Source: Trinickia soli
GTDB lineage: Bacteria > Pseudomonadota > Gammaproteobacteria > Burkholderiales > Burkholderiaceae
Reading direction: 5' to 3'
Assembly (NCBI RefSeq): GCF_002879855.1
Contig: NZ_PNYB01000035.1
Span: 1 to 51,710, forward strand
Length of the DNA: 51,710 nucleotides
The position numbers were made by a program, and so were the translations under genes. The notes below the pieces were generated by a model. The model made no database searches, had not been told where the DNA came from, and worked only from the letters and a program-made list of their open reading frames with translations. Below are positions 1 through 51,710 of this stretch, piece after piece (positions within the stretch are counted from its first letter, which is position 1; the number at the start of each line of letters is the position of its first letter).

Positions 1-12
1 AGTCCACAGCCG

Positions 13-46
13 GTGCTCAGGCCGTTCTATCGAACAGCCTGAGCAC
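13..46. other. Strong hairpin at the left edge
   Basis: GTGCTCAGGC (13-22) pairs perfectly with GCCTGAGCAC (37-46). After a one-base mismatch, GTTC (24-27) pairs with GAAC (32-35) around the loop TATC. No run of T follows on either strand, so it is not a convincing intrinsic terminator. It may be the remnant of a terminator or of a mobile-element end, since it lies next to the repeats at 73-120. Confidence 0.5.
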
Positions 47-72
47 AAGCACTACCTAGTCTAGCCCGCCGC

Positions 73-120
73 CAAAGGGGACATCTCTATCTTGGGCAAA
101 AGGGGACATTTCAATTTTGG
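73..120. repeat. Two imperfect direct repeats, possible IS21-type end remnant
   Basis: CAAAGGGGACATCTCTATC begins at 73 and a close copy, starting AAAAGGGGACATTTCAAT, begins near 98. Both end in TTGG, and the period is about 24-25 bases. Multiple short repeats of the type AAAGGGGACATTTCTAT are typical, as I recall, of the ends of IS21-family elements. No istA or istB coding sequence is in the window, so this would be only a terminal fragment, or the element lies to the left. The repeat is seen directly; the family is inferred. Confidence 0.35.
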
Positions 121-150
121 ATTGACATCAGGAGACAAAAATTCATAGTC

Positions 151-636
151 TCAGGCTGTTTCGCCGTCGTACGCCCGCTGCAACTGCGCGATGTCGAGCT
201 TGCACATCTGCATCATTGCGTGCATGACCCGCGCCGAACGCTCGCGATCCTGGTCGCGCAGCATCTCGCCGAGCACGGTTGGCACGACCTGCCATGTCAC
301 GCCGAACCGGTCGCGCAGCCATCCGCATTGGAGCCGCTCCCCCCCTTCGCCCAGCTTGTCCCAGAGCGCGTCCACCTCCGCTTGCGTGCGGCAATGAATG
401 AAAAACGAAATCGCCGGCGAAAACGCCATCTGCGGATTCGGGCCGCCGTTCAGGGCGATGAAGGTCTGCCCGTCGAGTTCGAACGTCACGCTCATGACGC
501 TACCTTTCTCTCGGGGTCCGGCTTCTCCATAGTGCATCACGTCGACGATCTTCGAACGCTCAAAGACGGACGTATAAAACGCAGCCGCCTGCTCGGCTTC
601 GCGATCGAACCACAGAAACGGCGTGATCTTTTGCAT
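151..636 (-). CDS. VOC superfamily protein, PhnB-like
   Basis: This 161-residue protein belongs to the glyoxalase/bleomycin-resistance (VOC) fold group of the PhnB / '3-demethylubiquinone-9 3-methyltransferase-like' type. It begins MQKITPFLWFD, continues with an AAAFYTSVF helix and a long beta-rich core, and has the family-like segments FELDGQTFIALNGG and DRFGVTWQVVP, which closes the second beta-alpha-beta-beta-beta unit. Members are small cytosolic proteins of mostly unknown substrate; despite the old name, methyltransferase activity is not established for the family. The start is supported by an AAGGAGAG ribosome site a few bases upstream. It is transcribed away from the glucan operon and has no obvious functional link to it. 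Confidence 0.88.
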   Translation of the reverse strand: MQKITPFLWFDREAEQAAAFYTSVFERSKIVDVMHYGEAGPREKGSVMSVTFELDGQTFIALNGGPNPQMAFSPAISFFIHCRTQAEVDALWDKLGEGGERLQCGWLRDRFGVTWQVVPTVLGEMLRDQDRERSARVMHAMMQMCKLDIAQLQRAYDGETA

Positions 637-1147
637 GCTCTCTCCTTTTTACGGTTCGCATCGGCAGCGCGCCGCATCGTCCGGTCCGCGATCCAGCGAT
701 CCAGCGATGCGTACGATGCAGGACGACCGAAACCGGGCCGAATCGATCGCGATGTAAAAATGCACTTTCACCTGTCACATTTACACCGCTCGCGGTCCCA
801 TCACGACCGATCCCTCCGCCATCAAGACTAGTCGATGACTGTTGTCATCGGAATAGCGAAAAAATGGCCAACCGTACGAAAAGCGCATGCCGGTCCCGGC
901 TGGCGCGCGCATACTGGCCGCTATCGACGCTATCCGTTCGTCGAACGCCGCCCCCGCCGCGGGAACGGCGGCATGCATCGTGCTTTCGCTCAGTCGCGCG
1001 CTCATGCCGCCAACGCCCCGGCCACGGCTCGCGCGGCGCACGGATCATCGAGCGCCGCCTGACAACGCGATGCGATCGCACACCGGGGCGCCTACGGGGC
1101 GGAGCCTGAACGTGCATCCACATCGCCGGACGAACTGGAACGGACCG
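637..1147. other. Intergenic region between the VOC gene and glgE
   Basis: About 510 bases separate the two divergent genes and no convincing gene is seen. The glgE frame stays open back to about 887, but the encoded extension is low-complexity and unlike the family. A perfect 7-base inverted repeat, CGATGAC (833-839) and GTCATCG (844-850) around TGTT, could be an operator for the operon. CCAGCGAT occurs as a short tandem repeat near 695-710. No clear -35/-10 pair could be assigned. Confidence 0.4.
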
Positions 1148-4100
1148 ATGGACTATCGTACGTATGCGCCGCGGATTTACTTTCTTCACCCCCTTCTCGT
1201 CGGGCCGCTGCAAGCCTGGCCCGCTCACTTCGAGCGCGCGGCGGCGCTCGGCTTCGATCACGTTCTGATCGGCTCGCCGTTCGCCACGGGGCAGGCCGCT
1301 CATCTGCAGCTCGTCGCCGATCACGCGCGGGCGCACCCGGTGTTGGGCGCGCCTGGCCACGTCGATGAAACACTGCGTTCGCTGGCTCAAGCCGCACAGA
1401 CGCACGGGCTCGGGTTGCTCGTGGATATCGTCCTCGATCGCGTCGCGGCCGACGGCGAACTGATACGCGCACATCCGCAGTGGTTTCACCCCTACGAAAG
1501 CGCGCGCTCGCGACTCGATCCGCGGCATGCACGCCATGAGGACAATGCGGCCTTCGCGAACTTCGGCGATCCTCACGCGGCCACACAGCTCACCGCCTGG
1601 TGGTGCGAGCGTCTCGCGGCGATGATCGATGCCGGCGTGACGGGCTTTCGCTTCGATTCGCCCCATCACGTGCCGCTCGATGCCTGGCAAGCGCTGCGCG
1701 CCGCTCTGAAGGCGCGGCGCGATGATGTTCGCCTGCTGGCCTCGACGCCCGGGCTTGCACGCGGCGACCTCGCGCGGCTTGCGCCGGTGGGCTTCGACAG
1801 CGTCTTCTCATCGGTCCGCTGGTGGGATTACCGGGCGGACTGGCTCGCCGACGAGCATGCAGCGCTCACGCGCGTCGGCGCGCCGATCGCCTTCCCCGAA
1901 GCCCCCTACGGACCGCGCCTTGTCAGCGAGTTCACCTATGCGGCCGATTCCGCGGTGATCGAGCGGGCGTATCGCCGCGCAATCGCGACAAGCGCCGCGC
2001 TCGGTACCGGCTGGCTCGTGCCGATGGGCTTCGAATTCGGCATCGCCGAGCCGCTCTCGCCCACGATCGGCAGCGCCGATCGCTATCGCGAAGCCTGCGC
2101 CGCCGCGCGCTTCGATCTTTCCGACGCGCTCTCGCAAGCGAATACGTTGCAGCAGCAAACCCCGCTGCTGTCGACCGCTGGCGAAGTGCGTCAATTGTCG
2201 GCCGCGGGATCGAACGTCGCCGCCGTCTTGCGCGGCGAGTGCCCCGACCTGCGCGATGCACGCGAAGCCGTATTGCTGCTGGCCAACCCCGATCTGGACC
2301 GGCCCACCTATGTCGAGCCCGCGCGGTTCCTCGACGGCGTGCCCGGCAATTTCATGGCGTTCAAGCCGTTGAGCGATCCTTGCACGAGCCAGGCCGAGCC
2401 GCTGCCGGCGTTCGCGTTGGCGCCCGGGGAAACGCGCCTTTATCGCGCGCTGCCCTGTCCGAAGGTGGCCGTACGCCGTCCGTCGAAACGCACGTCGACT
2501 GCGTCGGCGATGGATGCGCTGGCGGCACCGCGCATCGCGATCGAAAGCGTGACGCCGTCCATCGACGGCGGTCGCTTCGTGGTAAAGCGCGTCGTGGGCG
2601 AGGAGGTCGAAATCGGCGCGGCGATTTTCGGGGAAGGCCACGACAAGATTGCCGCCGCGGTGATCTGGCGCGCCACCGATGAAACGGCCTGGCGCGAGGC
2701 GCCGATGCTGCCCGCTCAGCCTGCCGGGCTCGATCTCTGGCAAGGCCGCATCCCGCTGACGCGCGTCGGGCGTTACGAGTTCACGGTGATCGCCTGGCGC
2801 GACGATTTCGCCTCGCTCGTCGACCATATTCGAAAGAAGCTCGACGCCAATCAATCGGTCGAGCTCGAACTCGAAGAAGCGCGCCATCTACTCGCACGTG
2901 TCTTAGCCGAAGCCGAGACGGCCGACGAAACGGGCGTGCAACAGCAGATTCATCAGGATCATCGCGACTACGAAGGACAGCGTGCCGCGATCGCCGAATT
3001 GAAGCGTATCGCCATCCGCTTCGCGCATGCGAATGCAACGGCGCGGCTCGAAGTCCTGCTCGCGCCCGACACGGCCGCCGCCATTGCGCGGGCGCGCCAT
3101 CGTCCCTTTCTTGCGCGCGACGCCACGATGTACCGCATCGACGCCGAGCGCGCCACCGCCCGCTTCGCGAGCTGGTACGAAATCTTCCCGCGCTCGATGA
3201 GCGGCGACGCGTCGCGTCACGGCACGTTCGACGATGTCATCGCGCAACTGCCGCGCATCCGCGACATGGGCTTCGACGTGCTTTACTTCCCGCCGATTCA
3301 CCCGATCGGCAGGATCAATCGCAAGGGGCGCAACAATACACTCAATGCGCAACCGGGCGACGTAGGCAGCCCGTATGCGATCGGCAGTGCGGAAGGCGGC
3401 CATACCGCCGTCCACCCGGAGCTCGGTACGCTTGACGATTTCAAGCGGATGCTCGCGGCGGCCCACGCACACGGGCTTGAAATCGCACTCGATTTCGCCA
3501 TCCAATGCGCGCCCGATCATCCGTGGCTGACCGAACACGCGACGTGGTTCGCCTGGCGCCCCGACGGCACGCTGCGCTATGCCGAGAATCCGCCGAAGAA
3601 GTACCAGGACATCGTCAATCCCGAGTTCTACGCGCATGACGCAAAGCCGGCGCTGTGGCTCGCGCTGCGCGATGTCATCGCGTTCTGGATCGATGCCGGC
3701 GTGCGCATCTTCCGCGTCGACAATCCGCACACGAAGCCGCTGCCGTTTTGGGAGTGGATGATCGCCGACATTCGTGCGCGCGACCCCGACGTCATCTTTC
3801 TATCGGAAGCGTTCACGCGGCCGCGCCTCATGTATCGGCTGGCGAAGCTTGGCTTTTCGCAGTCCTACACGTACTTCACCTGGCGCGAATCGAAGCGCGA
3901 CTTCACCGAGTATCTGACCGAACTCACGCAGACGAACGTGCGCGAATTCTTCCGCCCGAATTTCTTCGTCAACACGCCCGACATCAACCCGCGGCACCTG
4001 CAAGCACAGGGGCGCGCCGGCTTCATGATCCGTGCGGCGCTGGCCGCGACGCTATCGGGGCTGTGGGGTGTCTACAGCGGCTTCGAACTGTGCGAAGCGG

Positions 4101-4672
4101 CGGCATTGCCGGGCAGCGAAGAGTATCTGGATTCGGAGAAGTATCAGCTGCGCGCGTGGGATTGGCATCGGCCTGGCAACATCGTCGACATCGTCACGAT
4201 GCTGAACCGGATCCGCCGCGCGAACCCCGCGCTGCATTCGCACCTGGGCCTGACGTTCCTGACTGCGCACAACGACCGCATCCTGTTTTTCGAGAAAGCG
4301 ACGCCGTCGCGCGAAAACGTCGTCCTGGTGGCGATCAGCCTCGATCCGTTCCAGCCGCAAGAGGCCGATATCGAACTATCCCCACGCACGTATGAGCACT
4401 GGCGCATGGGGGAATGGGATGCACTGGCTGTGACCGATCTCGCGACCGGCGCGCGCGGCGAATGGCGCGGACGCCGACAGCACGTGAGACTCGAGCCCGA
4501 GCGCCCCTTCGCCATCTGGCGCATCGCGCCGGCGGCCGGCATGCCGCACGACGAACGTGCGCATTGGGCGCTGAGCCACGCTGGCCGTACAGACCAGAGC
4601 AGTCCCGTCAGTCAACTGAGCCACGACGGCCATCGCGAGCACGGCGCCCCGGAGACCCACCATGAAGCGTGA
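1148..4672 (+). CDS. glgE: Maltosyltransferase GlgE with an extra N-terminal degenerate GH13 domain
   Basis: GlgE (alpha-1,4-glucan:maltose-1-phosphate maltosyltransferase, GH13_3) extends alpha-1,4-glucans with maltose from maltose-1-phosphate. The protein is 1174 residues from the ATG at 1148, against about 670 for actinobacterial GlgE. The true GlgE module runs from about residue 455 to the end, with the nucleophile in FRVDNPHTKP (Asp858) and the acid/base in FLSEAFTRP (Glu887), 29 residues apart as in the family. Residues 1-400 form a second alpha-amylase-like barrel: it keeps GFRFDSPHH (Asp170), but the usual DxVxNH motif reads DIVLDRV and no catalytic Glu stands in the LLASTPGL strand, so it is probably inactive. 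The frame is open to 887, but 1148 (MDYRTYAPRIYFLHP) is the better start. It overlaps treS by 11 bases. Confidence 0.93.
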   Translation: MDYRTYAPRIYFLHPLLVGPLQAWPAHFERAAALGFDHVLIGSPFATGQAAHLQLVADHARAHPVLGAPGHVDETLRSLAQAAQTHGLGLLVDIVLDRVAADGELIRAHPQWFHPYESARSRLDPRHARHEDNAAFANFGDPHAATQLTAWWCERLAAMIDAGVTGFRFDSPHHVPLDAWQALRAALKARRDDVRLLASTPGLARGDLARLAPVGFDSVFSSVRWWDYRADWLADEHAALTRVGAPIAFPEAPYGPRLVSEFTYAADSAVIERAYRRAIATSAALGTGWLVPMGFEFGIAEPLSPTIGSADRYREACAAARFDLSDALSQANTLQQQTPLLSTAGEVRQLSAAGSNVAAVLRGECPDLRDAREAVLLLANPDLDRPTYVEPARFLDGVPGNFMAFKPLSDPCTSQAEPLPAFALAPGETRLYRALPCPKVAVRRPSKRTSTASAMDALAAPRIAIESVTPSIDGGRFVVKRVVGEEVEIGAAIFGEGHDKIAAAVIWRATDETAWREAPMLPAQPAGLDLWQGRIPLTRVGRYEFTVIAWRDDFASLVDHIRKKLDANQSVELELEEARHLLARVLAEAETADETGVQQQIHQDHRDYEGQRAAIAELKRIAIRFAHANATARLEVLLAPDTAAAIARARHRPFLARDATMYRIDAERATARFASWYEIFPRSMSGDASRHGTFDDVIAQLPRIRDMGFDVLYFPPIHPIGRINRKGRNNTLNAQPGDVGSPYAIGSAEGGHTAVHPELGTLDDFKRMLAAAHAHGLEIALDFAIQCAPDHPWLTEHATWFAWRPDGTLRYAENPPKKYQDIVNPEFYAHDAKPALWLALRDVIAFWIDAGVRIFRVDNPHTKPLPFWEWMIADIRARDPDVIFLSEAFTRPRLMYRLAKLGFSQSYTYFTWRESKRDFTEYLTELTQTNVREFFRPNFFVNTPDINPRHLQAQGRAGFMIRAALAATLSGLWGVYSGFELCEAAALPGSEEYLDSEKYQLRAWDWHRPGNIVDIVTMLNRIRRANPALHSHLGLTFLTAHNDRILFFEKATPSRENVVLVAISLDPFQPQEADIELSPRTYEHWRMGEWDALAVTDLATGARGEWRGRRQHVRLEPERPFAIWRIAPAAGMPHDERAHWALSHAGRTDQSSPVSQLSHDGHREHGAPETHHEA

Positions 4673-7600
4673 AGATCAACCGCTCGACGCGGCTGCCGCC
4701 GAGTCGGGCGCGCGCGCACGCGCGGCGCGACGTCGAGCCCGCGGCGCGCTCTCGGACGATCCGCTCTGGTACAAAGACGCGATCATCTATCAGGTCCATG
4801 TGAAGTCGTTCTTCGATGCGAACAACGACGGCGTAGGCGACTTCGCGGGTTTGATCGCCAAGCTCGATTACATCGCCGAACTGGGCGTCAATACGATCTG
4901 GCTGCTGCCGTTCTACCCGTCGCCGCGCCGCGACGACGGCTACGACATCGCCGATTACCGCAACGTCCACCCCGATTACGGCACGCTCGCCGACGCGCGC
5001 CGCTTCATCCAAGGGGCGCACGCGCGCGGCATGCGCGTCGTCACGGAACTCGTCATCAACCACACGTCGGATCAACACCCGTGGTTCCAGCGTGCACGTC
5101 GCGCCAAACCGGGATCGAACCATCGCAACTATTACGTCTGGTCGGACACCGACAAGAAGTACGAAGGCACGCGCATCATCTTCATCGACACCGAGCCGTC
5201 GAACTGGACCCACGATCCCGTCGCGGGCGCCTACTACTGGCATCGTTTCTACTCGCATCAGCCCGATCTGAACTTCGACAATCCGGCCGTGATGCGCGAA
5301 GTGCTGCAGGTCATGCGCTTCTGGCTCGATATGGGAATCGACGGGCTGCGCCTCGACGCCGTGCCGTACCTCGTCGAACGCGAAGGCACGAGCAACGAGA
5401 ATCTGCCGGAAACGCACGCGGTTCTGAAGCGCATCCGCGCCACGATCGATGCCGAGTATCCGAACCGGATGCTGTTGGCCGAGGCCAACCAATGGCCCGA
5501 AGACGTGCAGGAATACTTCGGCCAGGAAGACGAATGCCATATGGCGTTTCACTTCCCGCTGATGCCGCGCATCTACATGGCCATCGCGAGCGAGGACCGC
5601 TTCCCGATCACCGACATCATGCGGCAGACGCCCGAGTTGCCGCCTTCGTGCCAATGGGCGATCTTTCTGCGCAACCATGACGAGCTCACGCTCGAGATGG
5701 TGACCGATTCCGAGCGCGACTATCTGTGGAACACCTACGCGAGCGACCGACGCGCGCGGCTGAACCTCGGCATACGCCGTCGGCTCGCGCCGCTGATGGA
5801 GCGCGATCGACGCCGCATCGAGCTCATCAATTCGCTGCTGCTTTCGATGCCGGGCACGCCCGTGATTTATTACGGCGACGAACTCGGCATGGGCGACAAC
5901 ATTCACCTGGGCGATCGCGACGGCGTGCGCACGCCGATGCAATGGTCGTCCGATCGCAACGGCGGGTTTTCGCGCGCAGACCCCGAGCAGCTGGTCCTGC
6001 CGCCCGTCATGGGGACGCTGTACGGTTTCGACGCCATCAACGTCGAAGCGCAAACGCGCGATCCGCATTCGTTGCTCAATTGGACGCGCCGCATGCTCGC
6101 CACGCGCCGGTCCAAGCACGCGTTCGGACGCGGGACGATCCGCTTCCTGCGTCCGTCCAATCGCAAGATCCTTGCGTACCTGCGCGAGATGGAAGGCGAA
6201 GCGCCGATTCTCTGCGTCGCGAACCTGTCGCGTGCGCCGCAAGCGGTTGAACTCGACTTGTCCGAATTCGCGGGCCGCGTGCCCGTGGAAATGACGGCCG
6301 ACTCCGTGTTCCCCGCCATCGGCCAGCTCACCTACCTGCTGACGTTCCCGCCCTACGGCTTTCTTTGGTTTCTGCTGTGCAACCGGGAGGACCGCCCGTC
6401 GTGGGCTCAGGCCAACTCCGAGCAGTTGCCCGAGTTCGTTACGCTCGTCATGCGCGCGGGACAAACGGGGCCGACGCCGGAAAACGTCCGCCTGCTCGAA
6501 TCGGAGGTGCTGCCTTCGTATCTGAGCCGTCGCCGTTGGTTCGCGTCGAAGGATCAGAAACTGCATAGCGTACGGCTCGCCGCATTGACGACGATCCCCG
6601 ATGCGGGTTTCGCCTTCACCGAAATCGAGGCCGATGTCGGCCGCCACACCGAGCGCTATGTGTTGCCGCTCGCGATCAGTTGGGGCGCCGATACGACCGT
6701 GCCCCTGTTCATGCAGCTCGCGCTGGCTCGCGTGCGTCGCGGCCGCAACATCGGCCACCTGACGGACGCCTTTGCGTTACCGCTGTTTGCGCACGGTGTA
6801 CTGCAGAAACTGCGCGAGCGCGCGGCGGTGCCGACCGTGCAGAAGAGCGAAATCCGCTTCCTGCCGACGGCGCGTTTCGGTGAGCTCGATGCGCTCGGCG
6901 ATGCGCCCGAGATCCGCTGGATCGCGGCGGAGCAAAGCAACAGTTCGCTCGTGATGGGCGAGCGCGCCGTGCTCAAACTGGTGCGTCGGTTGATCGGCGG
7001 CATTCACCCCGAAGCCGAAATGAGCCGCCATCTGACCGAGATCGGCTACGCCAATACTGCGCCGCTCTATGGCGAAGTGGTCCGCGTCGATCCGCAGGGC
7101 GTGCCGCATACGCTCGCGTTGCTCCAGGGGTTCATCGAGAACCAGGGCGATGCCTGGAATTGGGCGCTCGATTACCTGCGGCGGGTCATCGACGAGTTGG
7201 CGTTGAGGCCCGAAACCGAGGAAGTCGACACCGACATGATCGAGGGCTACCGCGCGCTGGCCGGCACGATCGGCCGTCGGTTGGGCGAGTTGCATGCCGC
7301 GCTGGCGGCGCCCTGCGATGATCCCGCGTTTGCTCCCGAGCAAGCCAGCGCGGCCGACGTGCGCAGCTGGATCGAGGGCGCCCGTTCGATGCTGGAGCAC
7401 GCGCTCGACGTGTTGGCCGCCGAGGCTGCCAAGGAAGGCACCTCGATCGACGAGGACACGCGTGCGCTCGCCCAAGCGTTGATCGGCCGGCGCGCTGCGC
7501 TCGTCGAAGCGCTCGAACGGCATGTGCCGCACGACATCGACGCACTGCGTACCCGAGTGCATGGCGATTTCCATCTGGGCCAGGTGCTGATCGCGCAAAA

Positions 7601-8057
7601 CGATGTCTACCTGATCGATTTCGAGGGCGAGCCGGCCCGCAGCCTCGACGAGCGTCGCACGAAACGCAGCCCGCTCGTCGATGTCGCCGGCATGCTGCGC
7701 TCGTTCTCCTATGCCAGCGCGGCGGCTCAGCCCGTTTCCGAAAACGCCCCCGCGCAAACGGCCGACCGCAAGCGCTCGCTGTTCGAGCGCTTCCGCGAGG
7801 AAGGTCAGGACAGCTTCCTGGCCGGCTATCGCAAGGCGATTGCCCAGGCCGTGCGCCCGGTGGTTGCGCCGGAAGCCGAACAGGTGCTGCTCGATTTGTT
7901 CCTCGTCGAAAAAGCCGCCTACGAAGTGCGCTACGAAGCGGCGAACCGGCCCACTTGGCTTGGGTTGCCGCTGCGTGGCCTGGCCTCGCTGGCCGCGCGG
8001 CTCCTCGGCGAGACGAAACATGACGGCGACGAAGCACCGGCGCCTGCGCAAACGTGA
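4662..8057 (+). CDS. treS: Trehalose synthase / maltokinase fusion
   Basis: This 1131-residue bifunctional protein isomerises trehalose and maltose (TreS, GH13_16) and phosphorylates maltose with ATP to maltose-1-phosphate, the GlgE substrate. TreS occupies about residues 20-560: it starts [16 protein letters not shown] and shows nucleophile Asp232 ([10 protein letters not shown]), acid/base Glu274 (LLAEANQW) and transition-state Asp340 (LRNHDEL). Maltokinase fills about 620-1110, beginning near [11 protein letters not shown], with the phosphotransfer motif HGDFHLGQ (967-974) and metal/ATP motif DFEGEP (from 986). In many bacteria these are two genes; the fusion channels trehalose straight into maltose-1-phosphate. 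The start lies inside the end of glgE, indicating translational coupling. Confidence 0.95.
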
Positions 8058-10321
8058 GGATGGCCGAAATGGGCTCTATGAAAGATCAATCCGCACGGAT
8101 CCGCGAGATTGCCGATCGCGACCCATTGGCGGGGCTGCATCCCGTCGACCTCGAGGCGCTCGTCGATGCCCGACACCCCGACCCGTTCTCTCAACTCGGG
8201 CTGCATCGGACCGCAGACGGCCATGTCGTGCGCGCCATGCTGCCCGGTGCGGCAAGCGTGGCCGTCGTTGCTCGCGCGAACGGCCAATGCATCGGCAGGC
8301 TCACGCAAATCGATTCGCGCGGCCTGTTCGCAGGACGCGTCGAGCGCGCGGAACCCTATCGGCTTCATATCGACTGGCATGGCGTCGAGCAGGAGACCGA
8401 AGATCCCTACTCGTTCGGCCCGGTACTGTCCGAAGATGCGCTCGCCCGCCTCGCGCGCGCCGATCCGTATGCCGTGCTCGATTGCCTCGGCTCCCGGCCC
8501 TGCACGCTCGACGGCATCCCCGGCGTGCGCTTCGCGGTGTGGGCGCCCAATGCGCGGCGCGTGTCCGTGGTCGGCGACTTCAACACGTGGGACGGCCGAC
8601 GGCATCCGATGCGGCTGCGCCACGTAGCCGGCGTATGGGAACTGTTCGTGCCGCGGCTGTCCGCCGGCGCAAGTTACAAGTACGAGATCGTCGCGCGCGA
8701 CGGGCGCACGCTGCCGCTCAAAGCCGATCCTTGCGCGCTGCAAACCGAACGCACGCCCGCAACGGCATCGATCGTCGCCGATTGGAGCGCCATCGACCAA
8801 TTCACCTGGACCGACGGCGCCTGGATCGCCAATCGCGCGTCGCTGCAAAACGCCCGTGCACCGATCGCCATCTACGAGGTGCATGCGGAATCGTGGCTGC
8901 GCGTCGAAGAAGACGGCCGCCGCGGGCTCGATTGGTACGAACTCGCCGATCGGCTCATTCCGTACGCGCTCGGTATGGGCTTTACGCACATCGAATTCCT
9001 GCCGATCGCCGAGCATCCGTTCGGCGGCTCCTGGGGCTATCAACCGCTCTCGCAGTTCGCGCCGTCGGCGCGTTTCGGACCGCCGCAGGGCTTCGCGCAT
9101 TTCGTCAATCGGGCTCATGAAGCGGGCCTTGGCGTAATCCTCGATTGGGTCAGCGCGCACTTTCCGAACGACGCGCACGGCCTGATTCAATTCGACGGTA
9201 CGCCGCTTTACGAACATCAGGATCCGCGCGAGGGCTATCACCAGGATTGGAACACGATGATCTACAACCTCGGCCGCAACGAGGTCAGCGCGTTCCTGGT
9301 CGCATCGGCGCTTGCGTGGCTGCTGCGTTATCACGTCGACGGCCTGCGCGTGGACGCCGTCGCATCGATGCTCTATCGCGATTATTCGCGCGCGCAAGGC
9401 GAGTGGGTGCCGAACATCTACGGCGGCCGCGAAAACCTCGAAGCGATCGCGTTCCTGAAGCGGGTCAATCACGAAGTCGCCTACGCGCCGGGCGTGCCGG
9501 GCGCGATCACGATCGCCGAAGAATCGACGGCATGGCCCGGCGTGACGGCTCGCATCGAGGACGGCGGGCTCGGCTTCGATTTCAAATGGAACATGGGCTG
9601 GATGCACGACACGTTGCACTACATGCATGAAGACCCGGTCTACCGCCGCTATCATCATCACAACATGACGTTCGGGATGGTCTACGCGTACTCCGAACGG
9701 TTTGTGCTGCCGCTCTCGCATGACGAAGTCGTGCATGGCAAAGGCTCGCTGCTCGGCAAAATGCCCGGCGACCGCTGGCAGCAATTCGCGAACCTGCGCG
9801 CGTACTTCGGTTTCATGTGGACCCACCCCGGCAAAAAGCTGCTGTTCATGGGCGGGGAGCTCGCGCAGTACGGCGAGTTCAATCACGACGCCTCGCCGCA
9901 TTGGCATCTGCTCGACGACCCGATGCACCACGGCGTGCAAACGCTGGTGCGCGACCTGAATCGCCTCTATGCGGCGGAGCCGGCACTGCATGCACTCGAT
10001 GCCGAGCCGGGCGGCTTCGAATGGCTCGTCGGCGACGACAGCGGCAACAGCGTCTTCGCCTATCGACGCTGCGACGGCAGCGGGCGCGAGGTGGCCGTCA
10101 TCTGCAACTTCACGCCCGTGCCGCGCCATGGCTACCGCATCGGCATGCAGCGCGCAGGCTGGTGGGCCGAAGTGCTCAACACCGATGCGGCAGCCTACGG
10201 CGGCTCGAACGTCGGCAATTCGGGGGGCGTCGTCACGCAGGACGTCGCAAGCCACGGCAAACCGCAATCGGTCGTACTGACGATACCGCCTCTGGCCACG
10301 ATCATCCTGCGCGCCGAATGA
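8054..10321 (+). CDS. glgB: 1,4-alpha-glucan branching enzyme
   Basis: GlgB (GH13_9) cuts alpha-1,4 chains and rejoins them as alpha-1,6 branches. The 755-residue protein carries an N-terminal branching-enzyme domain, a CBM48 module around residues 155-250 ([21 protein letters not shown]) and the catalytic barrel with Asp434 ([10 protein letters not shown]), Glu489 ([11 protein letters not shown]) and Asp557 ([10 protein letters not shown]). A C-terminal all-beta domain ends in [13 protein letters not shown]. The start is uncertain: a GTG at 8054 overlaps the treS stop, and ATGs follow at 8060 and 8069. A GAGG at 8056-8059 sits nine bases before 8069, so translation may begin there (MGSMKDQ). 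It branches the linear glucan made by GlgE. Confidence 0.95.
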
Positions 10322-10390
10322 CGGTGCGCAACATGGCGCCGGCCCGGACCATGACGAAAACAGCAATTGCCATCAGAACCAGGATGCGGC

Positions 10391-12529
10391 ATGGCGAATT
10401 CACTACCCGAGCGGCTCGATCCCGGGGCACCGTATCCGCTCGGCGCGACTTGGGACGGGCTCGGGGTCAATTTCGCCGTGTTCTCCGCGAATGCGCAGCA
10501 GATCGATCTATGCCTGTTCGATCCGGCCGGCCATAAAGAAATCGCACGGCTGCCGCTGCCCGAATGCATCGATGAAGTCTGGCATGGCTACCTGCCCGGC
10601 GCGCACCCGGGCACCGTGTACGGCTTTCGCGCGTACGGTCCTTATCAACCGCAATATGGCCATCGCTTCAACCCGGCCAAGCTGTTGCTGGACCCGTACG
10701 CGAAAAAACTGACCGGGTCGTTTCGCGCCTCCGATGCATTGTTCGGCTACCGCCCTCATTCGAGCCGACAGGATTTGTCGCTGGACAAACGCGACTCGGC
10801 GCCCGCCGTGCCGAAATGCGTCGTCATCGACGAAGCATTCGATTGGTCGCGCGACGCGCGCCCCGACCTGCCTTGGCCTGAGACCGTCATCTACGAGGCG
10901 CATCTGCGCGGCGTGTCGATGCTCAATCCGGACTTGCGCGCGCACGAGCGTGGGACGTTCGCGGCGCTCGCGTCGCCGCGTTTCATCGACCATCTGCACA
11001 CGCTCGGTATCACGGCCATCGAGCTATTGCCGATTCACGCCTTCTTCGACGAGCGCTTTCTGCTCGAACGCAAGTTGACGAACTACTGGGGCTACAACAC
11101 GGCCGCCTTCTTCGCGCCCCATCCGTCATACCTGTCGACGCGGCGCTTGAACGAAGTGCGCATCGCCGTGCGTCAGTTGCACGCCGCGGGCATCGAAGTG
11201 TTTCTCGATGTGGTGTACAACCATACCTGTGAAGGCAACGAACTCGGGCCCACCGTCTGTTGGCGCGGCTTCGACAACGCCAGCTACTATCGGCTCATTC
11301 CCGGCGACGAGCGCCACTACATCAACGACACGGGCTGCGGCAATACGCTCAATCTTTCGCATCCGCGCGTGTTGCAAATGGTGATGGATTCGCTGCGCTA
11401 CTGGGTGAACGCATTTCACGTCGACGGATTCCGTTTCGATCTCGGCGTCACGCTCGGTCGGGAAGGGCCGGGGTTCGATCCCGGTTCAGGCTTCTTCGAC
11501 GCCATCCGACAAGATCCGCTTCTGTCGCAGCGCAAGCTGATCTCCGAGCCTTGGGACATCGGCCCCGGCGGTTACCAGGTGGGCCGACATCCGCCGGGCT
11601 TCGCCGAATGGAACGACAAATTCCGCGATTGCGTGCGGCGGTTCTGGCGCGGCGATGCGGGGATGCGGGCAGAACTCGCCGCACGCATCACAGGCTCGGC
11701 CGAGCTCTTCAATCACCGCTTCAGACGTCCGTGGGCTTCGGTGAACTATGTCGCCTCTCATGACGGCTTCACGCTGGCCGATGTCACCGCCTACGAGCAT
11801 AAGCACAACGAAGCGAACGGCGAAGACAACGCCGACGGTCACAACGAAAATTGCAGCGCGAATTGGGGCGTCGAAGGCCCGACCGACGACCCGGCCATCA
11901 ACGCGATGCGCGCACGCGTCGCACGCTCGATGCTGATGAGCGTGTTCACGTCGCTCGGGACGCCGATGCTGGCCGCCGGCGACGAGTTCGGGCGCAGCCA
12001 GCGCGGCAATAACAACGCATATTGTCAGGACAACGAACTATCGTGGCTCGACTGGGGGTTGGCCGAATCGGCCGAAGGCAAGGCGTTGACCGCATTTGCC
12101 GCACGCCTGATCGCGTTGCGACGCCAATACCCGCTGCTGCGCGACACGCGCTTTTTGCGTGGCGACGCCGAGGTGCTGCCCGGCGTCAAAGATGTCGAAT
12201 GGTTCGATGAACGCGGCGAGCCGCTCACGAGCGAGGCATGGCAAGACCACGACGCGGGCGCGCTGACGCAGCGCCGCGCCGGCCGAAACCTCGAAGGCGG
12301 ACTCGACGTACTGCTGCTGATGCATAACGGCTCGAATCTGGACCTCATGTTCACGCCGCCCGAGCCGTCTCTGGAATGGAATGTGCTCGCAGACAGCACT
12401 GCCCCGAACGCACCCGCACAGCGTCACGACAGCGGGCAATGGAAAGTCGGCGCACACGGCTTCCTGCTGCTCGCCGCGCAACTCCCAAGGACTGAGGGCG
12501 CGATGCCCTCCGGTGCGTCGGCGGCATAG
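10391..12529 (+). CDS. glgX: Glycogen debranching enzyme GlgX
   Basis: GlgX (GH13_11) hydrolyses alpha-1,6 branches of glycogen or limit dextrins. The 712-residue protein has an N-terminal CBM48 (GATWDGLGVNFAVFS) and a barrel with Asp350 (DGFRFDLGVTL), Glu386 (LISEPWDIG) and Asp458 (VASHDGFTLAD), plus the family-typical GDEFGRSQRGNNNAYCQDN stretch. The ATG at 10391 is preceded by AGGA (10381-10384) at good spacing; an in-frame TTG at 10367 is less likely. It lies 69 bases downstream of glgB. Released linear chains are substrates for MalQ and TreY. Confidence 0.95.
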   Translation: MANSLPERLDPGAPYPLGATWDGLGVNFAVFSANAQQIDLCLFDPAGHKEIARLPLPECIDEVWHGYLPGAHPGTVYGFRAYGPYQPQYGHRFNPAKLLLDPYAKKLTGSFRASDALFGYRPHSSRQDLSLDKRDSAPAVPKCVVIDEAFDWSRDARPDLPWPETVIYEAHLRGVSMLNPDLRAHERGTFAALASPRFIDHLHTLGITAIELLPIHAFFDERFLLERKLTNYWGYNTAAFFAPHPSYLSTRRLNEVRIAVRQLHAAGIEVFLDVVYNHTCEGNELGPTVCWRGFDNASYYRLIPGDERHYINDTGCGNTLNLSHPRVLQMVMDSLRYWVNAFHVDGFRFDLGVTLGREGPGFDPGSGFFDAIRQDPLLSQRKLISEPWDIGPGGYQVGRHPPGFAEWNDKFRDCVRRFWRGDAGMRAELAARITGSAELFNHRFRRPWASVNYVASHDGFTLADVTAYEHKHNEANGEDNADGHNENCSANWGVEGPTDDPAINAMRARVARSMLMSVFTSLGTPMLAAGDEFGRSQRGNNNAYCQDNELSWLDWGLAESAEGKALTAFAARLIALRRQYPLLRDTRFLRGDAEVLPGVKDVEWFDERGEPLTSEAWQDHDAGALTQRRAGRNLEGGLDVLLLMHNGSNLDLMFTPPEPSLEWNVLADSTAPNAPAQRHDSGQWKVGAHGFLLLAAQLPRTEGAMPSGASAA

Positions 12530-12571
12530 GTCCGATCATCGTCTCGCATGCGTGAACAAGGAGCCGTTGAC

Positions 12572-14506
12572 ATGTCCGAACATCGATCCGAACCGCAGGT
12601 TGGCCGCGCGCATCGGTTACCGTTCGGCGCCGAGTTGATCGGCGTGCAGCAAGGCGAAGGCCCGCGCACGCGATTTCGTCTGTGGGCGCCGTCGCGCTCG
12701 ACCGTGCGCGTCGAATTCGAATACGAAGGCAAGGCGGGCACCGTCCAGATGGCGCCGGCCGGCGAGGGCTGGTTCGAAGCCCAGGCGCCATGCGGCGCGG
12801 GCACGCGCTACCGTTATCGGCTCGACGGCGATCTCGCCGTCCCGGATCCAGCCTCGCGCTTTCAACCCGAGGATGTCCATGGGCCGAGCGAAGTCGTCGA
12901 CCCACTCGCGTACCGGTGGAAGCTCCCGGATTGGCGCGGGCGTGCCTGGAACGAGATGGTGATCTACGAGCTGCACGTCGGCGCACTCGGCGGCTACGCC
13001 AATGTCGCGCGCCGCTTGTCGCACATCGCGCAGTTGGGCGCGACGGCCATCGAACTGATGCCGCTCAACGATTTCGCGGGCCATCGCAATTGGGGCTACG
13101 ACGGCGTATTGCCGTTCGCGCCCGACTCCGCTTATGGTCGCCCCGAAGAGCTCAAGGCGTTGATCGATCATGCTCACGAACTGGGCATTGCCGTGCTGCT
13201 CGATGTGGTCTACAACCACTTCGGCCCCGAGGGCAATTATCTGCCGCAGTATGCGAAGGCGTTCTTCCGCGACGATGTCACGACGCCGTGGGGCCCCGCG
13301 ATCGACTTCCGCCGCAAACCCGTGCGCGAATTCTTCTGCGAAAACGCGCTCTACTGGCTCAACGAATATCGCTTCGACGGACTGCGCATCGACGCCGTCC
13401 ATGCGATCGGCGACGACGGCTGGCTACGCGAGCTCGCCGATCGCGTGCATGCGTCTATCGGCTCGCAACGGCACGTGCATCTCGTCCTCGAAAACGAGCG
13501 CAACACGGCGAGCCTGCTGCAATCGCACTTCGATGCGCAATGGAACGACGATGCGCACAACACGCTGCACGTGTTGCTCACCGGCGAACACGAGGGCTAC
13601 TACCGCGCCTACGCGGATCGTCCCATCGCCAGGCTCGCACGCGTACTGTCGGAAGGTTTCGCCTATCAGGGCGAGCCTTCGCCGATTCATGACGGCGCGG
13701 CGCGCGGCGAGCCGAGCACGCACTTGTCCCCGACGTCCTTCGTCATGTTCCTGCAGAACCACGATCAGATCGGCAACCGCGCTTTCGGCGAACGTCTGCG
13801 TACACTGTGCGCGCCATCGGCGCTGCTTGCCGCGACGGCGCTCATGTTGCTGTCGCCGCAGATTCCGCTGCTGTTCATGGAAGAAGAATTTGGTTCGACG
13901 CAGCCGTTTCTCTACTTCACAGACTATGGCGGGCAACTCGCCGAAGCGGTGCGCGAAGGACGTCGGCGCGAATTCGCGAAGTTCTCGGCGTTCAACGACC
14001 CCGAACGGCGCGCGCGCATTCCCGATCCGAACGCGGCGCAGACGTTCGCGCTCTCTTCTCCGCCTACCGAAGAAGAGCCGAACGGAAGCGGCGACGCGAC
14101 GCATCCCAACGGCATGGGCGATCGCGCGGCGTGGCTCCACTTCTACCGTTCCGCGCTTGCCGTGCGCGCAAAGCTGATTGCGCCACGCTTGAACGGCGCA
14201 CGGGCACTCGGTGTCGAGCTATTGCGAACGGCGAGCGGTCTCGACGCCAATGCGCTCGTCGCACGCTGGCGTCTCGGCGATGGCGAGACACTGGCCGTCG
14301 CGCTGAACCTGACTTCGGACACGCTTCCGTTCAATCCGCAGCCCGCGGGCAGGGTCATCTTCGAAACGCCGCCGCGCGCACGAGACAGGGTCGACGCCGG
14401 GCAATTGCCCGCTTACGCCTTCATCGCCTGGCTCACGGGCGATGTCAACGCGTTCGCGCAGGGACATGACGCCCGCGTCGCCGCACCTGCGGGGAGCGCA
14501 CCATGA
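12572..14506 (+). CDS. treZ: Malto-oligosyltrehalose trehalohydrolase
   Basis: TreZ (GH13_10) releases free trehalose from maltooligosyl-trehalose made by TreY. The 644-residue protein has an N-terminal beta-sandwich (RFRLWAPSRSTVRVEFEY) and a catalytic barrel with Asp274 (LRIDAVHAI), Glu307 (LVLENERN) and Asp398 (LQNHDQIGNRAFG). The start at 12572 is supported by a perfect AAGGAG at 12558-12563, eight bases upstream; an earlier in-frame ATG at 12548 lacks such a site. The stop overlaps the malQ start as ATGA, so the two are coupled. Confidence 0.95.
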   Translation: MSEHRSEPQVGRAHRLPFGAELIGVQQGEGPRTRFRLWAPSRSTVRVEFEYEGKAGTVQMAPAGEGWFEAQAPCGAGTRYRYRLDGDLAVPDPASRFQPEDVHGPSEVVDPLAYRWKLPDWRGRAWNEMVIYELHVGALGGYANVARRLSHIAQLGATAIELMPLNDFAGHRNWGYDGVLPFAPDSAYGRPEELKALIDHAHELGIAVLLDVVYNHFGPEGNYLPQYAKAFFRDDVTTPWGPAIDFRRKPVREFFCENALYWLNEYRFDGLRIDAVHAIGDDGWLRELADRVHASIGSQRHVHLVLENERNTASLLQSHFDAQWNDDAHNTLHVLLTGEHEGYYRAYADRPIARLARVLSEGFAYQGEPSPIHDGAARGEPSTHLSPTSFVMFLQNHDQIGNRAFGERLRTLCAPSALLAATALMLLSPQIPLLFMEEEFGSTQPFLYFTDYGGQLAEAVREGRRREFAKFSAFNDPERRARIPDPNAAQTFALSSPPTEEEPNGSGDATHPNGMGDRAAWLHFYRSALAVRAKLIAPRLNGARALGVELLRTASGLDANALVARWRLGDGETLAVALNLTSDTLPFNPQPAGRVIFETPPRARDRVDAGQLPAYAFIAWLTGDVNAFAQGHDARVAAPAGSAP

Positions 14507-16776
14507 GCGGGCGAGCGGCGGCTTCGGGGCGGGAAACGATCGAGCGGATCGCTGCGCGCGCCGGCTTTGAAGTGCATTGGGAAGACGCGAACAAAGCGAC
14601 TCATCGGGTGAAGCCCGACACGCTCGCCACGTTGCTCACGGCGCTCGGCCTGCCTTGCGACACGCGCGAGCAGGCCAAAGAGACGCTGGCGATGCTCGAC
14701 GCCGAGCGAGCCGAGCCCCCGCTTCCGCCGCTCGTCACCGCGGAATGCCATCGCGCGACGGCGCTACCGGTCGCATCGCTGAATGCCGGTGCGACCTATC
14801 GCATCGAACTCGAACGCGGCGGCGTCATCGAAGGGCGCCTGGGTACGCCGAAGGGCGAATCGCCGCTACTCGCACCGATTTCGGAACCCGGCTATCACGT
14901 GCTCGAACTGGGCGACCAACGTGTTCGACTCGCGGTCGCGCCGCCGCGCTGCTATACGATCGCCGACGCGTGTCGCGATGCAGGCGGGCCGCCCGAAGCG
15001 CGACGCACGAATGACGACGCGCCACGCGCAGCCGCGATCTGGGGGATCGGCGCGCAACTCTACGGCTTGCGGCGCGTCGGTGACGGCGGCATCGGCGATT
15101 ACACCGCGCTTGCTTCATTGGCGCGACGAGGCGCACAAGCAGGCGCCGACGCCATGGCCATCAGCCCCACCCACGCGATGTTCAGCGCGGACCCGGGCAA
15201 AATCAGTCCCTACTCCCCGTCGTCACGGCTACTGTTGAACGTCGCGCATATCGATCCCGCCAGCGTCTTCGGCGCCGACGCTTTCGCAGCCGTACTCGAC
15301 GCGCACGGCGCGGAAGGTGCCGCCCCGCTTCGGGAACAGTGGGCTGCACTCGAAGCGCTGCCCCTCATCGATTGGCGCAACGTCGTCAAGCTGCGACTGA
15401 CGGTGCTGCGCGCGCTCTACGAGCGGTTTTGCGCGCACGATCGTGCGGGCACGAGCGCCGCTGCGCCATTGGCACGCGACTTCGATGCATTCTGCGCGCA
15501 AGGCGGCCATGCATTGGAGGATCACGCGCGGTTCGAGGCGATCGATGCGATCCAGCGGGGGCAGCACGGCATCGGCCACTGGCGCGATTGGCCCGACTCG
15601 CTGACGGACCCGCGCCATCCGCGAGTGCAAGCCTTCGCACGCGAACACCGCCATGAAGTGGACTTCCATCTGTTCCTGCAGTGGCTGGCCGCGAAAGGGC
15701 TCAAAGGGGCGCAGCAGGCTGCGCGCGAGGCCGGCATGGCGATCGGACTCGTGACCGACCTCGCGGTCGGCTGCGACGGCGCGGGCAGTCACGCCTGGTC
15801 GTACCGCGACGACATGCTGCAGCGCGTGTCGGTCGGTGCGCCGCCCGACCTGTTCAATCAAGCGGGCCAGGCTTGGGGTTTGACGACGTTCTCGCCGCGG
15901 GCCATGCGCACACAGGGGTTCAGCGCCTTCATCGACATGCTGCGCGCCACCTTCGCTTATGGCGGCGGCTTGCGCATCGACCACGTGCTCGGCCTGCAGC
16001 GCCTCTGGCTCGTCCCCAAGGGCGCGAGCGCTGCCGATGGCGCCTACCTGCGGTACCCGCTCACCGATTGCCTGCGGTTGATCGCGCTCGAATCGCTGCG
16101 GCATCGCGCGATCGTCATTGGCGAGGATCTCGGCACCGTGCCCGACGGCTTCCGCGAACGCTTGGCGCGTCACGGTCTGCTCGGCATCCGCGTGCTCTGG
16201 TTCGAACGCAGCGCAGACCGCGGCACCTTTACGGCGCCGCCGCAATGGAGCCGAACGGCGATCGCGACAACGACCACCCACGATTTGCCGACCGTTGCCG
16301 GCTGGTGGAGCGGCGCCGACATTGCGTGGCGCGACCGCATCGGACAGACCGCGCCCCGCGCGGACGGCCGCGACCCCGTCGCGCTGGCCAACGCCGAGCG
16401 GGCCGCCGATCGCCATGCGCTGTGGCGCGCTTTTCAGCTGGCGGGCGTCGCGGCAACCGGCGTCGGCGCGCCGCCGAAAGATCAGGCGCCCATCGACGAG
16501 GCACTCGGCTTCGTCGCGTCGACGCCCGCCCCGCTCGCGCTCTACCCGCTCGAAGACCTTCTGGGCCTCACCGATCAGCCGAACCTGCCGGGCTCGATCG
16601 ACGAACATCCGAACTGGCGCCGACGCCTCGATGCGCCGCTCGACGCCCTGTTCGAAGACAGCGCGCTGAACGATCGGCTACTTGCACTGGCGAACAAACG
16701 CGGACGTGCCGCCCGCTCGTCCACCGCACCGGCTTCCCCCGCTACCGCACCCTCCGAATCGCCCGATAAGCCATGA
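14503..16776 (+). CDS. malQ: 4-alpha-glucanotransferase (amylomaltase)
   Basis: MalQ (GH77) transfers alpha-1,4-glucan segments between maltooligosaccharides. The 757-residue protein shows an N-terminal domain of about 150 residues before the barrel, as in the longer proteobacterial MalQ. Catalytic residues are Asp493 (LRIDHVLGLQRLW), Glu541 (VIGEDLGTVP) and Asp594 (TTTHDLPTVAGWW). It starts in an ATGA overlap with treZ and ends in an ATGA overlap with treY, so treZ, malQ and treY form one translational unit. The activity would lengthen short maltooligosaccharides into TreY substrates or recycle maltose. Confidence 0.95.
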   Translation: MSGRAAASGRETIERIAARAGFEVHWEDANKATHRVKPDTLATLLTALGLPCDTREQAKETLAMLDAERAEPPLPPLVTAECHRATALPVASLNAGATYRIELERGGVIEGRLGTPKGESPLLAPISEPGYHVLELGDQRVRLAVAPPRCYTIADACRDAGGPPEARRTNDDAPRAAAIWGIGAQLYGLRRVGDGGIGDYTALASLARRGAQAGADAMAISPTHAMFSADPGKISPYSPSSRLLLNVAHIDPASVFGADAFAAVLDAHGAEGAAPLREQWAALEALPLIDWRNVVKLRLTVLRALYERFCAHDRAGTSAAAPLARDFDAFCAQGGHALEDHARFEAIDAIQRGQHGIGHWRDWPDSLTDPRHPRVQAFAREHRHEVDFHLFLQWLAAKGLKGAQQAAREAGMAIGLVTDLAVGCDGAGSHAWSYRDDMLQRVSVGAPPDLFNQAGQAWGLTTFSPRAMRTQGFSAFIDMLRATFAYGGGLRIDHVLGLQRLWLVPKGASAADGAYLRYPLTDCLRLIALESLRHRAIVIGEDLGTVPDGFRERLARHGLLGIRVLWFERSADRGTFTAPPQWSRTAIATTTTHDLPTVAGWWSGADIAWRDRIGQTAPRADGRDPVALANAERAADRHALWRAFQLAGVAATGVGAPPKDQAPIDEALGFVASTPAPLALYPLEDLLGLTDQPNLPGSIDEHPNWRRRLDAPLDALFEDSALNDRLLALANKRGRAARSSTAPASPATAPSESPDKP

Positions 16777-19640
16777 CCGTCCCGCGCTCCACGCTACGCC
16801 TCCAGCTCCACCGTGGCTTCACGTTCGACAATGCGCTCGCTCATGTCGACTATTTCGCCGCGCTCGGTGTGAGCCACCTCTACCTGTCGCCGATCACGAC
16901 CGCCATGCCCGGCTCGCTGCACGGCTACGACACGATCGACTATGCGCACGTGAACCCCGAACTGGGCGGCGAACCCGCGCTGCTGCGTCTCTCCGAGGCC
17001 GCGCATGCTCGCCAGATGGGGCTTATCGTCGACATCGTTCCGAACCACATGGGCATCGCGGAAGGCCACAATGCCTGGTGGCTCGACATCCTCGAATGGG
17101 GGCGGCACGCCACCTATGCGCGCTTCTTCGACGTCGATTGGCATTCGCCCGATCCGGCGCTGCGCGGCAAGGTACATGCGCCCTGTCTGGGCGGCCCTTA
17201 CGGAGAAGAACTCGCGGCCGGCCGTATCACGTTGTCATTCGATGCGACGCAAGGCCGGTTCAGTGCGCGCTACGCCGACCATCGTTTTCCGATCTGCCCG
17301 GTCGACTATCCACAGCTCTTGCGCAGCGTCCCGGCGGCAGAGCATCCCGAGCTGACGGCGCTCGCCGAACGCTTCGATGGTCTCACGGTGCAGCCCGAGC
17401 ACCGGCAGCGTGCGCAAGCCGCGCTCGATGCACTGCGCGCGTTCGCATCGGATCACGGGACACAGCCATTCGAAGCGGTGCTCGCGGCTCATGCCCCGAA
17501 CGCCCCGGCTTCGCGCGAGCGATTGCATCGGCTGCTGGAGCGGCAGTTCTTCCGCCTGGCATGGTGGCGCACCGCGGCGGACGAAGTGAACTGGCGGCGC
17601 TTCTTCGATATCGGGACGCTCGCGGCCGTGCGCACCGAGCGCATGGAAGTGTTCGACGCCATTCATGCCCTGCCGCTGCGCTTGTTCGCGCAGGGCGTGA
17701 TCGACGGGCTCCGCATCGATCATGTCGACGGGCTGGTCGATCCTCGCGAATACTGCCAACGTTTGCGCGAGAAACTTGCCGAGCGCGAAGCCGAGCGGCC
17801 GCCGCAACTCGATCGTTCGCGCGCGTATGTCGTCGTCGAAAAGATCCTCGCTCGCGGCGAAGCGTTGCCGGCCGAGTGGGGGATCGACGGCACGACGGGA
17901 TACGACTTCATGAACGACGTCGGCGCGCTGCTGCACGACCCGCAAGGCGAGGCCGCACTGACGGCGGCATGGGCCGAACTGTCCGGGTCGGGGGAGACCT
18001 TCGCCGATGCCGGCTACGCGGCACGACGCAAGATCCTCGCCGAAAACCTGTCGAGCGAGCTCGACCGGGCGGCGCGGGGCCTGCACCGCATCGCACGCGA
18101 GCAAGCGGCCACACGCGACTATACGTTCACGGCGATCCGTCGCGTGCTGACCGAATTGGCCGTGTACTTTCCCGTCTACCGCATGTACCCGCAAAGCGGC
18201 ATGCGCACGGCGGCGGACGAAGCGAACTTCCGGCAAGCGCTCGCGGGCGCCCGGTGCTCGCTCGCGCGCGGCGATCATGCGGTCCTCGCATTCGTCGACG
18301 CATCGCTCGGTGGCGGCCCCGAGCGCGGCGCCCCCGTCGGCGCGCCGCCGAGCCGCGAACGCCGCACCGCCGCCACGCTGTTCGCGCAGGTGACGGCGCC
18401 GTTGGCCGCGAAGGCCATCGAGGATACGGCCTTCTACCGCTATGGCCGCTTGTTGTCGCGCAATGAAGTGGGCGCCAATCCCGGCGAGTTCGCACTCGGC
18501 GTCGATGCTTTCCACGAGGCCAATCTCGAACGCGCACGACGTTTCCCGTATGCAATGGTCGCCACGGCCACGCATGATCACAAACGCGGCGAGGACGTAC
18601 GCGCGCGGCTCGCCGTGCTCAGCGAAATCGCCGATGAGTGGATCGCCAAACTGCGCGCCTGGTCGACGCTGAACGCGCCGCTTCGTCGCCCTTCGTCTTC
18701 GCCTTCTCCTGCCGGGCTCTCACTCGCCTGCACGCCGCTGCCGGGCCCCGCGCCCGATTGGGCACCGGGGCCCGCGGCGGAAGCGATGCTTTATCAAACG
18801 CTCGTCGGCGCGTGGCCCTATGACCTCGACTTCACCGATGCCGATGCCATCCATGCATTCGCCGAGCGCATCGCCACGTGGCAGCTGAAGGCCTCGCGAG
18901 AAGCGAAGTTGGAAACGAGTTGGCATGCTCCCGACGAAGCGTATGAAGCGGCGTCGCGCGCGTTTCTGTTCGACATTCTGGCGCCCCAGCGGCGCGACGG
19001 ATTTCTGCAAGAGCTGGCTGGATTCGTGGCCCGCATCGAGCGCGCCGGTGCGATCAACAGCTTGCTGCAAACGCTGTTGCGCCTGACATCGCCGGGCGTG
19101 CCCGACCTCTATCAAGGCACGGAGCTGTGGGACTTCAGCCTCGTCGATCCGGACAACCGGCGGCCCGTGGACTTCGACAAACTCAGCGCATGGCTCGTCG
19201 ACACGCCGCCCAGCGAACAACTGCACAACTGGCGCGATGGCCGCATCAAGCTCGGCGTCGTGCATCGCGCATTGACGCTGCGCGCCGTCTCGCCGGCGTT
19301 GTTCCTGGAAGGCTCGTACATACCGCTCGCGGTATTGGGCGCCCGCGCGCGTCACGCCATTGCGTTCGCGCGTCAGCACGGCGATGCCTACGCGATCGTC
19401 ATAGGCACGCGCCTCGCTGCCTCGCTGATGCCGGCATCGAGCGACGTACCGCTCGTCGATCCGGCCGCTTGGGAAGACACGTCGATCGAACTGCCGGCCG
19501 CCCTGGCCGGGCGTGCGCTCTTCGATTGCATGAGTCCCGCTGCGCCGAAAGCCGATGAAACGGGGAGGCTGTTCCTGCGCGATGTGTTGACCGCGCTGCC
19601 TGTTGCATTGCTCGTCGAAGAAGGCGTGCCGCGCGCTTGA
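16773..19640 (+). CDS. treY: Malto-oligosyltrehalose synthase
   Basis: TreY (GH13_26) converts the reducing-end alpha-1,4 bond of a maltooligosaccharide to an alpha,alpha-1,1 bond. The 955-residue protein begins STLRLQLHRGFTFDNA and has Asp316 (LRIDHVDGLVDP), Glu356 (VVVEKILARGE) and Asp602 (TATHDHKRGEDVRARL). It is somewhat longer than many TreY proteins; inserts rich in Pro, Ala and Ser are visible around residues 510-530 and 630-665. It is the last gene of the operon. The next gene is convergent and starts its stop codon 14 bases away, leaving no room for a separate terminator. Confidence 0.95.
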   Translation: MTVPRSTLRLQLHRGFTFDNALAHVDYFAALGVSHLYLSPITTAMPGSLHGYDTIDYAHVNPELGGEPALLRLSEAAHARQMGLIVDIVPNHMGIAEGHNAWWLDILEWGRHATYARFFDVDWHSPDPALRGKVHAPCLGGPYGEELAAGRITLSFDATQGRFSARYADHRFPICPVDYPQLLRSVPAAEHPELTALAERFDGLTVQPEHRQRAQAALDALRAFASDHGTQPFEAVLAAHAPNAPASRERLHRLLERQFFRLAWWRTAADEVNWRRFFDIGTLAAVRTERMEVFDAIHALPLRLFAQGVIDGLRIDHVDGLVDPREYCQRLREKLAEREAERPPQLDRSRAYVVVEKILARGEALPAEWGIDGTTGYDFMNDVGALLHDPQGEAALTAAWAELSGSGETFADAGYAARRKILAENLSSELDRAARGLHRIAREQAATRDYTFTAIRRVLTELAVYFPVYRMYPQSGMRTAADEANFRQALAGARCSLARGDHAVLAFVDASLGGGPERGAPVGAPPSRERRTAATLFAQVTAPLAAKAIEDTAFYRYGRLLSRNEVGANPGEFALGVDAFHEANLERARRFPYAMVATATHDHKRGEDVRARLAVLSEIADEWIAKLRAWSTLNAPLRRPSSSPSPAGLSLACTPLPGPAPDWAPGPAAEAMLYQTLVGAWPYDLDFTDADAIHAFAERIATWQLKASREAKLETSWHAPDEAYEAASRAFLFDILAPQRRDGFLQELAGFVARIERAGAINSLLQTLLRLTSPGVPDLYQGTELWDFSLVDPDNRRPVDFDKLSAWLVDTPPSEQLHNWRDGRIKLGVVHRALTLRAVSPALFLEGSYIPLAVLGARARHAIAFARQHGDAYAIVIGTRLAASLMPASSDVPLVDPAAWEDTSIELPAALAGRALFDCMSPAAPKADETGRLFLRDVLTALPVALLVEEGVPRA

Positions 19641-19654
19641 GCCGCGCTTGAGGT

Positions 19655-20425
19655 TTACTGGGCGAGAAGCGGCACGCGCAGCACGAGTGTCGAAGGTTCT
19701 CCATCACCGGTGCCGGTTTGCTCGAATGTGCCGCCGTGTGCCGACGCCACGCGCTGCGCCAGGGCCAGCGCCCATGCAATACGCCCTGCCTCGCGCGGCT
19801 GCATGGCCTGAGTGCGGGCGAACGGCTCCAATGCGTGCGCGGGTTCGGGATCGGACAGCGCGGCGAAATTCGCCGTGAAAGCGATCTCTACGCGCCAAAA
19901 TGCCGAGTCGATGTTGCTCGTCAGCCTGAGCTTCGCACCGGGCTCGCTGGCTTCCGCGGCGAACACGAGCATCGTCCAGAGCGCCTGCACCAACCGCTCG
20001 CGATCGCCGTCGCAGCGCTCGGAATCGATCGACGACACGAGCTCGACCGCGTTGGAGCGCGCTGCGAGAACGGCATGCCGTGCGTCCTCCAGCGCGCGTT
20101 CGACGGCGACGCGAATGGGGAACGACTCACGCGCGAGCGGCAACGACTTCGTCTCGGCGCGCGTCTTGTCGACGGCATCCTCGAGCAGCTTCACCTGCTG
20201 TTCCACGCCCGCCCGAATGCCGGCCAGCGCGCGCTGCGAGGCCGCGTCGGCGGCGTCGAGCTTGCGTTCGAGGACGTAGGCCCAGCTATGAATTGCATTC
20301 AGGGGGCTGCGAAGATCGTGCGAGACAAGGGACAAAACATGATCGCGCATGAACAGCGCGACTTCGGCCCGCAGATGGGCGAGACGTTCGTCGGATGCGG
20401 CAACGGCATGGGAAGACGTCGACAC
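19655..20425 (-). CDS. Soluble histidine-kinase-like protein with degenerate ATPase domain
   Basis: The protein (256 residues from a GTG at 20425) contains a clear HisKA dimerisation helix with the phospho-acceptor motif SHDLRSPLN (His36) and a following region in the place of a HATPase_c domain. The ATPase hallmarks look lost: the N-box position reads QALWTMLVFAAE without the Asn, no DxGxG is visible, and the G2 region reads RIAWALALAQRVASAHGG, keeping only the helix. No membrane segment or sensor domain is seen. The GTG start is preceded by GAGAGG six bases upstream; the frame extends to a TTG at 20500 without a ribosome site. It may be an orphan scaffold or phosphotransfer protein. No response regulator is adjacent. 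Confidence 0.75.
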   Translation of the reverse strand: MSTSSHAVAASDERLAHLRAEVALFMRDHVLSLVSHDLRSPLNAIHSWAYVLERKLDAADAASQRALAGIRAGVEQQVKLLEDAVDKTRAETKSLPLARESFPIRVAVERALEDARHAVLAARSNAVELVSSIDSERCDGDRERLVQALWTMLVFAAEASEPGAKLRLTSNIDSAFWRVEIAFTANFAALSDPEPAHALEPFARTQAMQPREAGRIAWALALAQRVASAHGGTFEQTGTGDGEPSTLVLRVPLLAQ

Positions 20426-20538
20426 GGTCGGCCTCTCGGTAAATGGCTCGGCTGTCCGGGCCGCGGCAACGAGCAGGCAAGCGCCGCTCGCAACTCGCAA
20501 CGACCGCGTGACGCCGTCAGCGTGTTGAGCAGACGGAC

Positions 20539-20573
20539 ATTATAGGCATCGCCGCGGCCGAAGCGCCTACAAT
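20539..20573. promoter_or_regulatory. Candidate divergent promoters
   Basis: On the minus strand a perfect TATAAT reads at 20544-20539, upstream of the kinase-like gene. On the plus strand TACAAT lies at 20568-20573, upstream of the FKBP gene. Neither has a good -35 hexamer at 16-18 bases. The back-to-back -10 boxes in a 180-base gap between divergent genes suggest two promoters; this is inference from position and match. Confidence 0.35.
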
Positions 20574-20605
20574 GACGGTTTCATCACACATGGAGCGCAA
20601 TCACC

Positions 20606-20947
20606 ATGACGATCGTCACCACGGATTCGGGGTTGAAGTACGAGGATTTGACCGAAGGCACGGGCGCGGAAGCCACGGCGGGACGCACGGTCAGCGTCCA
20701 CTACACGGGCTGGCTCACCGACGGCCAGAAGTTCGATTCGAGTAAAGACCGGAACGATCCGTTTGCATTCGTTCTCGGCGGGGGCATGGTCATCAAGGGT
20801 TGGGACGAAGGCGTGCAAGGCATGAAGGTCGGCGGCGTGCGGCGTCTGACAATCCCGCCGCAATTGGGCTACGGCGTGCGCGGCGCCGGCGGCGTGATTC
20901 CGCCTAATGCAACGCTCGTGTTCGAAGTCGAATTGCTCGACGCGTAA
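20606..20947 (+). CDS. FKBP-type peptidyl-prolyl cis-trans isomerase
   Basis: This compact 113-residue single-domain FKBP catalyses cis-trans isomerisation of prolyl bonds. Family signatures are [37 protein letters not shown] and the C-terminal [16 protein letters not shown]. There is no signal peptide, so it is cytosolic. GGAG lies about ten bases before the ATG. It is preceded by its own candidate promoter and followed 38 bases later by an AraC-type regulator on the same strand. Confidence 0.95.
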
Positions 20948-20985
20948 GGCACAAGGACAGGCACAGGCACGCTGTACGTACGACG

Positions 20986-21825
20986 ATGGAAAGGCACTGC
21001 GTCGAATCACCGGCATTGTCGCTGCGCCGCTACGGCGCGGTGAGCGCATGCGATGTCCATGCCTTCCATCAGATCGTGCTTGGCGTCGATGGCGCGATGG
21101 AAATGGTCGTGGATGGCATTGGCCAGCGCATCGACGCAGGCCATGCCTGGTTGATTCCCGCCGGAGCACGTCACGAGTACGCAGGCATCGGCGACAATCG
21201 CCAACTCATTCTCGACGTGCCACGCGCATCGTTGGCGTTGCCCGAGCGCATGTTTTCTCGCGCGGCGGCCTTGGTCATGAATGACGCGCTGACGAGCGTC
21301 GTGCGCGAAGCGGCTTCGTACGCGGCATGGATCGAAACGGAGCATCCGCTTTGCGTCCCAGGCGCCGATCGACACGACGATGGGGCCGATGCTCCCGCGA
21401 GCGTATCGTTCGCCACCGAACGGGCCCGCCGCCTGGCATGGATCACGGCCGCACGCATGGCGCAGCTGTTGGGAGAACATATCGGCGCGCCCGCACCGTC
21501 GGCACGACTCGACTACGCGCGCGTCGATAACTGGTTGCGCGCGCATCTATCCGAGCCGTTGCGGGTCGTCGATCTCGCCGCGCATTGCGGCTTCGGCGAG
21601 CGGCGCTTCCATCAGTTGTTCGCCGAAGCGTTCGGCACCACGCCGCACCGCTACCTCCAGCGGCTTCGCCTCGATACGGCGCTCGTACTCCTCTTCGACT
21701 CACGCCAGACGTTGACCGACGTGGCGCTGACGGTGGGTTTCGCCGATCAAAGCGCCTTTACGCATGCATTCACGCGACGCTTCGGGATCGCACCCGGGCA
21801 GTGGCGGGCTGCTCGGGTCCACTGA
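20986..21825 (+). CDS. AraC-family transcriptional regulator
   Basis: The 279-residue protein has an N-terminal cupin-like sensing domain (about 15-90, including DAGHAWLIPAGARHEY) and a C-terminal AraC DNA-binding region (about 178-279). The two helix-turn-helices are LRVVDLAAHCGFGERRFHQLF and LTDVALTVGFADQSAFTHAF, with the family-typical FGIAPGQWR close to the end. The ligand and targets cannot be read from sequence. It follows the FKBP gene by 38 bases and is convergent with metZ. Confidence 0.93.
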   Translation: MERHCVESPALSLRRYGAVSACDVHAFHQIVLGVDGAMEMVVDGIGQRIDAGHAWLIPAGARHEYAGIGDNRQLILDVPRASLALPERMFSRAAALVMNDALTSVVREAASYAAWIETEHPLCVPGADRHDDGADAPASVSFATERARRLAWITAARMAQLLGEHIGAPAPSARLDYARVDNWLRAHLSEPLRVVDLAAHCGFGERRFHQLFAEAFGTTPHRYLQRLRLDTALVLLFDSRQTLTDVALTVGFADQSAFTHAFTRRFGIAPGQWRAARVH

Positions 21826-21844
21826 TAGCGGACGACGGTGGTCT

Positions 21845-21860
21845 GGCGGCGTAAGCCGCC
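21845..21860. terminator. Small hairpin between convergent araC-type gene and metZ
   Basis: GGCGGC (21845-21850) pairs with GCCGCC (21855-21860) around GTAA in the 47-base gap between two convergent genes. It could end transcription from both sides, but there is no T-run on either strand, so support is weak. Confidence 0.3.
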
Positions 21861-21872
21861 TCTCACAGCGCC

Positions 21873-23063
21873 TTACTTCTGCAACCCTCGCCCGAGATCC
21901 GTGCAGATATCTCCAACATCCTCGAGCCCGATCGCCACGCGCAGGAGCGCCTCGGTAATCCCCGCCGCGGCGCGCGCTTCGGCGGTAATCCGGCTGTGTG
22001 TGGTCGTCGCCGGATGCGTGATCGTCGTACGCGTATCGCCAAGGTTCGCCGTGATCGAGCACAGTTTGGTTCCGTCGATCACACGCCAAGCGTTCTCGCG
22101 CTGCTGCTCCGGCGTATCGCCCAGCACTTCGAAGGCGAGCACCGAGCCACCCGAGCGTTGCTGGCGCCGCGCAATTTCATACTGCGGATGCGATTCGAGC
22201 CCCGGATAATAGACGCGCTTGACGCACGGATTTGCTTCGAGCCAACGCGCCACATGCAGCGCACTGGCGGAATGACGCTCGGCGCGCAGCGAGAGCGTCT
22301 CCAGCCCCTTGAGCAGAATCCACGCATTGAAGGCGGAGAGCGTCGGCCCCGCCGTGCGCACGAACGGGAACACCTTCTCCATGATGAAGGCTCGCGAGCC
22401 GACGAGCGCGCCGCCCAGCACGCGCCCTTGGCCGTCGATCAGCTTTGTCGCCGAATGCATGACGACGTCGGCGCCGAGCTTCAAAGGCTGCTGCACGGCC
22501 GGACTGCAAAATGAATTGTCGACGACGAACAGCGCGCCCGCCGCTTTCGAGATCTTGCCGATGGCCTCGATATCGCACAGTTCCGTGAGCGGGTTGGACG
22601 GCGTTTCGACAAAGAACAACTTCGTTTCCGGACGCACCGCCGCACGCCACGCGTCGAGGTCGTTCGGATCGACGTAGGTGGTCGTGATGCCGAAGCGCCC
22701 GAAGATCTGCGAGAACATGCCGAGCGTCGAACCGAACAGCGCACGGGAGCTCACGATATGGTCGCCCGCTTGCGTCGCAGCCATCACGACGGACAGAATC
22801 GCACTCATGCCCGAAGCCGTCGCGATGCATGCCTCGCCGCCTTCGAGCGCCGCCAGGCGCTCTTGAAACATCGTGACGGTGGGATTCGTGAACCGCGAAT
22901 ACGTGTAGTAATCCTCGGAGTGCTTGAACCGCTCGGCGGCCTCGGCTGCGCTGTTGAAGCAGAAACTCGAAGTCAGGAAGAGCGCTTCCGAGTGCTCGTT
23001 GTAGTCCGTGCGTACCGTGCCGGAGCGCACGGCGAGCGTATCGAAATTCAAAGAGTCGTCCAT
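21873..23063 (-). CDS. metZ: O-succinylhomoserine sulfhydrylase
   Basis: MetZ is a PLP enzyme of the Cys/Met metabolism family that makes homocysteine from O-succinylhomoserine and sulfide in methionine synthesis. The 396-residue protein shows the family motifs YSRFTNPTVTMFQERLAALEGG, ATASGMSAI and SNPLTELCDI, and the PLP lysine in HSATKLIDGQGR (Lys207). The start MDDSLNFDT at 23063 has AAGG nine bases upstream; the open frame continues further but without family similarity. It lies downstream of purF, as in Pseudomonas, separated by a terminator-like hairpin, so it probably has its own promoter. Confidence 0.93.
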   Translation of the reverse strand: MDDSLNFDTLAVRSGTVRTDYNEHSEALFLTSSFCFNSAAEAAERFKHSEDYYTYSRFTNPTVTMFQERLAALEGGEACIATASGMSAILSVVMAATQAGDHIVSSRALFGSTLGMFSQIFGRFGITTTYVDPNDLDAWRAAVRPETKLFFVETPSNPLTELCDIEAIGKISKAAGALFVVDNSFCSPAVQQPLKLGADVVMHSATKLIDGQGRVLGGALVGSRAFIMEKVFPFVRTAGPTLSAFNAWILLKGLETLSLRAERHSASALHVARWLEANPCVKRVYYPGLESHPQYEIARRQQRSGGSVLAFEVLGDTPEQQRENAWRVIDGTKLCSITANLGDTRTTITHPATTTHSRITAEARAAAGITEALLRVAIGLEDVGDICTDLGRGLQK

Positions 23064-23133
23064 GTTCTGATGCCTTATGCCTGGGCGTGACACGCCGTTT
23101 TCCACGCCGGCTGCCGCAAAAACGGCGGCCAGC

Positions 23134-23170
23134 AAAAAGCCCGCTTCGCGTCGGCAAAAGCGGGCTTCGT
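23134..23170 (-). terminator. Intrinsic terminator downstream of purF
   Basis: On the minus strand AAGCCCGCTT (23167-23158) pairs perfectly with AAGCGGGCTT (23146-23137) around an 11-base loop and runs directly into a T-tract. It lies about 165 bases after the purF stop and before metZ, ending the cvpA-purF transcript. A conditional (attenuator) role for metZ is possible but nothing specific supports it. Confidence 0.75.
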
Positions 23171-23331
23171 ATGCGGGGCTGTTTCGGCGTCGGACGGCTT
23201 GATGGCCGCCTTTCGCTTTAGCTGTTTTGGGTCACCCCGCGTCCGCAAGCTGAATTCAAATCGACGCTGAACGCGCATGTTAGCACGCCTTCCCAAGCGC
23301 GTGCATGCATGCCTGAGCGCGCACGGGTGAC

Positions 23332-24879
23332 TTACTCGACCGACAACTGCAGGTGCAGTTGCGAGCGCGTGACCGTGCCGTCGACGGCATCGCCGGCCGA
23401 ATCGCGCTCCGATTGGGATTGCGGCGAAAGCCGTGCGAGCTCGAGCCGATCGAGGTACTCGGTCGTGACGTCGCCCGTGATGTAATCGCCGTCGAAGCAG
23501 GATGCCTCGAAACGTGACAGCGCCGGATTGATGTCGCGCACGGCTTGCTTGAGCGCGTCGACGTCTTGGTACACGAGGTGATCGGCACCGATGATCTTCG
23601 CCACATCGTCGTCCGAACGCCCGTGGGCGACGAGTTCGCCGCGCGTCGGCATGTCGATGCCGTAGACGTTCGGATACTTCACGGGCGGCGCCGCCGACGC
23701 GAAGATCACGCTTTTCGCGCCCGCATCACGCGCCATCTGCACGATCTCATGCGAAGTCGTACCGCGCACGATCGAATCGTCGACAATCAGTACGTTCTTA
23801 TCCTTGAACTCGATCGTCATCGCATTGAGCTTCTGGCGCACGGACTTCTTGCGCACTGCCTGACCGGGCATGATGAACGTGCGGCCCACGTAACGATTCT
23901 TGAAGAAGCCTTCGCGATATTCCGCGCCCAGCTTGGCCGCGACCTGCATTGCCGCGGGACGCGACGAATCGGGAATCGGCATCACGACATCGATCGGCAC
24001 ATCGGGCAGGACGCGCCTGATCTTTTCCGCAAGGTAGTCGCCCATGCGCAGGCGCACGTTGTAGACGGAGACGCCGTCGAGCACGGAATCGGGGCGCGCG
24101 AGGTAAACGTATTCGAAGATGCAGGGGTTCAGGCTCGGCGTGTCCGCGCACTGCTGGCTATGCAGACGTCCTTCCGTGTCGATGAAGATCGCTTCGCCGG
24201 GCGCCACGTCGCGGACGAAGTCGAAGCCGATGCCTTCCACGGCTACCGATTCCGATGCGACGATCCATTCGACGCCCCGCTCCGTCTCGTGCTTGCCGAT
24301 GCACAGCGGACGAATGCCGAACGGATCGCGGAACGCCAGCAGCCCATAGCCGGCGATCAGCGACACGATCGCATACGAGCCGCGCACCCGGCGATGCACG
24401 CCTGCGACTGCCTTGAACACAGCGGAGGCGTCCAGTTGCAGCCCCGAGCTGGCCAACTGCATTTCGTGCGCGAGCACGTTGAGCAGCACCTCGGTATCGG
24501 AGTTCGTGTTCACGTGGCGCCGATCGATCCGGAACATCTCGTCTTTCAGCTGCTGCCAGTTCGTGAGATTGCCGTTATGCGCGAGGATGATGCCGAACGG
24601 CGCATTTACGTAGAACGGCTGCGCTTCTTCCTCGCTCGACGCCGAGCCCGCCGTCGGGTAACGCACCTGGCCGATGCCGGCCGTGCCGGGCAAACTGCGC
24701 ATGTTGCGCGTGCGGAACACGTCGCGCACCATGCCGTTGGCCTTGTACATATGGAAAGTGCTGCCGTTCGCCGTCGCGATGCCGGCTGCGTCCTGGCCGC
24801 GATGCTGCAACAGCAGGAGACTGTCGTAGATCAGCTGATTGACCGGGGAGTGGGAGACTACGCCTACGATGCCGCACAT
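23332..24879 (-). CDS. purF: Amidophosphoribosyltransferase
   Basis: PurF catalyses the first committed step of purine synthesis: PRPP plus glutamine gives phosphoribosylamine. The 515-residue protein begins MCGIVGVVSHSP, so Cys2 is the glutaminase nucleophile after methionine removal. The N-terminal Ntn-hydrolase domain is followed by a phosphoribosyltransferase domain with the PRPP loop VLIVDDSIVRGTTS. The ATG at 24879 is preceded by AAGGA at good spacing. It follows cvpA by 59 bases, the conserved cvpA-purF pair. Confidence 0.96.
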   Translation of the reverse strand: MCGIVGVVSHSPVNQLIYDSLLLLQHRGQDAAGIATANGSTFHMYKANGMVRDVFRTRNMRSLPGTAGIGQVRYPTAGSASSEEEAQPFYVNAPFGIILAHNGNLTNWQQLKDEMFRIDRRHVNTNSDTEVLLNVLAHEMQLASSGLQLDASAVFKAVAGVHRRVRGSYAIVSLIAGYGLLAFRDPFGIRPLCIGKHETERGVEWIVASESVAVEGIGFDFVRDVAPGEAIFIDTEGRLHSQQCADTPSLNPCIFEYVYLARPDSVLDGVSVYNVRLRMGDYLAEKIRRVLPDVPIDVVMPIPDSSRPAAMQVAAKLGAEYREGFFKNRYVGRTFIMPGQAVRKKSVRQKLNAMTIEFKDKNVLIVDDSIVRGTTSHEIVQMARDAGAKSVIFASAAPPVKYPNVYGIDMPTRGELVAHGRSDDDVAKIIGADHLVYQDVDALKQAVRDINPALSRFEASCFDGDYITGDVTTEYLDRLELARLSPQSQSERDSAGDAVDGTVTRSQLHLQLSVE

Positions 24880-24938
24880 GGCAGGTCCTTCAAAGATACG
24901 AAAACGATGGCGCCGGCCACGCGGCCGACACATGCGCC

Positions 24939-25445
24939 TCACACGCGAACGTACGCGGCAAGCGCCGGGGGAAGCAAAGGCTTCAAGTCGCGCACGCCTT
25001 GCTCGGCGTAGGGCCGTAGCAGCGCGTCGCGCCAGAATGTTTGTTTCGGCAGCTCGGTCAGGCCCGCCAGCGCCACGAGCAGCAGCACGAACACGATGCC
25101 GCGCACGATGCCGAACAGCAAGCCGAGCGACCTGTCCACGCCGCCAAGCCCGCTGACGGCGACAAGCCGCGCGATCAAAGCATTGGCGACGCTTGCGACG
25201 AGCACCACGCCGATCATGATCGCTGCAAATGCCAATAGCCACTGCGTCAGCGCGCCGCCGGGCCAGTCGCTTGGAATATAGGGCACCAGGAGCTGCACGT
25301 AGCGGCAAGCCACAAAAAAAGCCACGACCCAGCCGATCAGCCCGAAGATTTCGGACAACAGCCCTCGCCAAGCGCCACGCAGTGCCGACAGGCCGATGAC
25401 GGCCAGCACAGCGTAGTCGAACGCGGTCAGCATCGAACCCGTCAT
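24939..25445 (-). CDS. cvpA: CvpA family inner-membrane protein
   Basis: This 168-residue protein has about four hydrophobic segments (around 8-25, 30-50, 65-90 and 105-130), with the family-like stretches LRGAWRGLLSEIFGLIGW and GGVDRSLGLLFGIVRG. CvpA was named for colicin V production; its role in envelope homeostasis is not mechanistically settled. The start at 25445 overlaps the stop of the SPOR gene as ATGA, indicating coupling; a second Met four codons on is possible. It is directly upstream of purF. Confidence 0.93.
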   Translation of the reverse strand: MTGSMLTAFDYAVLAVIGLSALRGAWRGLLSEIFGLIGWVVAFFVACRYVQLLVPYIPSDWPGGALTQWLLAFAAIMIGVVLVASVANALIARLVAVSGLGGVDRSLGLLFGIVRGIVFVLLLVALAGLTELPKQTFWRDALLRPYAEQGVRDLKPLLPPALAAYVRV

Positions 25446-26302
25446 TGTGGCGCGTTGCCGGCGCCCGCCGCCAGGCCGGCTTCGCGCACCTTCGCGATCG
25501 CGGCGGAAGCCGCCGCGCGATCGGCGAACGGACCCGCGCGCAACATCGTGCGCGTCTTGCCATCAGCTTGCGGGCGATGTTCGATGTAGGCCGGCACGCC
25601 GGCCGCCTTCAGCTTGCTCTCCCATGCGCGGGCGCTTGCATCGTCGGCGAACACGCCGAGCTGCACCGCATAGCGGGCGCCGGCCGGCGCGGCGGGCGTG
25701 CCGGAATCGGCCCGGGCCGGGCTTGGCGACGGCATCGCGCTCGGCTTTGTCGTCGATTGAGCCGCGCTCGGGCGCGCAGTCGTTGCCGACGGAGCACGCG
25801 CTTGCTTCGATTCGGCTTGCTTCGTGTGGGCTTGCGGGCCGCTTGCGGGCTGTGGCGCGGCTTTGCCAAGCGCGGCGGTGGGCGTCGGTGCGGACGCGAT
25901 GCCTGCGGCGGCGCCGCTCATGTCCGCGCGATCGGGCGCGATCCCGTCTTGCGTGTTTTCGGGGTTGTCGTCGCTCGCGCGCGACGGCACTGTCGCCGGG
26001 CGATTCGGAATGTCGATGGCAATATCGTTCGTGACCGGCTTCGGATGCGAATCGAGCACCATCGGCAGAACAACCACTGCGGCGACCACGAGCGCGATAG
26101 CGCCGACGAGACGACGCCGCGCCCGCTGTTTTTCGGGCAGCGTCGGATCGAGCAGCATCGCGTCGACATCACCGGTTCGCTCTTTGCGGCGGCCGCGTCG
26201 CTCTTCGCGCGCCTCGAACGTGCCACCGCTACGCGTGGACCTAGCGCTGGCGGTGCGCCGGCGTGGCGTATCGTCTTTTTTGCCGAACGAGAAAAAGCCC
26301 AT
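25442..26302 (-). CDS. SPOR-domain membrane protein (DedD-like)
   Basis: This 286-residue protein has a short charged cytoplasmic N-terminus (MGFFSFGKKDD), one membrane helix (about residues 80-100), a long Pro/Ala/Ser/Thr linker, and a C-terminal SPOR domain (about 205-280: RYAVQLGVFADDASARAWESK, RTMLRAGPFADRAAA). SPOR domains bind denuded peptidoglycan at the division septum, and DedD of E. coli has this same layout between folC and cvpA. The frame extends to a TTG at 26353 overlapping the folC stop, but the GKK-rich start at 26302 fits better. The stop overlaps cvpA. Confidence 0.9.
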   Translation of the reverse strand: MGFFSFGKKDDTPRRRTASARSTRSGGTFEAREERRGRRKERTGDVDAMLLDPTLPEKQRARRRLVGAIALVVAAVVVLPMVLDSHPKPVTNDIAIDIPNRPATVPSRASDDNPENTQDGIAPDRADMSGAAAGIASAPTPTAALGKAAPQPASGPQAHTKQAESKQARAPSATTARPSAAQSTTKPSAMPSPSPARADSGTPAAPAGARYAVQLGVFADDASARAWESKLKAAGVPAYIEHRPQADGKTRTMLRAGPFADRAAASAAIAKVREAGLAAGAGNAPQ

Positions 26303-26349
26303 GAATCCGCTGTGTTCGAGGGGACGGCCGTGAGTGTGGCGCGCGTCGC

Positions 26350-27660
26350 TCAATGTTGCCGCGACTTGCGGTAGGCCATGACGCCAGCAACCGTATAGAA
26401 ACTGCCGAAAACCACGATTCTATCATCGTCCGTCGCTCGGCTCAGTGCATCTTGGAACGCTTCGGCCGGAGAAGCGAAGCGCCTGATGCTGCTGTCGGGC
26501 CCATCCTGCACGCCCGTCGCCCGCACGATCGCTTCGAGATCCGCCCCCGAAGCCGCGCGCCCGAGCGGCAAGTCGGTCACGCACCAATGATCGATTTCGC
26601 CTTTCAGATGACCGACGACACCCTCGATATCCTTATCGCGCATCGCCCCGAACACCGCGTACGTGTACCGAAAAAAGCCCATGCTGCCCAGATTCTGGGC
26701 CAGCACGGCGGCGGCATGAGGGTTGTGCGCGACATCGAGCACGACGGACGGACGCCCCGGCAACACCTGGAAACGCCCGGCCAACTCGACGTTCGCGAGC
26801 CCAAGCCGCACGTCCTGCGCCGAAACCGGCAGACGGTCGCGCAGCGCCTCGAGCGCGGCCAACGCGGCCGACGTATTGATCAGTTGATTCGCACCGCGCA
26901 GCGCGGGATAAGCGAGCGCCGAACGCCGCATCGTCGGGCCGACGTAGCTCCACTGCTGCCGCTCGCTGCCCGCCTGGCCTTCGTAACGAAAATCGCGCCC
27001 GAACAGCCAGAGTTCGGCGCCGATCGCCTGTGCATGGTCGATCAGCGTTTGTGGCGGCGCCGGATCGGCGCAGATGGCGGGGCGGCCCGGACGGAAAATT
27101 CCGGCCTTCTCGAAGGCAATCTTCTCGCGCGTATCGCCGAGATATTCGGTGTGGTCGATATCGATGCTCGTCACGATCGCGCAATCGGCGTCGATGATGT
27201 TGACGGCATCGAGCCGCCCGCCGAGCCCGACTTCGAGAATGACGGCGTCGAGCTTGCGAGAAGCGAACAAATGCAGAATCGCGAGCGTCGTGAATTCGAA
27301 GTACGTCAGCGATACGGGCTCGGCCAGCCCCTGGCGCGCCGCTTCGACCGCCTCGAAATGCGGCAGCAGGGCATCGTCGGTCGCGTTTTCACCGTCGATG
27401 CGCGCGCGCTCGTTGAACTGGAGCAGGTGCGGCGACGTATGGCAGCCGACGTGATAGCCGGCGGCGCGCAGGATCGACTCGAGCATCGCGCAGGTCGATC
27501 CCTTGCCGTTCGTGCCGCCCACCGTAATGACAGGGCAATCGAGGTCGAGCATCAACGCATCCTTGACCTTCCGGATGCGCGTGAGGCCCATGTCGATGCC
27601 GACCGGATGCGCCGACTCGAGATGCTCGAGCCAGGCGTCGAGAGTGGGAAATGTGGTCAT
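26350..27660 (-). CDS. folC: Dihydrofolate synthase / folylpolyglutamate synthase
   Basis: FolC adds L-glutamate to dihydropteroate and further glutamates to reduced folates. The 436-residue Mur-ligase-fold protein has the ATP loop VGGTNGKGSTCAML, the folate-site HTSPHLLQFNERARIDG, and VGLGGRLDAVNIIDAD with IDIDHTEYLGDTREKIAFEKAGI. It ends ASPAEAFQDALSRATDDDRIVVFGSFYTV, typical of the C-terminal domain. It lies between accD and the SPOR gene, an order shared from memory with Pseudomonas and E. coli. Confidence 0.96.
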   Translation of the reverse strand: MTTFPTLDAWLEHLESAHPVGIDMGLTRIRKVKDALMLDLDCPVITVGGTNGKGSTCAMLESILRAAGYHVGCHTSPHLLQFNERARIDGENATDDALLPHFEAVEAARQGLAEPVSLTYFEFTTLAILHLFASRKLDAVILEVGLGGRLDAVNIIDADCAIVTSIDIDHTEYLGDTREKIAFEKAGIFRPGRPAICADPAPPQTLIDHAQAIGAELWLFGRDFRYEGQAGSERQQWSYVGPTMRRSALAYPALRGANQLINTSAALAALEALRDRLPVSAQDVRLGLANVELAGRFQVLPGRPSVVLDVAHNPHAAAVLAQNLGSMGFFRYTYAVFGAMRDKDIEGVVGHLKGEIDHWCVTDLPLGRAASGADLEAIVRATGVQDGPDSSIRRFASPAEAFQDALSRATDDDRIVVFGSFYTVAGVMAYRKSRQH

Positions 27661-27702
27661 CCAAAACCGCGGGCCGTCCCGCGTGAGAGCAGCGTTTAAC
27701 GT

Positions 27703-28575
27703 TCAGGCGACGGCGTCCGCGGGCTGGCGCGTAAGCAAGGCGATCAGCCGCGCCAATTCCTCGCGCAGCTTGCGACGGTCGACGATCATATCGATCGCGC
27801 CCTTTTGCAGCAGAAACTCCGCCCGCTGGAAGCCTTCGGGCAGTTTTTCGCGGACAGTCTGCTCGATCACACGCGGGCCGGCAAAGCCGATGAGCGCCTT
27901 CGGTTCGGCGATGACGACATCGCCGAGGAACGCGAAACTGGCGGACACGCCGCCCATCGTCGGATCGGTCAGCACGGAGATGAACGGCAACCTGGCGTCG
28001 GACAGCTTCGTCAGCATCGCCGTCGTTTTCGCCATCTGCATCAGCGAAAGCAGGCTTTCCTGCATCCGCGCACCGCCCGAAGCCGTGAAACAAATGAACG
28101 GCACCTGCTGTTCCAGCGCGTTTTGCGCGCCACGCGCGAAACGCTCGCCGACGACCGACCCCATCGAACCGCCCATGAAAGCGAACTCGAAGCACGAGAC
28201 GACGACAGGCAACGTATGAATCGCGCCGCCCATGACGACCATGGCATCGGTTTCGCCGGTTTCATCCATCGCATCTTTGATGCGATCGGGGTATTTGCGG
28301 CTGTCTTTGAACTTCAGCGCGTCGACGGGAACGATCTCCTGCCCGATCTCATAGCGGCCTTCGGCGTCGAGCAACCCGTCCAGACGGGCGCGCGCACTGA
28401 TGCGCATGTGGTGGCTGCACTTCGGGCAAACGTGCAGGTTCGCCTCGACGTCGTTGCGATACAGCACGGCCTCGCAAGACGGACACTTGACCCAAAGACC
28501 CTCTGGAATCCCCTTGCGGCTTTTCGGATCGGTCTGTTTGATCTTCGGCGGCAGCAGTTTGTCGAGCCAGCTCAT
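27703..28575 (-). CDS. accD: Acetyl-CoA carboxylase carboxyltransferase subunit beta
   Basis: AccD with AccA transfers CO2 from carboxybiotin to acetyl-CoA, giving malonyl-CoA. The 290-residue protein begins [14 protein letters not shown] and has the four-cysteine zinc ribbon CPSC...CPKC near residues 30-55, then the crotonase-fold domain with [13 protein letters not shown] and [20 protein letters not shown]. The start at 28575 has AAGGA six bases upstream; the frame is open further but without similarity. It lies between trpA and folC. Confidence 0.97.
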
Positions 28576-28648
28576 CGTTGTTCCTTCCATGGATATTGTT
28601 CCGTACTGTGTCGCGCCTACAACCACCCGCCGCCCACGCCAATGCCCG

Positions 28649-29449
28649 TCAGGCGGCGTCGAGCGCCTGGCGGATCTCCGCGACGAACGACGTCAGCATC
28701 GATGCCGCCGCTTGCGCCGGCGCCTCTTCCAGCAATTGGACGAGACGGCTGCCGATCACCACGGCATCGGCCACATCGGCCACCGCGCGGGCCGTCGAGG
28801 CATCGCGAATACCGAATCCGACCCCGACAGGCAACCGTACCTGCGACTTGATGGCCGGGATTTTACTCGCGATCGCGGAAACGTCCAGATTCGCGGCGCC
28901 TGTCACCCCTTTGAGCGACACATAATAAACGTAGCCGCTCGCCACCTTGCCGACAGCCGCGATGCGTTCATCGGTCGAGGTGGGCGCGAGCAGGAAGATC
29001 GGATCGATCTGCGCCGCACGCATGCGCTGAGCGAATTCGGCCGATTCCTCGGGCGGGTAATCGACGATCAGCACGCCGTCTACGCCGGCGTCGCCCGCCG
29101 CCTGCGCGAACGCTTCCACGCCCATTCGCTCGACAGGATTGGCATAGCCCATCAGCACGACCGGCGTTTTGGCGTCTTGCTCGCGAAAGCGCTTCACGTC
29201 GGCCAGCACATGCTTGAGCGTCACTCCATGCTCGAGCGCCCGCTCCGAAGCGCGCTGGATGACCGGGCCGTCGGCCATCGGATCCGAAAACGGCACACCG
29301 AGTTCGATCACGTCGGCGCCGCCGGCCACGAGCGCGTGCATGAATTCGACCGTGCGCGCGGGATCGGGGTAGCCGGCGGTGATGAACGGAATCAACCCTT
29401 TCTTGCTCTGTGCGGCCAGCGCCGCGAAGGTCTGTTCGATACGGGACAT
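28649..29449 (-). CDS. trpA: Tryptophan synthase alpha subunit
   Basis: TrpA cleaves indole-3-glycerol phosphate to indole, which passes to TrpB through a tunnel. The 266-residue TIM barrel has the catalytic Glu and Asp in [18 protein letters not shown], and the phosphate-site segments VGVGFGIRD and VVIGSRLV. It is separated from trpB by a DNA methyltransferase gene, which is unusual for a pair usually adjacent and coupled. Confidence 0.97.
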
Positions 29450-29474
29450 AGTCTTCTCTACCGGTAGGTGCGAT

Positions 29475-30347
29475 TCACCGCGCCGCTGCAGCGGCGACGG
29501 CGGGTGCGCGGGACGGTGCGTCGCTCACGGCGGCCACGCGTTCCCGCGCGATCGCGCAGTAACTTTCGTTGATCTCATAGCCGACGAATGCGCGCGCGTG
29601 CCGTGCGCAGGCCACCGCGGTCGTGCCGCTGCCCATGAACGGATCGAGCACGCGGCCGCCCTGCGGGCAACTCGATAACACCATGCGCTCCACGATTTCG
29701 AGCGGCTTTTGCGTCGGGTGGTCGACGCGCTCGGCATGTTGACGATGCAGCCGCGACACCGACCAGACATCCTTCGGGTTGTAGCCGACCTCGAGCCACT
29801 TGCTGCCCTCGAACAGCTTGCGAGAGCGGGCCTTTTTCGTGGCCGCGTCGTACGGAATCCGCACCGGATCGAGATCGAAGTAGTAATCCTTCGAGACGGC
29901 GAAAAACCCGATGTTGTCATGCACGGACGTGAAACGGCGCGTCGTGCCGCCCATGCTCGGCACGCGCCGGTCCCAGATGATCTCGTTGACCATCGTGAGC
30001 TTCGTCTTCAAGAACGAGAAGATTTCCGGCGCATATTGCCACGTGCAAAAGACGTAAAGCGAACCGCTCGCCTTGAGCTTCGGAATCGCCAGATCGAGCC
30101 AGGAGCGCGTCCATTCGAGAAAGGCCGCGCCCGAGCGCATGTCCGAATCGTTGCCGTAGTCCTTGCCGAGCCCGTAGGGCGGATCGGCGACGATCAGGTC
30201 GATCGACCCGTCCGGCACCGACTGCGCATCCGCCAGAAAATCGCGGTTGCGCAAGTCGATGGGCAAGCGCGGCGCGCCCGTGTTACCGAGCGCGCCACCC
30301 GCAGCCGCGGGGCGTGGCGCATCGAATTCGTCGATGAAATCGCGCAT
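29475..30347 (-). CDS. DNA methyltransferase, beta-class (DPPY), orphan
   Basis: The 290-residue protein has motif IV DPPYGLG at residues 55-61, ahead of the SAM-binding motif [16 protein letters not shown] near residue 240. This order marks the beta class, and DPPY suggests N6-adenine (or N4-cytosine) methylation. The middle region with [18 protein letters not shown] probably recognises the target. No restriction endonuclease is nearby, so it looks like an orphan regulatory methylase. It sits 12 bases after trpB and 25 before trpA, so it is in the operon. I recall a methylase at this place in Burkholderia, associated with GTWWAC methylation; that link is memory, not shown here. Confidence 0.9.
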
Positions 30348-30359
30348 TGCCGCTGCGAC

Positions 30360-31553
30360 TCAGAGCACGAGGCCCGAGCGATCGGCCACCGTATGCATAT
30401 CCTTATCGCCGCGGCCCGACAAATTGACGAGCAGATGCGTGTCGCGCGGTAGCGTCGGCGCGATCTTGGCCGCATAGGCGAGCGCGTGACTCGACTCCAG
30501 CGCCGGAATGATGCCTTCGATCCGGCAACAGTCGTGGAAGGCCTTGAGCGCTTCGTCGTCAGTAATGCCGACGTATTGCGCGCGCCCGCTGTCCTTCAGC
30601 CATGCGTGCTCGGGGCCGACGCCGGGATAGTCGAGGCCGGCCGACACCGAATGCGTTTCGATGATCTGGCCGTTCTCGTCCTGCAACAGGTAGGTGCGAT
30701 TGCCGTGCAGAACGCCGGGGCTGCCGCCGATCAACGACGCGGCGTGATGGCCCGTCTCGATGCCCTCCCCGGCCGCTTCGACGCCCACGAGCTTGACGGC
30801 GGCATCGTCGATGTAGGGGTAGAAGATGCCCATCGCGTTCGAGCCGCCGCCGACGCAGGCGATCACCATATCGGGTTGGCGCCCCGTCAGTTCGGGCATC
30901 TGCACGCGGCATTCATCGCCGATCACCCGCTGAAAATCGCGAACCATCATCGGATACGGATGCGGGCCGGCCACGGTGCCGATGATGTAGAACGTGCTTT
31001 CGACGTTCGTCACCCAGTCGCGCATGGCCTCGTTCAGCGCATCCTTGAGTGTGCGCGACCCCGACTCGACGGGAACGACGGTCGCACCCAGCAACTTCAT
31101 CCGATAGACATTGGCCGCCTGCCGGCGCACGTCCTCGGCGCCCATGTAGACGACGCATTCCATCCCGAAGCGCGCGGCAATCGTAGCGGTGGCCACGCCG
31201 TGCTGCCCGGCGCCCGTCTCCGCGATCACGCGCGGTTTGCCCATGCGTTTGGCCAACAGCGCCTGACCGATGACGTTGTTGATCTTATGGGCACCCGTGT
31301 GATTGAGATCCTCGCGCTTGAGGAAGACCTGCGCCCCGCCGAGCAACTCGCTCCAACGGGCCGCGTGGTAAATCGGCGACGGACGGCCGACGAAATGCTT
31401 CAGCTCGCGCTGGTATTCGGCGATGAATTCGGGATCTTTGCTGAACTTCTCGTAGGCCAGACGCAGCTCGTCGAGCGCGTGGACGAGCGTTTCGGCAACG
31501 AACGTGCCGCCATAGGGGCCGAAGTGGCCCCGTTGATCAGGAAGGTTGTACAT
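30360..31553 (-). CDS. trpB: Tryptophan synthase beta subunit
   Basis: TrpB condenses indole and L-serine to L-tryptophan with PLP. The 397-residue protein begins [19 protein letters not shown]; the PLP lysine is Lys90 in [11 protein letters not shown], and the phosphate loop [10 protein letters not shown] and the [16 protein letters not shown] segment are present. The ATG at 31553 gives the standard length; an in-frame GTG lies three codons earlier. It follows trpF by 60 bases, and the stop is 12 bases from the methyltransferase start. Confidence 0.97.
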
Positions 31554-31613
31554 GGTTGTCACTCTTCGCAGTGACGGCGAGGCGCATGTGGCTGCACCTC
31601 GCCGCCTTGGCTT

Positions 31614-32309
31614 TCACCCGGCGTCCGCCTCGCGCACTGCGCGTACGAACGCCGCCATTCGGGCGGGATCCTTCACGCCCCTGGCGCCCGGTACCTCGAT
31701 GCCGCTCGAGACATCGACCGCGTACGGGCGCACGCGCCGAATGGCGTCACCGACGTTTTGCGCGTTCAACCCACCACTCAAAACGGCCCGACGCGCGAGC
31801 TCTGCTGGAATAAGTGACCAATCGAATGTCTTCCCGCCACCGCCATAGCCTTCGACGAGCGTGTCGAAGAGCAAGCCGCCGGCTGTCGAATAGTTAAGGG
31901 CCGATTCTACCAAATCGGCGGGCTGCATATGCGCCGCGACCCGCAGGGCCCGCAGCCACGGCAGCCCCGCAACGCTCGCGAGCGCTTCGCACTGCGCGGC
32001 GGTCTCGTCGCCGTGGAATTGCAGCATCGTGAGCGGGACGTTGCTCGCCACTTCGCCGAGCCACTCGCGCGTCGGATTCACGAACAGGCCCACGACCGAG
32101 ACGAACGGCGGCAGGGCACGCGCGAGATCGATCGCCTCGGCCACGCCGACTGAACGAGGGCTCGGCGGATAGAAGACGAGACCGATCGCGTCGGCTCCGA
32201 GCTCGACGGCTAATTCGACATCGGCCCGGCGCGAGAGTCCGCACAGCTTGACGCGCGTGCGATGCGAGACCGAGCCGGCGGCGGGTGAATCGGGGACGGC
32301 GCTTGTCAT
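31614..32309 (-). CDS. trpF: Phosphoribosylanthranilate isomerase
   Basis: TrpF catalyses the Amadori rearrangement of phosphoribosylanthranilate in tryptophan synthesis. The 231-residue TIM barrel contains the catalytic Cys in RVKLCGLSRR and the Asp in LLFDTLVEGYGGGGKTFDW, with LSGGLNAQNVGDAI and VDVSSGIEVPGARGVKD near the end. The start at 32309 (MTSAVPDSP) leaves a short poorly conserved N-tail before the barrel; the open frame continues upstream into truA without similarity. It starts four bases after the truA stop. Confidence 0.95.
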   Translation of the reverse strand: MTSAVPDSPAAGSVSHRTRVKLCGLSRRADVELAVELGADAIGLVFYPPSPRSVGVAEAIDLARALPPFVSVVGLFVNPTREWLGEVASNVPLTMLQFHGDETAAQCEALASVAGLPWLRALRVAAHMQPADLVESALNYSTAGGLLFDTLVEGYGGGGKTFDWSLIPAELARRAVLSGGLNAQNVGDAIRRVRPYAVDVSSGIEVPGARGVKDPARMAAFVRAVREADAG

Positions 32310-32313
32310 GAAC

Positions 32314-33111
32314 TCACTCGCTCCAAATGCCGCTCCAGGGCACACTGCCGAGGGGCGCGGGCGGCACCGCAAACGCCTCGGGATAGCCCACATGGGCCAG
32401 GTACAGACCTTCAGGCATGAAGGTGGGCGCGGCGCAGTCGCGATCGCGGCTTTCGAGCACATCGGCGAGCCACGACACCGGATGACGGCCTCGGCCGACC
32501 GCTACGAGACAGCCCATCAGGTTGCGGACCATATGATGCAGGAATGCGTTGGCCCGAAAACGGAAGTGGACCATGTCGCCCGCTTGCCGGATATCGATTT
32601 GATAGAGATGCTTGACGGGCGATTTCGCTTGGCATTCCGACGAGCGGAACGCCGAAAAATCATGTTCGCCGAGCAGATACTGCGCCGCCGCACGCATGGC
32701 GTCGAGATCGAGCGGCGTATGGATCCAGCCGGCGCGCCCTGTCAGCATCGGCGAACGCACGGCGTTGATGTACAGCACATAGTAGTAAGTACGCTCGAAC
32801 GCCGAAAACCGCGCGTGAAAATCGTCCGGCATGCGCTTGGCCCACAGCACAGCCACCGTCGGCGGCAAGAACGCGTTGGTTCCGCGCACCCACGAGAAAT
32901 CCTGGCGATCGAGGTCAGTGTCGAAATGCACGACCTGCCCAAGCCCGTGTACCCCCGTGTCCGTGCGGCCCGCGACCACGGTATGCAACGGCTTGCAGGC
33001 GAAATCGGCCAGGGCTCGCTCCAGCGCGTCTTGCACCGTCTTGCCGTGAGGCTGCGACTGCCAGCCGCAAAACGCGGCGCCGTCGTACTGGATTCCGAGA
33101 GCAATGCGCAT
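32314..33111 (-). CDS. truA: tRNA pseudouridine(38-40) synthase
   Basis: TruA isomerises uridines 38-40 in the tRNA anticodon arm. The 265-residue protein starts [18 protein letters not shown] and has the catalytic Asp51 in [10 protein letters not shown], plus the conserved [14 protein letters not shown] and [17 protein letters not shown] stretches. An in-frame GTG at 33126 overlaps the fimV stop as GTGA and could be the coupled start, adding five residues. The fimV-truA-trpF order also occurs in Pseudomonas, from memory. Confidence 0.96.
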
Positions 33112-33122
33112 GGCAGCACGCG

Positions 33123-35732
33123 TCACGATAGCGGCGCGAGCGTCGCCAGCAACGCGTGCGCTTCGTCGCGCGTGGCCACGTCGTTGGATTCGATCACTTC
33201 GTTGATCAGCGTACGTGCGCCGCCGAGATCGCCGAGCGCGATGTATTCGGCCGCAAGCTCGAGCTTGTTGCGCGCGATCTTGGCAAGCTGTTCGGGCGTG
33301 AACTCAGGCAGCGGCGCGGACGCGGCTATTGAACCGTCGCGATCCCCCGCCTCGCCCCCCGGCAGGTCGAGATCGAACGAGAGCCTGAGTGGCCCGATCG
33401 GCGCCGCGCCCAGTCCCGCGACGCTCGGGCGGGCCTCCGGTTCTGCGGGGGTCGGTTTGGACTCCGGCCCCATGTCCTCGCCTGGCTCGACGTGCGCCGG
33501 CAGCTCCGCGTGCGCTTCATGCGCGGGGGCCAGGTCGGAGAATTCGTGCTCGTGCTGCGATTCACTCGCTTCCGATGGCGTCGCGGCGGCCAGTTGAGCC
33601 GCACTATCGGCATCCTCGATGCGCGGCGGCAAGCCGAGGTCGAGGTCGCCAAGCGCCGCGATTGCCTCCGGGGGAAGCGTTGCTTCGGGGCGCCCGGGTG
33701 TCGTCGATTCCGCCTCTGGCGATACAGCGTCAGGCGATTCCGCTTCGCGGGTTTCAGCTTCGTGCTGCTCTGCTTTGTGCTCCTCTGCTTCGGGCACCTC
33801 TGCTTCGTGCGGTCCACCTTCGTCCGGTTCTGCGCCGTGCGGTTCGGCCAAGTGCGGTGCAGCTCCCAGGGATGCGGCCTCCGCGGTCGGTGCAACATCG
33901 GCTCCCGGTTCCGGCTCCGGTTGCAAGGGCTTCGCGACATGCGCCGCACCGTCTGGTTGCGCCTCGCTCGGCAGTCCGGGCTCTGTGGCCGGCGGCGTCT
34001 GCGGCAACTCCCCGGTCAACCCGGGCAACGTCGTGTCACTCGGCGCGTGCCCCACGGCCGCGGCAGAAGGCGCGCCCGCCTCTTGTGCGGGCGCGTTCAG
34101 CGCATCGCCGGACGGGCTGCCCGTCGCCACCGCGTCGTCAGCCTCGCCCGCTTCCAACGCGTACAACGGATTGTCGGGGTCGAGCTGACGCCCGAGCGCA
34201 GCCACGTGAATCCAATTCGGTCCGCGCCCACCCGAAAGACGATAAATGCGCTGCGCGATTTCATCGAATCCGCTGACGTTCTGGCGCTCGGCATAGCGGG
34301 CCGCCAAGCCCATCAGGGCTCGCTTACTGGATGGGTTGCGCGCAAGGATCGCCAACAGCTCGGCTTCGATGGGATCGTCCACCGCCGCCGCGGGCCTCGT
34401 CATCGGTGCGGCCGACTCGTCGCCCGTAGCGGCCGCAGCACCTGGCGCAACCGGACCGGCCGCCTTGTGAGCCGCAGCGGTCTTGCGCCGCTTGCGGCGG
34501 CTGATACCAAGGGCGCCGAGCAACACGACCAACGCCGCGACGACAGCGGCAGCCGTGGCAGCCAGAGCGGGCACGTCATCGCGCGACACCCCGAACCCGA
34601 TACCGCCAATGCCGATGAAACGCTGACTAGCGGCAGCAGCCGCGCGCGATCGCCCTGGAGCGGGCGCCACGACGCCGGATGCGGCAGGCGCCACTGCGAA
34701 GCCGGCGGCGCTGGCAGGAGCGCTGTCGGCAGCGCCCGGGCGCGCCGGCGCAGGCGTTCCGAAGCCGTGTCGCTGCAGTTCCATCAACACGCGATTCTTG
34801 AGCGTCAGCAATTGTTGAAGGCTCGACACCTTGGGATGGGCAGCCGCAGCGGACGCGGCGGCTGCAGAGGCAGCCCCCTCCGCCACGCGCGTTCCGCTGG
34901 TCGCGCCCGCAACCGCGGCCGAGGCGCCGGCCGCTGAAGAAGCAGTCGAGGCGCCTTGACCGGTAGAGGCCGCAGGCGCCGCCGGGGCGGTGGCACCCGA
35001 TGCCGGGACCGCGCTGGCCGCACCTTCTGCTGTCGCGCTGGCCGGCGCGACGGGCGCAGTCTCAATCGCGCCGCTCCAGGCGTGCTCTCCGCTCGCGCCG
35101 GCCGGCACGCCCGGCTGAGCATGGACGGCCGCGGGCGCAGCCGCCTTGGCGGGTGCCGAAGCTACAGCACCAACGGAGGACGCCTGCGAGGCTGCGGGCG
35201 AAGATGCGGGCGCCGAAGACGCCGATGCCGCCGAAGACACCGATGCCGGGTTCCCCGCTTGCACCCCATTGGGCTTGGCTGCCGCGGCGGGCGGCGAAGC
35301 AAGCGCGGCAGTGGCGGACGCCGCACCGGAGGCACTGCCCGAAGCGGCGGACGGGGCCGCTTCGCTCCTGACGACGGCGCCCGTCGCATCGAGCGGCGGC
35401 ACGTTCAGCACAGCACCGAGCTTCAACAGGCTCGGGTCGCTACGCATAAACGCGGACGGATTCGCATCGAAAATGGCTTTCGCCGCGCGGCTTATTACCG
35501 CCTTGTCATGCGATTGAGTGGCGGAGGCGGCGATGTCAGCGAGCGATTGCCCGGGCTTGACCGCATACTGCGTGGCGGCCGAAGCCGGCGCACTGGCAGC
35601 AGAAGCGGCAGCGACGACAGAAGCGCCGGCAGGCGCAGCGGCGGCTGGCCGGGCATCGGCAAGCCACACGCAAGCGAGCGTGGCGAAGGCGAGCGCGAGC
35701 GGGACGGCGCCACGCGTCGAACGTGTTGTCAT
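33123..35732 (-). CDS. fimV: FimV-like polar hub protein
   Basis: The 869-residue protein has a signal-type hydrophobic N-terminus ([16 protein letters not shown]), a LysM-like segment (about 55-110, [14 protein letters not shown]), a very long Ala/Ser/Pro-rich periplasmic region, one membrane helix (about 385-408) followed by RRKRRK, and a long cytoplasmic part. The tail (last 60 residues: [25 protein letters not shown]...) is the conserved FimV C-terminal domain. FimV organises the pole for type IV pili and chemosensory systems. An acidic stretch with repeated HxAE/PxAE units lies around residues 635-690. The start at 35732 fits the signal sequence; the open frame goes further but is unsupported. 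Confidence 0.88.
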
Positions 35733-35804
35733 GGAGATGTCACGCGCGGTCAAGCGCGTCTCGAGATGGCGTTTGGAAGAGACCAAAATTCGCTGCGGCA
35801 ATAA

Positions 35805-35834
35805 AAAAGGCGTCGCTGCAAGGCGACGCCTTTT
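35805..35834 (-). terminator. Intrinsic terminator between asd and fimV
   Basis: A perfect hairpin GGCGTCGC/GCGACGCC, extended by AAAA/TTTT on both sides, occupies 35805-35834 with a six-base loop. Read on the minus strand it ends in TTTTTT and lies about 115 bases after the asd stop, just before fimV. It should end the asd transcript and implies a separate promoter for fimV in 35733-35804. Confidence 0.85.
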
Positions 35835-35950
35835 CGGGGTTCCTATGCGTCGTAGCCGCACAGTTTACGTGAGGAACCCCTTCAAAACCACTGCACTGCG
35901 CGCTGGCTCCGCACGACGCCGGCCGCAGCGGTGCGCGCGCGTTGCGCAGC

Positions 35951-37072
35951 TTACTTCTCCAACAGGATGCGCAGCATGCGGCGCAGCGGCTCGGCAGCGC
36001 CCCACAGCAGCTGATCGCCGACCGTGAACGCCGAAAGATATTCGCCGCCCATCGCGAGCTTGCGCAGTCGGCCGACGGGCACCGACAGCGTGCCGGTCAC
36101 GACGGCCGGCGACAATTCGCGCATCGATACTTCGCGCTCGTTGGGCACAACCTTGACCCAGTCGTTGGCGGCCGCGAGGATGCCGTTGATCTCGTCGAGC
36201 GGCACATCCTTCTTCAACTTGATCGTCAATGCCTGCGAGTGGCAACGCATGGCGCCGATGCGCACACACAGCCCATCGACGGGGATCGAGCCCGGCTGGC
36301 CCATGGCCGGCTTGCCGAGAATCTTGTTCGCTTCGGCGCCGCCCTTCCATTCTTCCTTCGACATGCCGTTGCCGAGATCCTTGTCGATCCAGGGGATCAG
36401 TGAGCCCGCGAGCGGCACGCCGAAATGCTGGGTCGGCATTGCATCGGAGTTCATGGTCTCGAGCACGCGGCGATCGATGTCGAGGATGGCCGACGCGGGC
36501 TCGGCCAGTTGCGCCTTGACGGCGTCGTGCAGCGTGCCCATCTGCGAAAGCAGTTCGCGCATATTCTGCGCGCCGGCGCCCGAGGCGGCCTGATAAGTCA
36601 TGGCCGTGATCCAGTCGACGAGGTTCGCGCTGAACAAACCGCCCAGCGCCATCAGCATCAGGCTGACGGTGCAGTTGCCGCCGATGAAGTTCTTCGTCCC
36701 CTTCACGAGTGCGTCTTTGATCACGTCGAGGTTGACGGGATCGAGAATGATGACCGCGTCATCAGCCATACGCAGCGACGACGCCGCATCGATCCAGTAA
36801 CCGTTCCAACCCGCGGCGCGCAGCTTCGGGAACACTTCGTTCGTATAGTCGCCGCCCTGGCAGGTGATGACGACGTCGCACTTCTTCAGTTCGTCGATGC
36901 TCTTGGCGTCTTTGAGCTTGGTCTCGTTCTTCGCGAACGACGGCGCGTCGCCGCCCACGTTGCTGGTGGTGAAAAACACCGGTTCGATCAGATCGAAATC
37001 GCCTTCCTGCTGCATCCGCTGCATCAGGACGCTGCCGACCATGCCGCGCCAACCTACGAGACCTACGTTCAT
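35951..37072 (-). CDS. asd: Aspartate-semialdehyde dehydrogenase
   Basis: Asd reduces aspartyl phosphate to aspartate semialdehyde with NADPH, at the branch to lysine, methionine, threonine and diaminopimelate. The 373-residue protein matches the enterobacterial-type length. It begins [17 protein letters not shown] (NADP-binding loop), has the catalytic Cys134 in [12 protein letters not shown], and the active-site His in [15 protein letters not shown]. The ATG at 37072 has AAGGG six bases upstream. It lies between the leuB cluster and fimV. Confidence 0.97.
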
Positions 37073-37153
37073 GACTAACCCTTGGAGTGGACGCTTCCCC
37101 GCAACCTTGCCCGGCGTGACCGCGCGGGGAAGACGAGCGGGCACGACGGACGA

Positions 37154-37300
37154 TCAGCTTTTCGTGATCGTTTTGGGGGTAATCGTAATAATGGCGGCGA
37201 TGCCGGCAGCGCCAGCGACGCCTGCAATGGCGAGCCCACCCACACGGGCCGTATCGCCGTGCAGGGTTTCAATCGAGGAGATTTGGGACAGTTTCGCCAT
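37154..37300 (-). CDS. Small hydrophobic ORF upstream of asd (48 residues)
   Basis: Starting with ATG at 37300 the minus strand encodes 48 residues, MAKLSQISSIETLHGDTARV followed by a Gly/Ala/Ile-rich hydrophobic segment and the tail TPKTITKS. Third positions are strongly G/C like neighbouring genes. The middle could be one membrane helix. No ribosome site is visible, but TAGACT lies six bases before the ATG, so a leaderless transcript starting at or next to the ATG is conceivable. The gene is 81 bases ahead of asd. I do not recognise a family. Confidence 0.4.
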   Translation of the reverse strand: MAKLSQISSIETLHGDTARVGGLAIAGVAGAAGIAAIITITPKTITKS

Positions 37301-37353
37301 CGGCACAGTCTACACGAAAAATCCAGATCGGCGCGCGCACCCGCACGGCCGAT

Positions 37354-37400
37354 TCAGCAAAAAAACCGCACTTTCAAGCTGTTTCAGGCTCTTTCGTGCG
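37354..37400 (-). terminator. Possible terminator downstream of leuB
   Basis: On the minus strand CGCAC (37400-37396) can pair with GTGCG (37371-37367) around a partly self-pairing loop (CTG-AAA-CAG), followed at once by GTTTTTTT. It lies about 80 bases after the leuB stop. The stem is short, so this is a tentative call. Confidence 0.4.
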
Positions 37401-37478
37401 AGCTGAGCGCGAACGTCCGCTCACCCGAAACGGTGCGGAATGCCCGGCATATAGGGCATACACGGCACCGGACGACGA

Positions 37479-38546
37479 TCAGAGCGCCGCGCGCACCGCA
37501 TCGCCCATTTCGGCGGTGCCGACCTGGCGGCAGCCGGGCGTCGCGATGTCGCCCGTCCGATAGCCGGCTTCGAGCACCTTCTGCACAGCCCGCTCGATGC
37601 GATCGGCCTGGTCGGCCTTGTTCAACGAATAGCGCAGCATCATTGCGGCCGACAGAATCGTCGCGAGCGGATTGGCCACGCCTTTACCGGCGATATCGGG
37701 CGCCGAGCCATGCGAAGGCTCGTAGAGCCCCTTGTTGTTCCGATCGAGGGAAGCCGAAGGCAGCATGCCGATCGAACCTGTCAGCATGGCTGCCTCGTCC
37801 GACAGAATGTCGCCGAACATATTGCCCGTGACGATGACGTCGAACGACTTCGGCGCTTTCACGAGCTGCATCGCGGCGTTGTCGACGTACATGTGCGACA
37901 GCGTGACATCGGGATATTCCCTGGCCACGTCGATCATCACCTCTTTCCAAAATTGGGAGGTTTCGAGCACGTTCGCCTTGTCGACCGACGTCAGCCGTTT
38001 GTCGCGTTTTTGCGCCGCCTGGAAGGCGACGTGTCCAATACGCCGCACTTCGGGCTCCGAATAACGCATGGTGTCGAAGCCCTCGCGTGCGCCTTCGAAT
38101 GCGCCGTCCGGCGCCTGGCGAACGCCGCGCGGCGCGCCGAAATAGATGTCGCCGTTCAACTCGCGCACGATCAAAATGTCGAGGCCCGAAACGATCTCCG
38201 GCTTCAGCGACGAAGCGTTCGTCAATTGCGGGTAGCAGATCGCCGGACGAAAGTTCGCGAACAGCTGCAAATGCTTGCGCAATCCCAGAATGGCCTGCTC
38301 GGGACGCAACGCACGTTCGAGCGAGTCGTACTTCCAGTCGCCCACTGCGCCGAACAGGATGGCGTCGGCCTCTTTGGCGAGCGCCAGCGTCGAATCGGGC
38401 AAAGGATGTCCCTTCGCCTCGTAACCGGCGCCACCGACCGGCGCTTCTTCCATCTCGAACTGTTCGTCGAGCGCATGAAGCACCTTGACCGCTTCCTTGA
38501 CGATTTCCGGCCCGATGCCGTCACCGGGGAGCACTGCAATTTTCAT
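37479..38546 (-). CDS. leuB: 3-isopropylmalate dehydrogenase
   Basis: LeuB oxidatively decarboxylates 3-isopropylmalate with NAD+ in leucine synthesis. The 355-residue protein begins [16 protein letters not shown] and contains [14 protein letters not shown], the substrate-site Tyr/Arg region [21 protein letters not shown], and the Asp-rich metal and cofactor segments [13 protein letters not shown] and [16 protein letters not shown]. It follows leuD by 58 bases in a leuC-lipoprotein-leuD-leuB unit. Confidence 0.97.
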
Positions 38547-38604
38547 TAGGAGTCCTATCGGGTTTTCTGTTTGCCGTTGGAGTATGTCATCGCGGGGGCT
38601 GGCA

Positions 38605-39255
38605 TCAGCCGATGACGCGGTTGCCGAGCCAAGGTTGCTTCGCGATGCGTTCGGCCTCGAACGCGCGGATCTTGTCCGCGTGCCGCAACGTCAGTGCGAT
38701 GTCGTCGAAACCGTTCAAGAGGCAATACTTGCGGAACGCGTCGACCTCGAACGGATACTGGCGACCGTCGGGCGTGCGCACGACTTGTGCCTCGAGATCG
38801 ATCGTCAGCTGATAGCCGTTGAAAGCATACGTCTCGTTGAACAAATGATCGACCTGCTGTTCCGACAGCACGATCGGCAGCAAGCCGTTCTTGAAACAGT
38901 TGTTGAAGAAAATATCGGCGAAGCTCGGCGCGATCAGCGCGCGAAACCCGTACTGCTGCAACGCCCACGGCGCATGCTCGCGCGAACTGCCGCAGCCGAA
39001 GTTCTTACGGGCGAGCAACACCGAAGCGCCTGCGTAGCGCTTTTGATTGAGCACGAAATCGGGGTTGAGCGGGCGGCGCGAATTATCCTGACCCGGCTCG
39101 CCGTGATCGAGGTAACGCCACTCGTCGAACAGGTTCGGTCCGAAGCCCGTGCGCTTGATCGACTTCAAAAACTGCTTCGGGATGATCGCGTCGGTATCGA
39201 CGTTCTCGCGATCGAGGGGCGCAACGATCCCCGTGTGCAAGACGAATTTATCCAT
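38605..39255 (-). CDS. leuD: Isopropylmalate isomerase small subunit
   Basis: LeuD with LeuC interconverts 2- and 3-isopropylmalate. The 216-residue protein begins [24 protein letters not shown] and has the swivelling-domain motifs [15 protein letters not shown] and [24 protein letters not shown] lies about ten bases upstream of the ATG at 39255. It is separated from leuC by a tiny lipoprotein gene, whose stop is seven bases before leuD. Confidence 0.97.
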
Positions 39256-39262
39256 GTCTCTG

Positions 39263-39406
39263 TTACTCCGCAGCCTTCTTGATGGCGTGGCCCGCGTCGT
39301 CCATATCCTGACCGAACCCTGCAACGGTATGGCAGCCCGCGAGCCCGAGCAATGCGCCGGCAACGGCGATCAACGCGGCGCGCCGCCAAAATGTCAAAGC
39401 TTTCAT
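39263..39406 (-). CDS. Entericidin A/B-like small lipoprotein
   Basis: The 47-residue product has a positively charged start (MKALTFWRR), a hydrophobic signal, and a lipobox LLGLAGC with the modified Cys near residue 25. The mature part [21 protein letters not shown] resembles entericidins (GxGKDVxxAGxAIxxAA). Entericidins are tiny outer-membrane-associated lipoproteins tied to stress and lysis in E. coli. It lies eight bases after leuC and seven before leuD, so it is cotranscribed with leucine genes. The reason for that is not known to me. Confidence 0.85.
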
Positions 39407-39414
39407 GGCTTCCC

Positions 39415-40824
<1,410 letters not shown>

Positions 40825-40869
40825 GGTATGCGCGGTAATCATGGCAACGGGCAATCCCCGGTGCGGTCG

Positions 40870-40875
40870 ATTATG
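40870..40875 (-). promoter_or_regulatory. Candidate leuC -10 box
   Basis: The minus strand reads CATAAT at 40875-40870, about 45 bases ahead of the leuC ATG. An AT-rich stretch (40910-40928) lies further upstream. No good -35 hexamer was found, so this is only a plausible promoter position. Confidence 0.3.
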
Positions 40876-40921
40876 CCACGCAGCGTGCCGCCACGGCACC
40901 GGCCATAAAGGAAAAAGTGAT

Positions 40922-40972
40922 AAAAAACAGTGAGTTGGCTGGTAGTCGCAGTACCATGCTCGAGGCTACCAG
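40922..40972 (-). terminator. Possible terminator after the SDR gene
   Basis: CTGGTAG (minus strand, 40972-40966) pairs with CTACCAG (40945-40939) around a 20-base loop. TTTTTT follows about a dozen bases later (40927-40922). The gap between stem and T-run is longer than normal, so termination would be inefficient. It lies about 130 bases downstream of the SDR gene and ahead of leuC. Confidence 0.35.
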
Positions 40973-41100
40973 GAACGCGGGGACCGTTTCGACGAGGAGC
41001 CGCCACGATCGGCGGTGATCTGCGGAAACGGCCGGCACGCGGACTGCATGCCGATGCCGGACGCCGCGCGTTTCCCCGTGCTACAGCGTTTCCCCGTGCG

Positions 41101-41829
41101 CTACAAATCGAAGTTGGTCGGCATCAACACCACATCGCGGATCGTCACGCCGCGTCGCCGCGTCAACATGAACAAGATCGTTGCGGCTACCTCGCTGGCT
41201 TCGATCAGGCTGCCCGATTCTTTCGCCTCGCGCAGTTTTTCTTCAGGCCAGTCCGCGAGCAATGCGCTGATGACAGGACCCGGCGAGACCGAGCCGACGC
41301 GAATGCCGTGCTTGAACACTTGCCGGCGCACGGTCTGCACGAAGCAGTTGATCGCCCACTTCGACGATGCGTAGACCGGCTCCCAAGGCGTCGGAAAATG
41401 CGCGGCCAGCGAACTCGTGACGATGATGTCGCCGGTTTTTCGCTCGATCATGTGCGGCAGCACGTCGTGAACGTTTTTCATCACCACGTTGACGTTCAGA
41501 TTCAGCATCCGGTCGATCGCGGCGGTGTCCGCGTCGACGAGATCACCGCCCACGTACGTGCCCGCATTGGCATGCAGAATGTCGATTTGTCCCGCCATGT
41601 CCAGCGCGCGAGGCACCAGCGTTGCGCAGGCTTTCGGATCGAGCAGATCGATGACGAGCGACATCGCGGCATCGCCTCTCCCGGCGAGCAGCGACTTCAA
41701 TGCGGCCTCGTCGCGGTCCACCAAAACGACGCGCGCGCCCGCCGATAACATCGCATCGGCACTGGCAAGGCCGATACCGGAAGCCGCGCCTGTCACAACC
41801 GCGACTTTTCCCTGCAGTTCTCCCGCCAT
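41101..41829 (-). CDS. Short-chain dehydrogenase, ribitol 2-dehydrogenase-like
   Basis: This 242-residue classical SDR has the cofactor loop VTGAASGIG, the HANAG motif, the catalytic Ser region TSSLAAHF and YASSK. The sequence DILHANAGTYVGGDL, PWEPVYASSKWA, SPGPVISALLADWP and the ending TIRDVVLMPTNFDL recall ribitol 2-dehydrogenase (RbtD of Klebsiella), which oxidises ribitol to D-ribulose with NAD+. The start at 41829 follows GAGGG eight bases upstream; an in-frame ATG at 41871 lies within a palindromic region and is less likely. No pentitol transporter or kinase is adjacent, so the true substrate is open. Confidence 0.85.
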   Translation of the reverse strand: MAGELQGKVAVVTGAASGIGLASADAMLSAGARVVLVDRDEAALKSLLAGRGDAAMSLVIDLLDPKACATLVPRALDMAGQIDILHANAGTYVGGDLVDADTAAIDRMLNLNVNVVMKNVHDVLPHMIERKTGDIIVTSSLAAHFPTPWEPVYASSKWAINCFVQTVRRQVFKHGIRVGSVSPGPVISALLADWPEEKLREAKESGSLIEASEVAATILFMLTRRRGVTIRDVVLMPTNFDL

Positions 41830-41865
41830 CGTCTCCGCCCTCTTCTCGTTGATTGACGCCAAAAT

Positions 41866-41896
41866 GGTCATTTGCTCGATTAATGATCAAATGATC
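41866..41896 (-). promoter_or_regulatory. Candidate operator ahead of the SDR gene
   Basis: GGTCATTTG (41866-41874) and CAAATGATC (41888-41896) are inverted copies matching at 8 of 9 positions, 13 bases apart. A second, nested inverted repeat GATCA-AA-TGATC spans 41885-41896. The site is 37-67 bases upstream of the preferred start, a position typical of repressor operators. The regulator is not identified. Confidence 0.4.
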
Positions 41897-42013
41897 GTAC
41901 CGAGCGCGAGAGTTGTCAAGGCGCGTTCGAGCAATGCCGCTCCGGTCGCCCGCCCCGGAAAGAGCGCCGTCCCCGGTGAAGAACGACCGGCGAGCGGGGC
42001 ACAAGCGCCGCCC

Positions 42014-42047
42014 AAAAAAAGAAGGGGCTCGCATGGCGAAGCCCCTT
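42014..42047 (-). terminator. Intrinsic terminator after the lipoprotein gene
   Basis: On the minus strand AAGGGGC (42047-42041) pairs with GCCCCTT (42028-42022) around a 12-base loop. TTTTTTT (42020-42014) follows one base later. It lies about 70 bases after the stop of the large lipoprotein gene. Confidence 0.75.
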
Positions 42048-42119
42048 GTCAGGTGGAATCGAGCCCGGCTTCAATCGTTGTCGGATTGCGCCTTGCTGCC
42101 CGATGCCCTTGGTTGTTGC

Positions 42120-44129
42120 TTAGTTGTTGTACTGCCAGGTGCTCGTGTAGTACCGGCCGTCAGCCTGCCAGCCGATTTGCACTTGAGCGGCAGCTTGGGC
42201 GTAGATGTTGGTCCCCGCCGTCAACTGATCGACGTAATGAGAGATCGTCGAAGAGTAGGACGTCCCTTTGATCGTCGGGCTGGCCCAATTCATCATGCCG
42301 TAGGACTGCGCCTGATATGTCAGCGCCCCGTTCTTGAACTGCTCACCGCTTTGCGAACTCACTTGCACCCATGTGTTCGGGTACGGCTGCGCAGCTGACG
42401 GCACAGTCCAATCGATCGTGGCGGACGGCACCCCGCCAGCCTGCGCCGTCACGACCGTCATCGCACCCGCGCCGCCCGGCGTAAGCAGATTGCCGATCAC
42501 GTCGCTACCGAGCGTTGGCCACGGCACCGTCGCGCCCGTGGCTGCGCTCGCGTTCGCCGCAATGTTGAGGACGGTTTGCGGCGTGCCGATCGCGTTGCCC
42601 GAGTAGTCATAGAACTTGACCGTGTAGGCACCGAATTGCTGGATGCCTGACACGTCGGCCTGCGCCGAAGCATAGTCGGCGGTAGCCGGCACGGTTGCGC
42701 CAGTGGTCGAAGACAATCCAGCCCATGACCACTTGTACTGATCGCTCATGCCGACATCGGGCCACGAGGGCGTGCTCGACAGCTGCAGTTTGGGCGGCGA
42801 CGCGACAGGAGCCATCGGGAAGGTCAGATAAGGGCCAAACCCGGAAAAGGCGCCCAGCATATAGACGCCATTGGCCGGCAGCCCCGGACCTTGCACCAGC
42901 GCCGAGCCAACTGCCGTCTGGACGCCGTTGGCAGTCACGACCGGCGGGATCTGGATAGTCAGGCCCGACTCGTATCGCCCTTTGCTTGCATCGGCACTGT
43001 CGAGATATTGCACTCGACCGACGAACGAAGCGATATAGGCGGGGAACTGCGCCTGGTTTCCGATGACGTCCCAGCTTCCGTTCGGCAATTGCTGCACGAC
43101 ATCGCTGGCGAAGTTCTGGGTGCCGTCAGGCTGCGTGAAGAGGAAGTACACGAGCGCCGCGGGGTTGGTGATCGCAGGCAACGTTCCGGCCGGCAAGAAG
43201 GCCAAGGTTTTGATGCCTTGCAGCGTCGTGCCCTTCCTGAACAGGCTGTGGCGCTGAGCGAAGCTCATGCCGTTGTTCAGATACTTCGCATCCAGCGCAC
43301 TCGAGCACGCCGTGCTCGCGCTCGTGGTCGAACCGCCTTGCACGTCGGCCATGCATTGCGACAACGACGTCAAGAGCGAGGACAGGTAGTTGGCGGCCTG
43401 CGTCGGCGCTTTGAGCGGCGTGGCCACCGACGTGTTTTGATTCAACGAGATCGGCGTATTCGGATCGGCCAGACTGACGAGTTGCAAGCCGGTGCCCTTG
43501 ACCGAAGGCGTGACGGAAACGGAATCGATTACGGCGTCCGCCCCCTTCTGATTCGCCGCAAACGAGCCGCCGATCGGATCGAACGTCGACGGCAAGCCGT
43601 TGGCGCTGAGAATCGACGTCAGCGCCGTGTCGAGTTTGGCGACCGCGGCACTGACGGCTGCCGAGGTCACGGCCGACGAAGCGCCCGACTGCACGAGCGA
43701 CGTCGGATCGCCGTCGGCGGCAAGCAGCGCTGCAACGGCTGTGGTCAGCGGCGTGACGTTGACGGTCAACGACGCACCGCCCGCCGTCGAAAGGCTGGCG
43801 ACAACCGAGTAGAGCGTGGTGGAAACGCCGGAGGGGACGGTCGCAGTAATCACGAACGGCGCCGTGAGTCCCGCGAGCGAGACGTTGTAGCTACCGTCCG
43901 ATCCGGACGTTGCCGTGGCTGTCTTGCCGTTGACGTCGATGATCGTCACAGTGGCGCCCGAAAGCGCATCGCCGACGGCGACGGTGCCGGACATCGTAGT
44001 AGCGTTCGCCACAGTCGAACCGGTGCCGGCACTGGAGCTCGATCCGCCGCCCCCGCAGGCGGAAAGGGCTGCCGCCATCGTGGCGCAAAGAGTGAATTTC
44101 AGAAACCCCGGGTTACGCTTGCTCTTCAA
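42120..44129 (-). CDS. Large secreted lipoprotein with carboxypeptidase-regulatory-like domain
   Basis: The 669-residue protein has a basic start (MKSKRNPGF), a hydrophobic signal and a lipobox ALSAC with Cys25, followed by GGGGSSSS, a flexible tether common in surface lipoproteins of this group. Residues about 45-105 (SGTVAVGDALSGATVTIIDVNGK) look like a transthyretin-like/carboxypeptidase regulatory domain. The rest is Ser/Thr/Ala/Gly-rich and of unknown fold, with a long C-terminal part rich in aromatic residues. The start is a TTG at 44129 preceded by GAGGA seven bases upstream; no upstream ATG fits the signal peptide. A terminator follows the gene. The function is unknown. Confidence 0.85.
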   Translation of the reverse strand: MKSKRNPGFLKFTLCATMAAALSACGGGGSSSSAGTGSTVANATTMSGTVAVGDALSGATVTIIDVNGKTATATSGSDGSYNVSLAGLTAPFVITATVPSGVSTTLYSVVASLSTAGGASLTVNVTPLTTAVAALLAADGDPTSLVQSGASSAVTSAAVSAAVAKLDTALTSILSANGLPSTFDPIGGSFAANQKGADAVIDSVSVTPSVKGTGLQLVSLADPNTPISLNQNTSVATPLKAPTQAANYLSSLLTSLSQCMADVQGGSTTSASTACSSALDAKYLNNGMSFAQRHSLFRKGTTLQGIKTLAFLPAGTLPAITNPAALVYFLFTQPDGTQNFASDVVQQLPNGSWDVIGNQAQFPAYIASFVGRVQYLDSADASKGRYESGLTIQIPPVVTANGVQTAVGSALVQGPGLPANGVYMLGAFSGFGPYLTFPMAPVASPPKLQLSSTPSWPDVGMSDQYKWSWAGLSSTTGATVPATADYASAQADVSGIQQFGAYTVKFYDYSGNAIGTPQTVLNIAANASAATGATVPWPTLGSDVIGNLLTPGGAGAMTVVTAQAGGVPSATIDWTVPSAAQPYPNTWVQVSSQSGEQFKNGALTYQAQSYGMMNWASPTIKGTSYSSTISHYVDQLTAGTNIYAQAAAQVQIGWQADGRYYTSTWQYNN

Positions 44130-44548
44130 TTTTTATTCCTCGTTAAAGGTGATCCGATGTAATGGATTCGTAATTTATTGCATGAATCGACGAAGGCGTT
44201 TTGTAATGCTTGTGCCGACCGAATCTAATCGATCGCGATGAATTGCTTCATTCGTTCATGCGAAATCGCGGCGTGAAGCGCGGCTGTTTACCGGCCTCGG
44301 AAACGGTCACGCCACGAATTCAATCTGGACAACGGCAATTCGTCTGAAAAATTTAGGGTTTGCGCGAATGCTGTAAACCAGGCAGGGGCAATGGCATGAA
44401 GTGCGTAAGGCGAAATTGACTGGGTAATTCAATCGATTTCGATCAAAGACGCGTATTGCTCGTCATGCAATCGTTTGCGCCACCGCATTTCATCGGGATT
44501 GCAATGACCGAGCACGCAGGTTAAAGACTTTTGACTAGCAGTTTTGCG
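44130..44548. other. AT-richer intergenic region
   Basis: About 420 bases upstream of the lipoprotein gene hold no convincing gene and are visibly richer in A and T than the flanks. The part nearest the gene (44130-44250) probably holds its promoter, but no clear hexamer pair could be fixed. The stretch may be a junction of acquired DNA. Confidence 0.4.
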
Positions 44549-45073
44549 TCACGCTTCGCGCGACTTCGGTTCGGCAAAGCTGCCGAACTCAACGGGTAGG
44601 TGATACACCTGCGCGATACGCAGCGCCGCGTAGGTCGCACTGCCGGCGCTCGCGAAGTCCAAAAACGGGTGCTCTCCACCATCGCAATCGAGTAGATAAA
44701 CCGCGTAACACGCCGACGGCCCGGCACCATTGCCCGATGAATTGCCCGCATGCTCGACCGCATGAATCGCCACGCGACGGATCGCCGGAAGCAGCGCGCG
44801 GAATGCGACGATGCGTACATCGCCGGAAGCAGGCATGGCATCGGCACATTCGAAGACGTCGATCGGAAAATCGATCACTGGCTCGCCTTCGCGTTCGCGC
44901 GCAGCCGCGCCTTGAATCTCCTCGCCAGCGTCTCCGTCTACAACTGCAGAAGAAGAAGTGCGACCGGTGGGCGAACCGGCCGCAAAGCCGCCTGCATGGG
45001 AGGCCGAGGAGGCGCAGGCGGGGAGCGGCTCGCGAACGAGCCGCACAAACGAAAGGTCGTGAACGCAGGGCAT
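44549..45073 (-). CDS. Hypothetical protein
   Basis: I do not recognise this gene. From the ATG at 45073 it encodes 174 residues (MPCVHDLSFVRLVREP...). The first 60 residues are Ala/Gly/Ser-rich and may not be translated; an alternative Met lies near residue 81 (MPASGDVRI). The second half looks more like a folded domain (RIVAFRALLPAIRRVAIHA, CYAVYLLDCDGGEHPFLDF, ALRIAQVYHLPVEFG). No signal peptide or membrane helix is clear. The frame is open to 45316, but the extra part is Arg/Cys-rich and unconvincing. It has no ribosome site and no operon partner. Confidence 0.4.
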   Translation of the reverse strand: MPCVHDLSFVRLVREPLPACASSASHAGGFAAGSPTGRTSSSAVVDGDAGEEIQGAAAREREGEPVIDFPIDVFECADAMPASGDVRIVAFRALLPAIRRVAIHAVEHAGNSSGNGAGPSACYAVYLLDCDGGEHPFLDFASAGSATYAALRIAQVYHLPVEFGSFAEPKSREA

Positions 45074-45491
45074 GATCTCAAATGCAATGCGTCTGGCTGC
45101 ATAAGCGCAACATGAATGTGCGCGCCGGAATAAATAGCGTCGCGCACAACCCGCTAGCGGGAATGCTCGAGCGCGACAAAGCCACCTGCCTCCGAGGCCG
45201 GAACAAAACTTGACTGACAGGCGGGACACGACGCTGAAAGCGCGTGCCATGAGGGACAGGACAAACTGAATGAGCTGGGCTTTCGGGGCGCGCGCTATTA
45301 CGCAGCGACGCCGCACGCAGCCGACGGTGCCGTAGAATACGGACAGCCATGGATGGTCTCGTATTAATGCGTCCTTGGTCAGGCCCGGGCAAGTGCTGCA
45401 ACACTTGCCCGGGCCGCTCTTCCTTCATTCGCTAACCGATTCCTTCACGAAAGCCCAACTGTCGCGCGGACCGGCCATCGCCGCTGCGCGA
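45074..45491. other. Intergenic region with a strong hairpin
   Basis: About 420 bases between the hypothetical gene and the transporter gene. Open frames cross it on both strands but none resembles a protein. The main feature is the long inverted repeat at 45382-45415, listed separately. No RNA gene was recognised. Confidence 0.35.
45382..45415. terminator. 14-base-pair perfect hairpin after the DAACS transporter gene
   Basis: GGCCCGGGCAAGTG (45382-45395) and CACTTGCCCGGGCC (45402-45415) are perfect inverted copies with the loop CTGCAA. It is about 77 bases downstream of the transporter stop. The GC-rich stem suits termination, but neither side has a proper T-run, so it may be a rho-linked 3' stabilising hairpin or a dispersed palindromic element. 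Confidence 0.5.
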
Positions 45492-46760
45492 TCAAGCGTT
45501 TCCACGCAACGAAGCCAAGCCACGTGCGCGGTCGCTACGCTCTCCGAGCGCCGGTTGGAGCGGCTGCCCGGAAACACGCAAGGCAAACGCCGTGGCCACG
45601 GTGCTTGCATAGACGTTCAGCGCCGTACGCCCCATGTCGAAGAACGCATCGATGCCCAGAATCAGCAACACGGCTTCGGCGGGCAATCCGATCGCCGCCA
45701 AAATGACCGTGATCGCAACGACAGCGCCCGACGGTACGTTCGCTGCACCATCGATCATGATCGTCGTCAACACGATGATCGTGAATACGAGCGGCCAACT
45801 CCATGTGAGGTGATAAACGTCGGCCAGATAGCCGACGGCGAGCGCGGTATAGAGCACCGCGCCGTCACGATTGAAGATGTAGGAAAGCGGCAGGATCGTC
45901 GATGCAACGGACTGCGGCACGCCCATCTCCGTCAGCTTCTTCAGATGCAACGGAAAAGTGATTTCGGAAGAACGAGTCGTGAACGCGAGGATCAGCGGCT
46001 CGCTTACATGCTTGAAGACTGCCCGTGCGGAAAGCCCGCTCGCTTTCACCACGAGTGTGAGCAAGATCGCGAGGATCGCCATACCAAGGTACGCCACGCC
46101 AAGCAGCTTCAACAGCGGCATCAACGCGGATACGCCCTTCGAGGCAAGCAACCCCGCCAGTGTCGCGAAAATCGCCACCGGCGAAAACGCGACCACCCAT
46201 TCGGTCAACTTGAACAGCGCAGCGAGCATCGAGTCGAGCACGGCTACGAGCGGCCCTGCTTTGTCTTGCACGGCGGCCAACGCGGAACCGAGCAAAACGC
46301 CGAACACGAGCACCGGTACCGAATTGCCCGACGCAAGCGCCGAGACGATATTGGCCGGCACGAGATCAACGACGAACTGCATCCAGTCGACGCCCCCGGC
46401 CAGATTCTTCGGCATGGATGCAGTTTCGGTCATGCTGGCGCCGACACCGGGATGGAACAGGTAATTGAGGCCAAGGCCGAGCGAGGCCGCGATGAACGTT
46501 GCCGCAATGAAGAACGCGATGCTGAGCATCGCCGTGCGACCCAGGTGCCCCCGCTGAATGCCCGCACGAAACACCCCAACGGTGACTGACAACAAAATCA
46601 ACGGCATCACGACCATCTTGATCGCATGGGCGAAGATGGCCGACAGGAACGACAGTTTGGTCGCGAAACCCGGCGCGAGAATGCCGAAAAGCGCACCTAG
46701 CACGAGCCCCGCGATCATCTGCACGGGTACGGAAAAAACTCCTTTACGCTGGATTGTCAT
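45492..46760 (-). CDS. DAACS-family dicarboxylate/amino-acid:cation symporter
   Basis: This 422-residue inner-membrane carrier belongs to the DctA/GltP family, with about eight membrane helices and two re-entrant hairpins. Substrate-site elements are present: TTRSSEITFP (261-270), and DMGRTALN (375-382) with the Asp, Arg, Thr and Asn that hold the substrate in GltPh-type carriers. Two cation-site motifs differ: the usual NMDGT reads NRDGA (297-301), and the Asp or Asn after NVxG is replaced, NVYAS (382-386). The substrate is therefore open (C4-dicarboxylate or acidic amino acid), as is the coupling ion. Its start overlaps the end of the GntR gene by 17 bases. Confidence 0.88.
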   Translation of the reverse strand: MTIQRKGVFSVPVQMIAGLVLGALFGILAPGFATKLSFLSAIFAHAIKMVVMPLILLSVTVGVFRAGIQRGHLGRTAMLSIAFFIAATFIAASLGLGLNYLFHPGVGASMTETASMPKNLAGGVDWMQFVVDLVPANIVSALASGNSVPVLVFGVLLGSALAAVQDKAGPLVAVLDSMLAALFKLTEWVVAFSPVAIFATLAGLLASKGVSALMPLLKLLGVAYLGMAILAILLTLVVKASGLSARAVFKHVSEPLILAFTTRSSEITFPLHLKKLTEMGVPQSVASTILPLSYIFNRDGAVLYTALAVGYLADVYHLTWSWPLVFTIIVLTTIMIDGAANVPSGAVVAITVILAAIGLPAEAVLLILGIDAFFDMGRTALNVYASTVATAFALRVSGQPLQPALGERSDRARGLASLRGNA

Positions 46761-47409
46761 ATTGGCCTCGGATTAGTTTGATTCTTGCGTCGGTGCCATC
46801 CAGAATGTGATTCCACATGTGCCGACGTGCCGCTTCGGGCTCTTTTGATTGAATTGATGCGTAGATGCTCAGGTGTTCCAACGTACCGCGCCGCACCGTC
46901 GCGGCATCGTCTCGATGCAGTTCGTTAAGCGCGAGCCCCGTCTGGGCGCGCAACATCCTATATGACGTGTAAAGCCGCTCGTTTTTCGCGGCGACGAACA
47001 TCTCCTGGTGAAACACCCACCCGATGCGCTGCTCTGCCATCAGATCGGTCGAATCCATATCGATAATCCGTTGCAACTGGGAGGCAGCGGTCGCTAACGC
47101 TTCCGTGCCGCCGTTGACCGCCGCCAGATATGCGGCAGTGCTCTCCAATGCAAGTCTGACTTCAAAGATCTCGCGCAAATCGATTTTGGTTGGTGCAGTA
47201 ACGTAGGTTCCCTTGCGCGGAACGACTTCAACCAGACCTTCAACGACGAGACGCTGAATGGCGGACCGCACCGGCATATGCCCAAGCATCAACTCGTCAG
47301 CCATATTGCGCGGCGAAACCGGATGCCCCGGAGAGAGGCGCCCATCGAGAATGCGAGAACGAATTTGCGTATAGGCTGTTTGTGTATCGGATTGACGGTC
47401 TGCCGTCAT
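46744..47409 (-). CDS. GntR-family (FCD-type) transcriptional regulator
   Basis: The 221-residue protein has an N-terminal winged helix (about 5-75, TQIRSRILDGRLSPGHPVSPRNMADEL...MPVRSAIQRLVVEGLVEVVPRKGTYV) and a C-terminal all-helical FCD ligand domain with REIFEVRLALESTAAYLA and the metal/ligand His in WVFHQEMF and TLEHLSIY. FCD regulators usually respond to organic acids or amino acids. It precedes and overlaps the transporter gene, so it very likely controls the carrier and itself. The ATG at 47409 is chosen; a TTG four codons earlier is possible. Confidence 0.9.
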   Translation of the reverse strand: MTADRQSDTQTAYTQIRSRILDGRLSPGHPVSPRNMADELMLGHMPVRSAIQRLVVEGLVEVVPRKGTYVTAPTKIDLREIFEVRLALESTAAYLAAVNGGTEALATAASQLQRIIDMDSTDLMAEQRIGWVFHQEMFVAAKNERLYTSYRMLRAQTGLALNELHRDDAATVRRGTLEHLSIYASIQSKEPEAARRHMWNHILDGTDARIKLIRGQYDNPA

Positions 47410-47410
47410 C

Positions 47411-47420
47411 TGAGATCTCA
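47411..47420. promoter_or_regulatory. Perfect 10-base palindrome just upstream of the GntR start
   Basis: TGAGATCTCA is a perfect palindrome directly before the ATG of the GntR-family gene. Its place fits an autoregulatory operator, but it also contains a common short palindrome, so chance is a real alternative. Confidence 0.3.
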
Positions 47421-47740
47421 ATAAGTTGCGTTATGCCGAAACCATTTTTCGACCAACCCGGAGATTACCCTAAGGTGACCCCGAATGGACCTGATATTTT
47501 TGGGAGTATAAACCGTTCGTGGATCGACGTAACTGTAGGCGTAACTGCGCTACGTAACTGCGTGACCAAACTTCGAGACGTAACTTCGAGACGCAACAGC
47601 GCGGCGAACCGCAATAGAACCTTTCTGCTTTCGTCGATCACCGTGGCGATTGTATGATAGACAAACCGGTCTTCCGAGTGTTTGAACAGGTTCGCAAATA
47701 TATTGGAATATTCGAAAACAACTAACCATTCAGCTCATCT
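47421..47740. other. Intergenic region between divergent GntR and GNAT genes
   Basis: About 320 bases with no convincing gene. It is AT-rich towards the GNAT start (TTGGAATATTCGAAAAC). The centre (47528-47593) holds the short direct repeats listed separately. Promoters for both divergent genes must lie here but were not resolved. Confidence 0.4.
47528..47593. repeat. Iteron-like short direct repeats
   Basis: CGTAACTG occurs at 47528-47535, 47540-47547 and 47553-47560, spaced 12 and 13 bases. A related CGTAACT follows at 47579-47585, and CTTCGAGACG occurs at 47571-47580 and 47584-47593. The regular spacing near one helical turn suggests cooperative protein binding, for example by the adjacent GntR regulator, though a slipped-strand origin is equally possible. 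Confidence 0.5.
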
Positions 47741-48226
47741 ATGCCCGATAGCCCCGCGCTTTTTTCGATACATGCCGTTTCAGCGGAACATGTCCTCCCG
47801 TTGCGACGTACGATCCTGCTCGACAATCAATCCGAAACCTGTCGCTTTCGCGGCGACGACGAACCGACGACGTTGCATGTCGCCGTGTACGACGCGGTAC
47901 GCATCATAGCCGTTGCGACGGTGTGCCGCGAAGCGCTGCCGGGATCACAGAGCGACACGGCCTGGCGCTTGCGCGGCGTAGCCGTCGAGCCCCATGCGAG
48001 AGGATATGGGTTCGGCCGCACGCTGATTAAGCTTTGTTTTGATCACGCGCACCGGCACGGAGGTAGAGTCGCTTGGTGTACGGCCCGCGAATCGGCCCGC
48101 GGATTTTACGAAGCGCTGGGCTTTGCATTTTCATCCCCGCCGTTCAAATTGCCCTCTCGGGGCGATCTTCTTTTTTACGAAATGCATTACGTGTTGCCCG
48201 GCGAACCGATTTCCGACGTGGAGTAA
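47741..48226 (+). CDS. GNAT-family N-acetyltransferase
   Basis: The 161-residue protein has the GNAT fold, with acetyl-CoA motif A in LRGVAVEPHARGYGFGRTLIKLC and motif B around WCTARESARGFYEALGFAFSS. GNAT enzymes move an acetyl group from acetyl-CoA to an amine; the substrate cannot be told. No strong ribosome site precedes the ATG. It is a lone plus-strand gene in the accessory stretch. Confidence 0.88.
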   Translation: MPDSPALFSIHAVSAEHVLPLRRTILLDNQSETCRFRGDDEPTTLHVAVYDAVRIIAVATVCREALPGSQSDTAWRLRGVAVEPHARGYGFGRTLIKLCFDHAHRHGGRVAWCTARESARGFYEALGFAFSSPPFKLPSRGDLLFYEMHYVLPGEPISDVE

Positions 48227-48388
48227 GCAGGCACGAATCACCGGAGCGATGGGTTGGCGCCGCGCGTCCCAAATTTAACGCGCGCGCCCCCTCTGAGCGA
48301 ATGTCGTATCCCCGGCCGGCTGCTGCGCTCGATTCCTTGTCTCGGCTTTTGGGCTTGTGGGCTTTGCGCTGTGCATTTTCAGGTCACA

Positions 48389-48913
48389 TTACGCTACCAA
48401 GGCAGTCAATTGCCGATTAACACCCGGTTCGAGTTCACGAGCCCCCTTCGCCAAATTGACTTGCTTCGTCGATTTGGCCACGTCAATGAGCGCGAGATTA
48501 ATGGGATAACCCCCGCGGGCCATGAGCCAGAGCAACACGTCGGACAAGTGCCAAACCGAAGGGTTGCCCTCATGGACCGGCAACGGAAACTGCGACGCAT
48601 GAGCGAGCATCAACTTGCGCATGTTCTGTCGCGTGACGCCCGCGGCATCTGCGACGTCCGTCAGCCCGACGAAATCGGGGCCGGCCTCCACGAGGCGTGC
48701 CAATGGAATGGCTTGCTTGACATCCCTGAGGGCCGAGTAGATGGCCGCCCAGGCGTCAGCGCCTTCGCGCCGGAAAGCAAGGGCGATGCGGCCCGGCTGG
48801 CCGATGCCGATCGTGGCGTCGTCGCAGCCTGCCTCAAAAAGGCGTTCGACAATGCGCTCGTGATCCGAATCGTCGTCCGCCAGCTGGTATTTAAGCGTGA
48901 ATGCGTACTCCAT
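48389..48913 (-). CDS. HTH protein, putative antitoxin of a HicA-like pair
   Basis: The 174-residue protein starts MEYAFTLKYQLADDDSDHE. Residues 1-75 look like a small alpha/beta domain (IVERLFEAGCDDATIGIG, GRIALAFRRE). Residues 82-135 hold a winged-helix motif (GLTDVADAAGVTRQNMRKLML, then PVHEGNPSVWHLSDVLLWL) of the AlpA/MerR kind. AGGAG five bases before the ATG is a strong ribosome site. It is eight bases after the 94-residue gene and would share its promoter. I recall similar uncharacterised proteins in other proteobacteria. The antitoxin role is inferred from layout: small basic protein first, DNA-binding partner second, palindrome over the promoter. Confidence 0.75.
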   Translation of the reverse strand: MEYAFTLKYQLADDDSDHERIVERLFEAGCDDATIGIGQPGRIALAFRREGADAWAAIYSALRDVKQAIPLARLVEAGPDFVGLTDVADAAGVTRQNMRKLMLAHASQFPLPVHEGNPSVWHLSDVLLWLMARGGYPINLALIDVAKSTKQVNLAKGARELEPGVNRQLTALVA

Positions 48914-48921
48914 TCGTACTC

Positions 48922-49206
48922 CTAAGTTTTTGATGACTTGCTGCGTGCCGAGCCACCGATCCATTGCGCAATAGCACAGTGATCGACGACCCGCTTCAAA
49001 GCCTTGGCATGGTTCACGGAGCAACGCGGCGTGCTCCAGATGCTGGTGATGCAAAATTCTCCACAGCGACAATCGGCATCGTTGTACGGACACAGCATCC
49101 TGCCCCACGCATGCCCGTTTCCCTTCTTCGGCTCGACGCGCCAGCCTTGAGCCTCGGCATACGCGAGCGCCGCCTCGATTTCCTTCTTCGGATGTGGTCT
49201 TTGCAT
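48922..49206 (-). CDS. Small Cys-rich HicA-like protein, putative toxin
   Basis: The 94-residue basic protein has an N-terminal helix (PKKEIEAALAYAEAQGW), then RVEPKKGNGHAWGRMLCP and a C-terminal helix (NHAKALKRVVDHC). The order helix, GW-V, Gly-His-containing strand, helix resembles HicA mRNA interferases, whose conserved His sits in a similar place (here His32). Unlike ordinary HicA it has a Cys cluster, C39-x6-C46-x-C48-x3-C52, which could bind metal. It is the first gene of a two-gene unit. The -10 box lies 14 bases before the ATG, so the mRNA leader would be very short. The toxin function is a hypothesis. Confidence 0.65.
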   Translation of the reverse strand: MQRPHPKKEIEAALAYAEAQGWRVEPKKGNGHAWGRMLCPYNDADCRCGEFCITSIWSTPRCSVNHAKALKRVVDHCAIAQWIGGSARSKSSKT

Positions 49207-49220
49207 TCGTCAATGCGGCA

Positions 49221-49258
49221 AGAATACCGCCCTGTAAATGGGTTGTCAACTGACAACC
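49221..49258 (-). promoter_or_regulatory. Near-consensus promoter with overlapping palindromic operator
   Basis: On the minus strand a perfect TTGACA (49249-49244) is followed by 17 bases and TATTCT (49226-49221). The -35 box is embedded in the inverted repeat GGTTGTCA-AC-TGACAACC (49241-49258; 8-base arms, 2-base spacer). Transcription would start a few bases before the ATG of the HicA-like gene. A palindrome on the -35 is the arrangement expected for repression by the partner HTH protein. Confidence 0.7.
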
Positions 49259-49353
49259 TTGATTGATCGACGAATGGAGAGTACAGGCTCGAAGTAGCGG
49301 CCGCGAGTTCGCCGGATGGCATAGTCCGCGATTGCCCGACCGTGCACCGGGAA

Positions 49354-49388
49354 GAAAAAAAGCCCCGACGGCATGACCCGTCGGGGCT
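49354..49388 (-). terminator. Intrinsic terminator after gltA
   Basis: AGCCCCGACGG (minus strand, 49388-49378) pairs perfectly with CCGTCGGGGCT (49371-49361) around a six-base loop and is followed by TTTTTTT. A second inverted repeat, TGCCGGCTCC/GGAGCCGGCA (49402-49423), lies between it and the gltA stop, giving tandem hairpins. Confidence 0.9.
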
Positions 49389-49436
49389 CTACAACTTTGC
49401 ATGCCGGCTCCGGGGAGCCGGCATAAGCTCGCGCGA

Positions 49437-50741
49437 TCAGCCGCGTTGACCGATCGGCTTGGCTACGCGCGACGTTTCGCCGATGAACAGCTGACGCGGA
49501 CGGCCGATCTTCTGCTCGGCTTCCGAGATCATTTCGTTCCATTGAGCGATCCAGCCCACCGTGCGTGCCATCGCGAAGATACAGGTGAACATCGACGTCG
49601 GAATACCGAGCGCGCGCTGCACGATGCCCGAGTAGAAATCGACGTTCGGATAGAGCTTGCGCGACACGAAGTATTCGTCTTCGAGTGCGATTTTTTCGAG
49701 TTGCATCGCGAGCTTGAACAGCGGATCGTCGTGCAGGCCCAGCTCTTCGAGCACTTCGTGGCACGTTTCGCGCATGAGCTTCGCGCGCGGATCGTAGTTC
49801 TTGTAGACGCGGTGACCGAAGCCCATCAGCTTCACGCCCGAGTTCTTGTCCTTGACCTGCCTGATGAACTCAGGAATGTTGTCGGGCGAGCCGATTTGCT
49901 CGAGCATGTTCAGCGCGGCCTCGTTCGCGCCGCCGTGCGCCGGACCCCACAGGCAGGCGATACCGGCAGCGATACACGCGAACGGATTCGCGCCCGACGA
50001 ACCGGCCAGACGCACCGTCGAAGTCGACGCGTTCTGCTCGTGGTCGGCGTGCAGAATCAGGATGCGATCGAGCGCGCGCACGAGCACATCGTTGATCTTG
50101 TACTCTTCGCACGGGTTCGAGAACATCATGCGCATGAAGTTCGCGCTGTACGACAGGTCGTTCTTCGGATAGACGAACGGCTGGCCGATGCTGTACTTGT
50201 ACGCCATCGCCACGAGCGTCGGCAGCTTCGCGATCATGCGGATTGCCGACACATCACGGTGATGCGGATCGTTGATGTTCAACGAATCGTGATAGAAGGC
50301 CGACAGCGCGCCGACCGACGCGACGAGAATCGCCATCGGGTGCGAGTCGCGACGGAAGCCGCGGAAGAAGAACTGCATCTGCTCATGCACCATCGTATGG
50401 CGCGTGACCGTGCCCACGAACTCCTGCTTCTGCTTCTCGGTCGGCAGATCGCCCTTCAGAAGCAGATAGCACGTCTCGAGGAAATCCGCGTTTTGCGCGA
50501 GATTGTCAATCGGGTAGCCGCGGTAAAGCAGCTCGCCCTTGTCTCCATCGATATACGTGATGGCAGAGTTGCACGACGCCGTCGACATGAAGCCAGGGTC
50601 ATACGTGAACTTGCCGGTTTGGCCGTACAGCTTGCGGATGTCGATCACGTCCGGGCCCATCGTCCCCTTGTAGATCGGCAGTTCGACGCTCGGCGAATTG
50701 TCACTGAACGAGAGCGTGGCTTTAACATCTGACGGAGTCAT
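49437..50741 (-). CDS. gltA: Citrate synthase (type II)
   Basis: GltA condenses oxaloacetate and acetyl-CoA to citrate. The 434-residue protein carries the catalytic His residues in [13 protein letters not shown] and [15 protein letters not shown], and the catalytic Asp in [10 protein letters not shown], as in hexameric NADH-sensitive enzymes of Gram-negative bacteria. The ATG at 50741 has GAGG five bases upstream; the open frame continues to 50780 without support. It follows sdhE by 67 bases, so it may be cotranscribed with the sdh genes. A strong terminator follows. Confidence 0.97.
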
Positions 50742-50808
50742 AGCATCCTCAATCGAAGTTGGAACGGGTTTTCCGAACATGCGCGCGGCGCGCCCTGCAA
50801 TGCGGCGC

Positions 50809-51159
50809 TCAAACTGCGCGCAACAGCCCCAGCACCCGGACGATGTCCGGGTCGGAAAGGTCGCCTTCCGGTTCCTTGCGAGCGAGAAGCAAGTCCATCA
50901 GGTCGTTGTCGCTCAGCTCGAACAGCCGCGTGAGCGCGCCCACGTCGTTGTCGCTGAGGTTATCCTCATAACGGCTGAAAAAACGCTCGAAAATCAGATC
51001 GTTTTCCAGCAGACCGCGCCGCGCGCGCCAACGTAGTCGCGCGCGGCGAAGCGGGTCGGACTGATGCGAGGCATCAGTATGCGCCGCACCGCCCCCGGAC
51101 GTCCCGAAGGACTCCTCGGGAGACGGTGAATGAAGCGAGCGCGAAAAAGCGAGTCTCAT
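50809..51159 (-). CDS. sdhE: Succinate dehydrogenase flavin assembly factor SdhE
   Basis: SdhE (CptB/Sdh5 family) promotes covalent attachment of FAD to SdhA. The conserved core lies at residues 38-105: [24 protein letters not shown], with the RGxxE motif at Arg48-Glu52, and [18 protein letters not shown]. The protein is 116 residues, longer than the roughly 88 of E. coli, because of a Ser/Gly-rich N-terminal extension of about 35 residues with no internal alternative Met. The start is three bases after the sdhB stop, so the genes are coupled. Confidence 0.93.
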
Positions 51160-51162
51160 GCT

Positions 51163-51710
51163 TTAAACCGCGCGACGCACCATCAGTTCCTTGATCTTGC
51201 CGATCGCCTTCGTCGGATTGAGGCCCTTCGGGCACACATCGACGCAGTTCATGATCGTATGGCAACGGAACAGACGATACGGGTCTTCAAGATTGTCCAG
51301 GCGCTCGCCCGTCGCCTGGTCGCGGCTGTCGGCGATGAAGCGATAGGCTTGCAACAGCCCCGCCGGGCCGACGAACTTGTCGGGATTCCACCAGAAGCTC
51401 GGGCAAGACGTCGAGCAGCTGGCACACAGGATACATTCGTAAAGGCCATCGAGCTCGTCGCGCTCTTGCGGCGACTGCAGCCGCTCCTTTTCAGGCGGCG
51501 GCGTATCGTTGATCAGATACGGCTTGATCGAGTGATACTGGTTGAAGAACTGCGTGAAGTCGCAAATCAGATCGCGCACCACCGGCAGGCCCGGCAGCGG
51601 ACGCAGCACGATCTTTTGCGGCAGATCGTTCAGGTTCGTCAGGCAGGCGAGACCGTTCTTGCCGTTGATGTTCATCGCATCCGAACCGCACACGCCCTCG
51701 CGGCACGAGC
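51163..51710 (-). CDS. sdhB: Succinate dehydrogenase iron-sulfur subunit, partial
   Basis: The C-terminal part (about 182 residues) of SdhB runs off the right end of the window; the start is not present. It shows part of the [2Fe-2S] ligand region ([17 protein letters not shown]...C), then the [4Fe-4S]/[3Fe-4S] ligands in [16 protein letters not shown] and [17 protein letters not shown], ending [13 protein letters not shown]. SdhB passes electrons from FAD in SdhA to ubiquinone. The stop is directly followed by sdhE. Confidence 0.96.

Follow-up and report, generated by a model that had tools for sequence, protein, structure and literature searches.

Two adjacent genes in the window (the whole 51,710-nucleotide stretch of Trinickia soli DNA analyzed here) probably form a module of the toxin-antitoxin type, in which a HicA-like toxin, A, would be matched with an antitoxin, B, that joins a ferredoxin-like domain to an AlpA-like helix-turn-helix and represses the promoter both genes share (Table 1). 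Observed directly are a constant A-B pairing, a conserved operator linked to the helix-turn-helix class of B, and a one-sided decay of A. An earlier note had called the module undescribed. Judged by its protein matches, it is already catalogued in PADLOC as the phage defense candidate PDC-M06: A matches the PDC-M06A models over residues 2 to 81, B matches the PDC-M06B model over residues 1 to 173, and the genes are adjacent. A relative pair in the record of Escherichia phage Cyrano is likewise annotated, as HicA toxin and putative antitoxin HicB. No paper naming PDC-M06 was found, preprints and most subscription papers lying outside the search, and PADLOC itself holds names alone, to which the operator, the fold, the toxin-antitoxin genetics, and a free phage domain are added here.

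Table 1. Positions in the window of the two genes, their predicted domains, and their control elements
Feature	Position	Strand	Description	Match
Gene A	48922..49206	-	94 aa, putative HicA-like toxin	PADLOC PDC-M06A, E 3.4e-41
Gene B	48389..48913	-	174 aa, putative antitoxin and autorepressor	PADLOC PDC-M06B, E 2.4e-76
B residues ~1-80	48674..48913	-	predicted ferredoxin-like domain; solo copies on three viral contigs	
B residues ~83-135	48509..48667	-	AlpA-like helix-turn-helix	
Putative operator GGTTGTCA-GT-TGACAACC	49241..49258	-	8+8 palindrome	
Promoter	49221..49249	-	TTGACA 49249-49244, 17-base spacer, TATTCT 49226-49221	
A stop codon (48924-48922) and 8-base gap to B	48914..48924	-		
B Shine-Dalgarno AGGAG	48923-48919	-	overlaps A stop codon	

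THE LOCUS AND ITS TWO PROTEINS

The pair is flanked in the window by gltA (named from its translation) on one side and by an acetyltransferase gene on the other. Its GC content of 0.59 is the same as that of both flanking genes, and a recent foreign origin by base composition is therefore without support. Both genes look to be under purifying selection, with pN/pS values of 0.10 to 0.23 (A compared over five and B over six genomes within the genus). The layout first noticed in the sequence was confirmed: a 94-residue protein with a cysteine cluster and a Gly-His strand is encoded 8 bases ahead of a 174-residue partner, and the -35 box of a TTGACA-17-TATTCT promoter lies inside an 8+8 inverted repeat. 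The ribosome site of B is strong, as had been claimed (-6.8 kcal/mol to the anti-Shine-Dalgarno sequence), and that of A is nearly absent (-0.4 kcal/mol). Over 75 relatives the medians are close (-6.4 for A, -6.9 for B), with the site of B the stronger in 51.

HicAB modules carry the toxin gene first and the gene for a DNA-binding antitoxin second, with a palindrome at the promoter. HicA is a small dsRBD-like protein of alpha-beta-beta-beta-alpha order with its catalytic histidine in a G-(S/N)-H motif, while HicB has a partial RNase H fold. How well does A fit this description? Its predicted structure is likewise alpha-beta-beta-beta-alpha, and H32 is invariant both in 23 diverse relatives and in 80 sequences, often in the context GGSH; lying in a Gly/Ser-His motif, it is presumed to be the catalytic residue. 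Also invariant across the 23 relatives are H5, A17, G21, G35, T59, P60, H66, A67, and C77. Of the earlier claim that A is HicA-like, the order of elements in the predicted structure stood; the profile match is weak, though non-random, and the structural Z score is low. The HicA-like fold is thereby weakly supported, and homology to HicA is no more than suggestive. Database searches gave the following. Neither A nor any of the 23 members matched HicA_toxin (PF07927) at E values up to 1, and Pfam and NCBIfam searches with A and B of the window found no matches. A PDB sequence search with A found only weak stretches of thioredoxin reductase (best E 0.062). Foldseek found nothing at E 0.001 or better for the models of A and B against the PDB, or for that of A against the viral library, and HicA was absent among the 50 PDB matches listed for A. 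Elsewhere in the same genome (contig 13, 69397-69555) lies a separate HicA_toxin domain match of 35.2 bits, above the Pfam cutoff.

In the window, A carries the cluster C39-x6-C46-x-C48-x3-C52 and the strand GNGHAWG. Conservation among the 23 relatives varies by residue, with 22 retaining C39, 17 C46, 14 C48, and 20 C52. Since all four occur together in just 14 of the 23, the cluster was rejected as a family-defining metal site, and it no longer serves as the trait that sets the pair apart from HicAB, the role the earlier note had given it.

The clearer difference lies in the partner, which had rightly been set apart from HicB. B is predicted (pLDDT 93.8 overall) to consist of a ferredoxin-like domain and an AlpA-like helix-turn-helix rather than a HicB fold. 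Residues 1 to 80 are modeled as beta-alpha-beta-beta-alpha-beta, and in structure comparison they resemble ACT, HMA, and other domains of the ferredoxin-like kind; the AlpA-related helix-turn-helix and then further helices follow. A PDB sequence search with B found AlpA (8c3t, E 0.028), and PHROG 2620, labeled "excisionase and transcriptional regulator", also matches it (E 7e-16). Pfam AlpA was weakly matched by 7 of 23 B relatives and not by B of the window.

The pair resembles HicAB in having the putative toxin first, in the small size, predicted alpha-beta-beta-beta-alpha order, and Gly/Ser-His of A, and in the palindrome at the promoter. It differs in that A has no Pfam match and has the further invariant residues H5, H66, and C77, and in the predicted architecture of B. 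Because the HicA domain and the HicB fold were both looked for and not found, we do not claim that the pair is a HicAB. By description, A is also like Shi of ICEclc, being a diverged HicA-like protein on integrative elements; according to PMC6812849, Shi arrests growth together with ParA and is harmless alone. Unlike Shi, whose partner is ParA, A is paired with B. The helix-turn-helix of B and the integrase found beside 22 of the 80 loci (described below) recall AlpA and phage excisionases. What sets B apart from these is its additional N-terminal domain, its constant pairing with A, and an operator of its own.

THE OPERATOR-PROMOTER

What would B bind? The right arm of the putative operator in the window holds the -35 box TTGACA. 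With up to one mismatch, TTGTCANNTGACAA occurs once in the window, against 0.02 occurrences expected from dinucleotide shuffles. The exact sequence GTTGTCANTTGACAAC is found once in the 6.1-Mb genome, at the pair's own promoter, and one further site, on contig 11, matches it with two mismatches. A scan of the genome collection returned at least 539 relatives, of which the best 80 loci were kept, so that this set leans to near kin. The operator consensus GGTTGTCANTTGACAACC lies upstream of A in 79 of these 80 loci (75 with at least 12 of the 16 arm positions matching, and 4 more found past misplaced A starts), and the one locus without a match, L122, has an upstream stretch that in part reads N. 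Among the 75 scored relatives, 72 have an exact TTGACA as the -35 box and 62 have a best spacer of 17 bases (15 to 19 were tried, ties being assigned to 17). The predicted leader of A is only 5 bases long (median of 75), assuming that transcription starts 7 bases past the -10 box.

A second class of operator, GTTGAC-N4-GTYAAC, has TTGACA in its left arm. In a set of 119 distinct pairs, 91 helix-turn-helix motifs of the RQxxRK type and 2 near variants occur with class I sites, 17 helix-turn-helices of other types and no RQxxRK occur with class II sites, and no site was found for 9 pairs. Fisher's test of the association gives p 4e-18, with classes set after looking and ancestry uncorrected. Operator class and helix-turn-helix class vary in step, which is what binding of B to its own operator would predict.

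CONSTANT PAIRING AND ONE-SIDED DECAY

Pairing is constant: in 80 of 80 loci (the best 80 of at least 539), B is the next gene after A in the same orientation, and it is at least 165 amino acids long in each. Among 398 genomes of the phylum, all 23 with a match to A also have a full-length B. The full-length B copies number 25, in 24 genomes; 21 stand beside an open A and 4 beside a broken one. These counts exclude partial matches (G431 and G312), weak matches to the helix-turn-helix only in other genomes, the B remnants on contigs 15 and 46 of G002, and a truncated B. The last, at 1797-2138 of the Cupriavidus contig L093, is a second copy distant from the main pair there.

The broken copies of A beside a full-length B take several forms, namely, a stop codon (G141), an interruption (G317), apparent decay (G201), and, in a second copy in G250, deletion of the inside of A with the operator kept. 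Within the genus, G009 is missing the inside of A, though its operator, the opening codons of A, and an intact B remain; in G005 the operator and B are present and A is absent; and in G002 there are B remnants alone, one of them beside gltA. (The decay in G201 and the deletions in G009 and G250 were read from frames and sequence.) Six genomes of the genus carry the pair next to gltA, A being broken in that of G009. In G008, the pair is elsewhere and the gltA site is empty, with 236 bases between the parts matched in gltA and in the acetyltransferase gene. B is kept with A broken or gone in six cases (loci L159, L160, L184, L185, L189, and L221), and no intact A without B was seen in the 80 loci, the 398 phylum genomes, or the genomes of the genus. 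This is the pattern of type II toxin-antitoxin systems, in which the toxin is not found without its antitoxin and the antitoxin may survive alone. The decay of A fits a toxin-antitoxin relationship, although the same would be seen if B had a separate use of its own.

MOBILE ELEMENTS AND NEIGHBORS

The distribution of the pair is patchy, with plasmid and phage copies. Counting the window's own genome, A is present in 12 of the 61 genomes of the relatives set and in 23 of the 398 phylum genomes. Plasmid records that carry it number 211, of which 198 are typed as non-mobilizable; Escherichia and Enterobacter are the chief hosts. We read many of these plasmids as SSU5-like phage-plasmids from the hits in SSU5 and Cyrano and from the usual plasmid size of ~95 to 120 kb. 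One relative pair, on plasmid pTPRO5 of Salipiger profundus (L060), belongs to a cluster of toxin-antitoxin genes, with Xre-RES and ParDE as its neighbors and the relaxase gene adjoining.

In 22 of the 80 loci (the best 80 of at least 539), a tyrosine integrase gene lies just upstream on the same strand. The integrases are of one family, one being identified by Pfam and two (L121 and L138) matching partially. The GMP synthase gene, guaA, precedes the integrase in 19 of the 22; of the other three loci, two had 1.6 kb upstream examined and one (L100) has no guaA in 6.5 kb. The guaA-linked loci are islands inserted at that gene. No integrase of this family was present in the examined stretch of the remaining 58 loci, 4 of which had less than 1.4 kb upstream.

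From 17 of the 22 integrase loci, 87 proteins encoded downstream of the pair were scanned against defense models, in these loci alone. Among the matches listed (25 of 135 families) were QatA, QatC, QatD, and LmuA (3 each) and HamB, PD-Lambda-3_B, and SngC (2 each), representing the Qat, Hachiman, PD-Lambda-3, Lamassu, and Shango systems; the conjugation proteins TrbI (3) and CagX (2) were also found among the 87. Matches to PifA and PDC-S20 were left uncounted, being QatA proteins matched twice (seen in L126, L117, and L127). In a rescan of 10 of the 87 proteins, L126 and L127 each showed QatA and QatD, L117 showed QatA, and L132 showed an E1-E2/JAB protein of CBASS-like type; the remaining 4 (L118, L120, L121, and L138) matched no defense model. 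The guaA islands of L126, L117, and L127 have a similar layout of integrase, pair, and then Qat-type genes.

The viral copies include a reduced form of B. Of 25 viral loci with B, 17 have A upstream, 3 have B starting at the contig edge, and 2 have a weak remnant of A with a shortened B. The other 3 (L054, L055, and L057) encode the N-terminal domain alone, 73 to 90 amino acids long and matching PDC-M06B, with no A within the 12 kb examined of these longer contigs. In L057, this free domain overlaps by four bases (ATGA) a gene (5783-6228) for an Acb2/Tad1 hairpin protein (PF24729, E 1.8e-19), which a single-strand binding protein gene adjoins. Searches for further solo domains returned the same three contigs, SSU5, Cyrano, and one contig with the whole pair.

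A PROPOSED MECHANISM AND ITS RIVALS

In the mechanism we propose, A would bind and cut, or otherwise block, RNA, probably by means of H32, and the ferredoxin-like domain of B would bind A as its antidote. By occupying the palindrome at the -35 box, the AlpA-like helix-turn-helix of B would silence the promoter of both genes. The strong ribosome site of B in the window, the near lack of one for A there, and the predicted leader of a few bases point to B being made in excess; A would then act once B is titrated or lost. Such a module would help to maintain islands and phage-plasmids, and abortive-infection defense is possible as well. The earlier suggestion of a toxin-antitoxin-like or defense-related pair is supported in these parts: the two genes form one unit with toxin-antitoxin-like genetics, the partner has a predicted DNA-binding part, the operator-promoter is conserved, and a link to defense is possible.

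Could defense be the main purpose? The same toxin-antitoxin chemistry may have been selected because phage infection releases A, a possibility to be taken seriously despite being the less probable view. Both genes make up a PADLOC defense candidate, and the defense families downstream in the 17 integrase loci (among the matches listed), the Qat genes, the CBASS-like protein, and the overlap with the hairpin gene in L057 all point this way. Against it, the defense counts cover integrase loci alone and 4 of 10 rescanned neighbors matched no defense model; the pair adjoins gltA in the window's genus; no paper naming PDC-M06 was found; two other PDC candidates, PDC-M63AB and PDC-S04, gave no defense in one native host, according to PMC12409345; and the free-standing domains were seen on only three contigs. 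These domains, one of them translationally coupled to the anti-CBASS-type Acb2/Tad1 hairpin gene, invite the further speculation that the ferredoxin-like half of B alone neutralizes the HicA-like toxin and that phages stole this half as an antidote, disarming an abortive-infection system at the integrase edge of islands that carry defense genes. We regard this as tentative and rather doubtful, three contigs being thin evidence for a stolen antidote and truncation being possible.

The match of B to PHROG 2620 and, weakly, to AlpA, together with the integrases (two of them partial matches), raises the question of whether B is instead an AlpA-type excisionase or integrase regulator with A as an accessory, like alpA and shi of ICEclc. 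That Shi alone leaves growth unimpaired, as PMC6812849 reports, would suit such a role for A. This is unlikely, in that 58 of 80 loci have no integrase of that family in the stretch examined, gltA is the neighbor in six genomes of the genus, and the only exact copy of the operator in the genome belongs to the promoter of the pair itself. Very unlikely is a pair of metabolic or stress regulators, with an ACT-like ligand-binding domain in B and a zinc-binding A. Although the N-terminal domain of B resembles ACT as well as other ferredoxin-like domains and A in the window's subgroup has four close cysteines, that full set is found in 14 of the 23 relatives, the pair is patchily distributed with plasmid and phage copies, and no metabolic neighbor common to most of the 80 loci was seen.

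Overall, with the toxin-antitoxin reading, PDC-M06, a widespread candidate defense system with only a catalogue name in the searchable literature, gains a testable mechanism. In it, a probable HicA-type toxin would be teamed with an antitoxin of another kind than HicB, half of which may be carried by phages as an antidote.
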